Notes: generated by a model not told the origin, from the sequence alone. A DNA stretch of 64,000 nt from Halegenticoccus soli (GCF_002844195.1 NZ_PEND01000002.1:248001-312000); one strand, 5' to 3'; positions 1 through 64,000 are shown, counted from the stretch's first letter. A program made the numbers and translations.

Positions 1-52
1 CGTCAGCGACGCCCTCTCGCGGGCGATCTCGCGCCGCGTTCTCGACGAGTAG
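1..52 (+). CDS. C-terminal end of an unidentified protein (partial)
   Basis: Only the last 16 codons are inside the window. They read as VSDALSRAISRRVLDE followed by TAG at 50-52, with the GC-rich third positions seen in the neighbouring genes. The gene converges on the Orc1/Cdc6 gene. Nothing in this short tail identifies a family, and the reading frame is inferred from its clean stop and codon bias alone. Confidence 0.45.
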   Translation, partial: VSDALSRAISRRVLDE

Positions 53-96
53 CGGACCGGAAACGCGAATCGGGCGCGTTCCGCCCCGGCCGGCGG

Positions 97-1221
97 TCAC
101 AGCCTGTCGAGGACCGTCTCGGGATCGTACGTCAGCGACAGCGCCCGCGATCGCCCCCGCCCTTCGATGTCGGCGTACGTCGTCTCGATGATCCCGAGCT
201 GGTCGAGCTTGTTGACGATCTCCGAGTAGCGGGTGTAGCCGAGGCCGGTCTTCTCGCGGAACGACTCGTACACCGCGCCGGCCTGTTCGCCGTTGTGTTC
301 GGCGATGGCCTCCACGAGCGCGCGCTCGGAGTCGCTCAGCCCCCGCAGGCTCCGCGAGAGGTGGACGTACTTCGACTTCTCGTAGGCCGTCTCGACGTCG
401 TCGACGCTTATCGTCTTGCTCGCGCGCATCTCGGCGGTGAGCCCCGCCCGCCGGAGCAGGTCGATGCCGACGCGCAGGTCGCCGCTCTCGGCGGTGAGCT
501 CGGCGACGCGGTCGAGCACCTCCGACCCGATCACCCCGTCGCGGAAGCCGCGCCGGACGCGCTCTCGCAGGATGTCGACGATCTCCGGCGCGTCGTACAC
601 CGGGAAGTACACCTCCTCGGGGCGGAAGACGCTCTGGACGCGGCTGTCCAGCGCGTCGATCACGTCCAGCGAGAGGTCCGAGGAGATGATGATGACGCCG
701 ATTCGCGCGCCCGCGTGCGCCTCGTGCGCCCGGAGTAGCGAGTACAGCGTGTCCGACGCCTCGTTCTCGTAAAACAGGTAGTTCACGTCGTCGAGCGCGA
801 CGACGAGCACCTCGTCCTCCTCGACCAGCCGGTCCGTGATCTGGCCGAACAGCTTCTTGAACGAGATGCCCGAGGAGGGCGGTTCGTACTCGAAGATGCC
901 CTCGAAGATGCGCGAGAAGACGGCGTAGCGGGTCGAGTCGACCTGACAGTTGACGTGGACCGTCCGGACGTCCGTCTGCGCGCGGAGCTCGCCGAAGATC
1001 CGCTGCACGGCGGTCGTCTTCCCGGTTCCCGGCGGTCCGCGGACCATCGTGTTCAGGGGCCGCGACCCGCGGACCGCCGGACGCAGCGCGTACTGGAGGC
1101 TCTGCATCTGGCTCTCGCGGTGCTTGAACGTCTCCGGGACGTAGTCGATCTCGAAGACGCGCTCGTCGCGGAAGATCGACTCGTCCCACGAGAGCATCCC
1201 CCCCTCGGGGTCGTCTGGCAT
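97..1221 (-). CDS. Orc1/Cdc6 family replication initiator
   Basis: AAA+ ATPase of the archaeal Orc1/Cdc6 family, which binds origin DNA and loads the MCM helicase. From the chosen start (MPDDPEGGML) the protein has 374 residues. The Walker A motif is GPPGTGKTT, the Walker B region reads VVALDDVNYLFY, and the sensor region VIIISSD follows. The C-terminal third (after about residue 280) looks like the usual winged helix. The frame stays open 22 codons further upstream, but the ATG at 1221 is preceded by AT-rich sequence at 1247-1256 and gives a normal family length. I see no array of origin-recognition-box repeats beside the gene, so it may be one of the several orphan Orc paralogues that haloarchaea carry. 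Confidence 0.9.
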   Translation of the reverse strand: MPDDPEGGMLSWDESIFRDERVFEIDYVPETFKHRESQMQSLQYALRPAVRGSRPLNTMVRGPPGTGKTTAVQRIFGELRAQTDVRTVHVNCQVDSTRYAVFSRIFEGIFEYEPPSSGISFKKLFGQITDRLVEEDEVLVVALDDVNYLFYENEASDTLYSLLRAHEAHAGARIGVIIISSDLSLDVIDALDSRVQSVFRPEEVYFPVYDAPEIVDILRERVRRGFRDGVIGSEVLDRVAELTAESGDLRVGIDLLRRAGLTAEMRASKTISVDDVETAYEKSKYVHLSRSLRGLSDSERALVEAIAEHNGEQAGAVYESFREKTGLGYTRYSEIVNKLDQLGIIETTYADIEGRGRSRALSLTYDPETVLDRL

Positions 1222-1368
1222 CACTTTCACCACGCTCCGGCGGGTACTTAATGATTTGCCACCGGGCGGTCCGCAGCGTTCAGCCACGCAGATTCGATCG
1301 CGAGGTCGACGCTGACGTTCCCGAAAGCCCCCTCTCGCTCGACGGCTGCGCGTCGTTCGACGAATCGG

Positions 1369-2091
1369 CTACTCGCCCGCGAGGCGGTCGATCACGTCGC
1401 CGTAGTCCCCCGCGACGTGGAAGGCGATCGACTTCCCCTCCGAGAGTCGCCCGAACGTCCCCTCGTCGGTGGCGTACCGCCTCGTCAACCGCACGTCGCC
1501 CCGCCGACCGTGGTCGACGACCGCGCTGTACCCCGTTCCGGCCGCGTCGCCCGCCGCGCCTCCGCCCCCATCCGGCGCACCGAGGCGACGGACGGTCCCC
1601 CGCCGGACGATCCGGCTCGCGCCGGAGAGCCGCGGCCGCCCCGTGACGCCGAGCTGGAACCGGATGTCGTCCCCGACCATGAGGCGGTTGAACGTCGCTC
1701 GATCGGCGCTGTACCACGCGACGTCCCCCGCTCCGATTCCGTCGACGTGGTTCGCGTTCTCGTGTTCGACCCGGACGTGATAGAAGACCTCGTCGTACCG
1801 GTCGAGGAGGCCCTCCTCCGCCTCCGACGTCACCGTGACGTTCGCGGGTTCGTCCGCCCACGGCCCCGCCGGTTCGACGGTCGGGTCGACGCCGAACGCG
1901 TCCGGCTCGACCGTGAGCAGCGACGCCGACGAGTCGGACGGCGCGTCGGGCTTCCGCCCCGTCATCCCCTTACCGACGACCCGTCCGGCGATCGGCGGCA
2001 GGGGGTGGACCCTGTAGTACGTGTCCAGACACCCGGCCGACGATCCGGCGAGGGCGAGGGCGGCCGTTGCGAGCAGGGAGCGTCGGTCCAT
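1369..2091 (-). CDS. Tat-type lipoprotein of unknown function
   Basis: A 240-residue secreted protein. The N-terminus has a twin arginine (MDRRSLLATA), a hydrophobic stretch and a lipobox ending in AGC, with Cys21 as the likely lipidated residue. This is typical of haloarchaeal Tat-exported lipoproteins. The rest (Gly/Asp/Arg-rich, about residues 22-240) matches no family I recognise. A TATA-like element (minus-strand sequence GTTTATGG, 2115-2122) sits about 27 bases upstream of the ATG, consistent with a nearly leaderless transcript. It lies between Orc1/Cdc6 and a radical SAM gene, both on the same strand, with gaps of about 150 bases that argue against a tight operon. Confidence 0.75.
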   Translation of the reverse strand: MDRRSLLATAALALAGSSAGCLDTYYRVHPLPPIAGRVVGKGMTGRKPDAPSDSSASLLTVEPDAFGVDPTVEPAGPWADEPANVTVTSEAEEGLLDRYDEVFYHVRVEHENANHVDGIGAGDVAWYSADRATFNRLMVGDDIRFQLGVTGRPRLSGASRIVRRGTVRRLGAPDGGGGAAGDAAGTGYSAVVDHGRRGDVRLTRRYATDEGTFGRLSEGKSIAFHVAGDYGDVIDRLAGE

Positions 2092-2151
2092 GCACTACGC
2101 TCTCCGTCTCACCCCATAAACAGCTTCGCTTCGATCGAGCGGGTCGCCGCG

Positions 2152-2181
2152 GCCGTCCGGCCCGCAGCCGTCCGGCCCGCG
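2152..2181. repeat. 15-bp tandem repeat, two copies
   Basis: The 15-mer GCCGTCCGGCCCGCA is repeated immediately, with one change in the last base, in the gap between the lipoprotein and the radical SAM gene. It may be replication slippage in GC-rich DNA. No function is evident. Confidence 0.6.
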
Positions 2182-2240
2182 GTCGGCGTCCGGGTGCGCC
2201 GCGTGCAGCGGCGCGAGCGAGGCGCGGTCGCCGTCGCCGG

Positions 2241-3236
2241 CTACGCCAGCGGCGTCCGCTCGACGACGGTCCCGTTCACCGTCGGGTACTGTTCGACGAT
2301 CTCGCCCCTCTCCACGTCGCCCTCCTCGACCATCTCCTCCAGCAGCCACCACGCGAGTTCGACGTGGTTCCGCTTCACCGTGTAGAACTCCCCGGGCACG
2401 CCGAGTTCCCTGAGGCGCTCTTCGGTCTCCCAGGTCTTCCCGTAGACGATCGTGCCGTCGTCCGTGACGTCGTCGAACTCGCGGCGGACGTTTCGGGCCA
2501 TGCGCTTCAGCCGGTTGCGGTGCTGGGCCGCGTCCTTGAACACGCTCGTGCAGAAGTAGACGCGCGGGTGGTCGCCCATCTCGTCGAGGATGGCCGCCTT
2601 CGACCCGTCGACGGCGCTCATGTGGCCCTCCTGGAGTTCGTACCCCTGCTCCTGCATGCGCCGGTAGTTCCCCTGGCTCATCTCGAACTCGTTGACGTTG
2701 CAGAACTCGGCGGCCCCCTCGTCGAGAAACTCCAGGAACTCCGGTTCGGCCCGGATGCCGGGGATCTCGAAGGCGGGGGTGAGGCCCTCCTCGCGCGCGA
2801 CGTAGAGGATCTCCTCCCACTCGGTCCCGTGGAGGTCGCCCCACAGTTCGTAGGGCGGGTGAAAGCGGATCTCGTCGAGGCCGGCGTCGGCGAGGCGGCG
2901 CATGTTCTCACGGCCGCCAGTGATGCCGGTGTACAGGTGCGTGTGGTGGTCCTCGCCGAACTCTCCCTTCAGAAGCGAGAGGTAGTGACAGGTCCGGTCG
3001 AGCGCCTCCTGCGGTTCGCCGCCGGTGATCGACGTGCCGAGGGCGTCCATGCGCTTTGCCTCCCGGACCACGTCCTCGTCGGACTCGACGAGCCGCTCGT
3101 TGGCGTACACGTCGGTGACGTTCTTGCGGTTCTCGCCGAGCGGGCAGTAAAAGCAGTCCCGCTCGTCGCAGTAGCCGTAGACGAACAGGACCATCTTCCC
3201 CCCCATGGCGCACTGTTCGCAGCCCTTCGAGATCAT
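2241..3236 (-). CDS. Radical SAM protein (COG2108-like, PFL-activating-enzyme related)
   Basis: A 331-residue radical SAM enzyme, counted from MISKGCEQCAMGG. The cluster-binding cysteines are C23, C28 and C31 (CDERDCFYC), a CX4CX2C spacing rather than the usual CX3CX2C. An SAM-binding GGE follows at 72-74 (TSITGGEPQ). An extra CxxC (C6, C9) lies at the N-terminus. The frame continues 23 codons upstream, but this Met begins the conserved part and a T-rich TATA-like stretch lies about 30 bases before it. It resembles the uncharacterised archaeal family related to pyruvate formate-lyase activating enzyme. The substrate is unknown and the neighbours give no hint. Confidence 0.8.
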   Translation of the reverse strand: MISKGCEQCAMGGKMVLFVYGYCDERDCFYCPLGENRKNVTDVYANERLVESDEDVVREAKRMDALGTSITGGEPQEALDRTCHYLSLLKGEFGEDHHTHLYTGITGGRENMRRLADAGLDEIRFHPPYELWGDLHGTEWEEILYVAREEGLTPAFEIPGIRAEPEFLEFLDEGAAEFCNVNEFEMSQGNYRRMQEQGYELQEGHMSAVDGSKAAILDEMGDHPRVYFCTSVFKDAAQHRNRLKRMARNVRREFDDVTDDGTIVYGKTWETEERLRELGVPGEFYTVKRNHVELAWWLLEEMVEEGDVERGEIVEQYPTVNGTVVERTPLA

Positions 3237-3460
3237 CGGTTGTCGATCCGTTGCCCGCCGAGCGGGAAAAATCGTGCGTTCCGGGCCGCCCGCGGAATCG
3301 GTCACCGCGCGGTCCGATCCGCGCCTCTCGTTCCGCCGGTCGGATCACGCGCCGACCGGATCGCGCGCCGATCGGATCACGCCGTCCGGGGGTCGCACGC
3401 CGCCTTCCGGTCGAGCGCCGCCGACGGACCGCGCCCGCGCGGTTCGGCGTCCCCGAAAAC

Positions 3461-3468
3461 AAATATAG
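3461..3468 (+). promoter_or_regulatory. TATA box of the DUF373 gene
   Basis: AAATATAG stands out in GC-rich surroundings and ends 23 bases before the ATG at 3491, the spacing expected for a leaderless archaeal transcript. It supports that start over the upstream in-frame codons. Confidence 0.65.
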
Positions 3469-3490
3469 TCAGGCGTCATACCTCCCCCCG

Positions 3491-4624
3491 ATGCTGCTCG
3501 TCCTCTGTGTGGATCTCGACGACGATCTCGGCCGGAAGACGGGCTTGCAAACGCCGGTCATCGGACGCGAGGCCGTCGAAGAAGCCGCGGTCGCGCTCGC
3601 GACCGCCGATCCCGAGGACTCCGACGTGAACGTGCTCTTTCAGGGGATCCACGTCCACGACGACCTGGCCGCGGAGGACGACGAGGAAGTGGAGGTGGCG
3701 GCGGTCACGGGGCTCCAGGGGAGCGACGTGAAGGCGAACCGCGCGGTCGGCGAGGAGGTCGACACCGTGCTCGCCAACCTTCGGACCGGCGAGAACGTCC
3801 GCGCGGTCGTCATCACCGACGGCGCGCAGGACGAGTCTGTCCTGCCGGTGATCCGGTCGCGCGTCCCCGTCGACGGCGTGCGGCGGGTGGTCGTCCGGCA
3901 GGCGCAGGACCTCGAATCGATGTACTACACGATCAAACAGGTCCTCGACGACCCGGAGACGCGCGGGACGATCCTGGTCCCGCTCGGCATCCTGCTCCTC
4001 ATCTACCCGCTCGTCGTCATCGCCAGCTACTTCGACGTCCACGGGGCGACCGTGCTCGGGCTGATCTCGGCGCTGCTCGGGCTGTACGTCCTCTTTCGCG
4101 GGCTCGGACTGGAGCGCGTCGTCGACGACGCGGCCGAGCGCGCCCGGAACGTCCTCTACGCGGGTCGGGTGACGCTCATCACGTACATCGTCGCCACCGC
4201 GCTGATGGTCGTCGGCGGCGTCCAGGGTGTCGAGACGCTCGACGCCGTCAGGGCGAGTTTCGGCGGCGAACTCCCCCCGGGCGTGATACTCGCGGCGCTC
4301 GTCCACGGGGCCGTCCAGTGGTTCGCCGCGGCGGGCGTCACGAGCAGCCTCGGGCAGGTGACCGACGAGTACCTCGCCGATCGCTTCAAGTGGCGCTACC
4401 TGAACGCGCCGTTTTACGTCGTCGCCATCGCGCTCGTCCTGTACGCCGTCTCCGGGTTCTTCCTCTCGGACGTCGTGCTCCGATCGCCGGTCCCGTCGAT
4501 CCAGCCGTTCTCCCTGACCGATCTCGCCGTCGCGCTCGTCGTCGGCACGCTCCTCGGGGTGTTCAGCACCCTCGCGTTCGCCATCGCCGAGTCGCGGTAC
4601 CCGACGAGCGTCGAACCCGCCTGA
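3491..4624 (+). CDS. DUF373 family membrane protein
   Basis: A 377-residue protein of the archaeal DUF373 family (COG2237), function unknown. The soluble N-terminal half starts MLLVLCVDLDDDLGRKTG and carries the family's D-rich opening and a VITDGAQDE segment. The second half (about residues 155-370) has five or six hydrophobic segments, so the protein is an integral membrane protein with a cytoplasmic N-terminal domain. The start at 3491 is fixed by the TATA box at 3461-3468. It converges on the idsA gene, with only three bases between the stop codons. Confidence 0.85.
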   Translation: MLLVLCVDLDDDLGRKTGLQTPVIGREAVEEAAVALATADPEDSDVNVLFQGIHVHDDLAAEDDEEVEVAAVTGLQGSDVKANRAVGEEVDTVLANLRTGENVRAVVITDGAQDESVLPVIRSRVPVDGVRRVVVRQAQDLESMYYTIKQVLDDPETRGTILVPLGILLLIYPLVVIASYFDVHGATVLGLISALLGLYVLFRGLGLERVVDDAAERARNVLYAGRVTLITYIVATALMVVGGVQGVETLDAVRASFGGELPPGVILAALVHGAVQWFAAAGVTSSLGQVTDEYLADRFKWRYLNAPFYVVAIALVLYAVSGFFLSDVVLRSPVPSIQPFSLTDLAVALVVGTLLGVFSTLAFAIAESRYPTSVEPA

Positions 4625-4627
4625 GCC

Positions 4628-5470
4628 TCACCGCTCCCGCACGACCACGAACTCCGCCAGGTCGCGCAGGTACCCCACCGCCTCGCTCTCCGCCAGATCC
4701 GCGGTTCCGAGCGCCCGGAGCGCCCGGTCGGACTCCTCCCGCGCGCGGTCGTTCGCCTCCGCGGGCGAGAGGTCCGTGACCTGCACCAGCGACGGCCGAT
4801 CCATCACCGCGTCCTGCCCGGTCGGCTTGCCGAGTTCGGTCGCGTCGGCGGTGGCGTCGAGCACGTCGTCGCGGATCTGGAAGGCGACGCCGACCCGCTC
4901 GGCGTACTCGCCGAACGCCTCGACCGTGAAGCCGTCCGCGTCCGCGGCGACCGCGCCGAGCTCGGCCGCCGCGCGGAACAGCGCGCCCGTCTTCCGGCGG
5001 GCGAGCTCCATGTACTCCTCCTCGTTCGTCGGCCGGTCGGCCAGCTCCGTCGCCTCGCCCTCGCCGAGTTCGACCATCGACTCGGCGACGGTCTGCATCG
5101 CCTGCTCGTCCGCCGAAAAGAGCGCGAACGCCTCGCCGAGCAGGCCGTCGCTGGCGACGATAGCGGGACCGTAGCCGAATTCCTTCCAGGCGCTCTGCGT
5201 CCCGCGGCGCACGTCCGAGCGGTCGATGATGTCGTCGATGACGAGCGACGCGTTGTGGACGAGCTCGACGCCGACCGCGAAGTCGACGGCGTCCTCCGGC
5301 GCGCCCCCGGTGGCCTCGCAGGCGAGCACGGTCACCGCGGGGCGAACCCGCTTGCCGCCCGCGAGCGCGACGTGAGCGAGTTCGTCCGAGAGCTCCTCGG
5401 GGTCGACCCCGTCGATGACCGCCGCGAGTCGGTCGTTGACCATCGCGACTCGCCGCTCCAGGTACTCCAT
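4628..5470 (-). CDS. idsA: Polyprenyl (geranylgeranyl-type) diphosphate synthase
   Basis: A 280-residue trans-prenyltransferase that elongates allylic diphosphates with IPP to give the C20 (or C25) chains of archaeal ether lipids. The first aspartate-rich motif is DDIID (79-83) followed by RSDVRRG, and the second is DDVLD (201-205) after FQIR. The residue five before the first motif is alanine rather than an aromatic, which fits products longer than FPP; that is inference. The start MEYLERRVAM matches family length, although the frame is open a further 94 codons. A TATA-like ATATAC-containing element near 5586-5595 would give a leader of roughly 95 bases. Confidence 0.9.
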   Translation of the reverse strand: MEYLERRVAMVNDRLAAVIDGVDPEELSDELAHVALAGGKRVRPAVTVLACEATGGAPEDAVDFAVGVELVHNASLVIDDIIDRSDVRRGTQSAWKEFGYGPAIVASDGLLGEAFALFSADEQAMQTVAESMVELGEGEATELADRPTNEEEYMELARRKTGALFRAAAELGAVAADADGFTVEAFGEYAERVGVAFQIRDDVLDATADATELGKPTGQDAVMDRPSLVQVTDLSPAEANDRAREESDRALRALGTADLAESEAVGYLRDLAEFVVVRER

Positions 5471-5854
5471 CACCTGTGCGCTGGTGACGGCGACGCAAGT
5501 ACGTGACGGAACGCGCCGATTCGACGGGTGAACGGTGCGCCCGCCTGACGCGGACGATCCGGCGGGGCGGCCGATCGCGTGAAGGTTCATATACGAACGC
5601 GGGGCCAGAACCCCCGTGACCTGACGACTCGCCGCGGGGCGGTTCGCGGGTGTGCGGTGCCCCGCCTCGCGCTCACCAGCGCCGCCTGTCCGCAATACGA
5701 CGCGATGTCGGTCGTGCCGCCGCCGAGCCGCCGACAGCTCCATCTCCGCCAAAGCGCTCTCCCGCTCTGCTCTCTCGTTCCTCGGTTCGCCGTCCCGAGG
5801 ATCGGAACAGCGTCCGCCCGGCGGAACCGTGGGCTCGAAAACGAGTACCGGTAG
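5471..5854. other. Intergenic region, no gene supported
   Basis: This 384-base gap lies upstream of idsA and downstream of etfA. Open frames on both strands are Arg/Ser/Pro-rich and look like shadows. The only visible signal is an AT-rich TATA-like stretch (TTCATATACG, 5586-5595), probably the idsA promoter. Confidence 0.5.
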
Positions 5855-6814
5855 TCAGCCTTCGAACTCGTCGATGAGCGCCGGCACGACCTCGAACAGG
5901 TCGCCGACGATCCCGTAGTCCGCGATGTCGAAGATGGGCGCGTTCGAGTCCGTGTTGATCGCGACGATCGTCTCCGAGCCCTTCATGCCCGCGACGTGCT
6001 GGACCGCGCCGGAGATGCCGATCGCGAGGTACACCTTCGGCGTCACGACCTTCCCGGACTGGCCCACCTGGCGGTTCTTCGGGAGCCAGCCGTTGTCGAC
6101 GATCGGCCGCGACGCGGAGAGAGTCGCGTCCAGCGCGTCGGCGAGCTCCTGTACGAGTTCGATGTTCTCCTCTTCCTCGATGCCGCGGCCGACGCTCACC
6201 AGCACGTCGGCTTCGGAGATGTCGACGTCGCCGCCGCCGGCCTCCTCGAAGCCGATGACGCGCGATCCGAGCGCGTCCTCGTCGATCTCGACGTCGAACG
6301 GCGCGATCTCGGCGTCGCCGGTCCCCTCGGCGCCGGGCCACTCGCCGCCGCGGATCGTGACCGCGACCGCCTCGGCGTCGACCTCGACCGTCGTCTCCAC
6401 CTTCGAGTTGTACATCTCGCGCGTCGCCGCGAGCGCGCCGTCCCACTCGAAGGCGACGGCGTCCGTCACCAGCGGCAGATCGAGCGCGTTCGCGACCGCC
6501 GGGGCGTAATCGAGACCGTTGACGCTGTTCGGCATCAGGACGACCGCCGGATCGAGCTCCGCGTGGAGCGCCTCGACGGCGCGCACGTACACGTCGTGGT
6601 TGAACTCCTCGCCGCGGTCGACCGTGTGGACGTAGTCAACGCCCTTGCGGTTCACGTCCTCGGCGAACGCCTCCACGTCGCCGCCGATGACCGCGAGGTG
6701 GAGGTCGCCACCCGCCTCGTCGGCAAGCTCGCGGCCGGCGGTGACGAGTTCGTAGCTCACGTCGCGGAGGCCGCCGCGGCGGTGCTCCGTGACGGCGAGC
6801 ACGTCGGAACTCAT
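5855..6814 (-). CDS. etfA: Electron transfer flavoprotein subunit alpha
   Basis: A 319-residue alpha subunit of ETF, the FAD-carrying heterodimer that takes electrons from acyl-CoA and related dehydrogenases. The C-terminal FAD domain has the family signature in pieces such as GQSGKVVTPKVYLAIGISGA (about residues 250-270) and TDSNAPIFDIADYGIVGD close to the end. The N-terminal domain begins MSSDVLAVTEHRRG. It overlaps etfB by four bases (ATGA), indicating translational coupling in an etfB-etfA operon read from a promoter upstream of etfB. Confidence 0.95.
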   Translation of the reverse strand: MSSDVLAVTEHRRGGLRDVSYELVTAGRELADEAGGDLHLAVIGGDVEAFAEDVNRKGVDYVHTVDRGEEFNHDVYVRAVEALHAELDPAVVLMPNSVNGLDYAPAVANALDLPLVTDAVAFEWDGALAATREMYNSKVETTVEVDAEAVAVTIRGGEWPGAEGTGDAEIAPFDVEIDEDALGSRVIGFEEAGGGDVDISEADVLVSVGRGIEEEENIELVQELADALDATLSASRPIVDNGWLPKNRQVGQSGKVVTPKVYLAIGISGAVQHVAGMKGSETIVAINTDSNAPIFDIADYGIVGDLFEVVPALIDEFEG

Positions 6815-7614
6815 TCGGCGCCCACCCCCTTCTCCCGGAGGACCTGCGCGAGTTGCGCGGCGGTCTCCTCGGCGCTCCCCTCGAAGATCGTGGCGTCGGA
6901 CTCGCTCTCGGGTTCGTACATCTCGGTCAGGCGGACGTCGGTTTCGACCGCCTCGGCGTCGAGGCCGAGGTCCGCGAGGTGCTTCTCGGCGATCTCCTTC
7001 CGCTGGGCCTGCCGGATGCCGCGGAGGCTGGCGTACCGCGGCTCGTTGATCCCCGTCTGGATCGTCAGCACCGCCGGGAGGTCGACCTCGGTGACCTCGT
7101 CGACGCCGCCCTCCAGTTCGCGGTGGACGCGGGCGACGCTCTCGTCAAGCACCGCGTCGACGTCGAGATCGTTCACGACGGCCGCCCACTCGAAGCCCAC
7201 GGCGTCGGCGAGCGAGACGCCCGTCGCGCCGAAGCTGTCGTCGCCGGCCTGCACGCCCGTGAACACGAGATCGGGCTCTTCGGCTTCGACGACCGCCCGG
7301 AGGATCCGCGTCTTCGCAGCCACGTCGAGCAGGTCGGTCTCCGCGAGCGCGTCGTCCCAGACGCGGATCGCACGGTCGACGCCCTTCGCCAGCGCCATCC
7401 GGATGGTCTCCTCGCACCGTTCGGGTCCGATCGTCACGCTCACTACCTCGATGTCGTCGCCGGTCTCGGCGATCTGGACGGCCTCCTCGACCGCGTAGTC
7501 GTCCCACTCGTTCAGATCGTACTCGAGGTACCGATCGGCGATTCCGGTGCCCTCGATCTCGAAGTCCTCCTCCACTTCGGCGACCTCTTTGACGGTCACG
7601 AGAACCTTCATCAT
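6811..7614 (-). CDS. etfB: Electron transfer flavoprotein subunit beta
   Basis: A 267-residue ETF beta subunit (MMKVLVTVKEVAEVEEDF), with the AMP-binding fold and conserved stretches such as LVFTGVQAGDDSFGATG. It is the first gene of etfBA. Two adjacent ATG codons (7614 and 7611) are both possible starts. A TATA-like GGTTTACC lies about 25 bases upstream on the minus strand, close to a 12-bp palindrome at 7628-7639 shared with the divergent glycosidase gene. Confidence 0.95.
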   Translation of the reverse strand: MMKVLVTVKEVAEVEEDFEIEGTGIADRYLEYDLNEWDDYAVEEAVQIAETGDDIEVVSVTIGPERCEETIRMALAKGVDRAIRVWDDALAETDLLDVAAKTRILRAVVEAEEPDLVFTGVQAGDDSFGATGVSLADAVGFEWAAVVNDLDVDAVLDESVARVHRELEGGVDEVTEVDLPAVLTIQTGINEPRYASLRGIRQAQRKEIAEKHLADLGLDAEAVETDVRLTEMYEPESESDATIFEGSAEETAAQLAQVLREKGVGAE

Positions 7615-7627
7615 CGACCACTAACTC

Positions 7628-7639
7628 TACCCGCGGGTA
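7628..7639. promoter_or_regulatory. 12-bp palindrome in the etfB / GH3 divergent promoter region
   Basis: TACCCGCGGGTA is a perfect palindrome between the divergent etfB start (7614) and the GH3 start (7690). It overlaps the TATA-like element of etfB and could be an operator. A chance GC palindrome is possible. Confidence 0.35.
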
Positions 7640-7689
7640 AACCCTTTCGGGATCGGCATCAGGCGTCGGTTCCGGCTGCCCTTCGTTTC

Positions 7690-9999
7690 ATGTCGGTGGC
7701 CACCGAACCCACGCGACACATGACAACAGGTGACGACGCAAACGTCGACAACGCCGGCGGCGGAGGAACCGACGCGCGCGTCGAGCGGCTGCTCGACCGG
7801 ATGACGCTCGCGGAGAAGGTCGGACAGTGCTGCGGCGCGTTCGTCGGGACGCTGGGCGGGGTCACCAACACCGCCTCGGACGTCGAAGCGATGATCGATT
7901 CGCACCACGTCGGGTCGGTCACGCCGTTCGGGGTCGCCGTCTCGCCGTACGACACGCCGCGGGAGGCGGCGGCGCTCGCCAACCGGCTGCAGCGACACGC
8001 CGTCGAGGAGACGCGGCTCGGAATCCCGCTTTTCGTTCCGGTTGACGCCGTCCACGGACACGCCTACGTCGCCGGCGCGACCGTCTTCCCCCACAACCTC
8101 GGGCTGGCGGCGACGTGGAACCCCGATCTGGCGGAGCGCGCGGCCGCGGCGACCGCGGCGGAGCTTCGCGCCACCGGCGCGACGGGGAACTACGCCCCCA
8201 CCTGCGACGTCGCCCGCGATCAGCGGTGGGGTCGAACCTTCGAGACGTTCGGCGAGAGCCCCCGGCTGTGCGCCGCGATGGCGGCCGCCGCCGTCCGCGG
8301 CTACCAGGGCGACGGCGTCGGCGGCGAAGGGACCGTCGCAGCCACGCCGAAGCACTTCCCCGCGTACGGCCAGCCCTCCCGCGGCGAGGACGCCGCGCCC
8401 GTCGACGTCTCCCCCACGACGCTCCGGCGCGTCTTCCTCCCGCCGTTCGCGGCCTGCGTCGACGCCGGGGCGGCGGCGGTCATGCCCTGTTACAACTCGA
8501 TCGACGGGGAGCCGGCCCACGGATCGAAGCGCTACCTCGACGATCTCCTCCGGGGCGACCTCGGGTTCGAGGGGGTCGTCCTCTCGGACTGGAACGGCGT
8601 CGAGATGCTCCACGCCGACCACCGCGTCGCCGCCGACCGTCGGGAGGCGGTCCGGATGGCGGTCGAAGCGGGCGTCGACGTCGCCTCCATCGGCGGGCCA
8701 CCCCACGCCGAGGCGCTCCTCGCGCTCGTCGAAGCCGGGGAGATCGACGAGGAGACGCTCGACGAGCGCGTCCGCCGCGTCCTGTCGCTGAAGATCCGGC
8801 TCGGCCTGTTCGACGACCCCTACGTGGACCCGGACGCGGCGCCCGCCGCGCTCGGAACCGACGAGCACCGCGAGATCGCCTACGAGGCCGCCCGGCAGTC
8901 GATGACGCTCCTCAAGAACGACGGTTCGCTGCCGCTGTCGCCGGATCTCGACCGGGTCCTGGTGACGGGACCGAACGCCGACGACCTCCACAACCAGTTC
9001 GGCGGCTGGAGCGTCTTCGAGGGCCCCGTTCCGGGGAGCGCGCCGGTGCCGGACGGGGGCGACGGGGAGGTCGAGCCGGTCGGTCTGACCGTCCGGGAGG
9101 GGCTCGAACGCGCCCTCGACGGCGACGCGACCGTGCGGTACGAGCGCGGCGCCGGCGTCCGCGACGTGGACGACCTCGACGCGGTTCGGGAGGGGGCGAC
9201 CGACGCCGACGCGGCGGTCGTCGTCCTCGGCGAGGGCTGGTACCTCCACGAGTTCGGACCGCGGGAGCTCGCCGGCGGCGATCGGGGGACGTTCCCGACC
9301 CGGAGCGAACTCGGGCTTCCGGACGCCCAGCGGCGACTGCTGCGGACCGTGCACGAAACGGGAACGCCGACGATCCTCGTCCTCGTCACCGGGCGTCCGC
9401 TGTCGATCCCGTGGGCGGCCGAACGCGTCCCGGCGATCCTCATGGCGTACTACCCCGGATCGGCCGGCGGCCGCGCCGTCGCCGACGTGCTCTTCGGCCG
9501 GCGGGATCCGGGGGGCCGGCTCCCCGTTTCGATCCCCCGTTCGACCGGGCACCTCCCGACCCGGTTCAACCACCTGCCGCACCCGCACCCCATCGGCGAC
9601 GAGGAACATCCGCCGTCGTACGACCCGCTGTTCGCCTTCGGACACGGGCTCAGCTACGCGGCGTTCGAGTACTCGGACTTCGAGGTGTCTCCCGACACCA
9701 TCCCGCCGGACGGGACGGCGACGGCGTCGGTGACGGTCGAGAACGTCGGCGAGCGGTCGGGCGACGAGGTCGTCCAGCTGTACCTGCGCGACGACGTCAG
9801 CTCCCGGGTTCGTCCCGTCCGGGAACTCTGCGGGTTCCGTCGCGTCGCGCTGGAAGCGGGCGAGGAACGGCGGATCCGCGTGCCCGTCGACCGCCGCGCG
9901 CTCGCCGTCGCGGGTCCCGACGGGAGCCGGCGGGTCGAGCCGGGGACGTTTACGCTCACCTGCGGGGGGCGCGAAACGACGCTGACCGTCGAAACGTGA
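7690..9999 (+). CDS. Glycoside hydrolase family 3 (beta-glucosidase-like)
   Basis: A 769-residue GH3 enzyme. The N-terminal barrel has the characteristic KHFPAYGQPSRGEDAAP region and the nucleophile Asp300 in VVLSDWNGVEM. The second domain carries a Glu-rich loop ending in SELGLPDAQ, where the acid/base lies in the family. The C-terminal part has FGHGLSY followed by a fibronectin-III-like domain (VTVENVGERSGDEVVQLYLR). It probably releases terminal beta-linked glucose or xylose from oligosaccharides. There is no signal peptide, so it should act in the cytoplasm on imported sugars. ATG at 7690 is chosen; ATG at 7720 is equally plausible. Confidence 0.9.
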   Translation: MSVATEPTRHMTTGDDANVDNAGGGGTDARVERLLDRMTLAEKVGQCCGAFVGTLGGVTNTASDVEAMIDSHHVGSVTPFGVAVSPYDTPREAAALANRLQRHAVEETRLGIPLFVPVDAVHGHAYVAGATVFPHNLGLAATWNPDLAERAAAATAAELRATGATGNYAPTCDVARDQRWGRTFETFGESPRLCAAMAAAAVRGYQGDGVGGEGTVAATPKHFPAYGQPSRGEDAAPVDVSPTTLRRVFLPPFAACVDAGAAAVMPCYNSIDGEPAHGSKRYLDDLLRGDLGFEGVVLSDWNGVEMLHADHRVAADRREAVRMAVEAGVDVASIGGPPHAEALLALVEAGEIDEETLDERVRRVLSLKIRLGLFDDPYVDPDAAPAALGTDEHREIAYEAARQSMTLLKNDGSLPLSPDLDRVLVTGPNADDLHNQFGGWSVFEGPVPGSAPVPDGGDGEVEPVGLTVREGLERALDGDATVRYERGAGVRDVDDLDAVREGATDADAAVVVLGEGWYLHEFGPRELAGGDRGTFPTRSELGLPDAQRRLLRTVHETGTPTILVLVTGRPLSIPWAAERVPAILMAYYPGSAGGRAVADVLFGRRDPGGRLPVSIPRSTGHLPTRFNHLPHPHPIGDEEHPPSYDPLFAFGHGLSYAAFEYSDFEVSPDTIPPDGTATASVTVENVGERSGDEVVQLYLRDDVSSRVRPVRELCGFRRVALEAGEERRIRVPVDRRALAVAGPDGSRRVEPGTFTLTCGGRETTLTVET

Positions 10000-10035
10000 G
10001 GCTCCGACGGCGGGCCGAGCGGGCGCGTGAAGCCC

Positions 10036-11220
10036 TCAGTCGCCCTCGCCGTCCCCGTCGCCCCCCTCGTCCGCCCCGGCCTCGTAGTCGGGGAGCGAGA
10101 TGAGGTTCTCGCGGCCGAGCCGGAGCTTCTCGACGCGCCCGTCGTCCGCCATCCCCGAGAGCAGCTGCGACACCTTCGCGTCGGACCACCCGGTCTCCTG
10201 GACGATGCTCGCCTGTCGCATCCGACCGCCGTTCCGTTCGAGGATGTGTTCGACCCGCTCCTCGTCGGAGAGCAGCGAGAGATCGACGTCGCCCTCCGGC
10301 TCGTCCTCGTCGCCCCCGTCGAGATCCGCGTCACCGGGCTGAACCCCGTCGGCAGACGCCTCCGTCTCCCGCGGTGCGATGGTCGCGCCGCCCTCGGCGA
10401 AGCCAGGGACGTCCGTCTCGCGCCGCTGGAGCAGCCAGACGCCGGCGACGACGAGGGCGACGACGAACCCGAGACCGGCGACGAGTTCGAGCGGGATTCC
10501 GGGATCGGCGATGAGCGCCCGCTCGTACGTCACGTCGATCGTTCCCGCTTCGAACCGTCGGGGACCGTCGACGACGAGCGATTCGTTCACCTGCCTCGCG
10601 CGGAAGTCGCTCTGCTGGATCTCGTAGCCCGGCGGCGTCCGGATGACGAGCGTCTGGTCGGCCGTGAGCCACGGCAGCCACGTGCCGCCGTCGGGCGACT
10701 CGAACGCGTCCCCCACGAGAAGCTGCCCGTCGCGCTCCTCGGCGAAGTTCGTCCAGGTGAACGACATCGTCAGCACGCCCGTCCCGTTTTTCACCTCGTC
10801 GTCGTAGGTGACGTTTCGAACCGCCATCTCGCGCCCGGTCGCCTCCGAGGCCCGTGCGACGACGTTCCGGAACGTCCGCTCGTCCGTCGTCGCGTTCGCC
10901 TCGCCGGCGCGGAGCCTCTCGGCCAGCCGCCTGAACGCGGCGGTGTCGTTCTCCGTCTCCAGCGGGTAGCGCGTGACGATCTTCCAGCGGGCGTCGGCAT
11001 TCTTCCGGACGGCGATGACGATCTCGGTGCCGCTCGGGTCCGAAAGCGATTCATCGACTCGGCTGACCGCGGACGACGGCGGGTCGACGGCTCGTTCGAC
11101 CGCCCCCGGCGCGGGACCGTCGGGACGGTCGGAGGGCGCGCCGGACGCGTCGACGAGGAGGGGGGAGAACCCGCCGCCGACGAGGACGAGAAAGACGAAC
11201 GCGAGGGCGGCGTACCGCAT
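10036..11220 (-). CDS. Membrane-anchored protein with cytoplasmic winged helix
   Basis: A 394-residue protein. A signal peptide (MRYAALAFVFLVLVGGG) leads into an extracellular region of about 220 residues with NGT/NES sequons. One transmembrane segment follows (about 245-265, ELVAGLGFVVALVVAGVWLL), then an acidic linker and a C-terminal helix-turn-helix domain (MRQASIVQETGWSDAKVSQLLSG and beyond). The layout suggests a one-component sensor that binds DNA from the membrane. It diverges from a secreted-protein gene at 11400. A TATA element (TTTTTATC on the minus strand) lies about 25 bases upstream. Similar haloarchaeal proteins are annotated only as HTH/DUF proteins. Confidence 0.8.
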   Translation of the reverse strand: MRYAALAFVFLVLVGGGFSPLLVDASGAPSDRPDGPAPGAVERAVDPPSSAVSRVDESLSDPSGTEIVIAVRKNADARWKIVTRYPLETENDTAAFRRLAERLRAGEANATTDERTFRNVVARASEATGREMAVRNVTYDDEVKNGTGVLTMSFTWTNFAEERDGQLLVGDAFESPDGGTWLPWLTADQTLVIRTPPGYEIQQSDFRARQVNESLVVDGPRRFEAGTIDVTYERALIADPGIPLELVAGLGFVVALVVAGVWLLQRRETDVPGFAEGGATIAPRETEASADGVQPGDADLDGGDEDEPEGDVDLSLLSDEERVEHILERNGGRMRQASIVQETGWSDAKVSQLLSGMADDGRVEKLRLGRENLISLPDYEAGADEGGDGDGEGD

Positions 11221-11369
11221 ACGCTGCGACCGTCTCCTTCGGGGATAAAAACACTTTCCATCAGATTATTTCGGGGTCGAAACACGTTCTGACGCGGGTA
11301 CATTCTACCGTTCGCCCGGTTTCACGCAAGACATTTCAAACGAGGGTCTATTCTTTCGTACCGACCGGT

Positions 11370-11377
11370 TTTAATAG
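11370..11377 (+). promoter_or_regulatory. BRE/TATA promoter of the secreted protein gene
   Basis: TTTTAATA preceded by CCGACCGG forms a good archaeal BRE-TATA pair centred about 26 bases before the ATG at 11400, so the transcript should be leaderless. Confidence 0.65.
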
Positions 11378-11399
11378 GAAGAGCGTATACCGGCCGCTC

Positions 11400-12824
11400 A
11401 TGAGACTTCTCCCCGTGCTGGTGGTCGGTCTCCTCCTCGCGTCTTCCGCGGCGGGCGCGGCGCTGTCCCCCGACGGCGGAGCGGGGTCCGGCTACGGCGC
11501 GGAGTCAGTCCAGGTTCACCGGCTCGGGCCGTCCGCGACGACGGGGGCGGAGGTGGAAACGGTGTCCGGCTCCGCGAGCTCCGACAACATGACGAGCGTC
11601 CTCACGCTCGACGCCGGCGCGGTCGAGCGGACGAACTTCAGCCGGCCGAACGCGAACCTGAGCGCGGCGCTCTCGCTCCGGGAGGACCGCCTGAACAACC
11701 GGTTCGGCGCGCTGCGCACGCGGACGGAACTCAACGCCACCGCCGACGAGCAGCGCCGGAAGGCGATCATCCAGCGCGCGATGACCGAAGTCGAGATCCG
11801 CGCGGACGAACTCCGCGCGGCGGAGCAGGAGGCGCTCAGGCGACACGGGGCCGGGCAGCTCTCGACCGCCGACCTCCTCGTCACGCTCGCCCGAATCGAC
11901 GCGACCGCCGAGCAGCTCTCCGCGAACGCGACGATGTTGAAAGCGGAGGCCGAGGACATAGCGGAGTTCGACGTCGACCGCCGCGCCGACATCGTCCGGA
12001 TCGAACTCCGCGCGCTCCAGGGGCCGATCCGCGACCGCGTGGGCGACGTGCTTCGCGGCGACGGACCCCCGACTCGAATCTACGTCGAAACCGGCGACGA
12101 CGCGCTCGTCCTCTCGACGATCGTCGACGGCGAGTACGTCCGCGAGGCGTACGACCGGACCCGCCGCCCGCAGGACGCCCAGCGGCGGATCGACATCGCG
12201 GAGCTCGAAGACGTGATGGAGCGGCACTACCCCGACCTGATGCGCCGCGGGAGCTTCAGCACCTCGTCGACGCAGTCGCAGGCGAGCGACGTGTTCGTCG
12301 GCGAGGTCTCCTACCGACGGGGGCAGCTCACGGCGTTCGTCCACCGCGGCAACGACGGGACCGTGTTCAAGGAGGAACAGCGTATCGCGCTCAACCGGAC
12401 GCCGCCCGTCCGCCCGCTCAACCGGACGCGGGCCAACCTCGACCTCACCGTCTATCCGTCGTATCCCGGCGGCCCGATGAAGGTTCAGCTGAACGAGAGT
12501 CGGACCGGGGATCCGGTCAGCACCGGCATCAGCGTCTACCGACCGAACCGGCGGTCCGTGCCCGACTCGGTCGGGCGGACGGACGCCGACGGGACGCTCT
12601 GGATGATCTCGCCGCGCGGTAACTTCTCGGTGCAGGCGATCCGCGACCCGTCCGTGGTCTCCGTGCAGGTTGTCCCCCTCGAACCGAATCGGGTGGTGAA
12701 CGAAACCGAAAACGGCACCGAAAACGGCACCGACGCCGGCGACTCGCTTCGCGTCGAGCCGGTCGCGCCGCCCGCATCGATCGCCCACCCGCCGCCCGCA
12801 CCAGTCGCGCCCCCGCGTCGCTGA
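11400..12824 (+). CDS. Secreted haloarchaeal protein (DUF7096/DUF7094-like)
   Basis: A 474-residue exported protein with a Sec-type signal (MRLLPVLVVGLLLASSAAGAA). A long helical region (about 110-230, rich in Ala, Arg and Glu) is followed by a beta-rich region with several N-glycosylation sequons, and the tail holds NETENGTENGTD then a Pro-rich end. I recognise the overall type as a haloarchaea-specific family of unknown function, probably DUF7096 plus DUF7094; the names are from memory. It is divergent from the membrane winged-helix gene and 33 bases before a pilin-like gene, which suggests the three work at the cell surface. Confidence 0.75.
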   Translation: MRLLPVLVVGLLLASSAAGAALSPDGGAGSGYGAESVQVHRLGPSATTGAEVETVSGSASSDNMTSVLTLDAGAVERTNFSRPNANLSAALSLREDRLNNRFGALRTRTELNATADEQRRKAIIQRAMTEVEIRADELRAAEQEALRRHGAGQLSTADLLVTLARIDATAEQLSANATMLKAEAEDIAEFDVDRRADIVRIELRALQGPIRDRVGDVLRGDGPPTRIYVETGDDALVLSTIVDGEYVREAYDRTRRPQDAQRRIDIAELEDVMERHYPDLMRRGSFSTSSTQSQASDVFVGEVSYRRGQLTAFVHRGNDGTVFKEEQRIALNRTPPVRPLNRTRANLDLTVYPSYPGGPMKVQLNESRTGDPVSTGISVYRPNRRSVPDSVGRTDADGTLWMISPRGNFSVQAIRDPSVVSVQVVPLEPNRVVNETENGTENGTDAGDSLRVEPVAPPASIAHPPPAPVAPPRR

Positions 12825-12827
12825 ACT

Positions 12828-12835
12828 TTTTATCC
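12828..12835 (+). promoter_or_regulatory. TATA box of the pilin-like gene
   Basis: TTTTATCC begins four bases after the stop codon of the upstream gene and is centred about 26 bases before the GTG start at 12858. It supports a leaderless transcript and that start codon. Confidence 0.65.
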
Positions 12836-12857
12836 GAAGCCGGGTCCACTCCGGACC

Positions 12858-13328
12858 GTGTCCGACCGCGCGAGCGTTCCGGCCGTCGCCACCGCGACGC
12901 TTCTAGCGGCGACGATACTCCTCGGAGCAGCCGTCTGCGCCGCGACGCTCGAAACCGTCCCCGAGGGTCCGCAGCCGTCCGCCGCGCTGTCGCTCTCGGC
13001 GTCGGAGAGTCGACTCTCGCTCGTCCACCGCGGCGGCGACGCGCTCGACGTGCGGACGCTCCGGCTCCGCGTCCGCGTCGACGGCGTTCTGCTGGCCCGC
13101 CAGCCGCCGGTGCCGTTCTTCTCCGCGCGGGGGTTCGTCTCCGGGCCGACGGGACCGTTCAACGCCGCCTCGGATCCGACGTGGACGGCGGGCGAGACGG
13201 CGACGCTCCGCGTCGCGGGGACGAACGACCCGCCGATCCGGCCCGGCGCGCGCGTCACGGTGCGGATCTACCGCGGTGACCGCCCGCTCGCGGCGCTCTC
13301 GGCGACGGTGCGGTCGGGGACCGGGTGA
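12858..13328 (+). CDS. Type IV pilin-like protein
   Basis: A 156-residue protein with a GTG start. The N-terminus (MSDRASVPAVATATLLAATI) resembles the archaeal type IV pilin/archaellin segment: a short charged leader followed by an H-domain of about 22 hydrophobic residues. The remainder looks like a beta-sandwich ending ALSATVRSGTG. The canonical ..SPVVG.. motif is altered to SVPAVAT, so processing by the prepilin peptidase is uncertain. A TATA box ends 22 bases upstream of the GTG. It follows the secreted protein gene in the same direction but appears to have its own promoter. Confidence 0.6.
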   Translation: MSDRASVPAVATATLLAATILLGAAVCAATLETVPEGPQPSAALSLSASESRLSLVHRGGDALDVRTLRLRVRVDGVLLARQPPVPFFSARGFVSGPTGPFNAASDPTWTAGETATLRVAGTNDPPIRPGARVTVRIYRGDRPLAALSATVRSGTG

Positions 13329-13412
13329 GCCGCGGTCGCAATCGTCGGCGGTCGGCGCCCGTCAGACGGCCGATCCCGGCGATTCCGCCCTCGGCTGATC
13401 CCGGTCTCGGCC

Positions 13413-14039
13413 CTACGCCTCGGGCGCGCGGGCGACGGTGGTGATGGCGCGGGGGCTGCCGGGGCGGGCCTGCTGGATGTGGTGTTCGACCTCGACGAAG
13501 CCCGCCTCGGCGAACATCCGGTCCGCCTCCGCCTCGTCGTAAAACAGCATGATGGCGTCGGCGAGCCGCTGCATCACCGTCGACTTCGGGTAGTCCGGCC
13601 CGACGACGAGCACCTGCCCGCCGGGCTTCACGACCCGGCGGAGCTCCCGGAGCGCCGCCACCGGGTTCGGCCAGTACTCGATCGACCCGGACGACCAGAC
13701 GAGGTCGAACGATCCGTCCTTGAACGGGAGTCGCTCGGCGTCGCCGCGGTAGAACCGCACCGACCCGCGCTTGCCGAACTTCCGGAACGCCTTCTCCATC
13801 TGGTGGGCGCTCTGATCGAGGCCGTGCACGTCGTCGGTGTACTGCAGGAGCCCCTCGGTTCCGAAGCCGGTGCCGCAGCCGACGTCGAGCACGCGGTCGC
13901 CCGGTTCGATGTCGAGAAGCGAGAGCGCCTCGGCGCGCATCTCCTCGTTCCAGACGAAGGGGTTGACCCGATCGTACACCTTCGAGAGGTACTTGTAGAA
14001 CAACCGCGCCCGCGCTTTGTTCTCGAGGACTCCCATCAC
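13413..14039 (-). CDS. SAM-dependent methyltransferase, probably quinone biosynthesis
   Basis: A 208-residue class I methyltransferase. The glycine-rich motif I is VLDVGCGTGFG (50-60), and the acidic residue ending beta 2 is in VHGLDQS. The post-I motif region DLVWSSGSIEYW and PGGQVLVVGPDY are also in place. The N-terminus (GVLENKARARLFYKYLSKVY) and the WPNPVAALRELRRV segment resemble MenG/MPBQ-type methyltransferases that act on isoprenoid quinones in the membrane. The substrate is inferred from similarity only. ATG at 14036 is an alternative start. The upstream neighbours are the ATP synthase genes, divergent from this one. Confidence 0.75.
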   Translation of the reverse strand: MMGVLENKARARLFYKYLSKVYDRVNPFVWNEEMRAEALSLLDIEPGDRVLDVGCGTGFGTEGLLQYTDDVHGLDQSAHQMEKAFRKFGKRGSVRFYRGDAERLPFKDGSFDLVWSSGSIEYWPNPVAALRELRRVVKPGGQVLVVGPDYPKSTVMQRLADAIMLFYDEAEADRMFAEAGFVEVEHHIQQARPGSPRAITTVARAPEA

Positions 14040-14213
14040 GGCGGGCTTCGGAGGCGTCGGGCATAACGCTGCGGATTCGCGGCCGCCGCGCGGGCGGATT
14101 CGGCCCCGGGGCGGTCGACGAGAGGGCGGCGCGGCGGTCGCTTTTTCCGCCGCCGCGGCGGTTCCGCAAACACCTTATACGCAGGTTGTGCAAGTTCCGA
14201 ATGATTAGTGAGT

Positions 14214-14546
14214 ATGCCGAGACCAGAGGTTCTCGAACAAATCAAAACGGCCGAGGGTGAGGCCGACGAGATCATCGAGGAGGCCGAGGCCGAGCGCGAG
14301 CGGCTCATCGCCGAGGCCCGAGAACGCGCGGACGAGATCCGGGCGAACGCCCGGGAGGAGGCCGACGAGTTAGAGGGGAACCGCCTCGCGGAGGCTCGAC
14401 AGGAGATCGAGGCGCGCCGCGAGGAGATCCTCCGGGAGGGCGAACAGGCCCGCGAACGGCTCGTCTCCGAGGCCGAGGGCAACGTTTCCGAGGCCGTCGA
14501 GTACGCGTTAGAGCGGTTCGAGGAGGCGGTGCATGCTCAGACCTGA
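14214..14546 (+). CDS. ahaH: A-type ATP synthase subunit H
   Basis: A 110-residue, almost entirely helical protein (MPRPEVLEQIKTAEGEADEI) with long runs of Glu, Ala and Arg, typical of the H (G-like) subunit that pairs with subunit E in the peripheral stalk. ATG at 14214 is chosen over an in-frame GTG six bases upstream. A TATA-like CTTATACG at 14174-14181 lies about 36 bases upstream. It is the first gene of the ATP synthase cluster and overlaps atpI by 14 bases, so the two are probably translationally coupled. Confidence 0.9.
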   Translation: MPRPEVLEQIKTAEGEADEIIEEAEAERERLIAEARERADEIRANAREEADELEGNRLAEARQEIEARREEILREGEQARERLVSEAEGNVSEAVEYALERFEEAVHAQT

Positions 14547-16767
14547 GCAGATGAGCAAGGTCTCGGTGACGGGGTCCAAGGCCGTCATGGCCGACGTCAT
14601 CGAGGCGGTCCACGAACTCAACCTCCTCCACGTCTCCGACTACGACGGCGGTTGGGAGGGTTTCTCCCCCGGCGACCCCGTTCCGGGGGCGGAGTCGGCG
14701 TCGGACAGGCTCGTCACCGTCCGCTCGATCGAGAGCATCCTCGACGTGGACGACGACGACGCGGGGCCCGCGCGGATCGTCACCGACGAGGCGCTCGAGG
14801 AGGAGCTCGAATCGGTCCGGGCGCGGGTGAACGAACTCGACGACCGGCGCGACGAACTGCGGTCGGAGCTCCGCGGGGTCGAAGAGGAGATCGACGCGAT
14901 GGAGCCGTTCGCGGCGCTCGGGATCGACCTCGACCTGCTTTCCGGGTACGATTCGCTGCAGGTCGTCGTCGGCGAGGGCAAACGCGGTGTCGTAGAACGG
15001 GCCGTCGCCGACGCCGACGACCTCGATTCCTACGAAATCTTCGAGTCCGGCGGCGTGCTCGCGGTGTTCGCCCGTCCCGCCGAGGGCGCGGACGAGGACG
15101 CGCTCGCCGAAGCGCTCGTCGGGACCGACTTCGCCGCCTTCGAGGTTCCTGACGCCGAGGGGAGCCCCGAAGAGTACGTCGGCGAACTGAAGCACCGCCG
15201 CCAGCAGCTCAACTCGCGGCTCAACACCGTCGAGGACGAGCTGGAGGAGCTAAAGCTCGACATCGCGGGGTTCCTCCTCGCCGCCGAGGAGAAGCTCACC
15301 ATCGAGGTCCAGAAGACCGAAGCGCCGCTTTCCTTCGCGACCACGGAGAACGCGTTCGTCGCCGAGGGCTGGATCCCGACGAAGCAGTACCCCCACCTGA
15401 CGACCGCGCTCGCCGACGCCGTCGGCGACCACGTCGAGATCGAGGAGATCGAGCGCGCGAGCTTCAAGAGCGGCAGTCACGAGCCGTGGATCGAGCAGGT
15501 CTCGGAGAGCCCGAGCGAGCCGACCGCCGCCGACGGCGGGGACCGGGAGGCTCGCGCTGACGGCGGTGCCGAACGCGGTTCGGCGTCTCGTCGGGCGTCG
15601 CCCGACGGGGGCGCGGTCGTCACGAAGCGCGACTCCCCGCCCGTGGTCCAGAACAACCCCGAGCCGATCAAGCCGTTCGAGATCCTGACGAACGCCGTCA
15701 GCCGCCCGAAGTACAACGAGTTCGACCCGTCGGTCTTCGTCTTCCTGACGTTCCCGGCGTTCTTCGGGTTCATGATCGGCGACCTCGGCTACGGGATCAT
15801 CTACACGCTCATCGGCTACTACCTCTACTCGAACTTCGACAGCACCGGATTCAAGAGCATGGGCGGCATCACCATCTGGGCCGGCCTCTTCACGATGCTC
15901 TTCGGCGTGCTGTACGGCGAGTTCTTCGGTCTGCACCTCATCACCGAGTACCTGTGGGTCGGCGCGCTCGGCCTCGAACATCCGCCGATCGAGAAGGGAC
16001 TGTCGCCCGGCCAGGTCGACTGGGCGCTCGGGTGGCTCGTCGTGAGCGTGCTCGTCGGCATCGCCCACCTGAACGTCGGCTGGGTCCTCGACTTCGTCGA
16101 GACGCTCGAACTGCACGACTTCAAGCACGCCGTGTACGAGAGCGGGTCGTGGCTCCTGATGCTGAACGGCCTGTGGATCTGGATCTTCAGCGACGCCCTC
16201 GCGGGCACCGCCCCGGAGTTCCTCTACACGACGTTCGCGAGCGACGGCGTCATCCCGCTCGGGTTCAGCGGTTTCCCGGCCGTCGTCGGCTTCGCGGGGC
16301 TCGCCGTGTTCTTCGTCGGTCTCCTCCTGCTCGTCGTGGGCGAGCCCGCCGAGTCCATCGAGTTCCTGAACGTGCTCGTGAACGTGCTGTCGTACACCCG
16401 GATCGCCGCGGTGCTGCTCGCGAAGGCGGGGATGGCCTTCACGGTCAACCTCCTGTTCTTCGGGGCGTACCAGCACCACGGCGAGTTCCACTTCATGCTC
16501 AACTACGGCCCGGAGCACGTCATCAGCGAGTACGGCGCCGAGGCGATCATGTTCCCCGGCCTCGTCCACGGAAGCGCCGCGACGATCCTCCTCGGCGTCG
16601 TCGTGCTCGTCGTCGGGCACCTCCTGGTGCTCGCGCTCGGCGTCACCAGCGCCGGCCTGCAGGCCGTCCGTCTCGAGTACGTCGAGTTCTTCGGCAAGTT
16701 CTACGAGGGCGGCGGCGAGGAGTACAAACCGTTCGGCTACGAGCGGAAGTACACCACGCAGGACTGA
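14533..16767 (+). CDS. atpI: A-type ATP synthase subunit I (a subunit)
   Basis: A 744-residue membrane subunit that forms the ion half-channels against the K ring. The N-terminal half is soluble with coiled-coil stretches (about 95-120 and 220-245). The C-terminal half (from about 390) has seven or eight membrane segments. The conserved arginine region appears as LNVLVNVLSYTRIAAVLLAK (615-634). A low-complexity Ala/Asp/Gly/Arg insert separates the two halves (about residues 325-370). It starts inside ahaH and is followed by a 182-base gap before atpK. Confidence 0.95.
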   Translation: MLRPEQMSKVSVTGSKAVMADVIEAVHELNLLHVSDYDGGWEGFSPGDPVPGAESASDRLVTVRSIESILDVDDDDAGPARIVTDEALEEELESVRARVNELDDRRDELRSELRGVEEEIDAMEPFAALGIDLDLLSGYDSLQVVVGEGKRGVVERAVADADDLDSYEIFESGGVLAVFARPAEGADEDALAEALVGTDFAAFEVPDAEGSPEEYVGELKHRRQQLNSRLNTVEDELEELKLDIAGFLLAAEEKLTIEVQKTEAPLSFATTENAFVAEGWIPTKQYPHLTTALADAVGDHVEIEEIERASFKSGSHEPWIEQVSESPSEPTAADGGDREARADGGAERGSASRRASPDGGAVVTKRDSPPVVQNNPEPIKPFEILTNAVSRPKYNEFDPSVFVFLTFPAFFGFMIGDLGYGIIYTLIGYYLYSNFDSTGFKSMGGITIWAGLFTMLFGVLYGEFFGLHLITEYLWVGALGLEHPPIEKGLSPGQVDWALGWLVVSVLVGIAHLNVGWVLDFVETLELHDFKHAVYESGSWLLMLNGLWIWIFSDALAGTAPEFLYTTFASDGVIPLGFSGFPAVVGFAGLAVFFVGLLLLVVGEPAESIEFLNVLVNVLSYTRIAAVLLAKAGMAFTVNLLFFGAYQHHGEFHFMLNYGPEHVISEYGAEAIMFPGLVHGSAATILLGVVVLVVGHLLVLALGVTSAGLQAVRLEYVEFFGKFYEGGGEEYKPFGYERKYTTQD

Positions 16768-16949
16768 GCCGCGCTCCGGGTTCGTTTCGCCCCCTTTTAT
16801 TCGCCTCGCCGGAACCGTCGTCAGCTGCCAGCTCGACCGAGGTTCCGGCTACTATCACTCGACTTCTTTGGGAAGCTTTATGACCGCCGTGGGGTGAACT
16901 ACGAACGTTCGGAGACGACTAATCGGTATCAGAGGACTTCCATCGACAC

Positions 16950-17213
16950 ATGCTCGAAATCGCCACAGAGTTCGCCAACGTTGTAGCGCAGTCACAAGGA
17001 GCGGGCGGTCCGGCCATCGATGCACAGGCTGCTGCCGCCCTTGCGGTCGGTCTCGCCGCGTTCGGCGCGGGGTACGCGGAGCGCGGCATCGGCGCCGCGG
17101 CCGTCGGCGCGGTCGCCGAGGACGAGGACCTCTTCGTCCGGGGCCTGATCCTCACGGTCCTGCCGGAGACGCTCGTCATCCTCGCGCTGGTCGTCGTGTT
17201 CCTGGTCGGTTAA
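16950..17213 (+). CDS. atpK: A-type ATP synthase subunit K (proteolipid c)
   Basis: An 87-residue proteolipid with two hydrophobic helices (about 25-57 and 63-87). The ion-carrying carboxylate is Glu73 in LPETLVIL. The 182-base gap upstream contains a TATA-like GCTTTATG near 16874-16881, so this abundant subunit probably has an extra promoter. Only one hairpin is present, unlike the fused proteolipids of some archaea. Confidence 0.95.
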   Translation: MLEIATEFANVVAQSQGAGGPAIDAQAAAALAVGLAAFGAGYAERGIGAAAVGAVAEDEDLFVRGLILTVLPETLVILALVVVFLVG

Positions 17214-17235
17214 ACCGCCCTTCTTCCCTCTCACA

Positions 17236-17817
17236 ATGAGTTTGGAAACAGTCGCCGAGGACATTCGAGACGAAGCCCGCGCGCGTGCGGAGGACATTCG
17301 TAGCGAGGGCGAGCGGCGCGCGGAGGAGATCGTCGCCGACGCGGAGGCGGACGCCGAGCGCATCCTGGAGGAGCGCGAGGCCGCCGCCGAGCGCCGGATC
17401 GCACAGGAACGCGAACAGGCCCTCTCCAGCGCGAAGCTCGAAGCCAAGCAGGAGCGGCTCGAGGCCCGCCGCGACGTGCTCCAGCGGGTCCGCGAGGAGG
17501 TCGAGACGGGCCTCGTCGAGCTCGACGGGACGAAGCGGGAGGAGCTCACCCGCGCGCTGCTCGACGCCGCGGCCGCCGAGTTCGACGGGGACGACGACGT
17601 CCGCGTGTACGGCCGAGCCGACGACGAGCAGCTGCTCACTTCGATCCTCGACGAGTACGACGGGTTCGGCTACGCCGGCGAGCGCGACTGTCTCGGCGGC
17701 GTCGTGGTCGAGAGCACCGCATCGCGCGTTCGGGTGAACAACACCTTCGACTCGATCCTCGAAGAGGTCTGGGAGGACAACTTGAAGGAACTGAGCGCCC
17801 GACTGTTCGAGCAATGA
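17236..17817 (+). CDS. atpE: A-type ATP synthase subunit E
   Basis: A 193-residue peripheral-stalk subunit. The N-terminal half (about 1-105) is a highly charged helix rich in Arg, Glu and Ala. The C-terminal half has the globular fold with GGVVVESTASRVRVNNTFDS (about 154-173). It starts 22 bases after atpK and its stop codon overlaps the atpC start (ATGA), placing it in a tightly packed run of genes. Confidence 0.95.
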   Translation: MSLETVAEDIRDEARARAEDIRSEGERRAEEIVADAEADAERILEEREAAAERRIAQEREQALSSAKLEAKQERLEARRDVLQRVREEVETGLVELDGTKREELTRALLDAAAAEFDGDDDVRVYGRADDEQLLTSILDEYDGFGYAGERDCLGGVVVESTASRVRVNNTFDSILEEVWEDNLKELSARLFEQ

Positions 17818-18860
17818 GCGCCGCCGGGAGCTCCAATCCGGAGTACGTCAACGCCCGCGTCCGAGCGCGACGCGGCGCGCTGTACAGCGACGAGGAGTAC
17901 CGCAAGCTGGTCCGGATGGGCCCCGCCGAGATCGCCCGGTTCATGGAGGAGTCGGAGTACGAAACCGAGATCAACGCCCTCGGCGCGCGATACTCCGGCG
18001 TCGACCTCATCGAGTACGCGCTGAACCGCAACCTCGCAAAGCAGTTCGACGACATCCTCGACTGGGCGGACGGTCGGCTGTACGACCTCATCGCCCGCTA
18101 CCTGCGGAAGTTCGACGCCTGGAACGTGAAGACGGTGCTCCGGGGGCTGTACTCGGATCTCGACCGGCAGGCGATCGAGGACGACCTCATCCGCGCCGGC
18201 GAGTTCGACGAGCGGCTCGTCAACCGGCTGCTCGAAGCGGGCTCCATCGAGGAGGCCGTCGACCTCCTCGACCGGACGATGTTCGGCGACGCGCTCGCCG
18301 AGGCGTACGAGGACTACGAGGACACCGGCGTGCTCGTGCCGCTCGAAAACGCGGTCGACCGCGCGTTCTACGAGAACCTCCTCGACGGGCTCGTCGTCGA
18401 CGAGGCCACCCAGCAGTACCGGGAGTTCCTGCGCGCGGAGATCGACTTCCGCAACGCGCGGAACGCCCTCCGGCTCGCCCGGAGCGGCGCGGAGATCGAC
18501 CCCTCGGAGTACTACATCGAGGGCGGCAAGCTCTTCAGAGCCGCCGAGCTCTCGACGCTGGCGCAGAACGCCGACGAGCTCGTGTCGCGCATCCGCGAGA
18601 GCTCGTACGGCGACGACCTCTCGGCGGCGATCGACGAGCTGGAGCGCGCAGACAGCCTCATCCGCTTCGAGCGGGCGCTCGAAGCGGCGCTGCTCGAATA
18701 CTCCGATACCCTGGGGTACGTGTTCCCGCTGTCGGTGACGCCGATCATCTCGTACATCCTCGCGAAGGAGCGCGAGGTGGAGAACATCCGCGCCATCGCC
18801 CGCGGCCGGGAGGCCGGCCTCGACGCGGACGAGATCGAAGACGAACTGGTGATACTATGA
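17814..18860 (+). CDS. atpC: A-type ATP synthase subunit C
   Basis: A 348-residue subunit that couples the central stalk to the proteolipid ring (the homologue of V-ATPase subunit d). It is helical throughout, with family segments such as [18 protein letters not shown] at the start and [20 protein letters not shown] near the end. It overlaps atpE and atpF by four bases each (ATGA), indicating coupled translation within the operon. Confidence 0.95.
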
Positions 18861-19186
18861 GTCAGGAGATCGCCGTGGTCGGCAGTCCCGACTTCACCAC
18901 CGGGTTCCGCCTCGCGGGCGTCCGCAAGTTCGAGAACGTCCCCGAGGAGGAAAAGGACGAGCGGCTCGACGACGCGGTCGAGCGAACGCTCGCGGACGAC
19001 GACGTCGGCATCGTCGTGATGCACGACGGCGACCTCGATCACCTCTCCCGGAACGTCCGGCAGGCGGTCGAGACCAGCATCGAGCCGACGCTCGTCACCC
19101 TCGGTGGCGGCGCGGGCAGCGGCGGCCTGCGCGAACAGATCAAACGAGCTATCGGCATCGACCTCATGGAGGAAGACAACGAATGA
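18857..19186 (+). CDS. atpF: A-type ATP synthase subunit F
   Basis: A 109-residue central-stalk subunit ([20 protein letters not shown]) with the Rossmann-like fold of the family: an alternating beta-alpha pattern, [14 protein letters not shown] in the middle and an acidic tail ending MEEDNE. It overlaps atpC upstream and atpA downstream by four bases each. Confidence 0.95.
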
Positions 19187-20943
19187 GTCAGGCAACACAG
19201 GAGACCGTCCGCGAGGACGGTGTCATTCAGAGCGTGAGTGGTCCGGTCGTGACCGCCCGCGACCTCGACGCCCGGATGAACGACGTCGTCTACGTCGGCG
19301 ACGAAGGGCTGATGGGCGAGGTCATCGAGATCGAGGGCGACCTCACGACCATTCAGGTGTACGAGGAGACGTCCGGCGTCGGCCCCGGCGAACCCGTCGA
19401 GAACACGGGCGAGCCGCTGACGGTCGACCTCGGACCCGGCCTCCTGGACACGATCTACGACGGCGTCCAGCGGCCGCTGGACGTGCTGGAGAGCAAGATG
19501 AACAGCGCCTTCCTCGACCGCGGCGTCGACGCGCCCGGCATCGAGATGGACAAGAAGTGGGAGTTCGTCCCCGAGGTCGAGGTCGGCGACGCGGTCGAGC
19601 CCGGCGACGTCGTCGGCGTCGTCGAGGAGACGGTCACCATCGACCACAAGGTGATGGTGCCGCCGAACTTCGAGGGCGGCGAGGTCGCGAGCGTCGAGGA
19701 GGGCGCGTTCACCGTCACCGAGACGGTCGTCGAACTCGACAACGGCGAGGAGATCACGATGCACCAGGAGTGGCCGGTCCGCGAGGCCCGCCCGTCGGCG
19801 GACAAGAAGACGCCGCGGACGCCGCTCGTCTCCGGACAGCGCATCCTCGACGGCCTCTTCCCCATCGCCAAGGGCGGGACGGCCGCCATCCCCGGCCCGT
19901 TCGGCTCCGGGAAGACGGTCACCCAGCACCAGCTCGCCAAGTACGCGGACGCGGACATCATCGTCTACGTCGGCTGCGGCGAGCGCGGCAACGAGATGAC
20001 CGAGGTGATCGAGGACTTCCCCGAGCTGGAGGACCCGACGACCGGCAACCCGCTCATGGCCCGGACGTCGCTCATCGCCAACACGTCGAACATGCCCGTG
20101 GCCGCGCGCGAGTCGTGCATCTACACGGGGATCACCATCGCGGAGTTCTACCGCGACATGGGGTACGACGTGGCGCTCATGGCCGACTCCACCTCGCGGT
20201 GGGCGGAGGCGATGCGCGAGATCTCCTCCCGGCTGGAGGAGATGCCCGGCGAGGAGGGGTACCCGGCGTACCTCGCCGCGCGCCTCTCGGAGTTCTACGA
20301 GCGCGCCGGCTACTACGTGAACATCAACGGCACGGAGGGGTCGGTCTCCGCCATCGGCGCGGTCTCGCCGCCGGGCGGTGACTTCTCCGAGCCGGTCACC
20401 CAGAACACGCTGCGCATCGTCAAGACGTTCTGGGCGCTGGACGCCGACCTCGCGGAGCGGCGTCACTTCCCGGCGATCAACTGGAACGAGTCCTACTCGC
20501 TGTACAAGGACCAGCTCGACCCGTGGTTCATCGAGAACGTCGCCGACGACTGGGCCGAAGAGCGCCAGTGGGCGGTCGACGTGCTCGACGAGGAGGACGA
20601 GCTCCAGGAGATCGTCCAGCTCGTCGGCAAGGACGCCCTGCCGGAGGACCAGCAGCTCACCCTCGACGTCGCGCGGTACCTCCGCGAGGCGTACCTCCAG
20701 CAGAACGCGTTCCACGACGTGGACACCTACTGCCCGCCGGAGAAGACGTACCTGATCCTGACCGCCATCCACACCTACCACGACGAGGCGTTCAGGGCGC
20801 TCGACGCGGGCGTCCCCGTCGAGGAGGTCACGGCGATCGACGCCGCGCCGCGCATCAACCGCATCGGCGTTCAGGAGAACTACGAGGAGTACGTGGCGGA
20901 GCTCAAAGAGGAGATCACGGAGCAACTCCGGGAGCTGTACTAA
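19183..20943 (+). CDS. atpA: A-type ATP synthase catalytic subunit A
   Basis: A 586-residue catalytic subunit. The P-loop is GPFGSGKT (238-245), followed by [17 protein letters not shown]. The large insertion typical of A/V-type A subunits (about residues 110-200) is present. There is no intein, although atpA is a known intein site in some archaea. Its TAA stop overlaps the ATG of atpB by one base. Confidence 0.97.
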
Positions 20944-22370
20944 TGAAAGAGTACCAGACCATCACCGAGATCAGCGGTCCGCTGGTGTTCGCCGAGGTCG
21001 ACGAGCCGATCGGCTACGACGAGATCGTCGAGATCGAGACGCCGAACGGCGAGACCAAGCGCGGGCAGATCCTCGAATCCTCGGAGGGCCTCGTGGCCAT
21101 CCAGGTGTTCGAGGGGACCACCGGCATCGACAAGAACGCGTCCGTCCGCTTCGTCGGCGAGACGCTGAAGATGCCCGTCACCGAGGACCTCCTCGGGCGG
21201 GTTCTCGACGGCTCCGGCCAGCCCATCGACGGCGGCCCGGAGATCGTCCCCGAGGAGCGCCACGACATCGTCGGCGCCGCGATCAACCCCGTCTCGCGGG
21301 AGTACCCCGAGGAGTTCATCCAGACGGGCGTGTCCGTCATCGACGGGATGAACACTCTCGTGCGCGGGCAGAAGCTGCCGATCTTCTCCGGGTCGGGGCT
21401 GCCGCACAACGAGCTCGCGCTCCAGATCGCGCGGCAGGCGACCGTGCCGGAAGAGGCGGCAGAGGGAGACGAAGGCGGCTCCGAGTTCGCGGTGATCTTC
21501 GGCGCGATGGGGATCACGGCCGAGGAGGCCAACGAGTTCATGGAGGACTTCGAGCGCACCGGCGCGCTGGAGCGCTCCGTGGTCTTCATGAACCTCGCGG
21601 ACGACCCCGCCGTCGAGCGGACCGTCACGCCGCGGATGGCGCTGACGACCGCCGAGTACCTCGCCTTCGAGAAGGACTACCACGTGCTGGTCATCCTCAC
21701 GGACATGACCAACTACTGCGAGGCGCTGCGCGAGATCGGCGCGGCGCGCGAGGAGGTGCCCGGCCGACGCGGGTACCCCGGGTACATGTACACCGACCTG
21801 GCGCAGCTGTACGAGCGCGCGGGCCGGATCGAGGGCCGCGAGGGCTCCGTCACGCAGATCCCCATCCTCACGATGCCCGGCGACGACGACACCCACCCGA
21901 TCCCGGACCTCACCGGGTACATCACGGAGGGGCAGATCTACGTCGACCGCGGCCTGAACAGCCAGGGCATCCAGCCGCCGATCAACCCGCTGCCGAGCCT
22001 GTCGCGGCTGATGGACGACGGGATCGGCGAGGGGCTCACCCGCGAGGACCACGCCGACGTCTCAGACCAGATGTACGCGGCGTACGCCGAGGGCGAGGAC
22101 CTCCGCGACCTCGTGAACATCGTCGGCCGCGAGGCGCTGTCGGAGCGCGACAACAAGTACCTCGACTTCGCCGACCGTTTCGAGACGGAGTTCGTCGACC
22201 AGGGCTTCGACACGAACCGGTCCATCGAGGAGACGCTGGACATCGGCTGGGAGCTCCTCTCGATGTTCCCGAAGGCCGAACTCAACCGCGTCGACGAGGA
22301 GTTCATCGAGAGGTACTACGTCGAGTCCGAAGCCGAGGCGGAAGAGGAAGCCGTCGAGGCCCAGGCCTGA
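20943..22370 (+). CDS. atpB: A-type ATP synthase regulatory subunit B
   Basis: A 475-residue B subunit, the non-catalytic partner of atpA in the A3B3 head. It starts [20 protein letters not shown] and carries the conserved [18 protein letters not shown] region where a catalytic P-loop would otherwise be. An acidic tail ([13 protein letters not shown]) reflects the halophilic proteome. Co-directional transcription ends here: the next gene is on the opposite strand and atpD lies 2 kb further on. Confidence 0.97.
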
Positions 22371-22440
22371 GCGGACTCCCTTCTTTCCCTTTCGTTTCTG
22401 TCCCGACGAGCGTCCGCGCGCGGGAGCGGTCGCGCTCCGC

Positions 22441-24156
22441 TCAGAAGCCGTACGTCGCCTCCGCGGCGGCGGGGACGGGTTCGAGATCCGGATCCGCCAG
22501 CACGCGGTCGCGCCAGATCGCGTAGGTCAGCAGGTTCCACGACTGGCGGCCGCTGCCTTCGAGCGCCCGCTTTCGCATCCGATCCGGGACGAACTCGGGG
22601 GCCTCGTACTTCTCGAAGGCGTTCCGAAGCGCCCCCTCCGCGCGGTACCGGCGGAAGGGGAGGATGCCCGCGCCCTTCTCCTTGCCGGCGTCGTAGGCGG
22701 GAAGCCGGCGTTCGAGGAGCTCCTTGAGGAGGTACTTCGGTTCCAGGTCGCGGATCCCGCGAAGTCCCCGGATGTACCGTCGCTCGACCGGGATCGACAG
22801 CGAACACCGCGTCGCGGTCTCCGTGTCGAACGGCGTGAGGAGCGGCTTGCCGTGCGCGTGCGCGAGCTGCCGGTACCGGCTTCCGATCCGGTGGCCGTAG
22901 AGGCTGGCGAGGTTGGCGTACTCGATCGGCCCGGCGAACCCGCCGCCCGCCGCGCCCGCGTCGACGACCCTGTTCCGGACGTAGTTCACGAGCCGCCGGC
23001 ACCGCTGGGCGACGAGATCCTCCCCAAGGAACTCGCCGACGAGCGAGGGCTCCGTGTATGCCGCGACCCGCTGGGGGTACGACTCGGGGTCGGCCGGATC
23101 CCGCCCGAGCTGATCCGACACCGTCAGCAGGGCCCGGAGCGGGGATCTGATCCGCTCGGGCGCGCGGGCGGCGGCGACGCCCACGCCGGGCAGCGAAAGC
23201 GCGGGTTCGAGCCACGAGGCGATCCGGGCGCTCTTCGTCCCGCCCATCCCGAAGAGCGCGTCGGCGCCGACCGCCATGAGGTACGTCCCCGCCTCCCCGC
23301 GTCGCAGCCCCTGCTCGACCAGCACCGTCGGAAACGCGTAGGAGGGCGACCCGAGCGCCTCGATCCCCGTCTCCGCGTGCGCGAGCACGTCGCCCTCGTC
23401 GAGCAGGAGCTGCCGGTGGTGCGCGCCGAGCAGTTCGGCGGCCTCCTCGGCGTACTCGATCTCGTATGCGTACTCCGGCGAGTCGATCCCGACCGAGAGC
23501 GCGGTCGCGTCGTCGAGGTACGTGTGCGTCAGCGTCGAGTCGACGCCGCCGGAAAAGAGGTTGACGAGCCGCTCGTCGTCGCCCGGAGACGAGAGCAGCC
23601 CGGCGAGCGCCCCGTCGATCGCGTCGACCGCGCGCGAGGGGCGGATCGACTCGGCCGCCCGAATCCGATCCGAGAGGGCCGTCTCGCGTTCGTCGGTCTC
23701 GCCGTCCCATCGGAGCCACTCGCCCTGGCCGAGCAGGCGGATCCCCGACACGAAGGAGCCGGGCGCGATCGGGGCCCGAAAGAGCAGGTGGTCAGCCGCG
23801 GCCCGCGGCGAGACGATCCGGTCTTCGACCGAGAGGCGGGAGAGGGCGGTCCGGAAGTGATCCGCGAGGACGGCGGTTCCCTCGGAGTCTTCGAGGTAGT
23901 AGAGTTCGCGGGTCGCCGTCGGGCTCCGGTACCCGTACGCCCGCTCCGCGTGGTCGCCGTCGGTCGACACGTGGACGAGCACCGCGTTCTCGGCGACGTC
24001 GCCGACGCGACCCTGCACTTCGGCCACGGACTCCGCGTCGCGCACGAGCCGCTCCAGCGCGCCGGGATCGAACGCCGAGACGAACCAGCGGCCGTCGTCC
24101 GTGTCGACGACGCGCGCCCGCGGATCGGAGAGAGAGACGAGAAGCTCCTCTGTCAT
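22441..24156 (-). CDS. Asparagine synthase-like protein without the N-terminal Cys
   Basis: A 571-residue protein. The C-terminal domain is asparagine synthase-like, with the PP-loop SGGVDS at 202-207 that binds ATP. The N-terminal 190 residues resemble the glutamine amidotransferase domain but begin MTEELL, lacking the catalytic Cys2 of true AsnB, so the protein probably cannot use glutamine there. It may adenylate and amidate a different carboxylate or take ammonia; that is inference. It lies antisense between atpB and atpD. A TATA-like TACTAATA (24180-24187, minus strand) precedes the ATG. Confidence 0.8.
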   Translation of the reverse strand: MTEELLVSLSDPRARVVDTDDGRWFVSAFDPGALERLVRDAESVAEVQGRVGDVAENAVLVHVSTDGDHAERAYGYRSPTATRELYYLEDSEGTAVLADHFRTALSRLSVEDRIVSPRAAADHLLFRAPIAPGSFVSGIRLLGQGEWLRWDGETDERETALSDRIRAAESIRPSRAVDAIDGALAGLLSSPGDDERLVNLFSGGVDSTLTHTYLDDATALSVGIDSPEYAYEIEYAEEAAELLGAHHRQLLLDEGDVLAHAETGIEALGSPSYAFPTVLVEQGLRRGEAGTYLMAVGADALFGMGGTKSARIASWLEPALSLPGVGVAAARAPERIRSPLRALLTVSDQLGRDPADPESYPQRVAAYTEPSLVGEFLGEDLVAQRCRRLVNYVRNRVVDAGAAGGGFAGPIEYANLASLYGHRIGSRYRQLAHAHGKPLLTPFDTETATRCSLSIPVERRYIRGLRGIRDLEPKYLLKELLERRLPAYDAGKEKGAGILPFRRYRAEGALRNAFEKYEAPEFVPDRMRKRALEGSGRQSWNLLTYAIWRDRVLADPDLEPVPAAAEATYGF

Positions 24157-24387
24157 GTTTCCCCTCTAGTCCGCGACGAGTATTAGTATGAGCGGGATAA
24201 GCGAAACCGGCGGTCCGCGCTTCAGCCGAGCGCTCGTCGGCTCGCCCCCGGACCGCCCTCTCCCGCCGCTTCGATCGTCCCGGAAGCGTCGAACTCCGGG
24301 CCGGGCGGGCGGGACGGCGGCGGTCGCGCCGCCCCCGTGGCCGACTGTAAAAGATTATCTGTGCCCGTCGACAAACGTCCCGTAATA

Positions 24388-25083
24388 ATGGCCGAAGACG
24401 TCAAACCGACCCGCAAAAACCTCATGGAGATCGAGGACCGCATCGAGCTCTCCGAGCGCGGTCACGACACGCTGGAACAGAAGCGTGACGGCCTCATCAT
24501 GGAGTTCATGGACATCCTCGACCAGGCGCAGGACGTGCGGGCCGGCCTCAACGAGGACTACGAGCGCGCTCAGCGGACCATCAACATGGCGCGCGCGATG
24601 GAGGGGGACGTTGCGGTCCGCGGTGCCGCCGCCGCGCTCAAGGAGCACCCCGAGATCACGACCCAGTCGAAGAACATCATGGGCGTCGTCGTCCCGCAGA
24701 TCGAGTCGAGCCGGGTGAAAAAGAGCCTCGACCAGCGGGGCTACGGCCTGCTCGGCACCAGCGCGCGCATCGACGAGGCCGCGGAGGCCTACGAGCAGCT
24801 GCTCGAATCGATCATCCTCGCGGCGGAGGTCGAGACGGCGATGAAGAAGATGCTGGAGGAGATCGAGACGACGAAGCGCCGGGTGAACGCGCTCGAGTTC
24901 AAGGTGCTCCCGGACCTGTACGACAACAAGGAGTACATCGAACAGAAGCTCGAAGAGCAGGAGCGCGAGGAGATCTTCCGCCTGAAGAAGATCAAGGCCA
25001 AGAAGGAAGAAGAGGAGAAGGAGCAGGAGGAGGCCGAAAAGGCGGCCGCGAAGGAGCCCGAGACGGTCGTCGCGGACGACTGA
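24388..25083 (+). CDS. atpD: A-type ATP synthase subunit D
   Basis: A 231-residue central-stalk subunit ([20 protein letters not shown]). It is made of long helices, with the conserved R/E-rich C-terminal coil ([18 protein letters not shown]) and an acidic/lysine tail. It is separated from atpB by the opposing asparagine-synthase-like gene and must therefore have its own promoter. A TATA-like AAAGATTATC lies about 28-37 bases upstream. Subunits A to K sit upstream, so expression needs coordination across two transcripts. Confidence 0.95.
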
Positions 25084-25231
25084 TCCCGTCCGCCATCCCG
25101 TGCGCCTGCCACTCTCGCTTCCGTTTTCGCTCTCGTCCCTCCGAACGCGTCTCGGCGACACCTTCCGGCCGCGGGGGAGGGAGACCCCACCGACGACGGA
25201 GAAACCGAAGCAAACGGAGCAACCACCGACC

Positions 25232-25621
25232 ATGAACTGTCCACACTGCGGCGTCGAAACGGTGTCCTTCGCCGTTCCGGAACGGCTCCGAGCGCACGCG
25301 CCCGAGGAGTCGGCGGCGGCCGCCCTGTGTCCCGACTGTCTCCGCGTGTACCCGGCCGAGGAGGCCGCTTCCGACCCCGACTTCGCGCGCGTCGGCGATT
25401 TCTTCCCCCGGGGCGAGGCAGGGGCGGCGATGGCGCTCCTGCTCGGCCTGCTCGACTCCCTCGCGCTCAACCGCGCCGCGATCGAGGCGCTCAGCGCGCG
25501 GACGGAGAGCGCGGGCGACGATCCGCTCCTCACGCTCGACCGGCTGGCCGAAGCCGGCGACGTCGACCCGCACTTCGACCTCGACCGCCGCAGGACGCAG
25601 CTCGAACAGCTGCTCGATTGA
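25232..25621 (+). CDS. Small zinc-ribbon protein (DUF6276-like)
   Basis: A 129-residue protein beginning MNCPHCGVETVSFAVPE, with a second CPDC about 30 residues later. The two CxxC pairs (near 3-6 and 33-36) form a likely zinc ribbon. The rest is helical and acidic, ending in RRTQLEQLLD. I recognise it as a haloarchaeal family, probably DUF6276 (name from memory), of unknown role. It follows atpD in the same direction after 148 bases and could be co-transcribed. Confidence 0.7.
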   Translation: MNCPHCGVETVSFAVPERLRAHAPEESAAAALCPDCLRVYPAEEAASDPDFARVGDFFPRGEAGAAMALLLGLLDSLALNRAAIEALSARTESAGDDPLLTLDRLAEAGDVDPHFDLDRRRTQLEQLLD

Positions 25622-25630
25622 CGACCCGAC

Positions 25631-25693
25631 GGTCCTCGTCGAATCGCCGACGATCCTCATCGAGTCGCCGACGGTTCTCGTCGAATCGTCGGC
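25631..25693. repeat. 21-bp imperfect tandem repeat, three copies
   Basis: Three units of the form GGTCCTCGTCGAATCGCCGAC start at 25631, 25652 and 25673, differing at a few bases each. They lie in the intergenic region immediately downstream of the zinc-ribbon gene. The third copy is truncated by one base. No coding role is apparent. Confidence 0.6.
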
Positions 25694-25838
25694 CGCGGGC
25701 GGTTCTGCGACCGGGTCGCCCTCCGGTTCGGCTTCGGGACGACCTTCTTCGGAAACGTATTTGTATCTGTGTTCACGCCGTGCGCGGTCGCGCACGAGGT
25801 GAGGTGATAACGGTTGTATTTCCAACACGTACGTGGCA

Positions 25839-26396
25839 ATGTCCGTCATCTCCCCCGAACGCGTCCCCCCTCGCAGATCCCGTCGTCCGTCCCGCTCTCG
25901 GCGCGCGCTCGAACGGTCGGAGGTCTACGAGGTCCTCCGGAACGAACGCCGTCGGCGCGTGATACGGCGGCTCCGGGCGACGGACTCGACGACGCTGTCG
26001 GAGCTGTCGGAGCGGATCGCTGCCGCCGAGGCCGGGGAGTCGCCGCCGCGGCGCGTCCACCACAGCGTGTACGCGACGCTCCACCAGACGCACCTCCCGA
26101 AGCTCGACTCGCTCGGCGTGGTCGCGTACGACGCGGACGAGAAGACGATCCGCCGCGGACCGGCCGCGGACCCCGTGATCGCGTTCATGGACGCGACCCC
26201 GCGCGCCGACCACCGGGGGCGGTGGGCGTGCTGGTACTTCGCGCTGGGTCTCGTCGGCCTCCTGTCCTTCGCCGCCCGCGCCGTCGGCGTCGCGCCGACG
26301 GGCGCGCTCGGCCTTGTTTACCTGCACGGCGGCCTCTTCAGCCTGCTCGCGGTCACGGCGGCGTACCGCTGCGGCAGGGTTGTCCGCCGTCGGTGA
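25839..26396 (+). CDS. Winged-helix membrane protein (DUF7344-like)
   Basis: A 185-residue protein. An Arg-rich N-terminus leads into a winged helix (about 30-115: SEVYEVLRNERRRRVIRRL, then HHSVYATLHQTHLPKLDSLG), followed by two membrane segments (about 130-150 and 160-180). This is the architecture of the haloarchaeal DUF7344 group, thought to be membrane-tethered regulators; the family name is from memory. ATG at 25839 is preferred to a GTG two codons upstream. It converges on the aRF1 gene with 25 bases between the stops. Confidence 0.75.
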   Translation: MSVISPERVPPRRSRRPSRSRRALERSEVYEVLRNERRRRVIRRLRATDSTTLSELSERIAAAEAGESPPRRVHHSVYATLHQTHLPKLDSLGVVAYDADEKTIRRGPAADPVIAFMDATPRADHRGRWACWYFALGLVGLLSFAARAVGVAPTGALGLVYLHGGLFSLLAVTAAYRCGRVVRRR

Positions 26397-26421
26397 GCGC
26401 TCAGCGCCCGAGAGGGCCTGC

Positions 26422-27672
26422 CTAGACGCCGGTCGAGTACCGGAGAATCCCGGCGATGCCGCCGAACGCCTCGTACAGCTGTTCGCCCTTGTCGAAGTCT
26501 GTGCTGATGAACTTCGTCTCGGTGCCCCGCTGTTCGGCGATGGCCATGAGGTGCTCGATCACGTCCTCGCGCTCGCGGGGTTCGGCCGCCTCGCCGCACT
26601 CGGAGCAGGTGTGCTCCGGCGTCGAGCGGCGGCTGTCGACGACCTCGAACTCCTCGTGACCGTTCGGGCAGTCGTAGACGACCACGTCGCTCCGGAGGTC
26701 CTCGGAGAGGAGCAGCCGGTCGACCGAGCCCATGACGAGGTTCTTCCGGGTCGCCTCGAACCCGTAGGTGGCCTCCTCGCCGGTGTGGAGCTTCTCGAAG
26801 AACTCCTCCATCTGGGCCTTCTCCTGCATGACCTCCTGATCCGCCAGCACGTCCTGGGCGGCGTCGACGAGGTCGTAGAGGCCGGACTCGTCGGTGTACG
26901 CGACGTCGAACTTCCCGACCACCTTGTTCTGGATCTCGTGGTGGAGGTACCCGCCGTCGAGGAACTCGTCCTTCGTGGGGGAGGGGCCGCCGACCAGGAC
27001 GCCGTCGAGCTCGTGCCGCTTCGGGACGAACAGGTCGTTCGCCATCTCGGCGACCTCCTGGTAGAAGTTGTCGATGGCTTCGAGCCGCAGGCGGGCGAAC
27101 CGCTGGGCGGACTGCCCGCCCTTTCGCTGCTTGCCGGGGACGAGCGACGTCGTCGACTTCACCGGCTCGACGCGCTTGCCCTTCAGCCAGCCGACGTTCG
27201 CCTCGCGGCGGTCGAGGACGACCAGGCCGAACAGCCCCTTGTCGGCGAGCATCTCCTCCAGGGGCTCCGTGAGGAACGCCGAATCGCAGTGGTAGCGGAA
27301 CGACTCGACGGGCTGGGGCGGGCTTTCGAGCGCCTTCGTGACCATGGTGGTCTGCCCGCCGCCGGAGTTGACGGCGCCGCTGAAGAGGACGATCCCGTTG
27401 TCCGGGGGGTACGTGTCGTAGTACCGGAGGCGGTCCTTGATGCTCGTGAGCGCGTCCTGGACGTTCGTCCGCGTCTGCTTGGACTTGATGTTGCTCGCCT
27501 CGCTGTGCTCCTGGATCACGTGGTCGACGACGTCGGAGATCTGCTTGTCGGGGGGAATGTAGATCGTGACGAGCTGCGTCCCGGAGCCCTCGTACTCCTG
27601 GAGCTCCTCGATGACCTTCCGGAATTCGTACTTCCGTCGGTCCTCGCCCGCGTCCTCGGCGTCCGTACTCAT
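26422..27672 (-). CDS. prf1: Peptide chain release factor aRF1
   Basis: The 416-residue class I release factor that reads all three stop codons. The codon-recognition motif NIKS is at 61-64 and the peptidyl-hydrolysis GGQ at 185-187 (KQRKGGQSAQ). The C-terminal domain contains a zinc-binding CSEC-type minidomain (HTCSECGEAAEP). The open frame continues far upstream, but MSTDAEDAGEDRRKYEF is the family start. The promoter region carries GGTTACTTAC on the minus strand (27697-27706). Confidence 0.96.
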   Translation of the reverse strand: MSTDAEDAGEDRRKYEFRKVIEELQEYEGSGTQLVTIYIPPDKQISDVVDHVIQEHSEASNIKSKQTRTNVQDALTSIKDRLRYYDTYPPDNGIVLFSGAVNSGGGQTTMVTKALESPPQPVESFRYHCDSAFLTEPLEEMLADKGLFGLVVLDRREANVGWLKGKRVEPVKSTTSLVPGKQRKGGQSAQRFARLRLEAIDNFYQEVAEMANDLFVPKRHELDGVLVGGPSPTKDEFLDGGYLHHEIQNKVVGKFDVAYTDESGLYDLVDAAQDVLADQEVMQEKAQMEEFFEKLHTGEEATYGFEATRKNLVMGSVDRLLLSEDLRSDVVVYDCPNGHEEFEVVDSRRSTPEHTCSECGEAAEPREREDVIEHLMAIAEQRGTETKFISTDFDKGEQLYEAFGGIAGILRYSTGV

Positions 27673-27861
27673 TGGTGGTACTAGCCCGGCCAGCGGGTAA
27701 GTAACCTTTGACTGCCCTCGACGCCCGCTCCCGGCCCCGTCCGCGCCGATCTTCGCCCCTCGACGGTGCGTTCGGGCCGCGACGAGCGGTCGTCCGAAAC
27801 GGTTACCTACCTGTGAGTTACATTTATATGGTATTAACTGAAGAATGATAATATCCGGACC

Positions 27862-29106
27862 ATGGTAGGGGTTTACGCGGTCGCGAGCGCGAAAGGCGGC
27901 GTGGGAAAGACGACGACGGCGGCGGCGCTCGGGGCGATACTCTCCGCCGCGGAGTACCGCGTCGCCCTGATCGACGCCGACGTCGGGATGGCGAACCTCG
28001 GCGGGCTGTTCGGCGTCGATCCCGACCGGGCGACGGTCCACGACGTGCTCGCGGGCAGAGCGACGGCGGCCGAGGCGACCTACGAGGTGGCCGACGGGCT
28101 CTCCCTCGTGCCGGGCGAGACGGATCTTTCGGCCTTTCCCGAGGCCGACCCCGCGGGCCTCCGGTCGCTGATCGAGGCGTTCGACGACCGCGACTACGTC
28201 CTGCTCGACACCGGCGCGGGGCTTAGCCACGACACCGTGCTCCCTCTCGGACTGGCCGACGAGGTACTCCTCGTCTCCACCCCGGACCGCACGGCGCTCC
28301 GCGACGCGGACAAGACCCGCCGAATCGCCGAACGGCTCGGCGGACGCGTCGCCGGCGCGGCGCTGACGCGCGTCGGCGCGTCGGGCTTCGACGCCGCCGC
28401 CGTCGACGAGCTCCTCGACGCGCCGGTGCTGGGGACGGTACCCGAGGATCCGTGCGTCCCGGCCGCCGCGGCCGCGGCCGAGCCGCTGCCGTCGCACGCG
28501 CCCGACAGCCGTTCGGCCGAGGCCTACCGCGCGCTCGCCGGGAAGCTCGTCGGCGAGGACGTACCCGTCCTCGTGCCGGACGACGGGACTTCGGACTCGC
28601 CCGCCGCGGGCGAGTCGGCCGACGAGCCGGTCGACGAACCGGCCGACGAATCGACCGAAGCGGCGGTCGCCGAGGCGGCGGTGTCCGAACCCGAGACGGA
28701 ATCGCTGGAACCCGGGGCGGTGGGTTCGGAATCCGAATCCGAGCGGTCGGGCGACGAAGCCGAGGCGGGAACCGCCGAAGCGGACGCATCTTCGTCCGAC
28801 GGCGCGACGGCGGAAGACCGGAACCCGGTAGAGTCGCTCGTCGCCGAGGCGGAGGCGTCGGAACCGGAGGCGGAGCGGGGAACGTCGCCGGTCGGCGGGG
28901 CGGAGACGACGGCCGATCCGGTCGACGGCGGGAAGGGAGATGGTGATAGCGACGGGAAGGTCGCGGACGGCGAGGTCGACGGAGACGGTGAGGTCGACGG
29001 GAACGACGAGGACGACGATGTCGAGAGAGCCGACGGGGCCGGTGCGGACGACGACGGGGCGCGGGACGGCGGACGGAAGGGCTTCTTCGGGCGCCTGCTG
29101 GGTTGA
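27862..29106 (+). CDS. MinD/ParA-family ATPase with acidic tail and membrane-targeting tip
   Basis: A 414-residue protein. The deviant Walker A is AKGGVGKTTT (signature Lys11, P-loop Lys16), with DADVGMANLG and LLDTGAGLS further on; the ATPase fold ends about residue 225. A roughly 180-residue disordered Asp/Glu/Ser tail follows and ends in the hydrophobic/basic GRKGFFGRLLG, a likely amphipathic membrane-targeting helix. Haloarchaeal MinD4 has a similar tail and positions the motility machinery, but assignment to that subgroup is inference. A TATA-like TTTATATG at 27823-27830 precedes it, in an AT-rich region opposite aRF1. Confidence 0.85.
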   Translation: MVGVYAVASAKGGVGKTTTAAALGAILSAAEYRVALIDADVGMANLGGLFGVDPDRATVHDVLAGRATAAEATYEVADGLSLVPGETDLSAFPEADPAGLRSLIEAFDDRDYVLLDTGAGLSHDTVLPLGLADEVLLVSTPDRTALRDADKTRRIAERLGGRVAGAALTRVGASGFDAAAVDELLDAPVLGTVPEDPCVPAAAAAAEPLPSHAPDSRSAEAYRALAGKLVGEDVPVLVPDDGTSDSPAAGESADEPVDEPADESTEAAVAEAAVSEPETESLEPGAVGSESESERSGDEAEAGTAEADASSSDGATAEDRNPVESLVAEAEASEPEAERGTSPVGGAETTADPVDGGKGDGDSDGKVADGEVDGDGEVDGNDEDDDVERADGAGADDDGARDGGRKGFFGRLLG

Positions 29107-29145
29107 AACGGGAAGCTCTTTTACCCGCCTGTTCGGACTCCCGAT

Positions 29146-29295
29146 ATGGCAAACGACGACGCAGTCCCGCTCTGGTGGATCGTGCTGTTTCTGCTGCTGG
29201 CGCTCGGACTGGGAGCGACGACCGTGTACGCGGTCGGCGGGAACCTCATCGACCCGATGGTCGCGCTGCCCGCCCTCCTCGCGCCGCTACATTGA
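29146..29295 (+). CDS. 49-residue single-pass membrane protein
   Basis: A short ORF reading [20 protein letters not shown] and ending [10 protein letters not shown]. One hydrophobic helix (about 9-31) and a short tail are visible. A TATA-like CTCTTTTACC at 29116-29125 lies 21-30 bases upstream, which supports real expression. It starts 39 bases after the MinD-like gene and its last nine bases overlap the end of argS on the other strand. The function is unknown; a partner of the MinD-like ATPase is possible. Confidence 0.6.
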
Positions 29296-31077
29296 GGTCG
29301 GGGCTTCGACGCCGAGGACGGACAGGGCGTTCGCCACCGTCGCCCGCGACGCGTTGACGAGGGCCAATCGCGCGTCGCGGCGTCTCTCGTCCTCCGCCGC
29401 GAGCACCGGGCACTCGCGGTAGAAGGCGTTGAACGTCTCCGCGAACTCTCGGGTGTAGGTCGCCACGACGTGCGGTTCGAGGTCCTCGGCGGCCTCCTCG
29501 ATCACCGCGGGGAAGCGCGCGATCGTCCGCAGGAGGTCGCGCTCCTCCGGGGCGTCGAGGACCGACGGATCGAGGTCCGCCGCGGCCTCGCCCCCGCCGA
29601 ACTCGATCGCGCCGACGTCGATTCCCCGGCTCTCGGCCTCCTCCAGGATCCCGCAGCAGCGGGCGTGGACGTACTGGACGTAGGGGGCGCTCTGCGCCTC
29701 GAAGTCGAGCGCGCGTTCCCACTCGAAGGTGATCGCCTTCGTCGGCTGCTTCGAGACGATGTCGTACCGGACCGCCCCGATGCCGACCTGGCGGGCGATC
29801 CGCTCTACGTCCTCCTCGTCGAGTTCGTCGTCGCGGATGCGCGAGTCGAGGCGCTTTTCGACCTCCTCGCGGGCGCGGACGATCGCCTCGTCGAGCAGGT
29901 CGTCGAGGTCGACGCCCGTCCCCCGGCGGGTGCTCATCTTCCCGTCGGGCAGGTTCACGTACGAGTAGATGGCGTGCGAGAGCTGGTCCGTGTCGTTGCC
30001 GAGGATCTCCAGGGCGGCCTTCAGCTGGTCGGCCTGGAGCTTGTGGTCCTCGCCGAGGACGGTCACGGCCGCGTCGTAGTTGGCGAACTTCCACTCGTGG
30101 TGGGCGAGGTCGCGGGTCGTGTAGAGCGTCGTCCCGTCCGAGCGGAGGAACACGAGCATCTTCTCGATGCCGAACGCCGAGAGGTCGAGCTGCCAGGCGT
30201 CCTCCTCGTAGACGGCGTACTCGGTGTCCTTGAGCCGGTCGACCACGTCGTCGGCGCTGCCGTCGCGGATGAACTCCGTCTCCTTGACGAACGCGTCGAA
30301 CTCGGCGGGCAGGCGTTCGAGCGAGTCGCGCATCCCGGAGAGCACCCGGTCGACGACGCGTTCGACGCGCTCGTACGTCTCGTCGTCCCCCGCCTCCAGC
30401 CCCCGCATGATGCTTTCGATCTCGGCTTCGGCGGCCTCGACCTCCTCGGGGTCGGCGTCTTCGAGGAACTGGTTGCCCTTCCGGTAGTACCGCACGAGGT
30501 CGTAGTCCGCGCGGTCGCGCTCCGGCTTCGGGAGGTCGGACTCGTCGAACGTCTCGTAGGCCCACGTGAACACCGCGACCTGCCGGCCGGCGTCGTTGAC
30601 GTAGTAGTGCCGCTCGACGCCGTAGCCGGCGAAGTCGAGCACGCGCGCGATGGCGTCGCCGAGGATCGGGTTCCGGGCGCGCCCGACGTGGACCGGTCCC
30701 GTGGGGTTGGCGCTCGTGTGCTCGACGACGACGCTCGTGTCCCTGTCGGGGAGCCGGCCGTACTCGCCGTCCTGCGCGGCGACGAGCGTGTCCGCGAGGT
30801 ACGCCTCGCCCGCGTGGAAGTTGACGTACGGTCCCTGCGAGTCGACGCGGGCGAGGTACTCGTACCCTTCCGGGTCGACCGCCTCGGCCACCTCGGCGGC
30901 GATCTCCGGCGGCGGCGCGCCGACCTCGCCTGCGAGCCGGAAGGCGACGCTGGACGCGAGCGTCGCGGGCACGTCCTCCGGCGGTTCCTCGATACCGAGG
31001 TCGTCGGTCGGCAGCCCCCTCGCCGCGAGCGCGTCGGCGAGAGCCGCCTCGACCTCCGCTCGGAACTCTCTGAACAT
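29287..31077 (-). CDS. argS: Arginyl-tRNA synthetase
   Basis: A 596-residue class I synthetase. The N-terminal Add1 domain begins [17 protein letters not shown]. The HIGH motif appears as HVGR in [17 protein letters not shown], and the KMSKS equivalent as GKMSTRRG. The C-terminal DALR anticodon-binding domain carries [11 protein letters not shown] and ends in LGVEAPTSM. The frame is open 51 codons further upstream, but the extra residues are not conserved in style. Confidence 0.96.
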
Positions 31078-31394
31078 GCCCGCGGGTTCGCCAGCGCCGC
31101 GTAAAGGGATTGCTAAGTCCGCCGCGGCGACCGCCGCGCCTCGCGCCGCCTGCCGCGATCCGGCGCGTTTTTTGCCCGCGCCGTCTAGCTCGACGCACGA
31201 GCGCCGAGAAGCCGCAAAACTGCGGATCATCGTCGCATCCGGCGTCTCCGCGCCGCGGAGATACCAGGCGCGGGTCCGCCCGACCCTCCCGGGGCCTCTC
31301 CGATCTGACTCCCTCTACCACCTCGCTCCATCTCATTTGTGATACGCATATCACTTCCGTCACGCTTATGACGGGCGCGTCCCATCGTCCGCGT
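31078..31394. other. Divergent intergenic region between argS and ribK
   Basis: The 317-base gap holds no supported gene. Its ribK-proximal end carries the palindromic operator-like site at 31339-31354 and a TATA-like GCTTATGA at 31365-31372. The argS-proximal part is GC-rich without a clear element. Confidence 0.5.
31339..31354. promoter_or_regulatory. Palindromic operator candidate of the riboflavin genes
   Basis: GTGATACGCATATCAC is a perfect inverted repeat (GTGATA, four-base spacer, TATCAC) just upstream of the BRE/TATA of ribK. The gene downstream encodes an HTH-fused riboflavin kinase of the kind described as the archaeal riboflavin regulator RbkR, so autoregulation through this site is a natural inference. 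Confidence 0.65.
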
Positions 31395-32099
31395 ATGTCA
31401 GAAACGGCAACGGCCCGCGCCGTCGGGCACGACGAACTCGCCGCGCTGAAGCTCGTGGCCCTCGACGGCGGGCTTGCCGGTCCCGTGAAAGTCTCCTGTT
31501 CGGGGCTCGCGGATCGGCTCGACGCCTCCAGTCAGACCGCCTCCCGCCGCCTCCAGCGGCTCGACGAGGCGGGGCTCGTCGAGCGCGACATCGTCAGCGA
31601 CGGTCAGTGGATCGACGTCACCGACGCCGGCGAGTCTGCCCTCCGACGGGAGTACGAGGACTACCGGCGCATCTTCGAGGGGGCCGCCGCCGTGACCCTG
31701 ACCGGGACCGTCACCGGCGGGATGGGCGAGGGTCGCCACTACATCTCCCTCCCGGGGTACATGGACCAGTTCAGGGAGCGCCTCGGGTACGAACCCTTCC
31801 CGGGGACGCTGAACGTGAACCTCTCGGAGGAGAGCGTCCGCGCCCGCTCCGGCATGGCCTCGCTCGACGCGATTCCGATCGACGGCTGGGAGGACGAAGA
31901 GCGGACGTTCGGCCCCGCGACGTGCTACGCGGCGACGGTCGAGCACGACGGCGACAGCTACGGGACGGCCCACATCATCGTCCCCGAGCGCACCCACCAC
32001 GACGAGAGCCAGCTGGAGCTCATCTCGCCGGTCAAGCTCCGCGACGAGCTCGGGCTCGACGACGGCGACGCGATCACCGTCCGCGTCGAGGAGGTGTGA
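31395..32099 (+). CDS. ribK: HTH-fused CTP-dependent riboflavin kinase / regulator (RbkR type)
   Basis: A 234-residue bifunctional protein. Residues about 10-80 form a winged helix ([20 protein letters not shown], the recognition region). Residues about 95-230 are the DUF120 kinase domain that makes FMN with CTP ([37 protein letters not shown]). Such fusions are described as RbkR, which both senses CTP/FMN and controls riboflavin genes. ATG at 31395 lies about 26 bases after a TATA-like element. The stop codon overlaps the likely GTG start of ribB. Confidence 0.93.
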
Positions 32100-32902
32100 T
32101 CGTGACGGGAGAGGCGGATGCCGAGTCGGCAGTGGCCGCCGAGGAGGGAGACGCCGAGTCGGTCCCGTCCGCCGACGAGGGAGACGCGGATCCGGCCGAC
32201 GACACCGACACCGCCGCCGCCGACGGCCCGCCCTCGGAGGCGCTGGCGCGCGCGATCGACGCCTTCCGGGCCGGCGACCCCGTCCTGATCCACGACTTCG
32301 ACGACCGGGAGGGCGAGACGGACATCGTCTACCCGGCCGGCGCGGTCGCGCCGGCGGACGTGGCCCGGCTCCGCAACGACGCGGGCGGGCTGGTCTGCGT
32401 CGCGCTCTCGGACGGGGTCGCGGAGGCGTTCGGCCTCCCGTTCCTCGACGAGACGATCGACCACCCGAGCGCCGCGAACCACGACCTCGCGTACGACAGC
32501 CGGTCGTCCTTCTCGCTCCCCGTGAACCACCGCGGGACGTTCACCGGCGTCACCGACGAGGACCGCGCGCTCACCATCGCCGAACTCGCCGCCGCCGCGG
32601 ACGCGGTCGACGGCGACGGCGGCGACGGATACGACGCGTCGGACTTCGCCGCCGAGTTCCGCTCGCCCGGCCACGTCAACCTCCTGCGCGCCGCGCCGGG
32701 GCTGCTCGCGGACCGCCGCGGTCACACCGAACTCGGCCTCGCGCTCGCCGACGCCGCGGGGCTCCCGCCGGCGGTGGTCGTCTGCGAGATGCTCGACGAC
32801 GAGACCGGCAAGGCGCTCCCGAAGGGAGCCGCCCGAGCGTACGCTCGACGGCACGGCCTGGTCTACCTGGAGGGCGGCCGCCTCGTCGACGAGCTGGCCT
32901 GA
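32096..32902 (+). CDS. ribB: 3,4-dihydroxy-2-butanone 4-phosphate synthase
   Basis: A 268-residue enzyme that makes the four-carbon unit of riboflavin from ribulose 5-phosphate. The acidic active-site loop is DDREGETD, and [16 protein letters not shown] then VVCEML supply the other conserved acidic and His residues. About 40 acidic, low-complexity residues precede the domain. GTG at 32096 overlaps the ribK stop by four bases (GTGA); GTG at 32102 is the alternative. With ribK it forms a two-gene riboflavin operon. It converges on the epimerase gene with one base between the stops. Confidence 0.93.
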
Positions 32903-32903
32903 A

Positions 32904-33815
32904 TCAGAGATCCCGCCAGCTCCGCGTCGGCTCCCAGCCCAGCCGCGCGCGGGCCTTCTCCGCGCTCACGAGGCTCTCGTAGCCGTCGAGCTCTCGCCTG
33001 ACCGCGACGCCGGGGTACGCCTCGCGGGCCAGTTCGGCGCTCGGCGCGTCGGCGGTCGTGTCGGGCGCGGCCGCCCAGAAGACCTCGTACCCCCGGAAGT
33101 CGGCCTCGACGGCCCGGCTGACGAGCGCCGCGGCGTCCTCGACGTGGAGGTACGCGAACAGCGTGTTCCGCGCGACGCGGTAGAACCCCGCCTCCTCGAT
33201 CCCGGCGAGCGAGCGGTCCGCGTCGGCGAACGTCCGCCGCGCCGCCTCGTCGTCGACGACGAGCGGGAACCGGAGGGCGGAGACCGTCCGCGGGCCGTCG
33301 TTCCGCCGCGCGATTCCCTCGGCGGTCACTTCGAGCACCCGCTTGCCGAGGGCGTACGGGTCGCGCGGTGTCAGGGGGTGGCTCTCGTCGACGGGGAGGT
33401 ACTCGACGCGGACCGGATCGGGATCGAACCCCGCGCCGAGGGCGCTCAGGCTCGACGCGAGGCAGACCGACCCGACACCGAGGTGCTGGGCGGCTTCCAG
33501 CACGTGGTAGGTCGTCATCGCGTTGCTCTCGAAGGTGACGTGGCCGGGGCTCTCGTCCGGCCGCGGGAGGGTGCCGAGGTGGACGACCGCGTCCGCGCCG
33601 CTCTTCGCCAGCGAGCCGTACACCTCCCCGGCGTCGAGCAGATCCGTCCGGAGGTAGGCGTCCGCGACCTCCTCGCGCCGCGCCCCGCGGCTGAGGTTGA
33701 CTGTTCTGTAGCCCCGGTCGGCGAAGTGCCGGAGGACGGCCCGCCCGATCTCGCCGTTGCCGCCGGTGACGGCGACCGCCTCGATCCTCCCGCTCGCGTC
33801 TCGATCCGCGCTCAT
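32904..33815 (-). CDS. NAD-dependent epimerase/dehydratase
   Basis: A 303-residue extended SDR. The nucleotide-binding glycine motif is GGNGEIG (18-24), and the catalytic YxxxK appears as YALGK after SHPLTPRD, with a Ser in LASSLSALG. The C-terminal half is the substrate domain (LHVEDAAALVSRAVE). It probably acts on a nucleotide sugar or related carbonyl, but the substrate cannot be read from the sequence. The chosen start MSADRDASGR gives the usual length, and the open frame extends 40 more codons upstream. Confidence 0.85.
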   Translation of the reverse strand: MSADRDASGRIEAVAVTGGNGEIGRAVLRHFADRGYRTVNLSRGARREEVADAYLRTDLLDAGEVYGSLAKSGADAVVHLGTLPRPDESPGHVTFESNAMTTYHVLEAAQHLGVGSVCLASSLSALGAGFDPDPVRVEYLPVDESHPLTPRDPYALGKRVLEVTAEGIARRNDGPRTVSALRFPLVVDDEAARRTFADADRSLAGIEEAGFYRVARNTLFAYLHVEDAAALVSRAVEADFRGYEVFWAAAPDTTADAPSAELAREAYPGVAVRRELDGYESLVSAEKARARLGWEPTRSWRDL

Positions 33816-33903
33816 GCGTTCGCTCTCTCCCCCGGAGGACGAAAATCCCCGCCCTCGCCCCGGTTTCTCATGATTTATGCCCTCCGCCGCGAATGCCCAG
33901 CGT

Positions 33904-34833
33904 ATGGGCTTCGACGACATGGACGTGGACACCATCTGGATGGACGGCGAGTTCGTGGACTGGGACGACGCGCAGATCCACGTGCTCAGCCACGGTCTCC
34001 ACTACGGGACGGGCGTGTTCGAGGGCGTCCGCTGTTACGACACGGAGAGGGGGCCGGCGATCTTCCGCTGGGACGAACACCTCGACCGGTTCTACGCATC
34101 CGGCAAGCCGTACGACATGGAGATCCCGTTCGACCACGAGGAGCTGACGGAGGCGACGCTCGAACTCCTCCGCCGGGAGGGCCTGGAGAGCTGTTACATC
34201 CGGCCGATCGCCTTCTACGGCTACGACAGTCTCGGCGTCAGCCCGGGCGACTGCCCGGTGCAGGTCGCCATCGCCGCCTGGCCGTGGGGCGCGTACCTCG
34301 GCGACGACGCCCTGGAGAACGGCATCAAGGTGATGGTCTCCTCGTGGCGGAAGCACGCCTCCAGCCAGATCCCGACGAACGCGAAGACGACCGGCCTCTA
34401 CGTCAACAGCCTGCTCGCGGGCGAGGAGGCCCGCCGTCACGGCTACCGCGAGGCGATCGTCCTCAACAAGGAGGGCAACGTCGCCGAAGGGCCCGGGGAG
34501 AACATCTTCCTCGTCCGCGGGGGCAAGATCTACACCCCGGGGCTCTCCCAGAGCATCCTCGACGGCATCACCCGCGACACCGTGATCAAGCTCGCCCGCG
34601 AGCGCGGCTACGAGGTCGACGACACGGCCGTCATCAGCCGCGGCGAACTGCACACCGCCGACGAACTGTTCTTCACCGGCAGCGCCGCCGAGGTGACGCC
34701 GATCCGGCAGGTCGACAACGTCGAGATCGGAAGCGGCGAGCGCGGCCCGGTGACGGAGGAACTGCAGTCGGCCTTCTTCGACCTCGTGGAGCGGCGGACC
34801 GACGATCACGAGGAGTGGTTCACGTACGTTTGA
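33904..34833 (+). CDS. ilvE: Branched-chain amino acid aminotransferase
   Basis: A 309-residue fold-type IV PLP enzyme for the last step of Leu, Ile and Val synthesis. The PLP lysine is Lys161 in TNAKTTGLYVNSLLA, and EGPGENIFLV and FFTGSAAEVTPI are the other signatures. ATG at 33904 sits about 28 bases after a TATA-like GATTTATG, which favours it over the in-frame ATG nine codons upstream. Threonine synthase and threonine ammonia-lyase of related pathways are also in this window but not linked. Confidence 0.93.
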   Translation: MGFDDMDVDTIWMDGEFVDWDDAQIHVLSHGLHYGTGVFEGVRCYDTERGPAIFRWDEHLDRFYASGKPYDMEIPFDHEELTEATLELLRREGLESCYIRPIAFYGYDSLGVSPGDCPVQVAIAAWPWGAYLGDDALENGIKVMVSSWRKHASSQIPTNAKTTGLYVNSLLAGEEARRHGYREAIVLNKEGNVAEGPGENIFLVRGGKIYTPGLSQSILDGITRDTVIKLARERGYEVDDTAVISRGELHTADELFFTGSAAEVTPIRQVDNVEIGSGERGPVTEELQSAFFDLVERRTDDHEEWFTYV

Positions 34834-34843
34834 GGTCCGCCGT

Positions 34844-35473
34844 CTAGGGCCGGTCGCCGTCCGCCCGCGGCCGGCGTCCGAGGTCCTCGACGCCCTCCTC
34901 CGTGACGTTGATGGCGACGCCCTCGTCGGTTTCGGCGAACCCGGCGCTCAGGATGCGCGTCAGCGCCTCCTCGACCTTCTCGCCGGTCTCCTCGATCCGG
35001 CTCGGTTCGACCTCGATGACGAATCCTGTCGTGATGTTCGGCGCGGTCGGCATGAACAGCACCTCCCTCCCGTCGCTGGTCCGCTTTCCGGTCTTGAAGG
35101 CGGTCATCCTGATGCCGTTCCACGTCTCGATCCGGACCGGCTTCTGGAGGTCGTCGGTGCCGGTGAGGGCGGTTTCGACGGCGAGTTTCGAGGCGTTGTA
35201 CACCACGCGAATGAGCGGAACGCGGTTCATCGTGTTGTCGATCCCCTCCTCGACGAGCCGACCGAGCGTCGTTCGCATCAGGTACCCGACCGAGAAGACG
35301 AGCATCACGAACACGACGAGGGCGATGATGACCCGGGCCCACGTCGGCTCGATGCCGTTGACGAGCGGGAGGTCGGCGATCTGGTTGTAGAGCCAGTTGA
35401 GAACGAGGACGATGACGATGATGGGGACGAGGACGATGAGGCCGCTCGCGGCATCGCGCTTCCACGTGGACAT
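34844..35473 (-). CDS. DUF502 family membrane protein
   Basis: A 209-residue protein. Two N-terminal membrane segments (about 9-28, GLIVLVPIIVIVLVLNWLY, and 47-66) are followed by a soluble domain of about 140 residues (RVPLIRVVYNASKLAVETAL, VLFMPTAPNITTGFVIEVE). This matches the widespread DUF502 family (COG2928), whose function is unknown. A 13-bp palindrome abuts the start codon. It converges on ilvE with ten bases between the stops. Confidence 0.85.
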   Translation of the reverse strand: MSTWKRDAASGLIVLVPIIVIVLVLNWLYNQIADLPLVNGIEPTWARVIIALVVFVMLVFSVGYLMRTTLGRLVEEGIDNTMNRVPLIRVVYNASKLAVETALTGTDDLQKPVRIETWNGIRMTAFKTGKRTSDGREVLFMPTAPNITTGFVIEVEPSRIEETGEKVEEALTRILSAGFAETDEGVAINVTEEGVEDLGRRPRADGDRP

Positions 35474-35486
35474 CTATGGACCATAG
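35474..35486. promoter_or_regulatory. 13-bp palindrome at the DUF502 start
   Basis: CTATGGACCATAG is a perfect odd-length palindrome directly before the DUF502 start codon. It could be an operator at the transcription start or a chance match. Confidence 0.3.
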
Positions 35487-35499
35487 TGCGAACGGGGGA

Positions 35500-35640
35500 G
35501 TAATGAGGTCTTCTACCGCCGGTCGCCGACCGTCGGCCGATCGCCGATCAGCCGGCGGTCAGTCGTCGGGCGGTCGCCGGTCGATTGCCGAGCGGTCGTT
35601 CGGCCGGTCGTCGCCGGACCCGCCGAACCCGGCCGATCGA
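35500..35640. repeat. Degenerate low-complexity GGTCGCCG-type repeats
   Basis: The gap between the DUF502 and proline dehydrogenase genes is filled with irregular copies of GGTCGSCG and GGCCGATCG words, with no fixed period. It has no coding signal, and the spacing is too irregular for a CRISPR array. Confidence 0.4.
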
Positions 35641-35649
35641 TTCGTCGGC

Positions 35650-36489
35650 TCAGACGCCCGCGACCGCCCGGAGCGCGAACAGCGCGTTCTCCTTGCGCTC
35701 GCGGACGCGCCGGTAGAAGTACGAGAACCACTTCCCGCCGTACGGGGCGTACTGCCACACGTCGTATCCCCGCGCCGCGAGCTCGCGCTGGGCGTCCTCG
35801 CGGACGCCCATGAGCATCTGAATCTCGAACGGCGTCCCGTGCTCCTCGTGGAGGGCGATCGCGTGGTCGATCATCGCCGGGTCGTGGCTGCCGACGGCGA
35901 TTCCGCCGTCGAACCGCTCGAAGGCGAACTCCAGGTCCTCGCGGTACGCCTCGTTGACCTCCTCCTTCCTCGTGTAGGCGATGTCGGCGGGCTCGTCGTA
36001 CGCGCCCTTGACGAGCCGCACCTTCCCCGGCACGTCCGCGAGCCGGTCGAGGTCCTCGCGGGTCCGCCGGAGGTTCGCCTGCACGCAGACGCCGACGCCG
36101 CCGTCGAACTCGCGGGCGAGCTCCTCGTAGGCGTTCAGCGTCGCGTCCGTCGTCGTGTGGTCCTCCATGTCGCACCAGACGAACACGCCCCGGTCGACCC
36201 CGCGCGCGACGACGTCGCGGTAGTTCCGTCTGAACACGTCCTCGCCGACGTCGAGGCCGATCTGGGAGGGTTTGACCGACACGCACGCGTCGAGGTCCGT
36301 CGCCGCGATGTCCTCGATCAGTCGGAGGTACGCCGCCGCGTCCTCGTCGGCCGGTTCCCGCGCACGGTAGTGTTCGCCGAGCAGGTTCAGGATGACCTTC
36401 ACGCCGTCCTCGTTCGCCCGCCGCGCGTGATCGAGCGCCTCCGGCGGCGTCTCGCCCGCGACGAATCGGTTGGCGATCGGCGGTATCAT
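35650..36489 (-). CDS. Proline dehydrogenase
   Basis: A 279-residue single-domain PRODH, the FAD barrel that oxidises proline to pyrroline-5-carboxylate. The C-terminal helix signature [15 protein letters not shown] (substrate carboxylate-binding arginines), the LMGVRED segment and the [10 protein letters not shown] region are visible. ATG at 36489 follows a TATA-like CTTAATCG about 28 bases upstream on the minus strand, while the frame runs 79 codons further. No P5C dehydrogenase gene is adjacent. Confidence 0.9.
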
Positions 36490-36711
36490 ACCCTGTGATT
36501 TGTCACCCCCGATTAAGCGTGTTGTTCTTCGGAGTCGTCGACCGCGCACCCGTCGGGGTGTCTCCTCGGCCCGTCTCGTCTGTTCCCGTCCCATCAGGGC
36601 GACTCGCCGGCCCGTCTCGTCGGCTCGCGCAGCGGGCGTCCCCGACGCCCGCGCCGTCCGCCGCCGAGCGAAACCGGCGAGAATTAAACCCGTCCGTCCG
36701 ATCCCCGGCGT

Positions 36712-37254
36712 ATGGTCGTCACCCACCTCGTCAGCGCGGTCTGGGCCATGCTGCCCGCGTACGTCCCGAACAACGTCGCGGTCCTCGCCGGGGGCGGTCG
36801 TCCCATCGACGGCGGCCGGACGTGGGGCGGCAGGCGGCTCCTCGGCGACGGAAAGACCTGGCGCGGGACCGCCGTCGGGACGCTCGCGGGCGTTCTCCTG
36901 GCGATCGCGCTGAACGCGGTCAACCGGCGGGCCTCGGACGCCATCGGGGTTTCGCTGCCGGAATTTCCGCTCCGGGCCGGCCTCGCGCTGGCGCTCGGAT
37001 CGATGCTCGGCGACATCGGCGCGTCGTTCCTCAAGCGCCGAACCGGCCGCGAGCGCGGCGCGTCGTTACCCGGCCTCGACCAGCTCGATTTCGCCGCCGG
37101 CGCGCTCGCGCTCGCCCGCCTCGTCGCCCCGCGGTGGTTCGTCAGGACGTTCACGCCGCCCGTGCTCGCCGTCGTCATCGTCCTCACGCCCGTCCTGCAC
37201 GTCGCGACGAACGCGATCGCCTACGCGCTCGGCCTGAAAGACGAACCCTGGTAG
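36712..37254 (+). CDS. carS: CDP-archaeol synthase
   Basis: A 180-residue integral membrane enzyme (DUF46) that transfers CTP to digeranylgeranylglyceryl phosphate in polar-lipid synthesis. Conserved stretches are [24 protein letters not shown] and [15 protein letters not shown], separated by about four or five membrane segments. A TATA-like AATTAAAC at 36682-36689 is 23-30 bases upstream. With idsA it is the second ether-lipid gene in the window. pyrE follows after 71 bases with its own TATA box. Confidence 0.95.
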
Positions 37255-37325
37255 CCCCGTCGCTCATCGACCCGGCCGGCCCGCAACCGGCCCGCTTATA
37301 CTCCCTCACGAACCCACACCCTGCA

Positions 37326-37847
37326 ATGGCGAACCAGGACCTCATCGAGGCGCTGCGGGACGCGGACGCCGTCCGGTTCGGCGAGTTCGAACTCTCCCAC
37401 GGCGGCACGAGCGACTACTACGTCGACAAGTACCTCTTCGAGACGGACCCGCGCTGCCTGCGGCTCATCGCCGACGCGTTCGCGGAGCGCGTCGGCGACG
37501 CCAAGCTCGCGGGCGTCGCGCTCGGGGGCGTCCCCCTCGTCGCGGTCACGAGCGTCGAGACCGACAGCCCCTACGTGATCGCCCGGAAGAAGGCGAAGGA
37601 GTACGGCACCGCGAAGCGCGTCGAGGGCCGCCTCGACGAGGGCGAGGAGGTCGTCGTGCTGGAGGACATCGCGACCACCGGCAGGAGCGCGCTCGACGCG
37701 GTCGAGGCGCTCCGCGAGGCCGGCGCCGAGGTGAACCGCGCGCTCGTCGTCGTCGACCGCGAGGAGGGCGCGCGCGCGCTGCTCGGGGAGCACGGCGTCG
37801 AACTGGAGGCCCTGCTCACGGCGTCGGACCTGCTGGCGGACGCGTAG
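37326..37847 (+). CDS. pyrE: Orotate phosphoribosyltransferase
   Basis: A 173-residue type I PRTase that makes OMP from orotate and PRPP in de novo pyrimidine synthesis. The PRPP loop reads [20 protein letters not shown]. The [14 protein letters not shown] region holds the catalytic lysines. A TATA-like CTTATACT at 37294-37301 precedes the ATG by about 28 bases. The length is typical for the archaeal enzyme. Confidence 0.95.
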
Positions 37848-38020
37848 GGCCGACGCGCCGCCTGGACGGAACTGCCGACGCCGGCCCGGCGTCGGGCTCA
37901 CCGCCGTCCGCCGTATCGCCGAGACGCGCGGTCGACGCGAGCTGACCGCCACGATCGTGTCCAATTTTTCTCTCTCGGATATCGAAGTGCTCATGTTTGT
38001 GCGATCGCGAGTACACCGGC

Positions 38021-38734
38021 ATGAACAGAGCGGAGAAGGCGGCCCTCCAGTTGCAGGCGGTCGCCGTGTTGCGGATGCTCAAGGACACGAGAACCTACGA
38101 CGAGCTCTCCGAGCTCACGGGTCTCCCGGCGGGCGATCTGAACCGGTACGTGAACGGCCACGTCCTCCCCGGAACCGAGCGCGCCCGCGAGGTGGTCGAG
38201 GGAGTCGGCCGCGAGGCGCTCGCAGACGAACTCGAAGCGCGCGTGGCGTTCGACGAGGAGGGGTACGTCGACAACTCCGGCGTCGTCTTCGATCAGTCCT
38301 TCCTCGACCTCGTCGCGCCGGTCGCCGCCGACGCGTTCGGCTTCGAGCGACCCGACGTGGTGCTGACGGCGGCGACGGACGGGATCACCCTCGGCGCCGC
38401 GATGGCCGGCTACTTCGACGCCCACCTGGCGTACGCGAAGAAGTCCAAGGAGACCGCGGTCGAGGAGTTCATCGAGTCCCGGCAGCGGCTGGCCTCCGGC
38501 ATCGAACTCACCTACTACCTCCCCGCCAGCGCGCTCTCGCCGGGCCAGCGGGTGCTCGTCGTCGACGACCTCATCCGCTCGGGCGAGACGCAGGAGCTCC
38601 TCCTCGACATCGCGCGCCAGGCGGACACGGAGGTGGTCGGCGTGTTCGCGCTCATCGCCGTCGGCGACGAGGGGATGGAGCGCGCCCGGGCCCTGACCGA
38701 CGCGCCCGTCGCCGCGCTCACCGCGTTCGAGTGA
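38021..38734 (+). CDS. HTH-phosphoribosyltransferase fusion, probable purine-related regulator or PRTase
   Basis: A 237-residue protein. The N-terminal 60 residues look like a helix-turn-helix (LKDTRTYDELSELTGLPAGD, then LNRYVNGHVLPG). The remainder is a PRTase fold with the PRPP loop VLVVDDLIRSGET and a catalytic-flap-like Lys/Tyr segment (AYAKKSKETAVEEF). It sits 97 bases before a purine permease gene in the same direction, so a role in purine salvage or purine-responsive control is likely. It is distinct from the shorter PyrE-like regulator GfcR. ATG at 38021 is chosen over a TTG eight codons upstream. Confidence 0.75.
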   Translation: MNRAEKAALQLQAVAVLRMLKDTRTYDELSELTGLPAGDLNRYVNGHVLPGTERAREVVEGVGREALADELEARVAFDEEGYVDNSGVVFDQSFLDLVAPVAADAFGFERPDVVLTAATDGITLGAAMAGYFDAHLAYAKKSKETAVEEFIESRQRLASGIELTYYLPASALSPGQRVLVVDDLIRSGETQELLLDIARQADTEVVGVFALIAVGDEGMERARALTDAPVAALTAFE

Positions 38735-38831
38735 TCGACCGCCGTCCCGCCTGTAGCACATTCGTGCATAGCTTCAGTTCTATGGATGGGAACGCTTATG
38801 TCCGATAGCACGATTATGCTCAGTCACCACA

Positions 38832-40274
38832 ATGGGGCTCAGCGACACGAAGACTAGTTCGGCCGGGGGGATCCGCGGCACCCTCTCGGACTACTTCGAC
38901 CTCGACGAACACGGCACCACAGTCGCAACGGAGATCCTCGCCGGAGTCACGACCTTCCTGACCATGTCGTACATCGTCGTGGTCAACCCGTCGATCCTGG
39001 CGGCGAACCCGGCGCAGAACCTCCCCGGAATCGCGGTGCCGGGGTACTCCTACGGCCAGGTCGTCTCGATGATCGCCGTCGTCACGATCATCTCGGCGGC
39101 CGTGGCGACGCTCGTCATGGCGCTGTACGCGAATCGGCCGTTCGCGCAGGCGCCCGGCCTCGGGTTGAACGCGTTCTTCGCGTTCACGGTCGTCGGCGCG
39201 CTCGGCATCCCCTGGCAGACGGCGCTCGCCGCCGTCGTCGTCGAGGGGATCGTCTTCATCGCCCTCACCGCCCTCGGCGCGCGCGAGTACGTCATCGACC
39301 TGTTCCCCGAGCCCGTGAAGTTCGCCGTCGGGACGGGGATTGGGCTGTTCCTCGCCATCATCGGGCTCCAGGCGATGGGTATCGTGGTCGCCCACCCGGA
39401 GACGCTCGTGACGCTCGGCCCCGTCGCGTCCGACCCCGTCGCCGTCCTCTCGGTGTTCGGCCTGTTCCTGACGTTCGGGTTGTACGCCCGCGGCGTCCGC
39501 GGATCGATCATCCTCGGCATTCTCGCCACCACCGCGCTGGGGTATCTCGTGACGTGGGGCGGCGCGGTCTCCCCCGACGCCGGGCTGACGGGTGCCGCGG
39601 GGAGCGCGACGTACGACATCCGCCCGCTCGCCGGCGCGTTCCTCGCGGGCCTCGCCGACGTCGAGGCGTTCACGTTCGCGCTCGTCGTGTTCACGTTCTT
39701 CTTCGTCGACTTCTTCGACACCGCCGGAACAATCACCGGCGTCGGCCAGGTCGCCGGCTTCCTCGACGAGGACGGCAACCTCCCCGACGTCGACAAGCCG
39801 CTCATGGCCGACGCGATCGGCACGACCGTGGGCGGGATGCTCGGCACGTCGACGGTGACGACGTACATCGAGAGCGCCTCGGGCGTCGAGGAGGGCGGCC
39901 GGACGGGCCTCACCGCGCTGACCGTCGCCGCGCTCTTTCTCGCGTCGCTCGTGCTCGTCCCGCTGGCGACGGCGATCCCCCTGTACGCCTCGCACATCGC
40001 CCTCGTCGTCATCGGCGTCGTGATGCTGCAGAACGTGGTCGACATCGCCTGGCAGGACATCACTTACGCCGTGCCGGCCGGGCTGACGATCCTCGTCATG
40101 CCGTTCACGTTCTCCATCGCCTACGGCATCGCCGCCGGTATCGTCTCCTACCCGATCGTCAAGCTCGCCGCCGGCGAACTGGACGACGTCCGCGCCGGTC
40201 ACTGGGTGCTCGCAGCCGCCTTCGTCCTCTACTTCTTCGTCCGGACGAGCGGCGTGCTCCAGGCGGCCGTCTGA
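38832..40274 (+). CDS. NCS2/AzgA-type purine base permease
   Basis: A 480-residue transporter with about 12-14 membrane segments. AzgA hallmarks are present: the N-terminal YFDLDEHGTTVATEILAGVT, then FVDFFDTAGTITGVG, and TYIESASGVEEGGRTGLTAL. These predict uptake of hypoxanthine, guanine and adenine with protons. It follows the HTH-PRTase gene. A TATA-like GCTTATGT lies about 35-40 bases before the ATG, and an inverted repeat GCAC-N4-GTGC lies at 38756-38767. Confidence 0.93.
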   Translation: MGLSDTKTSSAGGIRGTLSDYFDLDEHGTTVATEILAGVTTFLTMSYIVVVNPSILAANPAQNLPGIAVPGYSYGQVVSMIAVVTIISAAVATLVMALYANRPFAQAPGLGLNAFFAFTVVGALGIPWQTALAAVVVEGIVFIALTALGAREYVIDLFPEPVKFAVGTGIGLFLAIIGLQAMGIVVAHPETLVTLGPVASDPVAVLSVFGLFLTFGLYARGVRGSIILGILATTALGYLVTWGGAVSPDAGLTGAAGSATYDIRPLAGAFLAGLADVEAFTFALVVFTFFFVDFFDTAGTITGVGQVAGFLDEDGNLPDVDKPLMADAIGTTVGGMLGTSTVTTYIESASGVEEGGRTGLTALTVAALFLASLVLVPLATAIPLYASHIALVVIGVVMLQNVVDIAWQDITYAVPAGLTILVMPFTFSIAYGIAAGIVSYPIVKLAAGELDDVRAGHWVLAAAFVLYFFVRTSGVLQAAV

Positions 40275-40510
40275 CAGGGAATATCGGAGAAGTTCAGAGA
40301 TTCTCGGCGAAAACCCGAGAGACGCCGCCCAGGGACGGGCTTTGGAACCGCCGGCTGGCTCCGATACTCCCCGTGAGGTCCCGCTCCGCGTCGAACGACG
40401 ACGATCGCGATCTTCTCGGTCCTCCCGGCTCTCGCTGCCCCCTCGCGTGGGGGGTCGTTCGAGCGTCACTCATCACAAACGTTTCAACGGTCGGAACTAC
40501 TGGTTTACCC

Positions 40511-41914
40511 ATGCAGCCGACCCTCCCGTCGAAACGCTGGCTCCTGCGCGGGTTCGCCCTCCTCTCCGTGCTCGCGCTGCTGTCGCCGGCCGGTGTCGCG
40601 GCCGTCGCGGACCGGTCGACGGAGCACGCGGACCTCAAGCGCGGCACGGTGACGAGCCCGGCGAACGGCTCGACCGTCGTCTCCGCCCAGGGTTTTCACT
40701 TCGAGGGCCGCGGCTCGACCAAAAAGCCCGCGCGCCTCGTCGGGGTCGGCGAGCGCGGCGAGACCGACTGGGTGTACAACGGCTCGAAGCGCGGGGCGAC
40801 GTGGTTCTACGACGTGGATCCGCTGCCGAACGGCAACCTGCTCGTGACCTCGACGAGGCCCGGAAAGACGCTCGTCTACGAACTCGACCCCGAGACGAAA
40901 GAGCGCGTCTGGGAGGAGGAGTTCGACCTGAAAGACACCCACGACGTGGCGCGGCTGAGCGAGGACGAACTCGTCGTCGCCAACATGCGCGAGTGGGACG
41001 CGGAAAACGAAACGAGCGACGACCGGATCTTCGTCTACAACCGGACGACCGACGAGATCACCTGGGAGTGGTACTTCAAGGACCACTACCCGGCGTCGAC
41101 GGACGGCGGGATGAAAGAGGACTGGAGTCACGTCAACGACGTCGACGTGATCGACGAGCACCGCCTCTTGCTCTCGCCGCGCAACTTCGACCAGGCTATC
41201 ATCGTCAACCGGACGACAGGCGAGATCGAAGCGCGCCTCGGCGAGGACGGCGACCACGAGACCCTCTACGAGCAGCACAACCCCGACTACCTCGAGAGCG
41301 AAAACGGCACGCCGACGATCCTCGTCGCCGACTCCGAGAACGACCGCGTCGTCGAGTACGCGAGAGAGGACGGCGAGTGGGTGCGGACGTGGGAGGTCGG
41401 CGGTCCCGGACAGCTGAACTGGCCGCGCGACGCCGACCGCCTGCCGAACGGCAACACCCTCATCACCGACACGCTCAACCACCGGGTCATCGAGGTGACG
41501 CCGGAGGGGCGGATCGTCTGGGAGTACTACGCGACCTGGGGGCCGTACGACGCCGAGCGCGTCGAGCACGGCCCCGAATCGAACGGGCCGACGATCCGCG
41601 ATCAGGGCGCGAGCGGGACCTACGAGATCAGCGGCAGCGCGGGGCTGCGCCCCGGCACGGGCGACGATCTCCCGTTCGCGGTGCGGGTCGAGGCGACGTT
41701 CTCGGAGACGTCGCTCGAAGGGCCGATGGTGGAGTTCGCCCGGACGTGGTCGCACGCGACGCCGTGGATCCGACCCACGTGGATGTCCGGCTGGGACTTC
41801 GCGTTCGCCGTTCTCGGCCTCCTCGTCGCGCTCGGCTGGGCCGGCGCGGAGATCGTCTACCAGCGGCGGCGGATCGCCGACGGGATGCGGACGGTCGTCG
41901 CGCGCGTCACGTGA
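40511..41914 (+). CDS. Arylsulfotransferase-like membrane-anchored beta-propeller
   Basis: A 467-residue surface protein. A signal sequence (KRWLLRGFALLSVLALLSPA) precedes repeated blades of the ASST/NHL type: FYDVDPLPNGNLLVTST, TWEWYFKDHYP, SHVNDVDVIDEHRLLLS and NWPRDADRLPNGNTLITDTL. A C-terminal membrane anchor lies at about 427-450. Several NGS/NRTT sequons are present. The family is annotated arylsulfotransferase, but whether this protein transfers sulfate is unknown. The 236-base gap upstream holds only small hairpins. Confidence 0.8.
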   Translation: MQPTLPSKRWLLRGFALLSVLALLSPAGVAAVADRSTEHADLKRGTVTSPANGSTVVSAQGFHFEGRGSTKKPARLVGVGERGETDWVYNGSKRGATWFYDVDPLPNGNLLVTSTRPGKTLVYELDPETKERVWEEEFDLKDTHDVARLSEDELVVANMREWDAENETSDDRIFVYNRTTDEITWEWYFKDHYPASTDGGMKEDWSHVNDVDVIDEHRLLLSPRNFDQAIIVNRTTGEIEARLGEDGDHETLYEQHNPDYLESENGTPTILVADSENDRVVEYAREDGEWVRTWEVGGPGQLNWPRDADRLPNGNTLITDTLNHRVIEVTPEGRIVWEYYATWGPYDAERVEHGPESNGPTIRDQGASGTYEISGSAGLRPGTGDDLPFAVRVEATFSETSLEGPMVEFARTWSHATPWIRPTWMSGWDFAFAVLGLLVALGWAGAEIVYQRRRIADGMRTVVARVT

Positions 41915-42071
41915 GGGTCGCCCCGCTTTCGCTCTCGCGCCGGCGTGGCGCTCGACGAACGCGACGCGTGCGCCGTCGGCGGCGTTCGGTGCACACACCC
42001 TCGCGCCGACCTGGCGCTCGGGGCACACACCACCGTCGGGTTCTTAACGCCCACTCCCTTACGTGTCGGCG

Positions 42072-42344
42072 ATGTCGAACCTCATCCTGTACGAACTGGA
42101 AGGCTGCCCCTTCTGCACGAAAGTGAAGAACAAGCTCGCGGAGCTCGGCCTCGAATACGAGGCGCGCACGGTGCCCCGCTCCCGCTCCGACCGTACCGAG
42201 GTGGAGGAGGTCAGCGGCCAGACCGGGGTGCCGGTGCTCGTCGACGAGGAACACGGCGTCGAGGGGATGCCCGAAAGCGACGACATCGTCGCCTACCTGG
42301 AGGAGACGTACGGCTCCGGCTCCGAAGCCGAGAGCGCGGCGTAG
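42072..42344 (+). CDS. Glutaredoxin / GST N-terminal domain-like redox protein
   Basis: A 90-residue thioredoxin-fold protein (MSNLILYELEGCPFCTKVKN) with the CPFC redox pair at 12-15, the cis-proline loop TGVPVLVD and the acidic end ESDDIVAYLEE. It probably acts as a small dithiol oxidoreductase with the haloarchaeal thiol gamma-glutamylcysteine; that is inference. The TATA-like TTCTTAAC about 28 bases upstream supports ATG at 42072 over an in-frame GTG three codons earlier. Confidence 0.85.
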   Translation: MSNLILYELEGCPFCTKVKNKLAELGLEYEARTVPRSRSDRTEVEEVSGQTGVPVLVDEEHGVEGMPESDDIVAYLEETYGSGSEAESAA

Positions 42345-42505
42345 GCCGCCACCGTTTTTCGGCGGTTCGCCGATCCACCGATCCGCCCTGCCGCCCTCGA
42401 AAGCCCCGGCAGCCGCGGCGGCGGCTCGCGAACCGACGGTTCACGATCGGACGGTGAGCGCGTAGTCCGCGGAGAAATCGGTGAGCGAGGTGAGCCCTTC
42501 CACCG

Positions 42506-43477
42506 TTATCCTTCGACGGGCTCGGGCGTCCGCTCGCGGATGAGGTCGCGGATCACGTCGGGGTCGTCGATCTCGGCGAGCTCCTCGCAGCTGACGATCG
42601 CGGTCCCCTCGACCGACTCGCGCTTCGAGTGCTCCTCGGTGAAGTAGACGGAGCGGGTCCGCGCGACGCGGCTGATCGAGGACATGATCCGGGCGCGCTT
42701 TTCGGCGCTCCGGGTGAACGGCGAGTGACCCGTCAGCACGCTCTCCTCGCGGCGGTGGCTGTCCTCGCTGACCGCCTTGAACGGCGCGCGGGCCGTCGGG
42801 TGGACCGTGAAGCCCGCCCGCGTGAGCACGGCGACGACGTGCTCGTCGTCGGGGTCCGCCTCGGGGGCCTCCGGCGTCGGCTCCGCGTCGCGGACCTCCT
42901 CCGCCCCCTCCATCACTTCCACGGGGCTGCTGAACGGGCGGTCGAACAGCTCTTCGAGGTGGATCGCCACCTCGATGCTGGCGTTCATCCCGTCTTCGTA
43001 CTTGGAGACGGTGCGCCGGGAGACGCCGAGTTCCGTCGCCAACCGGCCGAGACTCCAGCCGCGGCGCTCGCGCTCCTCGGCGAGGAGGTCGCCGTCGATG
43101 TTGACGTACAGCCCGCCGGGCGCGGCGTAGATGAGCGGCGGCACGCCCTCGACGAACAGGTCCATCGCCGTGTCCGGGTTGAACACCGGCACGCCGTGGC
43201 GGAAGTAGACCACGCCCGGCTTGAGGTCCTCGTCGCGCGTCCGAAGCCCGATCACGAGCGGCGTCGCAGAGAGGTAGGTCCCGAGGCGGCGCATCTCCGC
43301 CCCGGTCTCGGCGTCGAACGCGTCGATGTTCCCGAGGATCTTCACGAGGACGAGATCCTCCCCGCGCCGCGCCGCGAGGTCGAAGCTCTTGGGCCGGATC
43401 GCACAGCGGTCGCTCACCGCGAATCCGGCGTCCTGCAGCATCGCGGTGATGTTTCCGACCAGTGCGGACCGGGACAT
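42506..43477 (-). CDS. COG1395-type HTH transcriptional regulator
   Basis: A 323-residue archaeal regulator. The N-terminal domain (about 1-120) resembles a nuclease-like fold with the [16 protein letters not shown] segment. The central Xre-type helix-turn-helix is [20 protein letters not shown], followed by [12 protein letters not shown] (about 130-165). The C-terminal half repeats a small alpha/beta domain. The family is conserved in archaea, but its targets are unknown. A perfect 12-bp palindrome covers its own TATA box, suggesting autoregulation. The start at 43477 is favoured by that promoter. Confidence 0.85.
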
Positions 43478-43498
43478 AGAAGGTAATAGGCGATTCCG

Positions 43499-43510
43499 CA
43501 CATATATGTG
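43499..43510. promoter_or_regulatory. Palindromic TATA box / operator of the COG1395 regulator
   Basis: CACATATATGTG is a perfect palindrome centred 27 bases upstream of the regulator's ATG, exactly where the TATA box should be. Binding of a dimer here would block TBP. Confidence 0.6.
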
Positions 43511-43623
43511 TTTTGTCGGCTACGGACGCCGCGTCTCCCGATTAGTTCCGAGCCCTTCCAGCAGAGTTAAATAGGCGGACCGAACGCGAAAGCGCCTTTT
43601 CGCTCGCCCGAGTAGCACCGTCG

Positions 43624-44961
43624 ATGACCGTCATCGGCCTCGACGACACCGACTCCCGCGAGGGCGGGATGTGTACGACCTACGTCGCGGTCCGGGTCGC
43701 GGAGGCCGTCCGCGAGGCCGGCGGTCGCGTCGACGACCTGCTCCTCGTCAGGCTCAACCCCGCCGTGAGGCACAAGACGCGCGGCAACGCGGCGCTCGCC
43801 GTCCACACGGACCTCGACGCCGACGTGGCGTTCGACCTCGCCCGGCGCGAGCTCGATCGGTTCGCGGTGGCGGACGATCCGCGGACCAGCCCCGGTCTCG
43901 TCGTCGCCGAGGGCGACCCCGCGGCCGTCCGCGACGAGATCGCCGACTTCGCGCGGCGAGCCGTCCGCGGGCACCACTCCATCGCCGACGCGGTCGCCCT
44001 GTCGGACGCCGTCGGCTACCGGCACCGCGGCTGGAAGGAGGGCCGGGGCCGCATCGGGGCGCTCGCGGCCGTCGGCGCGGAGGCGGCTTTCGACGACTGG
44101 ACCTACGAGCACATCTCCTACCGGACGCTCGACCGCTGCGGGACGCCGCGGGAGGTCGACGCCGAGTCCGTGTTCGCGGCCGCCGACGAGGGCTACCCGG
44201 CGGTCTGGGACACGGTCGACCGCGGCGAGGGCGAAGCCGTCTGCGTGCCCCACACGCCGTGTCCCATCCTCTACGGCGTCCGCGGGGACGATCCCGACGC
44301 CGTCCGCGCGGTCGCGGACGGGATCGAGGGCGAGCCGGTCGAGCGAACGGCGCTGTTCAGGACGAACCAGGGGACGGACGCCCACCTCCGCCGGGGAACC
44401 CTCGATCCGTCCGCCGACGGACCCGATCCGGACGGGCGAGCCGCGGACGGAGACGGGGCGGACTCCGAACCGGTGCCGGTCGAGGACGGCGGGGCGTACC
44501 GGCTCACGGGGACCGTCTCGACCGCCCCGGAGACGCGTCCCGGCGGACACGTCTTCCTGGCGCTCTCGGCGGACGGGCGCGAGCTCCGGTGCGTGGCGTT
44601 CGAGCCGACCAAGCACTTCCGCGATCGGGTCCGCGCGCTCCGGCCGGGCGACCGGGTGACCGTGTGCGGCGAGGTCCGCGAGGGGACGCTCAAGCTGGAG
44701 AAGTTCGCCGTCCGCGACCTCGTCCGGACCGAGCTCGCGACGCCGGAATGCCCGGACTGCGGCCGGTCGATGAAGAGCGCGGGACGGGACCAGGGATACC
44801 GCTGCCGCCGGTGCGGGACCCGCGCCGACGGGCGTGAAGCGGTGCCGCTCGACCGGGACCTCGACCTCGGGTGGTACGAGGTGCCGCCGTGCGCCCGCCG
44901 TCACATCGCCAAGCCGCTCGTCCGCGGCGGCTTCGACGCGGCCGTTCACCCGGAACGGTAA
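43624..44961 (+). CDS. tiaS: tRNA(Ile2) 2-agmatinylcytidine synthetase TiaS
   Basis: A 445-residue enzyme that attaches agmatine to C34 of tRNA-Ile(CAU) so that it reads AUA. The N-terminal part carries IGLDDTDSREGGMCTTY (ATP/phosphate-binding) and NPAVRHKTRGNAA. A middle kinase-like domain and an OB-fold (YRLTGTVSTAPETRPGGHVF) follow, then a zinc ribbon, CPDCGRS then YRCRRCG. A low-complexity acidic linker of about 25 residues near 262-290 separates the catalytic part from the OB-fold. The TATA-like TTAAATAG at 43567-43574 gives a short leader. Confidence 0.95.
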   Translation: MTVIGLDDTDSREGGMCTTYVAVRVAEAVREAGGRVDDLLLVRLNPAVRHKTRGNAALAVHTDLDADVAFDLARRELDRFAVADDPRTSPGLVVAEGDPAAVRDEIADFARRAVRGHHSIADAVALSDAVGYRHRGWKEGRGRIGALAAVGAEAAFDDWTYEHISYRTLDRCGTPREVDAESVFAAADEGYPAVWDTVDRGEGEAVCVPHTPCPILYGVRGDDPDAVRAVADGIEGEPVERTALFRTNQGTDAHLRRGTLDPSADGPDPDGRAADGDGADSEPVPVEDGGAYRLTGTVSTAPETRPGGHVFLALSADGRELRCVAFEPTKHFRDRVRALRPGDRVTVCGEVREGTLKLEKFAVRDLVRTELATPECPDCGRSMKSAGRDQGYRCRRCGTRADGREAVPLDRDLDLGWYEVPPCARRHIAKPLVRGGFDAAVHPER

Positions 44962-44969
44962 GCCCTCGC

Positions 44970-44992
44970 TACCGGTGGCAAAGCCGCCGGTA
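44970..44992. terminator. Hairpin downstream of tiaS
   Basis: TACCGGTGGC-AAA-GCCGCCGGTA forms a ten-base-pair stem (one G-T pair) starting nine bases after the tiaS stop. No T-tract follows, so a terminator role is uncertain. A second stem, GGCGGTTA with TAACCGCC, occupies 45018-45042. Confidence 0.4.
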
Positions 44993-45053
44993 GCCGCCGA
45001 ATACGGTCCCGCCGTCGGGCGGTTAACCGGGTAGTAACCGCCGTCTACGGCCG

Positions 45054-45074
45054 CTTAGGATCTCTATACCTAAG
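45054..45074. promoter_or_regulatory. Inverted repeat around the TATA box of the DUF7511-like gene
   Basis: CTTAGG and CCTAAG (45054-45059 and 45069-45074) flank ATCTCTATA, so a TATA-like core lies in the loop of a perfect 6-bp inverted repeat. The gene starts about 80 bases downstream, implying an untranslated leader if this is its promoter. Confidence 0.4.
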
Positions 45075-45150
45075 GGAGTGGCTGACGGTGGATGAACCGT
45101 GACGTGCTGACTTCGGCGATCGGCGTCGGAGCGGACAGGAGCGAATGCAT

Positions 45151-45372
45151 ATGAGTGCCCCTGACAACACAAGCGAAGTCGAAACGACTGGCGCATACCG
45201 CGACGCACTCGACCGTTGGCCGGTGTTCGACATCGAGTTCATCGTCGAATCCGACGACAACGGCCACGACCAGTGCACGCTGTATCCGCGCGAGGCCTCC
45301 GAGGAGGAGATCCTCGCGAGCTGGATCACGGCCCAGGAGGGTTCCTACGTCAGCCTCGCCGACGTCCGATAA
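45151..45372 (+). CDS. Small DUF7511-like haloarchaeal protein
   Basis: A 73-residue acidic protein (MSAPDNTSEVETTGAYRDAL) whose C-terminal part, CTLYPREASEEEILASWITA then QEGSYVSLADVR, matches a haloarchaea-specific small-protein family that I recall as DUF7511. There is no signal or membrane segment. An in-frame ATG two codons upstream (45145) is an alternative start. The function is unknown. It lies between tiaS and the convergent threonine synthase gene. Confidence 0.7.
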   Translation: MSAPDNTSEVETTGAYRDALDRWPVFDIEFIVESDDNGHDQCTLYPREASEEEILASWITAQEGSYVSLADVR

Positions 45373-45482
45373 CCGAAGCTCGGCACCGTCCGACCGCTCC
45401 CCCGGCTTCCGCACACGCTCCGAAACCGGGGCGAACCATTCCCCCTATCCTCACCCCCGATACGCAGTCGTCCCTGCGCCGC

Positions 45483-46559
45483 CTATCCTTTGAGCCCGCT
45501 CCCCGTGAGCGGGACGACGACGTCGGCGTCCGGATCGAGGACGCCCCGCTCCCGGTACGCCCGGAGCGCGGCGGGGGCGATCGCGCTCGTCGGCTCGACG
45601 TAGAAGCCGCGGCGGTGGAGCCGCGCCAGTTCGCGCTCGACCGCCGCCGCGCCGAGCGCGATGGCGTCGCCGTCGGTCGCGGAGACGGCGTCGAGGATCT
45701 CGCCTCTCCGGACCGGTTCGCGTATCTGGATGCCGTCGGCGACGTCGTTTTCGCCCGCCGTCGCGTCGCCTCGCTCCGCGGCGATCGGCGCGTACCCCAC
45801 CGCCTGCGCGCCGAGGAGTCGCGGCATCGAGTCGATCCACCCCGCCTCCAGCAGCGCCCGGAAGCCGCGGTGCGCGCCGAGGAACAGCGTTCCGTGCCCC
45901 AGCGGCGCGACGAGGGCGTCAGGCGCGGACCAGTCGCGCTGGGCGGCGATCTCGTAGGCGATCGTCGCGGTGCCGGCGAAGAACGCCGGGTTCCACGCGT
46001 GGCTGGCGTACCACCCCTCCCCCCGCTCCACGGCTTCGACGCACGCCGCGGTCACGTCTTCGCGCGACCCCTCGATCCGGACGGGAGTCGCTCCCGCCCG
46101 CTCGATCGCGCGGAGCTTCGAGGGCTTCGCCGAGGCGGGGACGTAGACGTCCGCCTCGACGCCGGCGCGCGCGGCGTAGGTCGCGACGGCCGCCCCGGCG
46201 TTCCCCGACGAGTCCTCTATCACCCGATCGACGCCGAGTTCGACCGCCCGCGAGAGCGTCGTCGTCGCGCCGCGGTCCTTGAAGCTCCCCGTGGGGGAGA
46301 CGTACTCGAGCTTGAACTCGGCACTCCACGCCGGCGCGTCGACGAGCGGCGTCATCCCCTCGCCGAGGGTGACGCGCGGCTCCACGGGGAGGAAGTCGTC
46401 GAACGACCAGAGCCCGCGTCGCGCGTCGAGTTCGCCGGGGTCGGGAGCGGGACCGTCGGGCCGCGGTTCGTCCGCGAGGTCGAGCGGCGCGCCGCACTCG
46501 CAGCGCCAGCGATCCTCGTAGGTGCGGCCGCAGGCGGGACAGGCGAGATCGGTGGGCAT
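45483..46559 (-). CDS. thrC: Threonine synthase
   Basis: A 358-residue fold-type II PLP enzyme converting O-phosphohomoserine to threonine. An N-terminal zinc ribbon (C7, C10, C20, C22) precedes the catalytic core. The PLP lysine is Lys94 in SPTGSFKDRGATTT, and the substrate Asn/Gly loop is EDSSGNAGAAVA. The protein is slightly short for the family and could act on a related substrate. A cluster of inverted repeats, including CCACC-N4-GGTGG, lies just upstream. Confidence 0.85.
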   Translation of the reverse strand: MPTDLACPACGRTYEDRWRCECGAPLDLADEPRPDGPAPDPGELDARRGLWSFDDFLPVEPRVTLGEGMTPLVDAPAWSAEFKLEYVSPTGSFKDRGATTTLSRAVELGVDRVIEDSSGNAGAAVATYAARAGVEADVYVPASAKPSKLRAIERAGATPVRIEGSREDVTAACVEAVERGEGWYASHAWNPAFFAGTATIAYEIAAQRDWSAPDALVAPLGHGTLFLGAHRGFRALLEAGWIDSMPRLLGAQAVGYAPIAAERGDATAGENDVADGIQIREPVRRGEILDAVSATDGDAIALGAAAVERELARLHRRGFYVEPTSAIAPAALRAYRERGVLDPDADVVVPLTGSGLKG

Positions 46560-47084
46560 CGTTCGACCGACGGCGGGGAACCCACCAGTAGGTGGCGGTT
46601 TTCACGGGCCCGACGACACCTTACGACTTAGGTGGCACGCGTAAATGCCTCGCGCCGGTCCCGTACCGTGGGTGGCTTACCCACTCGTTAGGCCGACTCG
46701 GATTGACGGATGCGAGTCGCCCGGCGACTTTCGGTCGCCGCTGACCCAAGTGCCCCTCTCGCCGTCCCTCCGGATCCCGAACCGGTGAAACGGCGGGGGC
46801 TGCGCTTCGCGTGCGCGAAGCGGTCTACCGCTTCGCGGACAGGTGTCCGCTCCCCAGACGACGTTGGACGACAACGGGTTGCAAAACCAAACAAATGCTA
46901 TATGCTAACCCCCGACGATGATACGCCTGGCAGGGAACACTCTGTCACGAGCGCCGGGATCCACTCGGGCTCGGCCGATCAGAGGGATGCGTAGTGCCTT
47001 CGCCCTGTTCCCTGCTCTCCGATCCGACGCCCGGCACCCTCGTTCGCTCGGCCGGTCCGCGGGCCCTTCCCCGACAGAGACGGC
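46560..47084. other. 525-base region without a convincing gene, rich in hairpins
   Basis: The gap between thrC and the AstE/AspA-like gene has open frames on both strands (for example 46710-46994 on plus), but their composition is mixed and they resemble nothing I know. Visible structure: GTGGGT with ACCCAC around 46669-46685, a strong hairpin cluster at 46803-46850 and an AT-rich patch with TGCTATATGC around 46896-46905. It could hold an unrecognised small RNA or the remnant of a decayed element. Confidence 0.45.
46803..46850. repeat. Hairpin cluster: CGCTTCGCG in three copies plus a second stem
   Basis: CGCTTCGCG-TG-CGCGAAGCG is a perfect nine-base-pair hairpin at 46803-46822. A third copy of CGCTTCGCG lies at 46829-46837, so it can compete for the same arm. 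It runs into a second perfect stem, GCGGACA-GG-TGTCCGC, at 46835-46850. The alternating pairings resemble an RNA switch or an attenuated terminator. Confidence 0.55.
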
Positions 47085-48041
47085 TCAGTACGCGTCGATG
47101 TCGGTGCCGACGGAGCAGACGTACTCGCCCGTCGCCACCTGCGGGAGGCGGCGGGTCCGCCAGAAGATTCCGTCGTTGTCGGCGGTGACGCGACCCTTCA
47201 GCCGACCGAACACGTCCGTCACTTCGAACAGCGTGTCGCCCGCCCGAACGCGGTCGCCGAGCTCCTTCTCGAAGTCGACGAGTCCGCCCGTCGGCGAGCC
47301 GTACTGGTCGAATCCCTTTGCGCGGGTCTGCCGCTTCCGATCGACGTTCCCCTCGAGGAAGCCGTAGTGTCGGAGGACGTTGAACACTCCTTTCGTCCCG
47401 AGCCGGATGCTCTCTTCGTTCCACCCGACGCTGCCGCCGAGTTCGGGATCGATCGTCGGAACTCCCTCGTCGGGTCCGACCCGGGCGAGTTGGCCCTCCG
47501 GTCCTTTCTGGTCGAGGATGTAGCCGCACCCGAACGTCTTCGCCAGTTCGAGACACTCCCGGTGGAGGCGGTGGCGTCGCCCGCAGCGGACCCGGACCTC
47601 GTTTATCATCCGGCTGGTCGAACCCTGGTGGAGGTCGAGAATCAGATCCGCCCGCCTCGCCACGTCGAACGTCGCGGCCGCGATCCGCTCGCTCGACGTG
47701 CCGTTCTCGTCGCCGGGGTACGTCCGGTTCATCTTCGTGTCGTCGACGGGGTTGCGGTGTTCGGCCACCTGAAACGCGTGGTAGTTGACGATGCCCACGA
47801 CCAGTACCGTCCCCGAGAGCTCCGCCGGATCGAGCTGCGGGACGACCCGCCTGACGACGCCGACGCCGTTCAGTTCGTCGCCGTCGCTCGCCGCCTGCAC
47901 GTAGAGAGTCCTGCCGTCCTGTAAACCGTTTATCACTGCCACCGGGAGCCCGATCGGGCTCCCGTCGCGGGTTTCCCCCACTTCGAGCCGGCCCGTGTCA
48001 ACCTCACCGGGGGCCGCGCTCGCGGTTCCGAGCGTCGTCAT
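47085..48041 (-). CDS. Succinylglutamate desuccinylase/aspartoacylase family protein
   Basis: A 318-residue M14-like amidohydrolase. The zinc site normally written HGDE reads D53-G-D-E56 here (ASDGDELNG), so the first His ligand is replaced by Asp. NRTYPG (around 105-110) and His138 in LILDLHQG match the rest of the site. The C-terminal half has a beta-barrel lid. The substrate is probably an N-acyl amino acid or similar amide, but this is unknown. The Asp substitution may change the metal or remove activity. Confidence 0.8.
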   Translation of the reverse strand: MTTLGTASAAPGEVDTGRLEVGETRDGSPIGLPVAVINGLQDGRTLYVQAASDGDELNGVGVVRRVVPQLDPAELSGTVLVVGIVNYHAFQVAEHRNPVDDTKMNRTYPGDENGTSSERIAAATFDVARRADLILDLHQGSTSRMINEVRVRCGRRHRLHRECLELAKTFGCGYILDQKGPEGQLARVGPDEGVPTIDPELGGSVGWNEESIRLGTKGVFNVLRHYGFLEGNVDRKRQTRAKGFDQYGSPTGGLVDFEKELGDRVRAGDTLFEVTDVFGRLKGRVTADNDGIFWRTRRLPQVATGEYVCSVGTDIDAY

Positions 48042-48138
48042 TACTCGATGGTCGGACGCGCCCGCCTTTAGGGGTTCGGTCCCCGACTGCGCCGGATTGC
48101 GCCGGTCGGCGCGTCCGAGTCGCTTCGCTCGCGCGGAA

Positions 48139-48150
48139 AAGATTTATGTT
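48139..48150 (+). promoter_or_regulatory. TATA box of the DUF7504/CHAT operon
   Basis: AAGATTTATGTT sits about 24-35 bases before the ATG at 48174 in otherwise GC-rich DNA. It is the only promoter-like element before the two overlapping genes. Confidence 0.6.
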
Positions 48151-48173
48151 ATCTCGGTTGAATTTCGTGGGAA

Positions 48174-48851
48174 ATGTGGACCGAGGCGACGTTCCGCGAC
48201 GCGGACGACGAACCCTCGCTCGGGGCGGTTCTCACGCGGCTCAAGGGGAACGGCTGCAATCTGCTCGTGACCGGCACCGTCTCGGAGGCGGTCTCCGTCA
48301 GGGCGACCCGGCGGCTGCTCGGCGCGCCGACGGAACGCCGCGAACGGACCGTCGTCCTCACCGGTTCGTCGATTGACATGATCGAGGAACGCCTCCCCGG
48401 GGACGTGACGCTCGACGACCCGCACGTGCGGCTCATCGATCAGCGCAACGGGGAACGATCGGCGACGCGTCGGGAGGCCGAGGCCGAGACGATCGCGGAA
48501 GGCGCGTCCCTGGACCGCCTCCGGTGCCGACTGGTTCGGACCGTCGGCGACCTCGACCACGGATCGCTGTCGCCGGCCGAACTCCGCCTGTCGCTGGACT
48601 CTCTCGGAATCCTCCTCGAACGGCACGACGAGGCGGCCGTCGTACAGTTCCTTCGCGTGCTCACCGCGCTGGTCCGCGGAGTGTGCGGCATGGGCCACTT
48701 CCACCTCCCCCTCCCCGACGGCGATCCCCGGGTCGAGTCGCTGTCGCCGCTTTTTGACGCGCGCGTCGAACTCCGGCAGCGCGGATCGATGCGGCCGGAA
48801 CAGCGCTGGCACGTGCCCGAGTACGGAGTCACCGAGTGGGTAGCCGTATGA
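48174..48851 (+). CDS. DUF7504-like protein, partner of the CHAT protease
   Basis: A 225-residue haloarchaeal protein. The first half has an alternating beta/alpha pattern (GCNLLVTGTVSEAVSVRATR, then TVVLTGSS), like a degenerate RecA/KaiC core without a Walker A motif. The second half is helical. I recognise it as DUF7504 from memory; its function is unknown. Its stop overlaps the start of the CHAT protease gene (ATGA), so the two are translated together and probably act together. Confidence 0.7.
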   Translation: MWTEATFRDADDEPSLGAVLTRLKGNGCNLLVTGTVSEAVSVRATRRLLGAPTERRERTVVLTGSSIDMIEERLPGDVTLDDPHVRLIDQRNGERSATRREAEAETIAEGASLDRLRCRLVRTVGDLDHGSLSPAELRLSLDSLGILLERHDEAAVVQFLRVLTALVRGVCGMGHFHLPLPDGDPRVESLSPLFDARVELRQRGSMRPEQRWHVPEYGVTEWVAV

Positions 48852-50998
48852 CGGGCGACTGCGGGCGCCTCCCTGCGGTTCGGTACGCGCCGCTCGAAGA
48901 CCGTCCGGGGATCCGCGTCGTCGACGACATCGAGAACGCCCGCTTCGAGGTGTACGCGGCGGAGCCGACCGAGCCGACCGACGCGTCGCCCGACGACTTT
49001 CTCTTCCCGGTCGACCTCGCGGTCGGCCTCGAAACCTCCGCCCTCGCGTTCCCGAAGCTCACCACCGTCGTCGTCCGCGACGCCGCGGGGCGAACGCTCT
49101 CGCAGTCGTCGAACCGCGAGGATGTCGCGCTGGATCCCGGCGCGTACGACGTCGAGATCACCACCGCGCCGGTGAAGCTGTACGTCGCCGTCGAGAGCGC
49201 GATCGCCGTCAGGTACAACGAGGGACGGACCGTCCTCGAGTTCGCCGACCGGACGCCCGCGACCGTCGGCGTCCGCTCGTTCCACGAGAAGCCGGCGGGG
49301 ACGGTGCGGACGCCGGCGGATCCGAAGCCGCTGATGGACGCGGTGTCCCTGCTCGGGTCGGCGCTCTCGACCACCTCCGCGGAGCGGTCGTTCCCGACGT
49401 TGCGCGGGCACCCCCCGCTGTTCGAACTCGGCGACGGCTTCGAGGCACCCGCCCACATTCACCCCCCGGACACGGGGATCGAGATCGTCCTCCCGGAGCG
49501 CCGGGAGGCCGTCTTCGCGTCGGCGTCGCTCGCGTACTACCTCGGCGCGGCGGTCGTTCCGGGCGACGAGCCGCGGCTGGTCGGCGAGGGGTGGAGCCAC
49601 CCGCTGGCGGACGGGTGCGACCTCGAAACGGGGCTCGGCCGGACGCTCAGGCAGACGTTCTTCCTCGACTGTCTCACCCGGACGGAGGGGTACTACCCCG
49701 TCGATCTCCACGAGCGGTCCGTCGTCGAGCGCGCGTTCGACCTCGACTTCCCCGCGCTGTACGACCTGCCGCCGGCCGAACGACTCGGCGAGTACCTCTC
49801 GGTTCCGTTCGACGACCTCGAACCGCACCTGCCGGAGTGGGGCCTGACGACGGACGTCCGCCCCACTCCGGACAACGTCGAGATGCTGCCGTTCCTGGCG
49901 AACGACCTCTCGCTCATCCGGTGTCCGTCGCGGGCGGCGGAACCGCCCCGACCCGAACCCCAGGCGGTCACCGACTTCCTCCGGAGCGAACCGTCGGCCG
50001 CCGTCGGGGACCTCCTCTGGAGCGAGGGGGCGGCCGACGGGGACTTCCTCCGGAGCGCCGGCGACGCGGCCGCGCCCGACGCGGACAGCATCGTCCAGCC
50101 GCGGTCGGCGGAGACGATGGAGCATGCGTGGGTCGGCGACGGCTACCCGCTCGGAACGAGCAAGGCGACGCCCGAATCCTACCGCCGGCGGCTCACGCGC
50201 GACGTGACGGAGCGGACGAGCATCGAGATCACGATCGTCTGCAACGACGAGGAGATGCGCGAGGAGGGAACCGTCGCGGAGCTGTACGGGCAGCGCGACC
50301 TCCTGCGGTTCGACGTGGAGATCCACTACGACCTCTCGGCCGACGAACTGGAGGCCGTGCTGCGCGAACCGACGAACTTCCTCCACTACATCGGCCACGT
50401 CGACGACCGCGGGCTCCAGTGCTCGGACGGCTTCCTCGACGTCCGCTCGATGGAGGGCGAGGTCGCCGTCGAGTCGTTCCTCCTGAACGCCTGCCGATCC
50501 TACCGGCAGGGCCACGCCCTCATCGAACGCGGCAGCTACGGCGGCGTCGTGACGCTCGCCGAGGTGGCGAACGTCCCGGCGACCAGGCTGGGTCGGATGC
50601 TGGCCCGACTGCTGAACTGCGGGTTCAGCCTGCGCTCCGCCATGTCGATCGCGAAGGACGAGACGCTCGTCGGATACCAGTACATGGTCTTGGGAGACGG
50701 TGGAACGGTGTTGTGTCAGAGCGAGAGCGGCATGCCGGCGCTCATTCACGTCGAATCGATGCCGGAGTTAGATCAGTATCTCGTGCGGGCGACGTATTAC
50801 CCGTCGGAAACCCACGGTCCTGGTTCGTTGGTTATACCTTACATTAACGAGAAACCGGTGTATTACCTCGGTTCAAAGACTATCGGTCCGTTCGAGGTTT
50901 CAACCGATCAGCTGATCGAATTTCTCGAACTCGAATTGTGCCCTGTAGTCGTCGATGGCCAATTCACTTGGTCAGATGAATTGTTACGGGATTTGTAA
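48848..50998 (+). CDS. CHAT/caspase-like protease of a haloarchaeal two-gene cassette
   Basis: A 716-residue protein. The region around residues 430-640 looks like a CHAT (caspase-HetF-TPR) peptidase. The catalytic His is probably His517 in HYIGH, followed by VDDRGLQCSDGFL, and the catalytic Cys is Cys549 in LLNACRS. The first 380 residues form an unrecognised domain; residues about 376-420 are a linker with three repeats of the form GDFLRSE. It overlaps the DUF7504 gene by four bases. The last 250 bases drop in GC and change codon use. The CHAT call rests on motif order only; no fold search was possible. Confidence 0.72.
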   Translation: MTGDCGRLPAVRYAPLEDRPGIRVVDDIENARFEVYAAEPTEPTDASPDDFLFPVDLAVGLETSALAFPKLTTVVVRDAAGRTLSQSSNREDVALDPGAYDVEITTAPVKLYVAVESAIAVRYNEGRTVLEFADRTPATVGVRSFHEKPAGTVRTPADPKPLMDAVSLLGSALSTTSAERSFPTLRGHPPLFELGDGFEAPAHIHPPDTGIEIVLPERREAVFASASLAYYLGAAVVPGDEPRLVGEGWSHPLADGCDLETGLGRTLRQTFFLDCLTRTEGYYPVDLHERSVVERAFDLDFPALYDLPPAERLGEYLSVPFDDLEPHLPEWGLTTDVRPTPDNVEMLPFLANDLSLIRCPSRAAEPPRPEPQAVTDFLRSEPSAAVGDLLWSEGAADGDFLRSAGDAAAPDADSIVQPRSAETMEHAWVGDGYPLGTSKATPESYRRRLTRDVTERTSIEITIVCNDEEMREEGTVAELYGQRDLLRFDVEIHYDLSADELEAVLREPTNFLHYIGHVDDRGLQCSDGFLDVRSMEGEVAVESFLLNACRSYRQGHALIERGSYGGVVTLAEVANVPATRLGRMLARLLNCGFSLRSAMSIAKDETLVGYQYMVLGDGGTVLCQSESGMPALIHVESMPELDQYLVRATYYPSETHGPGSLVIPYINEKPVYYLGSKTIGPFEVSTDQLIEFLELELCPVVVDGQFTWSDELLRDL
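49973..50057 (+). repeat. 16-bp repeat within the CHAT gene linker
   Basis: GACTTCCTCCGGAGCG occurs at 49973-49988 and 50042-50057, with a variant GACCTCCTCTGGAGCG at 50009-50024. They encode DFLRSE, DLLWSE and DFLRSA in a flexible linker. The spacing is 36 and then 33 bases, in frame. Confidence 0.6.
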
Positions 50999-51000
50999 GA

Positions 51001-51132
51001 TTAGGGGCCATTAATCGTCGAAGCGTTATTCGCAGCCACCGCCCCCGCCTGCGACAGCAACAGCATCGCCGTGAACAGGACGCCGATCATTCGTGGATTC
51101 TCCCGGAGGAACGCCTTCATATCTTGACTCAT
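51001..51132 (-). CDS. 43-residue hydrophobic peptide (DUF7503-like)
   Basis: A tiny gene encoding MSQDMKAFLRENPRMIGVLF and ending ANNASTINGP. A basic N-terminus, one hydrophobic helix (16-33) and an AVA-A site make it look like a signal peptide with a ten-residue mature tail, or a single-pass membrane peptide. I recognise the family as DUF7503 from memory. It lies tail to tail with the CHAT protease gene, two bases apart, with its own TATA (CATTTATG, 51157-51164 minus). It could be a substrate, an inhibitor or a signal for the protease. Confidence 0.65.
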   Translation of the reverse strand: MSQDMKAFLRENPRMIGVLFTAMLLLSQAGAVAANNASTINGP

Positions 51133-51156
51133 GCTTCGGTTGAACATTCTCCGGTT

Positions 51157-51164
51157 CATAAATG
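51157..51164 (-). promoter_or_regulatory. TATA box of the DUF7503-like peptide gene
   Basis: On the minus strand CATTTATG is centred about 28 bases upstream of the ATG at 51132, which supports expression of the small gene. Confidence 0.55.
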
Positions 51165-51274
51165 AAATTACCTAAATCAATCTTCCAATTTGATATTTAA
51201 TGGAAAATAGGACGATCGAAACAACTAACGCTTCGAACCCGAGTCGTTTTGTCGCGTCCGGCGAACAGTCGCGC

Positions 51275-52595
51275 ATGCAAGAACGGGACGTCGGCGCGCT
51301 TTCCACGTTCAGGCGGTTCTTCGCGCTCCGCGGGGACGTGCTCGTCCTGTCGGTCGCGATGTTCGCCTTCAGCCTCGGCTTTCAGATGACGGGGCGGTAC
51401 ATGCCGCGGTACATGAGCCTGCTCGGCGCGGGTCCCGTGGCGATCGGCCTGTACGGGACGGTGGGGAACCTCATCAGCGCGGTCTACCCGTACCCCGGCG
51501 GCGCGGTGTCGGACCGCATCGGCTCGCGCGTCGCGCTCACGCTGTTCGGCCTCGCCTCGACCCTCGGGTTCGTCGTCTGGTTCTTCGCCGACGTCTTCGG
51601 AGTGGTGACGCTGCCGGGGCTCTCCGTCGGTCCCCCCCGGCTCGACCCGGTCGTCCTGCCGGTCGGAATCTTCCTCGGGCTGTTCCTCTCGCAGGCGTGG
51701 AAGTCGTTCGGCCTCGGAGCCACGTTCGCCGTCGTCAAGCAGAGCGTCCCCCCCCGACCGCCTCGCAACCGGGTTCGCCAGCACCGAGACGTTCCGCAGG
51801 ACCGCGTTCCTGCTCGGCCCGCTGCTCGCGGCGTTCCTGCTCGCGTCGTTCCCGTTCGAGCGGGGCTTCGGCTACGTCCTGCTCGTCGCGGCGGGGTTCG
51901 GGCTCGCGGCGACCGTCGCCCAGCACGTCCTCTACGACTCCTCCGGGGACTCCCTCGGCAAGTCGTTCGCCGGCGTCGGCGCGATCGCGGACGACATCCG
52001 CGGGATGCCGGCCCCGCTGCGCCCGCTTCTCGTCGGCGACACGCTCGTCCGGTTCGCCAACGGGATGGTGTACGCCTTCTTCGTCATCGTCGTCGTCGAC
52101 TTCCTCGCGGTCGGCGTGACCCTCCCCGTCGTCGGGCGGCTCAACCCCGACGCGTACTTCGGGGTCCTGCTCGCCATCGAGATGGCCGTCGCCCTGGTCG
52201 TGATGGCCCCGATGGCGAAATTCGCCCAGCGCGTCGGCCTGAAGCCCGTCGTCGCGGTCGGGTTCGCCGTCTACGCCGCGTTCCCCCTCTTGCTCGTCAA
52301 CGCGCCCGCGAACGCCGCCGTCCTCGCGGTCCTCTTCGCCTTCTCAGGGCTCCGGTTCGCCGGCCTACCGGCGCACAAGGCGCTCATCGTCGGCCCCGCG
52401 GAGCGGAACGAGGGCGGCCGCGTCGTCGGCTCGTACTACCTGCTCCGGAACGCGATCGTCATCCCGAGCGCCGCCCTCGGCGGCGTGCTCTACGACGCGT
52501 CGCCGACGCTCGCGTTCGGTGTGGCGACCGCCGTCGGCCTCCTCGGCACCGGCTACTTCCTGGCCTTCGGCGAGGAGTTCGAGGCGTACGCCTGA
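51275..52595 (+). pseudogene. MFS transporter split by a frameshift in a C8 tract
   Basis: A major facilitator superfamily protein of about 440 residues in two frames. The first part (MQERDVGALSTFRRFFALRG) carries the first membrane segments and AVSDRIGSR, the A-loop motif. Reading breaks at C8 (51748-51755) after FAVVKQSVPP. Removing one C restores VPPDRLATGFASTETFRRTA and the frame runs to the stop at 52593-52595, with the remaining helices intact. The substrate is unknown. It may be inactive, phase-variable or a sequencing artefact. An alternative start is ATG at 51200, which lies in the AT-rich stretch. Confidence 0.75.
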
Positions 52596-52695
52596 GCGCC
52601 GCGGCTCGGCTCGCGAGCGCGAGCATCACCTCCGATCGCCAGCCGCGCCGACGCGGAACGATGGGGATTTGTCCGCCGAGTCCGTCCCCCCGAGC

Positions 52696-52986
52696 GTGAC
52701 TGACGATGTCCCCGAGCGCCCGCCGGCCGACGGACTCCTCCGGGCGCTGGCCGTCCGCCGGAACGCCCGGATCGGCGCGGCGACCGGCCTCGCCCTCGCC
52801 GTCGCGGCGTACGTCTTCCGGGTGCTCGAACTGTTCGGCCCGTTCGCGGGTACGCGGGAGTACCCGTTCTTCGGACCGGAGGTGTGGTTCCTGCTGCTCG
52901 CGTTCGTCCTGGCGACCACGAGCGCGATGCTCGTGACGGCGCTCCTGACCGTCGCCTCGGCCTACCGGCTGGCGCGGGAGCTGTGA
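52696..52986 (+). CDS. Small two-helix membrane protein (DUF7536-like)
   Basis: A 96-residue protein with a GTG start (VTDDVPERPPADGLLRALAV). Two membrane segments are visible (about 27-47 and 62-88, VWFLLLAFVLATTSAMLVTA), and it ends YRLAREL. I believe it belongs to a haloarchaeal family of unknown function (DUF7536, from memory). It follows the frameshifted MFS gene by 100 bases. Confidence 0.6.
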   Translation: MTDDVPERPPADGLLRALAVRRNARIGAATGLALAVAAYVFRVLELFGPFAGTREYPFFGPEVWFLLLAFVLATTSAMLVTALLTVASAYRLAREL

Positions 52987-53041
52987 GTCGATCGGAGAGC
53001 GTCTCGGCGCGAGCTCCGCCCCGCGCCGCGCGACCGCCTCC

Positions 53042-54265
53042 TCACTCGTCGTACTCCTGCGGATCGCCCACGAGTTCGCTGAGCCGCTCGGCCGCGGCGC
53101 GGGTTCCCTTGGCGAGGAGGACGTCGCCCGCGTGAAGCTCCGTCCGCGCCCCCGGCGAGACCACCCACTCGCCGCCGCCGTCGCCCGTTCCCTCCGGCCG
53201 GCGGACCGCGATGACGCGCATGCCCGTCTCCGTCTTCACCATCCGGTCCGCGAGCGTCGCGTCCGCCAGCGAGCTCCCCGGGGCGACGGTGAGCCGGACG
53301 ATGATCTCGTCGCTCTCCTCGACCGCGGCGGCGACGACGGGGTGGGTGTCCAGCCCGCGGAGGACGCCCTCGCTGATCTCGAGCGCCGCGTCGCTTATCA
53401 CCTCGGTCGCGTGCCCGAGGTGCATCAGGCCCCGGAGCGAGATCGGGTCGTCGACGCGGCTCGCCGCGCGGAGCGTCCACGCCTCGAACCGGGATTCGAG
53501 GGCGTCCATCTCGGCCTCCAGTTCGCTCACCTCCTCGGCGACGCCCTCGCTGTTGAACAGCACCGCGCCGTAGGCGAGATCGACGGCGAGTTCGCTGATG
53601 TTCTTCATCAGCACGATGGAGTCGACGGCCCGCTCGAGGTCGTCGATCGTCGGCTCGGGGCCCACCGGCGGCTTGTACGGCACGCCCGTGGCGGTCTCGT
53701 ACACCGTCGCCAGCCCGTCCTCCGTCCCGCGGAGGAGGACGACGTCGCTCGCTTCGAGCGTCGTCGCGTGGTCCGGGTTGGTGATCCAGTCGCCCGCGCG
53801 CCGGATGGCGATGACGCGGACGCCAGTCTCCGTCTCCATGTTGACGTCCTCGAGCGTCCGCCCGGCGTAGGGCGAGTTCGGATCGACCGTTCCACGGACG
53901 AGCGTCTCGACCGCCTCGGGGAGCGCGGCGCGCATCGCGTCGGGGAGGCCGATGTCCTCGAGGACGATCTTGGCGATGTCCCCGGCCGCGTCGCTGATCT
54001 TCTGCGCCGCGCCGACCACGCCGAGCACCGGGGCCAGCGCCTCGGCGTCGTCCGGCGTCCGCGCGGCCAGGAGGAGGCTCATCCGGCCGCGGAGCTGCAG
54101 CACGTCCATCCGCTCTTCGAGCGCCAGCACCTCCGTCGCGATGTCGTCGCTGCCGTGCAGCACCGCGGAGTACGAGAGATCGATGAGCAGCTCGGCGGTG
54201 TCCTTCATCTCCGCGAGCACCGCCTTGACGCTGACCGGCTCGTACTCGACGTCCCCGGGGTCCAT
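53042..54265 (-). CDS. PhoU / TrkA-C domain duplication protein
   Basis: A 407-residue soluble protein arranged as PhoU-like, TrkA-C, PhoU-like, TrkA-C. The PhoU-like helical domains start around residues 15 and 215 (KDTAELLIDLSYSAVLHG and KNISELAVDLAYGAVLFN), each followed by a RCK-C module (TGVRVIAIRRAGDWITNPDH and TGMRVIAVRRPEGTGDGGGE). The TrkA-C modules bind a small ligand and gate potassium or other cation channels. No channel gene is adjacent. The chosen start MDPGDVEYEP follows a TATA-like GCTTTTGCC at 54288-54296 (minus) beside the inverted repeat. Confidence 0.9.
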   Translation of the reverse strand: MDPGDVEYEPVSVKAVLAEMKDTAELLIDLSYSAVLHGSDDIATEVLALEERMDVLQLRGRMSLLLAARTPDDAEALAPVLGVVGAAQKISDAAGDIAKIVLEDIGLPDAMRAALPEAVETLVRGTVDPNSPYAGRTLEDVNMETETGVRVIAIRRAGDWITNPDHATTLEASDVVLLRGTEDGLATVYETATGVPYKPPVGPEPTIDDLERAVDSIVLMKNISELAVDLAYGAVLFNSEGVAEEVSELEAEMDALESRFEAWTLRAASRVDDPISLRGLMHLGHATEVISDAALEISEGVLRGLDTHPVVAAAVEESDEIIVRLTVAPGSSLADATLADRMVKTETGMRVIAVRRPEGTGDGGGEWVVSPGARTELHAGDVLLAKGTRAAAERLSELVGDPQEYDE

Positions 54266-54306
54266 GTCACGCAGTTTCGTCCCGGATGGCAAAAGCGCTT
54301 CCAACC

Positions 54307-54358
54307 CGACCTTTTGCGCTGCGGGCTGCCTTCGGCAGCCCTCGGCAAAAGCTCGACC
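54307..54358 (+). repeat. 52-bp inverted repeat, left arm
   Basis: The arm begins CGACCTTTTGCGCTGCGGGC and ends CAAAAGCTCGACC, and contains the perfect stem GGGCTGCC-TTC-GGCAGCCC. Its reverse complement matches the right arm (54600-54651) at 51 of 52 positions. It sits directly upstream of the PhoU/TrkA-C promoter. Confidence 0.85.
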
Positions 54359-54599
54359 AAAAGCGCTCCTCCCTCACTTCGGGACGGCGGAGCCGTCCCT
54401 CCGTTCAGTCGTCGGCCGAAAATCGCGAAGCGATTTTCGTACAATCGAGATTCCGCCACGAGGGAGGCCTGCAAGCGCCGGGAGAGATCACGGACTTCAG
54501 CTGGCTGCTGCTGTGTACGAGCTTTTGTACCGCGAGTGAACGACCGAAGGGAGTGAACGAGCGGACCGAGGAGCGACCGGAGGGAGCGACGAGGATTTT

Positions 54600-54651
54600 G
54601 GTCGACCTTTTGCCGAGGGCTGCCGAAGGCAGCCCGCAGCGCAAAAGGTCG
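54600..54651 (-). repeat. 52-bp inverted repeat, right arm
   Basis: The arm begins GGTCGACCTTTTGCCGAGGG and ends CGCAAAAGGTCG. It is the inverted copy of 54307-54358 with one mismatch and lies nine bases upstream of the citrate synthase TATA element (GCTTTTTTG, 54660-54668). Confidence 0.85.
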
Positions 54652-54692
54652 AACGATAACGCTTTTTTGAGAGGGTCGGGAACGTTCCGCGT

Positions 54693-55838
54693 ATGGCAGA
54701 CGATCTTAAGCGGGGGCTGGAAGGTGTGCTGGTCACCGAGTCCGAACTCAGCCACATCGACGGCGACGAGGGCCGGCTCATCTACCGCGGATACGCCATA
54801 GAGGACCTCGCGCGCGGGGCGAGCTACGAGGAAGTCCTCTATCTCCTCTGGCACGGGGAACTGCCGACGCGCGAGGAGCTCGACGAATTCAAAGCGTCGA
54901 TGGCGCCCGAACGCGAACTCGACAACCGCGTCCTCGACACCGTCCGGGAGCTCGCCGAGGCGGACGAGAACCCGATGGCCGCGCTCCGGACCGTCGTCTC
55001 CAACTTCTCGGCGTACGACGAGGACGCCGGCTTCGACGCCGACCGGGTCGCGGATCCCGAGGCGAACGCCCGGAAGGCCCGCCGGATCACCGCCAAGATC
55101 CCGACCGCGCTGGCGGCGTTCAACCGCGTCCGCAACGGCGAGGAGCCGGTCGCGCCCCGCGAGGACCTCGATCACGCCGCGAACTTCCTCTACATGCTCA
55201 ACGACGGGGAGCCGGACGAGGTGCTCGCCGAGACGTTCGACATGGCGCTCGTCCTCCACGCCGACCACGGCCTGAACGCCTCGACCTTCTCCGCCATGGT
55301 CACCGCCTCCACCCTCTCGGACCTCCACAGCGCCGTCACCAGCGCGATCGGTACCCTCGCCGGATCGCTCCACGGCGGCGCGAACCAGAACGTCATGCGG
55401 ATGCTCAAGGAGATCGACGAGAGCGACAAAGAGCCCGTCGAGTGGGTGCAGGCGGCGCTCTCGGAGGGCCGCCGCGTCCCCGGGTTCGGCCACCGCGTCT
55501 ACAACGTCAAGGACCCGCGCGCGAAGATCCTCGGCGAGAAGTCCGAGGAGCTCGGCGAGGCCGCGGGCGACATGAAGTGGTACGACTACTCGGTCGCCAT
55601 CGAGGAGTACATCGGCGAGGAGAAGGGGCTCGCCCCGAACGTCGACTTTTACTCCGCCTCGACGTACTACCAGATGGGCATCCCGGTCGACATCTACACG
55701 CCCATCTTCGCGCTCTCTCGCGTCGGCGGCTGGATCGCCCATGTGCTCGAACAGTACGAGGACAACCGCCTCATCCGCCCCCGGGCGCGCTACGTCGGCG
55801 ACGAGGACCGCGAGTTCGTCCCGATCGACGAACGGTAA
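54693..55838 (+). CDS. citZ: Citrate synthase
   Basis: A 381-residue type II citrate synthase of the archaeal/Gram-positive size. Catalytic and substrate residues are visible: LHADHGLNAS with the first His, GFGHRVYNVKDPR with the second His and an Arg, and NVDFYSASTYY with the Asp. A conserved N-terminal segment reads GLEGVLVTESELSHIDGDEG. The promoter TATA-like GCTTTTTTG lies next to the right arm of an inverted repeat. The last 81 bases are repeated downstream at 55943-56023. Confidence 0.95.
   Translation: MADDLKRGLEGVLVTESELSHIDGDEGRLIYRGYAIEDLARGASYEEVLYLLWHGELPTREELDEFKASMAPERELDNRVLDTVRELAEADENPMAALRTVVSNFSAYDEDAGFDADRVADPEANARKARRITAKIPTALAAFNRVRNGEEPVAPREDLDHAANFLYMLNDGEPDEVLAETFDMALVLHADHGLNASTFSAMVTASTLSDLHSAVTSAIGTLAGSLHGGANQNVMRMLKEIDESDKEPVEWVQAALSEGRRVPGFGHRVYNVKDPRAKILGEKSEELGEAAGDMKWYDYSVAIEEYIGEEKGLAPNVDFYSASTYYQMGIPVDIYTPIFALSRVGGWIAHVLEQYEDNRLIRPRARYVGDEDREFVPIDER
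55757..55837 (+). repeat. Direct repeat, copy 1: 3' end of citrate synthase
   Basis: These 81 bases encode the end of citrate synthase and recur with one mismatch at 55943-56023, 186 bases downstream. A related GAGCGACCG element lies between the copies. Confidence 0.9.
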
Positions 55839-55865
55839 CGCGCCGTCCAGTCTGCCCTTTTCCCG

Positions 55866-55942
55866 AGGAGCGACCGAAGGGAGCGACGAGGGGTTTGGTC
55901 GAGCTTTTGTCGAGCGAGCGACACGAGCGAAGCGCAAACGGT
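55866..55942 (+). repeat. GAGCGACCG-type element between the citrate synthase duplicates
   Basis: GAGCGACCGAAGGGAGCGAC, then GAGG, leads into GGTTTGGTCGAGCTTTTGTC. It resembles the right part of the region at 54571-54612 and that inverted-repeat arm, so one repeat family occurs on both sides of the citrate synthase gene. It is too short and simple to be a transposon. Confidence 0.55.
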
Positions 55943-56023
55943 CGAGGACGACCGCCTCATCCGCCCCCGGGCGCGCTACGTCGGCGACGAGGACCGCGAG
56001 TTCGTCCCGATCGACGAACGGTA
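55943..56023 (+). repeat. Direct repeat, copy 2: duplicated citrate synthase tail
   Basis: A non-coding copy of the citrate synthase 3' end, 80 of 81 bases identical to 55757-55837. The stop codon is lost here because TAA has become TAC. It has no start codon of its own. Confidence 0.9.
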
Positions 56024-56132
56024 CCGTCCGACCCGACCCGACCCCGGCTTTCGCGGTTTTCGGCGATCGACGCCTCCTCACTCCCTGCGACTCGGTCGCA
56101 CGTTTACGTCGATCGGTGACGGACAACCTCTC

Positions 56133-56513
56133 ATGAGACGAATCGCCCTCCGCGCACTCGCGGTCCTCGCCGCGGCCGTGTCGCTCGTCGCGCACGCCGG
56201 CCTCGTCTACGCGACTCCCGTGCCGGTCGCGCTCGACCCGCTCGTCCTCGGCGCGGCGCTCCTCCTGCTCGCCGTCTCCGCGCTCCGACGCGCGCTCCGC
56301 GTTCTCGCCGAGGCCGGACGCGCGCTCGACGCGCCGCCGCTCCACCCGACGCTCGGGCGCGTCGTCGGACTCAACGTGGTCGCGCTGGCCGCCTACCGGT
56401 TCCTCCCGGCCGCCGTCGTCAGGGGGAGCGTCTCGCTGGTCATCGGCGCGTCGGGGACGTACCTCGCGCTCGCGGCCGTCGAGGCGGCGACGCGCCGTCG
56501 ATCATCCGCCTGA
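56133..56513 (+). CDS. Small integral membrane protein
   Basis: A 126-residue protein (MRRIALRALAVLAAAVSLVA) with four hydrophobic segments (about 6-28, 33-52, 74-92 and 96-118) and very few charged residues between them. No family is recognised. A TATA-like GTTTACG at 56103-56109 lies 24-30 bases upstream, making leaderless expression likely. It precedes the large PAS/GAF gene by 117 bases. Confidence 0.55.
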   Translation: MRRIALRALAVLAAAVSLVAHAGLVYATPVPVALDPLVLGAALLLLAVSALRRALRVLAEAGRALDAPPLHPTLGRVVGLNVVALAAYRFLPAAVVRGSVSLVIGASGTYLALAAVEAATRRRSSA

Positions 56514-56630
56514 GGGCGGGCCGATCGATTCACGCGGGATCCGACTCTCACGGTTCCGTGCCGGTTCTCGGCGATCGAAACGCTTCGAAGCGCCGAGCGT
56601 ATCTCCGTCGGCGTCCAAGAGTACCCGTCT

Positions 56631-59600
56631 ATGTCCCTGTCCCCGCGGTTCGCCGAAACCCAGTTCCGGGCGCTCGTCGACGGCGCGGAGGAGTACGCCG
56701 TCCTCGCGCTCGACGCCGACGGCTCCGTCGCCGCGTGGAACGCGGGCGCGGAACGGCTCGTCGGTTACCGACAGGAAGAGATTCTCGGCCGCCGCCTCTC
56801 GACGTTCGAACCGCCCGACGACGAGCCGGCGGATTTCGAGGCTGATCTGGCCCGCGCGGCGACCGAGGGCGGCTTCGCCGGCGAGGCGTGGTGGCGCCGC
56901 AAGGACGGCTCGCGGTTCCGCGCGCGGATCGCCCTGCGCACCGTTCGCGAGGACGAATCGCTGCTGGGCTACACCGCGATCGTCCGAGACGTCACCGACC
57001 GGTGGGAGCTGGAGCGGTACCGGACGCTCGTCGACACGGTGGGCGACGGGATCTACCAACTGGACGCCGACGGCCGATTCGTCGCGGTGAACGACACGAT
57101 CGTCGCGGTGACGGGGTACGACCGGGAGGCGCTGCTCGGCGCGTCCGCGTCGCTGCTGCTCGGTGCGACGGACGTCGAGCGGGTCCGGGCGCGGATCAGC
57201 GACCTGCTCGAAAGCGAGGGTACGACGTCGGAGCCGATCGAGCTCGACGTCCGGACCGCGGCCGGCGAGACGATCCCCTGCGAGCTCAGGTTGTGCCTCC
57301 TCCTGTCCGACGGCGAGTTCCGCGGCACGGTCGGCGTCGTCCGGGACGTTTCCCACCGCAGAGAGCGCGAGTGCGAACTCCGCCGCGAGCGCGAGCTCAC
57401 CGAGCGGCTGCTGGAGACCGTCCCCGTCCCGCTGACCGTTCACGCGGCGGACGGCGAGGTGCTTCGGGCGAACCGGCGGGTCCTGGAACTGTTCGATCTC
57501 ACCGAGGAGGAGCTGATCGACCGCCCGCCGGCCGAGCACTGGCCCGTCTTCGATCCGGCCGGCGAGCGGCTCTCGCCGGCCGACCTCCCGATCGGCCGGG
57601 TCCTCGACACCGGCGAACCGGTGCTCGAACAGGAAGTCGCGTTCGAATCCCCCGACGGGACGCGGCTGTGGTTCCTCATGAACGCCGCGCCCGTCTCCGA
57701 CGACGACGGCGAAATCGAGCGCATCGTCGTCGCCGGGGAGACCATCACCCGACAAAAGGAGTACCAGCGAGAACTGGAACGCGGGAGAGAGCGGCTCAAG
57801 CGCGAGCTGAACGAGGTGCTCTCGCGCGTCACCGACGCGGTGTTCGCGCTGGACGCCGACGGCAGGTTCACGTACCTCAACGAACCCGCCGAGCGGGTGT
57901 TCGGTCGCCCCGAACGGGAGCTCCTCGGCGTCACCGTCGGGGAGGCGCTGTCCGACGCGCTGACCCCGTCGCTTCGACGGCAGTGCGAGCGCCTGACGGA
58001 GTCTGGCCGACCGATCTCCTTCGAGGAGTACTTCCCGCCCCTCGACGCCTGGTTCCGCGTCCACGTCTACCCCTCCGAGACGGGCGTCTCGGTCTACTTC
58101 CGCGACGTGACGGAGCGGAAACGACGCGAGCGGGAGCTCGAACGGTACGAGACCATCGTCGACGCCGTCAAGGACGGAATCTACGCGCTGGACGACGAAT
58201 CCCGGTTCGTGCTCGTCAACGAGGCGTACGCGTCGATGACGGGCCGTCCGCGGGACGCGCTGCTCGGCGCGCCGGCGTCGGCGGTGATCGGCGAGGAGAT
58301 GGCCGTCGAGACCGAGGCGCTCCAGGAGCGGCTCGCGGCCGGCCGGGAGTTCGTCACCCTGGAGACGGACCTTCCGACGGCGGACGGCGGGGCGGTCCCG
58401 GTCGAGGCCCGGTTGACGCTCCTGCCCCTCGACGGCGAACGGTTCGGACGGGCCGGGGTGGTGCGCGACATCACCGAACGGCGGTGGTTCGAGCGGACTC
58501 TCGCGGCGCTGCACGGGACGAGCCGCGACCTGCTCCGGGTCGACACCGAGCGCGAGGTCTGCGAGTGCACGGTCGAGACGGCGGTGGAACTGCTCGGCCT
58601 CCCGGGAGCGGTCGTCTTCCTCCTCGACGGCGACGGTTCCCTCCGCCCCGGCGCCTGCTCGGCCGACGCGGTCGACCTCCTCGGCGGGGAGCCGGTGCTC
58701 GATCCGGCGGACCGCTCGCTCGCCTGGCTGGCGTTCCGCGAGGGCCGGACCGTCACCGCCGCCGACCTCCGCGCCGCCGACGCCGCGTACCCTCCGGACG
58801 CCGCCGCTCGAAGCGGCGTCTGGGTCCCGCTCGGCGACCGCGGCGTCTTCGCCGTCGTCTCCGGGGACGCGGGCGCGCTCGACCGCCGTCGCCTGCAGCT
58901 CGCGCGCCTCCTCGCCGCGACGACCGAGGCCGCCCTCGATCGCGTCGCCCAGGAGGACAGTCGGCGTCGACGCGAGGCGCAGCTCGAAGCGCTCGCCGAG
59001 ACCTCCGGCGCGCTCCTGGACGCGCAGACGCCGCAGGACGTCTGCGACCTCGCCGTCGAGACGGCCCGAACGGCGCTCCACCTGCCGACCACGATGGTCG
59101 CGCTGCACGACGAACCGAGCGGAACGCTCCGGGCGCGGGCCGGCTCACCCGGAGCCGACGCGGTGCTCGACGCGGACCGGCTCCTCGACGCCGACGAGGA
59201 GCTCGCCTGGCGCGCCTACGCCGAAAACCGCCTGCGAGTCGTCTCCGACCGCCGCCCGCGCGACGCCGAGGGAGACGAACCCTCGGCGTCCAGCGCCGCG
59301 ATTCTGCCGCTCGGCAGACACGGCGTCTTCGTCGTCGGCGCGGCCGAATCGGTCGACGCCGAGAGCGACGCGGCGTTCTCGGACGTGCTGGGGGGCCACA
59401 CCGAGCCGGCCTTCGCGCGGATTCTGACGGCGAACGTCGAGTCCGCGCTGGATCGAACGCGCCGCGAACAGCAGCTCGTGGAGCGCGAGACCCTGTTGCA
59501 ACGGCAGAACCGCTCGCTGGAGCGGCTGAACCGCGTCAACACCGTCATCCGAAGGATCCACGGGTCGCTCGTCGACGCCTCCTCGCGTCGGGAGATCGAG

Positions 59601-60707
59601 CGGGCGGTCTGCACCCAGCTGACGACCGCGGGGCCGTACGTTCTCGCGTGGGTGGGCGCGTACGACCCGGTTTCGGGTACTGTCACGCCGAGCGAGTGGT
59701 CGGGCGTCGAAAACGGCTACCTCGACCGGCTCCAGCGGTCCGCGGAGCGCGCAGCCGAACGGGACCCGATCGGCTCGGCGATCGAGACAGGACGGCCGCA
59801 GGTCGTCGACGACATCCTCGACGATCCGCCGTTCGAGCCGTGGCGGCGCGAGGCGCTCCGCCGCGGCTACCGATCGATGGTGGCGCTTCCGCTGCGCTAC
59901 CGCGACGCGCTGTACGGCGTGCTGTGCGTGTACGCCGACCGACCGAACGTCTTCGACGACCTCGAACGGGCGGTGCTCCGGGAGCTGAGCGAGACGATCG
60001 CCCACTCCCTCAACGCGCTGGAGAGCAGGCGGGCGCTGCTCAGCGAGGGCGTCGTCGAGGTCGAGTTCGCCGTCCGCGACCCGTCGGTGTCGTTCCTCCG
60101 GCTGACGGCGGAGCTGGACGCCGAGTTCGACCTCGTGAGCCTCGTCTCGGCTCGCGACGACGGGGTTCACGCGTTCTTCACGGTCTCGGGAGCGTCGCCG
60201 GAGGCGGTCCGGTCGTTCCTCGATCGGGCGCTCGACGTCTCCGACGTGCGGCGCGTCTCCGAGCGCGACGGCGAGTGCCTCTTCGAGTGTCTCGTCGACG
60301 AGTCGCACCTACTCGCCGTTCTCCTCGACCGCGGCGCCGTCGCCGAGGCGTTCGTCGCGGCGTCCGGCGCGGGCCGGATCACGGTCACGCTGGCGCAGGA
60401 CGCAGACGTCCGGGCGCTCGTCGGCGCACTCAAGGCGAGGTACGCCGAGGTAGACCTGGTCGCCCGGCGCGAGCGACCCTCGACGCACCGCGCCCCGCGG
60501 GAGTTCGAAGCGCAGTTCGACGAGCTCCTCACCGAGCGCCAGCGGGAGGTGCTTCGGACCGCGTACTTCAGCGGATTCTTCGAATCGCCGCGCCCCGTCA
60601 CCGGCGGCGAGCTCGCGGAGCGGTTCGACATCGCTCAGCCGACGTTCAACGCCCACCTCCGCGCGGCGCTGCGGAAACTCCTCGGACTGCTCTACGACGG
60701 CGACTGA
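56631..60707 (+). CDS. Multi-PAS/GAF sensor regulator with bacterio-opsin-activator HTH
   Basis: A 1358-residue cytoplasmic sensor without membrane segments. PAS-type domains start near residues 20, 138 (DGIYQLDADGRFVAVNDTIV), 261, 401 (AVFALDADGRFTYLNEPAER) and 513 (DGIYALDDESRFVLVNEAYA). GAF-like domains follow near 623, 786 and 966. A bacterio-opsin activator (BAT) domain starts near 1143, and a C-terminal HTH_10 begins near 1299 (LTERQREVLRTAYFSGFFES). Such proteins control light/oxygen-responsive genes in haloarchaea, but the ligand and targets here are unknown. Two small genes of related output families follow. Confidence 0.9.
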   Translation: MSLSPRFAETQFRALVDGAEEYAVLALDADGSVAAWNAGAERLVGYRQEEILGRRLSTFEPPDDEPADFEADLARAATEGGFAGEAWWRRKDGSRFRARIALRTVREDESLLGYTAIVRDVTDRWELERYRTLVDTVGDGIYQLDADGRFVAVNDTIVAVTGYDREALLGASASLLLGATDVERVRARISDLLESEGTTSEPIELDVRTAAGETIPCELRLCLLLSDGEFRGTVGVVRDVSHRRERECELRRERELTERLLETVPVPLTVHAADGEVLRANRRVLELFDLTEEELIDRPPAEHWPVFDPAGERLSPADLPIGRVLDTGEPVLEQEVAFESPDGTRLWFLMNAAPVSDDDGEIERIVVAGETITRQKEYQRELERGRERLKRELNEVLSRVTDAVFALDADGRFTYLNEPAERVFGRPERELLGVTVGEALSDALTPSLRRQCERLTESGRPISFEEYFPPLDAWFRVHVYPSETGVSVYFRDVTERKRRERELERYETIVDAVKDGIYALDDESRFVLVNEAYASMTGRPRDALLGAPASAVIGEEMAVETEALQERLAAGREFVTLETDLPTADGGAVPVEARLTLLPLDGERFGRAGVVRDITERRWFERTLAALHGTSRDLLRVDTEREVCECTVETAVELLGLPGAVVFLLDGDGSLRPGACSADAVDLLGGEPVLDPADRSLAWLAFREGRTVTAADLRAADAAYPPDAAARSGVWVPLGDRGVFAVVSGDAGALDRRRLQLARLLAATTEAALDRVAQEDSRRRREAQLEALAETSGALLDAQTPQDVCDLAVETARTALHLPTTMVALHDEPSGTLRARAGSPGADAVLDADRLLDADEELAWRAYAENRLRVVSDRRPRDAEGDEPSASSAAILPLGRHGVFVVGAAESVDAESDAAFSDVLGGHTEPAFARILTANVESALDRTRREQQLVERETLLQRQNRSLERLNRVNTVIRRIHGSLVDASSRREIERAVCTQLTTAGPYVLAWVGAYDPVSGTVTPSEWSGVENGYLDRLQRSAERAAERDPIGSAIETGRPQVVDDILDDPPFEPWRREALRRGYRSMVALPLRYRDALYGVLCVYADRPNVFDDLERAVLRELSETIAHSLNALESRRALLSEGVVEVEFAVRDPSVSFLRLTAELDAEFDLVSLVSARDDGVHAFFTVSGASPEAVRSFLDRALDVSDVRRVSERDGECLFECLVDESHLLAVLLDRGAVAEAFVAASGAGRITVTLAQDADVRALVGALKARYAEVDLVARRERPSTHRAPREFEAQFDELLTERQREVLRTAYFSGFFESPRPVTGGELAERFDIAQPTFNAHLRAALRKLLGLLYDGD

Positions 60708-60781
60708 GCCGCTCTCGGGTCTCATCTCATATCGTAGCCCCCCGCAACTCGACCGGCGCTTCTATGCTAGCTGCTGTCCTC

Positions 60782-60798
60782 ATGCCGCCGGGCGGCAT
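60782..60798. promoter_or_regulatory. 17-base palindrome upstream of the HalOD1 gene
   Basis: ATGCCGCC-G-GGCGGCAT is perfect and ends 18 bases before the HalOD1 start codon. It could be an operator or a terminator-like hairpin of the PAS/GAF gene, which ends 75 bases upstream. Confidence 0.5.
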
Positions 60799-60816
60799 AC
60801 AGCGAACCGAGGTCGG

Positions 60817-61104
60817 ATGTCTTCGAATACCGCTACGGCGGAATGGGGCGTTTCGCCCGAATCCGCGAGCTTCGCGGTGGTGGAGGCGATCGCCGAGATG
60901 GAGGGCGTCGATCCGATCGACCTCGGCCCCGTCCTCTACGACGTCGTCGACGCCGACGCGCTGGATCAGCTGTTCAGCGATCCGTTCCGGGGCTCGTCGC
61001 CGATCGACGGCCGGCTCGAACTCGTCGTCGCCGGGTACGTCGTCACCGTTCGAAGCGACGGAACCGTCACGGTCCGCTCCCCGAACGATCCGAACGACCC
61101 GTGA
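60817..61104 (+). CDS. HalOD1 output-domain protein
   Basis: A 95-residue protein whose body, residues about 18-85 (AVVEAIAEMEGVDPIDLGPV, then LYDVVDADALDQLFSD, then VVAGYVVTVRSDGTVTV), fits the small halobacterial output domain HalOD1. That domain is found alone or fused to response regulators. Its target is unknown. It lies 109 bases after the PAS/GAF/BAT gene, so a signalling link is plausible. There is no signal or membrane segment. Confidence 0.8.
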   Translation: MSSNTATAEWGVSPESASFAVVEAIAEMEGVDPIDLGPVLYDVVDADALDQLFSDPFRGSSPIDGRLELVVAGYVVTVRSDGTVTVRSPNDPNDP

Positions 61105-61193
61105 CCTCGGCGCGTCCGCTTTGACAGCCGTGAACTCGTCGACAGTCCCGAACGCGTTACGTCCGCTCGATCCGGGCGCGGGACGTCTCTCGA

Positions 61194-61211
61194 CGTCCGG
61201 ATATCCGGACG
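61194..61211. promoter_or_regulatory. 18-bp perfect palindrome upstream of the DUF7331-like gene
   Basis: CGTCCGGATATCCGGACG is fully self-complementary, ends 40 bases before the start codon of the small gene and has an AT core. An operator for a dimeric regulator is likely. Confidence 0.6.
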
Positions 61212-61230
61212 CTCCGAGACATCTAGACCG

Positions 61231-61248
61231 GAGGCACCAGAGGCACCA
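61231..61248 (+). repeat. Two tandem 9-bp units before a start codon
   Basis: GAGGCACCA is repeated twice directly upstream of the ATG at 61252. Each copy contains GAGG, which could serve as a ribosome-binding site. Confidence 0.5.
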
Positions 61249-61251
61249 CAG

Positions 61252-61401
61252 ATGAAAGACACACAGAAAGAACGCGCACCGGCACAGAAAATCACCTACA
61301 CGGAGTACGTCAGCGGCAACGAGGTCATCGGATTCGTCGTCGACGTCGACAACGATCGCGCGTGGATCCAGTCGACCGTCACGATGGCGATCGACCCCTG
61401 A
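61252..61401 (+). CDS. 49-residue DUF7331-like protein
   Basis: A small protein (MKDTQKERAPAQKITYTEYV) with a C-terminal strand pair, GFVVDVDNDRAWIQSTVTMA. The D-x-AWIQS pattern matches a haloarchaeal mini-family I recall as DUF7331. There is no signal sequence. It sits next to the HalOD1 gene behind its own palindrome, suggesting that the two small genes belong to the same signalling neighbourhood. Confidence 0.6.
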   Translation: MKDTQKERAPAQKITYTEYVSGNEVIGFVVDVDNDRAWIQSTVTMAIDP

Positions 61402-61615
61402 CAGTCGTCGCCTTCGCACTCCGCTCGCTTCTCCCTCGATACCTGCCGTCGGCGGGACCCGGTCGCTCCCGTCGACGGTTTCGTTCCCCTCCGCCGCGAG
61501 CGCGTCCGCCGAGCCGGAGTAGGGTCTCCCCCGGGGACTCGATCCGCACGCCCGGCGCGCCCGTCAAGCCGACCGCGCCGGGAACGTAATACGGCGGGCC
61601 GACGAACCCGATCGC

Positions 61616-62029
61616 ATGGACGTGTTCGTCTACGGAACGCTCACGGATCCGAAGCGCGTCGCCGCCGTGCTCGACTCGTACGCCTTCGTCGGCGCGGCCG
61701 TCGTCGACGGCCTCCGACCCGTCGAGGGGCGGTATCCGACGCTCGCGCCCGGCGGGGAGGTCGCGGGGAGGATCCTGCGAACCGACGACGTCGAGGCGCT
61801 CGACGCGTACGAAGGTGCGGACCGCGGCCTCTACGTGCGCGTGGCGATACCGTGGCGCCCCGGGGCCGACGTGGACGAGAGCGCGACGGACGCCGTCGCC
61901 GCCTACGTCGGGGACCCGGAGCTCCTCGGCGTCGAAGACGAGGTCGCGTGGCCCGGAACGGGCCCGCTCGACGCGCGCGTCCGGCGGTACGTCGCGGACA
62001 ACGACGTGAGAATCCGACCGATAGATTGA
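61616..62029 (+). CDS. Gamma-glutamylcyclotransferase-like protein
   Basis: A 137-residue protein of the GGCT/AIG2 fold. It has the N-terminal YGTL motif (6-9) and the acidic EALDAYEG segment around 62-69 where the catalytic Glu lies. The enzyme family releases 5-oxoproline from gamma-glutamyl amines. A role in gamma-glutamylcysteine turnover, the haloarchaeal thiol, is possible but inferred. A TATA-like GTAATACG lies about 30 bases upstream. Confidence 0.85.
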   Translation: MDVFVYGTLTDPKRVAAVLDSYAFVGAAVVDGLRPVEGRYPTLAPGGEVAGRILRTDDVEALDAYEGADRGLYVRVAIPWRPGADVDESATDAVAAYVGDPELLGVEDEVAWPGTGPLDARVRRYVADNDVRIRPID

Positions 62030-62116
62030 TACGGATGACGAGCGGCCGACGCGCGTCTGACGCGCCGACCACCCCGACGCAGTCGTGCACTTTCACTTCC
62101 GCTCCGCGTGCCGGAC

Positions 62117-62126
62117 GTTTATATAC
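62117..62126 (+). promoter_or_regulatory. TATA box, probable upstream promoter of ilvA
   Basis: GTTTATATAC is the strongest TATA element between the GGCT gene and ilvA and would give a leader of about 85 bases. A second AT-rich element, CGATTAACAAT (62203-62213), is correctly spaced for a leaderless ilvA transcript. Confidence 0.5.
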
Positions 62127-62231
62127 TCGGGGATCTATCGATGAGTTGCACGTCACACGCGTGCGTTCCCCCCTTTCCCCTCATCCTTTCCGGAGATAAA
62201 CGATTAACAATCACCGCCGGGTACCTCACAC

Positions 62232-63443
62232 ATGCTTTCGCTTTCGGACGTTCTCGCGGCTCGCGACCGCGTCGACGAAGTGGCGCGCCGGACGCCGCTC
62301 GAGTACTCTCACACCTTCTCGGACATGTCGGGCGCCGACGTCCGCCTCAAACTGGAGAACTTCCAGCGGACGGGATCGTTCAAGATCCGCGGGGCCATGA
62401 ACCGGATCGCGACCCTCTCGGAGACCGAGAAGGACGCGGGCGTCGTCACCGCCAGCGCCGGCAATCACGCCCAGGGCGTTGCGCTCGCCGCCACCCGCGC
62501 GGGCGTGGACTCGAAGATCGTGATGCCGGAGTACGCCCCGATATCGAAGATCAAGGCGACCCGGCGCTACGGCGGCGAGGTGATCCTCCACGGGGTCGAC
62601 TACAACGAGGCGCAGGCGAAGGCTCACGAGATCGAGCGCGAGGAGGGGCGGACGTACGTCCACGCGTTCGACGACGAGCACGTCATGGCCGGCCAGGGAA
62701 CGATCGGCCTGGAGATCCTCGACGGCTGCCCCGAAGTCGAGACGGTCGTCGTCCCCATCGGCGGCGGCGGCCTCATCGCCGGCGTCGCCACGGCGCTGAA
62801 GGAGACGCGCGAGGAGATCCGCGTGATCGGCGTCCAGGCCGAGGGGGCGTCGAGCGCCGCCGAGTCGCTGAACAAGGGGTCGGTCCACGAACTCGACAGC
62901 GTCGACACCATCGCCGACGGCATCGCCACGCGGTCCGTCGGCGAGGGCACCTTCGAGGTGATACGGGAGCGCGTCGACGAGGTCGTCACCGTCTCCGACG
63001 AGGAGATCGCGGTGGCGCTCGCCTTCCTGCTCGAACGGAGCAAGACGCTCGTCGAGGGCGCGGGCGCGGTTCCGCTCGCCGCGCTCCTGTTCGAGAAGTT
63101 CCCCTACGACCCGGACGAGACGATCGTCCCGGTGTTGAGCGGCGGCAACATCGACCTGAACACCCTCACGACCGTCATCATGCGCGGGCTGGTCGAAACC
63201 GGCCGCTACCTCAAGATCAGGACCGTCCTCAAGGACCGCCCGGGCGCGCTGGAGGATCTGATCGGGATCATCGCCGACGCCCGCGCGAACATCTACGCCA
63301 TCCAGCACGACCGGACCTCCCGGGACATCGCGATGAACGCCGCCGAGGTCGTCCTCGACCTGGAGACGCGCGGCGAGGACCACGTCGAGGAGCTGCTCGA
63401 CGCCCTGCGGTCGAACGGGTACGCGGTCGAGGTGCTGGTCTGA
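62232..63443 (+). CDS. ilvA: Threonine ammonia-lyase
   Basis: A 403-residue PLP enzyme, the first step of isoleucine synthesis from threonine. The PLP lysine is Lys51 in RTGSFKIRGAMNR, the SAGNHAQGVA loop and GGGGLIAGVA phosphate cradle follow, and a C-terminal ACT-like domain (about 325-400, IRTVLKDRPGALEDLIGII) may provide feedback control. The spacing to the upstream TATA elements suggests either a leaderless or a short-leader transcript. It converges on an SDR gene 12 bases away. Confidence 0.94.
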   Translation: MLSLSDVLAARDRVDEVARRTPLEYSHTFSDMSGADVRLKLENFQRTGSFKIRGAMNRIATLSETEKDAGVVTASAGNHAQGVALAATRAGVDSKIVMPEYAPISKIKATRRYGGEVILHGVDYNEAQAKAHEIEREEGRTYVHAFDDEHVMAGQGTIGLEILDGCPEVETVVVPIGGGGLIAGVATALKETREEIRVIGVQAEGASSAAESLNKGSVHELDSVDTIADGIATRSVGEGTFEVIRERVDEVVTVSDEEIAVALAFLLERSKTLVEGAGAVPLAALLFEKFPYDPDETIVPVLSGGNIDLNTLTTVIMRGLVETGRYLKIRTVLKDRPGALEDLIGIIADARANIYAIQHDRTSRDIAMNAAEVVLDLETRGEDHVEELLDALRSNGYAVEVLV

Positions 63444-63455
63444 GCGGCCGGCGGC

Positions 63456-64000
63456 TCACTCGTACGTCGGGACGTGCCCGCCGTCGAACAGCAGGTCGCC
63501 GCCGTCGAGGTGCTTCGCGTGCTTCGAGAAGCCGAAGACGAACAGGTTCGCCACTTCGACGGGTTTCATCATCTCCTTCACGCGCGACCCGCCGAGCATC
63601 ACGTCCTCGATGACCTCCTCCTCGGTGATCCCGCGCTCCCGAGCGGTGTCCGGTATCTGGTTCGTCACCAGCGGCGTGCTCACGTAGCTCGTGCTGACGG
63701 TGAACGCGCGGATCTTGCCCCCGCCCTCGGCGGCGATGGACTGCGTCAACCCCCGGAGGGCGAACTTCGAGGTGATGTAGGCGACCTTGTCCTGCGTGGC
63801 GACGTGGCCGTGGATCGAGCACATGTTGCCGACGCACCCGACGCCGTCGTCCGTCGCGCGGACGTGCGGCAGCGCCAGCTTCGTCAACAGCAGCGGCGCG
63901 CGAACCATCACGTCGTGCATCGTGTCGTACGTCTCCATCGGGAACTCCTCGATCGGGTCGATGTGCTGCATGCCGGCGATGTTGGCGACGTAGCGGAGCG
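63456..64000 (-). CDS. Short-chain dehydrogenase (3-hydroxybutyrate dehydrogenase-like), N-terminus missing
   Basis: The last 181 residues of an SDR are inside the window. The catalytic Ser is in NMCSIHGHV, and the YxxxK is YITSK (VAYITSKFALRGLTQ). NIAGMQHIDPIEEFPMETYD, at the cut edge, resembles the 3-hydroxybutyrate dehydrogenase group, but other substrates are possible. The NAD-binding glycine motif is outside the window, so the protein is truncated here only by the window edge. Confidence 0.85.
   Translation of the reverse strand, partial: LRYVANIAGMQHIDPIEEFPMETYDTMHDVMVRAPLLLTKLALPHVRATDDGVGCVGNMCSIHGHVATQDKVAYITSKFALRGLTQSIAAEGGGKIRAFTVSTSYVSTPLVTNQIPDTARERGITEEEVIEDVMLGGSRVKEMMKPVEVANLFVFGFSKHAKHLDGGDLLFDGGHVPTYE

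Follow-up and report, generated by a model that had tools for sequence, protein, structure and literature searches.

Does the predicted caspase-fold protease in this haloarchaeal locus serve defence or cell death within a cassette of three genes, or does it belong to a smaller unit with a different task? The locus lies in a 64,000-nt stretch of the Halegenticoccus soli genome (NZ_PEND01000002.1:248001-312000; hereafter the window, in whose coordinates all positions are given). A preliminary description presented it as a compact cassette of a DUF7504-like partner, a CHAT-like protease and a 43-residue peptide. The locus contains the following features:

48174..48851, plus strand: DUF7504 gene, 225 aa (Pfam PF24336, E = 1.3e-49), RecA fold of the KaiC/FlaH kind in which the P-loop is degenerate; optional as a neighbour
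48848..50998, plus strand: gene of the predicted CHAT (clan CD) cysteine protease, 716 aa (model with pLDDT 88, Foldseek, Pfam CHAT in relatives)
48881..49927, plus strand: N-terminal region of the protease, residues 12-360 (DSSP of the model and conservation)
50120..50695, plus strand: predicted CHAT catalytic domain, residues 425-616 (conservation, model, Foldseek)
50396..50398, plus strand: predicted catalytic His517, directly after strand 509-515 (sequence, conservation, model)
50492..50494, plus strand: predicted catalytic Cys549, directly after strand 541-547 (sequence, conservation, model)
50696..50998, plus strand: C-terminal domain of the protease, residues 617-716 (divergence and third-position GC)
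51001..51132, minus strand: DUF7503 peptide gene, 43 aa, convergent with the protease gene (PF24335, E = 6.5e-23)
51091..51099, minus strand: (H/N)P(R/K) motif, here NPR, bordering the hydrophobic stretch on its N-terminal side; proposed site of cleavage or docking (motif counts, logo)
51004..51009, minus strand: C-terminal Gly-Pro of the peptide (the usual ending of the family; synonymous codons vary)
51155..51162, minus strand: TATA-like element TTTATGAA, located 23-30 nt before the start codon of the peptide gene (sequence; AT-rich profile of 126 homologues)

The layout given in the preliminary description was recovered. The word ATGA at 48848-48851 ends the first gene and starts the second, and HYIGH and NACRS correspond to residues 513-517 and 547-551 of the 716-residue product. 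The 43-codon reading frame (51132..51001, minus strand) stands tail to tail with the protease gene and ends 2 nt from its stop codon. The TATA box was found in an AT-rich stretch, and the same AT-rich upstream pattern was observed in the 126 aligned homologues of the peptide gene. Scans for sigma-70 promoters and against Rfam gave no match. The locus features are not a product of chance, since H517 and C549 are both present in 151 of the 158 complete relatives, and the convergent linkage to DUF7503 described below is without exception. We must also note a frameshift in the MFS gene further downstream, located at or close to eight consecutive C (51748-51755); in a close relative this gene is intact, and the frameshift in the window is either a sequencing error or real.

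The 716-residue protein is predicted to be a CHAT cysteine protease, with the caspase fold of clan CD. Its AlphaFold2 model, built from a 66-sequence alignment, reached a pLDDT of 88.4 and a pTM of 0.89. The best PDB matches found by Foldseek were separase, gingipain R, the SAVED-CHAT filament and TPR-CHAT (E between 1e-7 and 1e-4), which places the model within the caspase-haemoglobinase fold. The His follows strand 3 and the Cys follows strand 4, in H..GH and NAC.S-type motifs; in the model, these are the strand positions of clan CD. The CHAT-like identity that had been proposed from the order of His and Cys was thus upheld by the fold and by the conserved dyad with its surrounding motifs, as well as by Pfam CHAT, matched by 9 of 18 aligned relatives (best E = 2.1e-5; the window protein itself had no Pfam match). 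H517 (in H-Y/F-x-G-H) and C549 (in L-N-A-C-x-S) were kept in 73-74 of 81 family members drawn from H. soli and related genomes. Five members of the family are encoded by the H. soli genome, and one paralogue scored above the Pfam CHAT cut-off. Peptidase C25 was matched by 1 of the 18 aligned members.

Residues 12-360 form a beta-rich domain followed by an alpha/beta domain, without a named relative; a sequence search of solved structures returned weak gingipain C-terminal matches to this region and nothing else. Asp26, Arg186 and Arg278 are invariant there, even in catalytically dead paralogues. Residues 617-716 are the fastest-evolving part of the protease and show low GC at third codon positions across the family.

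The window peptide belongs to DUF7503 (80.5 bits against a cut-off of 27). Genome-wide in 40 relatives, all 42 DUF7503 genes were convergent with, and located just downstream of, a gene of the protease family. At 159 protease loci we found 128 DUF7503 peptides, all 128 on the opposite strand and downstream, and 125 within 250 nt. Among the 126 close pairs, 52 overlapped, 43 were 0-10 nt apart and only 12 were separated by more than 50 nt; a stop word (TTAA, TTAG, CTAG or CTAA) was shared by 36 of the 52 overlapping pairs. Approximately 12% of the dyad-bearing protease copies had no recognised adjacent peptide. A relaxed search added remote peptides, in which HPx and the terminal Gly-Pro were kept. 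The link between protease and peptide, first offered as a hypothesis, now has far stronger support than the preliminary description could have had, and the tightness of the pairing suggests joint work in everyday regulation. Protease copies apparently stand in tandem on the same strand at three loci, and in some of these the peptide follows only the last copy. One relative showed an unusual expansion to 14 protease-family matches, several copies having odd or missing peptides.

The convergent 3′ ends have a composition of their own. In peptide-bearing protease genes, third-position GC was ~ 0.88 in the gene body and fell to ~ 0.6 over the last 100 codons, and the decrease was smaller in peptide-less protease genes. 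Runs of at least four A or T rose several-fold in the last ~ 100 codons (50696-50998 in the window; 126 related loci). In the simplest reading, the low-GC region possibly represents terminators embedded in the opposing gene, and is in part an effect of composition. As a result of such embedding, the transcripts of the protease and the peptide would probably overlap.

Most DUF7503 peptides have 43-44 residues, arranged in a constant order: an acidic variable head, the segment Y-L-x-x-(H/N)-P-(R/K)-M-x-G-(V/A)-L-F, a hydrophobic stretch ending with Q-A-G-x-A-A-A, an uncharged tail and the terminal Gly-Pro. The distance between the R/K residue and the C-terminus is 28 or 29 residues in 109 of 112 peptides, and Gly-Pro closes 124 of 128. 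In the aligned homologues, the terminal Gly uses all four of its codons and so does the terminal Pro; because these codons vary freely, the constraint acts on the protein, and a cause at the DNA level (a terminator or antisense motif) was rejected. Antisense coding overlap was rejected as well, since most pairs overlap by stop codons at most. A translation-arrest peptide with a SecM-like ending was set aside because its transcript carries no further gene downstream that it could control. In the Halorubrum peptides, synonymous changes dominate most of residues 1-35 and 41-43, and residues 36-40 are hypervariable. Judging by these alignments, the peptide is under protein-level selection and has a fixed architecture.

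The occurrence of the peptide was compared with that of the catalytic dyad on a tree of 162 proteins. One clade of seven lost both catalytic residues, and the peptide accompanied 133 of the 151 dyad-bearing proteins and none of the 7 dyad-less ones; as the dyad was lost once on the tree, this association amounts to one event. The dyad-less clade keeps N-terminal invariants, including Asp26, Arg143, Arg186 and Arg278, and it is possible that these paralogues are pseudo-protease regulators. Loci L119, L123-L127 and L129 hold monophyletic paralogues that have kept the N-terminal domains but neither the His/Cys dyad nor the peptide gene; each of their genomes also carries a copy predicted to be active. 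With the other domains removed, the divergence of the peptide gave partial correlations of 0.27 with the CHAT domain and 0.20 with the N-terminal beta domain, values that are confounded by shared ancestry and suggestive only. There was no positive partial correlation with the C-terminal domain, which is saturated, and the distances do not support this domain as the partner of the peptide.

The reading we favour, tentatively and at somewhat below an even chance, is that of a core haloarchaeal two-gene module in which the peptide would be the dedicated substrate or regulator of the protease, with recognition by way of the (H/N)P(R/K) region. The hypothesis of the preliminary description, in which the protease would cut the peptide or be triggered by it, is thereby still the leading one. 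A cytosolic caspase-fold (CHAT) cysteine protease would be paired with a dedicated membrane-inserting micropeptide, DUF7503, sitting in the membrane with its N-terminus inside. The protease would recognise the peptide, most likely by cutting or docking at (H/N)P(R/K) at the inner membrane face. As substrate or regulator, the peptide would couple protease activity to the state of the membrane or of export, and the output would be regulatory, not suicidal. The convergent, overlapping 3′ ends would hold the pair together and probably allow mutual regulation of the transcripts, and the P-loop-less, KaiC-like DUF7504 protein would be an optional add-on in some lineages. Several points weigh against this model. 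The positive-inside rule by itself leads one to expect basic residues at the edge of a membrane, and cleavage after such residues is not common to all known CHAT enzymes. Two remote peptides carry Glu at the R/K place; given that the remote peptides vary there, we do not claim cleavage after a basic P1 residue as proven. The dyad-bearing copies without a recognised neighbour and the single origin of dyad loss also count against it.

The conserved ending of the peptide could have another role, that of a dedicated inhibitor whose fixed-length tail and Gly-Pro would fill a pocket of the protease and keep it inactive until membrane insertion or degradation of the peptide. The invariant C-terminus and the strict spacing suggest C-terminal recognition, the tail is nearly charge-free (0.9% acidic and 1.0% basic residues, compared to 16% and 8% in the proteases), and the peptide is absent where the dyad is dead. 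However, a tail behind a signal-like hydrophobic stretch would as a rule be extracellular and so separated from a cytosolic enzyme, and predicted active protease copies without the peptide exist. We consider an inhibitor unlikely.

A secreted signal would make different use of the same tail. Signal peptidase would cut after A/V-x-A and free a nonapeptide, e.g. N-x5-PGP, for which the protease or its N-terminal domain would be the intracellular receptor, in a Phr/AimP-like manner. Positions -3 and -1 are A/V and A in nearly all aligned peptides, which fits signal peptidase I. Moreover, the precursor of 43-44 residues has constant parts on both sides of an uncharged and hypervariable tail (105 different tails among 112 peptides), ending at the stop codon. 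Such a signal is nevertheless distinctly unlikely: the remote peptides that keep HPx and Gly-Pro have no A-x-A-like site, generic signal peptides need not conserve residues so strongly, neither an uptake system nor an HTH receptor accompanies the module throughout, and the changes in the tail fit near-neutral drift under a length constraint. Still more doubtful is a full system of archaeal peptide signalling, in which a species-specific, Gly-Pro-ending DUF7503 peptide would be exported and the caspase-fold protease would be the matched intracellular responder, turning cell density or the membrane-export state into regulated proteolysis.

The distribution of the protease family bears on the proposed role in defence or cell death. 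The family was present in 28 of 40 near relatives and, with the class sampled evenly, in 179 of 194 haloarchaeal genomes and 59 of 66 genera. Beyond the class, only four of the genomes drawn had it, from one other family of the phylum; their gene content suggests that they are Methanocella-like. The non-haloarchaeal loci L211-L214 have UPF0146/RimI-like genes in their vicinity; no DUF7503 peptide was recognised at them, and at L212 the dyad is lost. Across many genera the family recurs at two chromosomal positions: next to an AstE/AspA-like gene, which is the position in the window, and next to SHMT, tbsP and ycaO genes. The protease family is core and mainly vertically placed, with paralogue expansion; it is not a mobile cassette. 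No relative of the protease was detected among 2.9 million viral contigs scanned, PADLOC gave no match for the DUF7504 protein, the protease or the peptide, PHROG gave none for the protease or the peptide, and no variable defence-island context was seen at the protease loci. The breadth, the conserved positions and the absence from viral contigs disfavour a mobile defence system, and together with the PADLOC and PHROG results they led us to reject defence as the default reading, against the preliminary description.

Bacterial gasdermins are activated by CHAT proteases, and CHAT proteases also act in CRISPR defence. The small, hydrophobic peptide could accordingly be pictured as a cell-death or defence effector that the protease would cleave and that would then permeabilise the membrane, much as activated gasdermins do but in miniature; for a near-universal, vertically placed and multi-copy module with the search results above, this is highly improbable.

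The upstream gene matched DUF7504 with 169.5 bits against a cut-off of 27, and the model of its product (pLDDT 87) had KaiC and FlaH as best PDB matches. The proposal that the partner has no Walker A motif was borne out for the window protein, and the P-loop residues are replaced in protease-linked copies generally. Another H. soli member keeps a Walker A motif (GPPLTGKR) and a weak KaiC match. The peptide was present at 73 of 78 named loci and a DUF7504 gene was detected at 34; none was detected near the other 44, which include most Halorubrum orthologues, and DUF7504 is for this reason regarded as accessory. Seven loci have the gene of a HalX response regulator in the neighbourhood of the protease; in most of them it adjoins the DUF7504-protease-peptide set, a possible two-component link. 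The comparison of synteny did not sustain DUF7504 as an obligate partner, and its result is the one that the preliminary description had named in advance as refuting the cassette: a three-gene cassette with the DUF7504 protein as required sensor is the least probable of the readings, for which the ATGA overlap in the window and a DUF7504 gene just upstream on the same strand in ~ 35 loci can be cited, and against which stand the 44 loci and the 11 DUF7504 copies of the H. soli genome, most of them not beside a protease. The functional unit is probably the protease with the peptide, not the three-gene cassette.

The Pfam families of the peptide and of the upstream gene, DUF7503 and DUF7504, are both listed without function, and their descriptions do not mention the link to the protease. 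A few database records of the protease say "CHAT domain-containing" or "caspase family" protein, and most are hypothetical. Our literature search found no paper on DUF7503, DUF7504, or a CHAT protease in haloarchaea or Haloferax volcanii. The enzyme class is already known; the pairing of protease and peptide, and the peptide itself, are new, as they appear in no paper we found.

Among known systems, separase and gingipain R (clan CD), which both cut after basic residues, are the best fold matches of the protease model, but there is no sequence-level family match. In bacterial gasdermin systems, the gene of a CHAT-type protease adjoins that of a membrane-acting partner, as may be the case here; however, the DUF7503 peptide is not a gasdermin and has only 43 residues, and the module is core and not part of a defence island. 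No gasdermin-family gene stands beside the protease, the Pfam assignments of its two window neighbours being DUF7504 and DUF7503 only. The Phr/AimP precursors of Firmicutes and their phages have ~ 43 residues, a signal-like stretch and a short variable C-terminal tail with constant last residues. DUF7503 resembles them in precursor length, in the signal-like stretch and in the variable tail with a constant end, whereas its partner is a protease instead of a TPR receptor, the genes are convergent, and the hydrophobic part is strongly conserved.

A precedent for a regulatory CHAT protease is, by analogy, Csx29 of the type III-E CRISPR system, which cleaves the sigma-factor inhibitor Csx30 at one site (PMC10028731). 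Alike are the CHAT fold, the His/Cys dyad, the combination of one protease with a dedicated partner and, in our preferred model, the regulatory output. In contrast to the TPR-CHAT protein Csx29, the haloarchaeal protease has a different, non-TPR N-terminal region, and there is no CRISPR effector in the cassette; in place of Csx30, the partner is a 43-residue hydrophobic peptide with a convergent gene.

Extracts of H. volcanii show strong caspase-like activity, which is Asp-specific and inhibited by zVAD; such activity was also reported in archaea outside haloarchaea, and the study calls for identification of the protein behind it in H. volcanii (PMC3615174). That activity leads one to expect a caspase-fold enzyme in haloarchaea. 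DUF7503 and DUF7504 both occur in H. volcanii, where a copy of the protease is expected because every DUF7503 gene in the genomes checked accompanied the protease. The link is weakened by the activity outside haloarchaea. Nevertheless, the family is a candidate for the long-sought archaeal "caspase", and with a near-universal caspase-fold family whose Pfam partners occur in H. volcanii, the old caspase question becomes testable by gene deletion. Apart from the caspase question, a caspase-like protease so regularly accompanied by a Gly-Pro-ending peptide of 43 residues points to a new mode of regulating such proteases.
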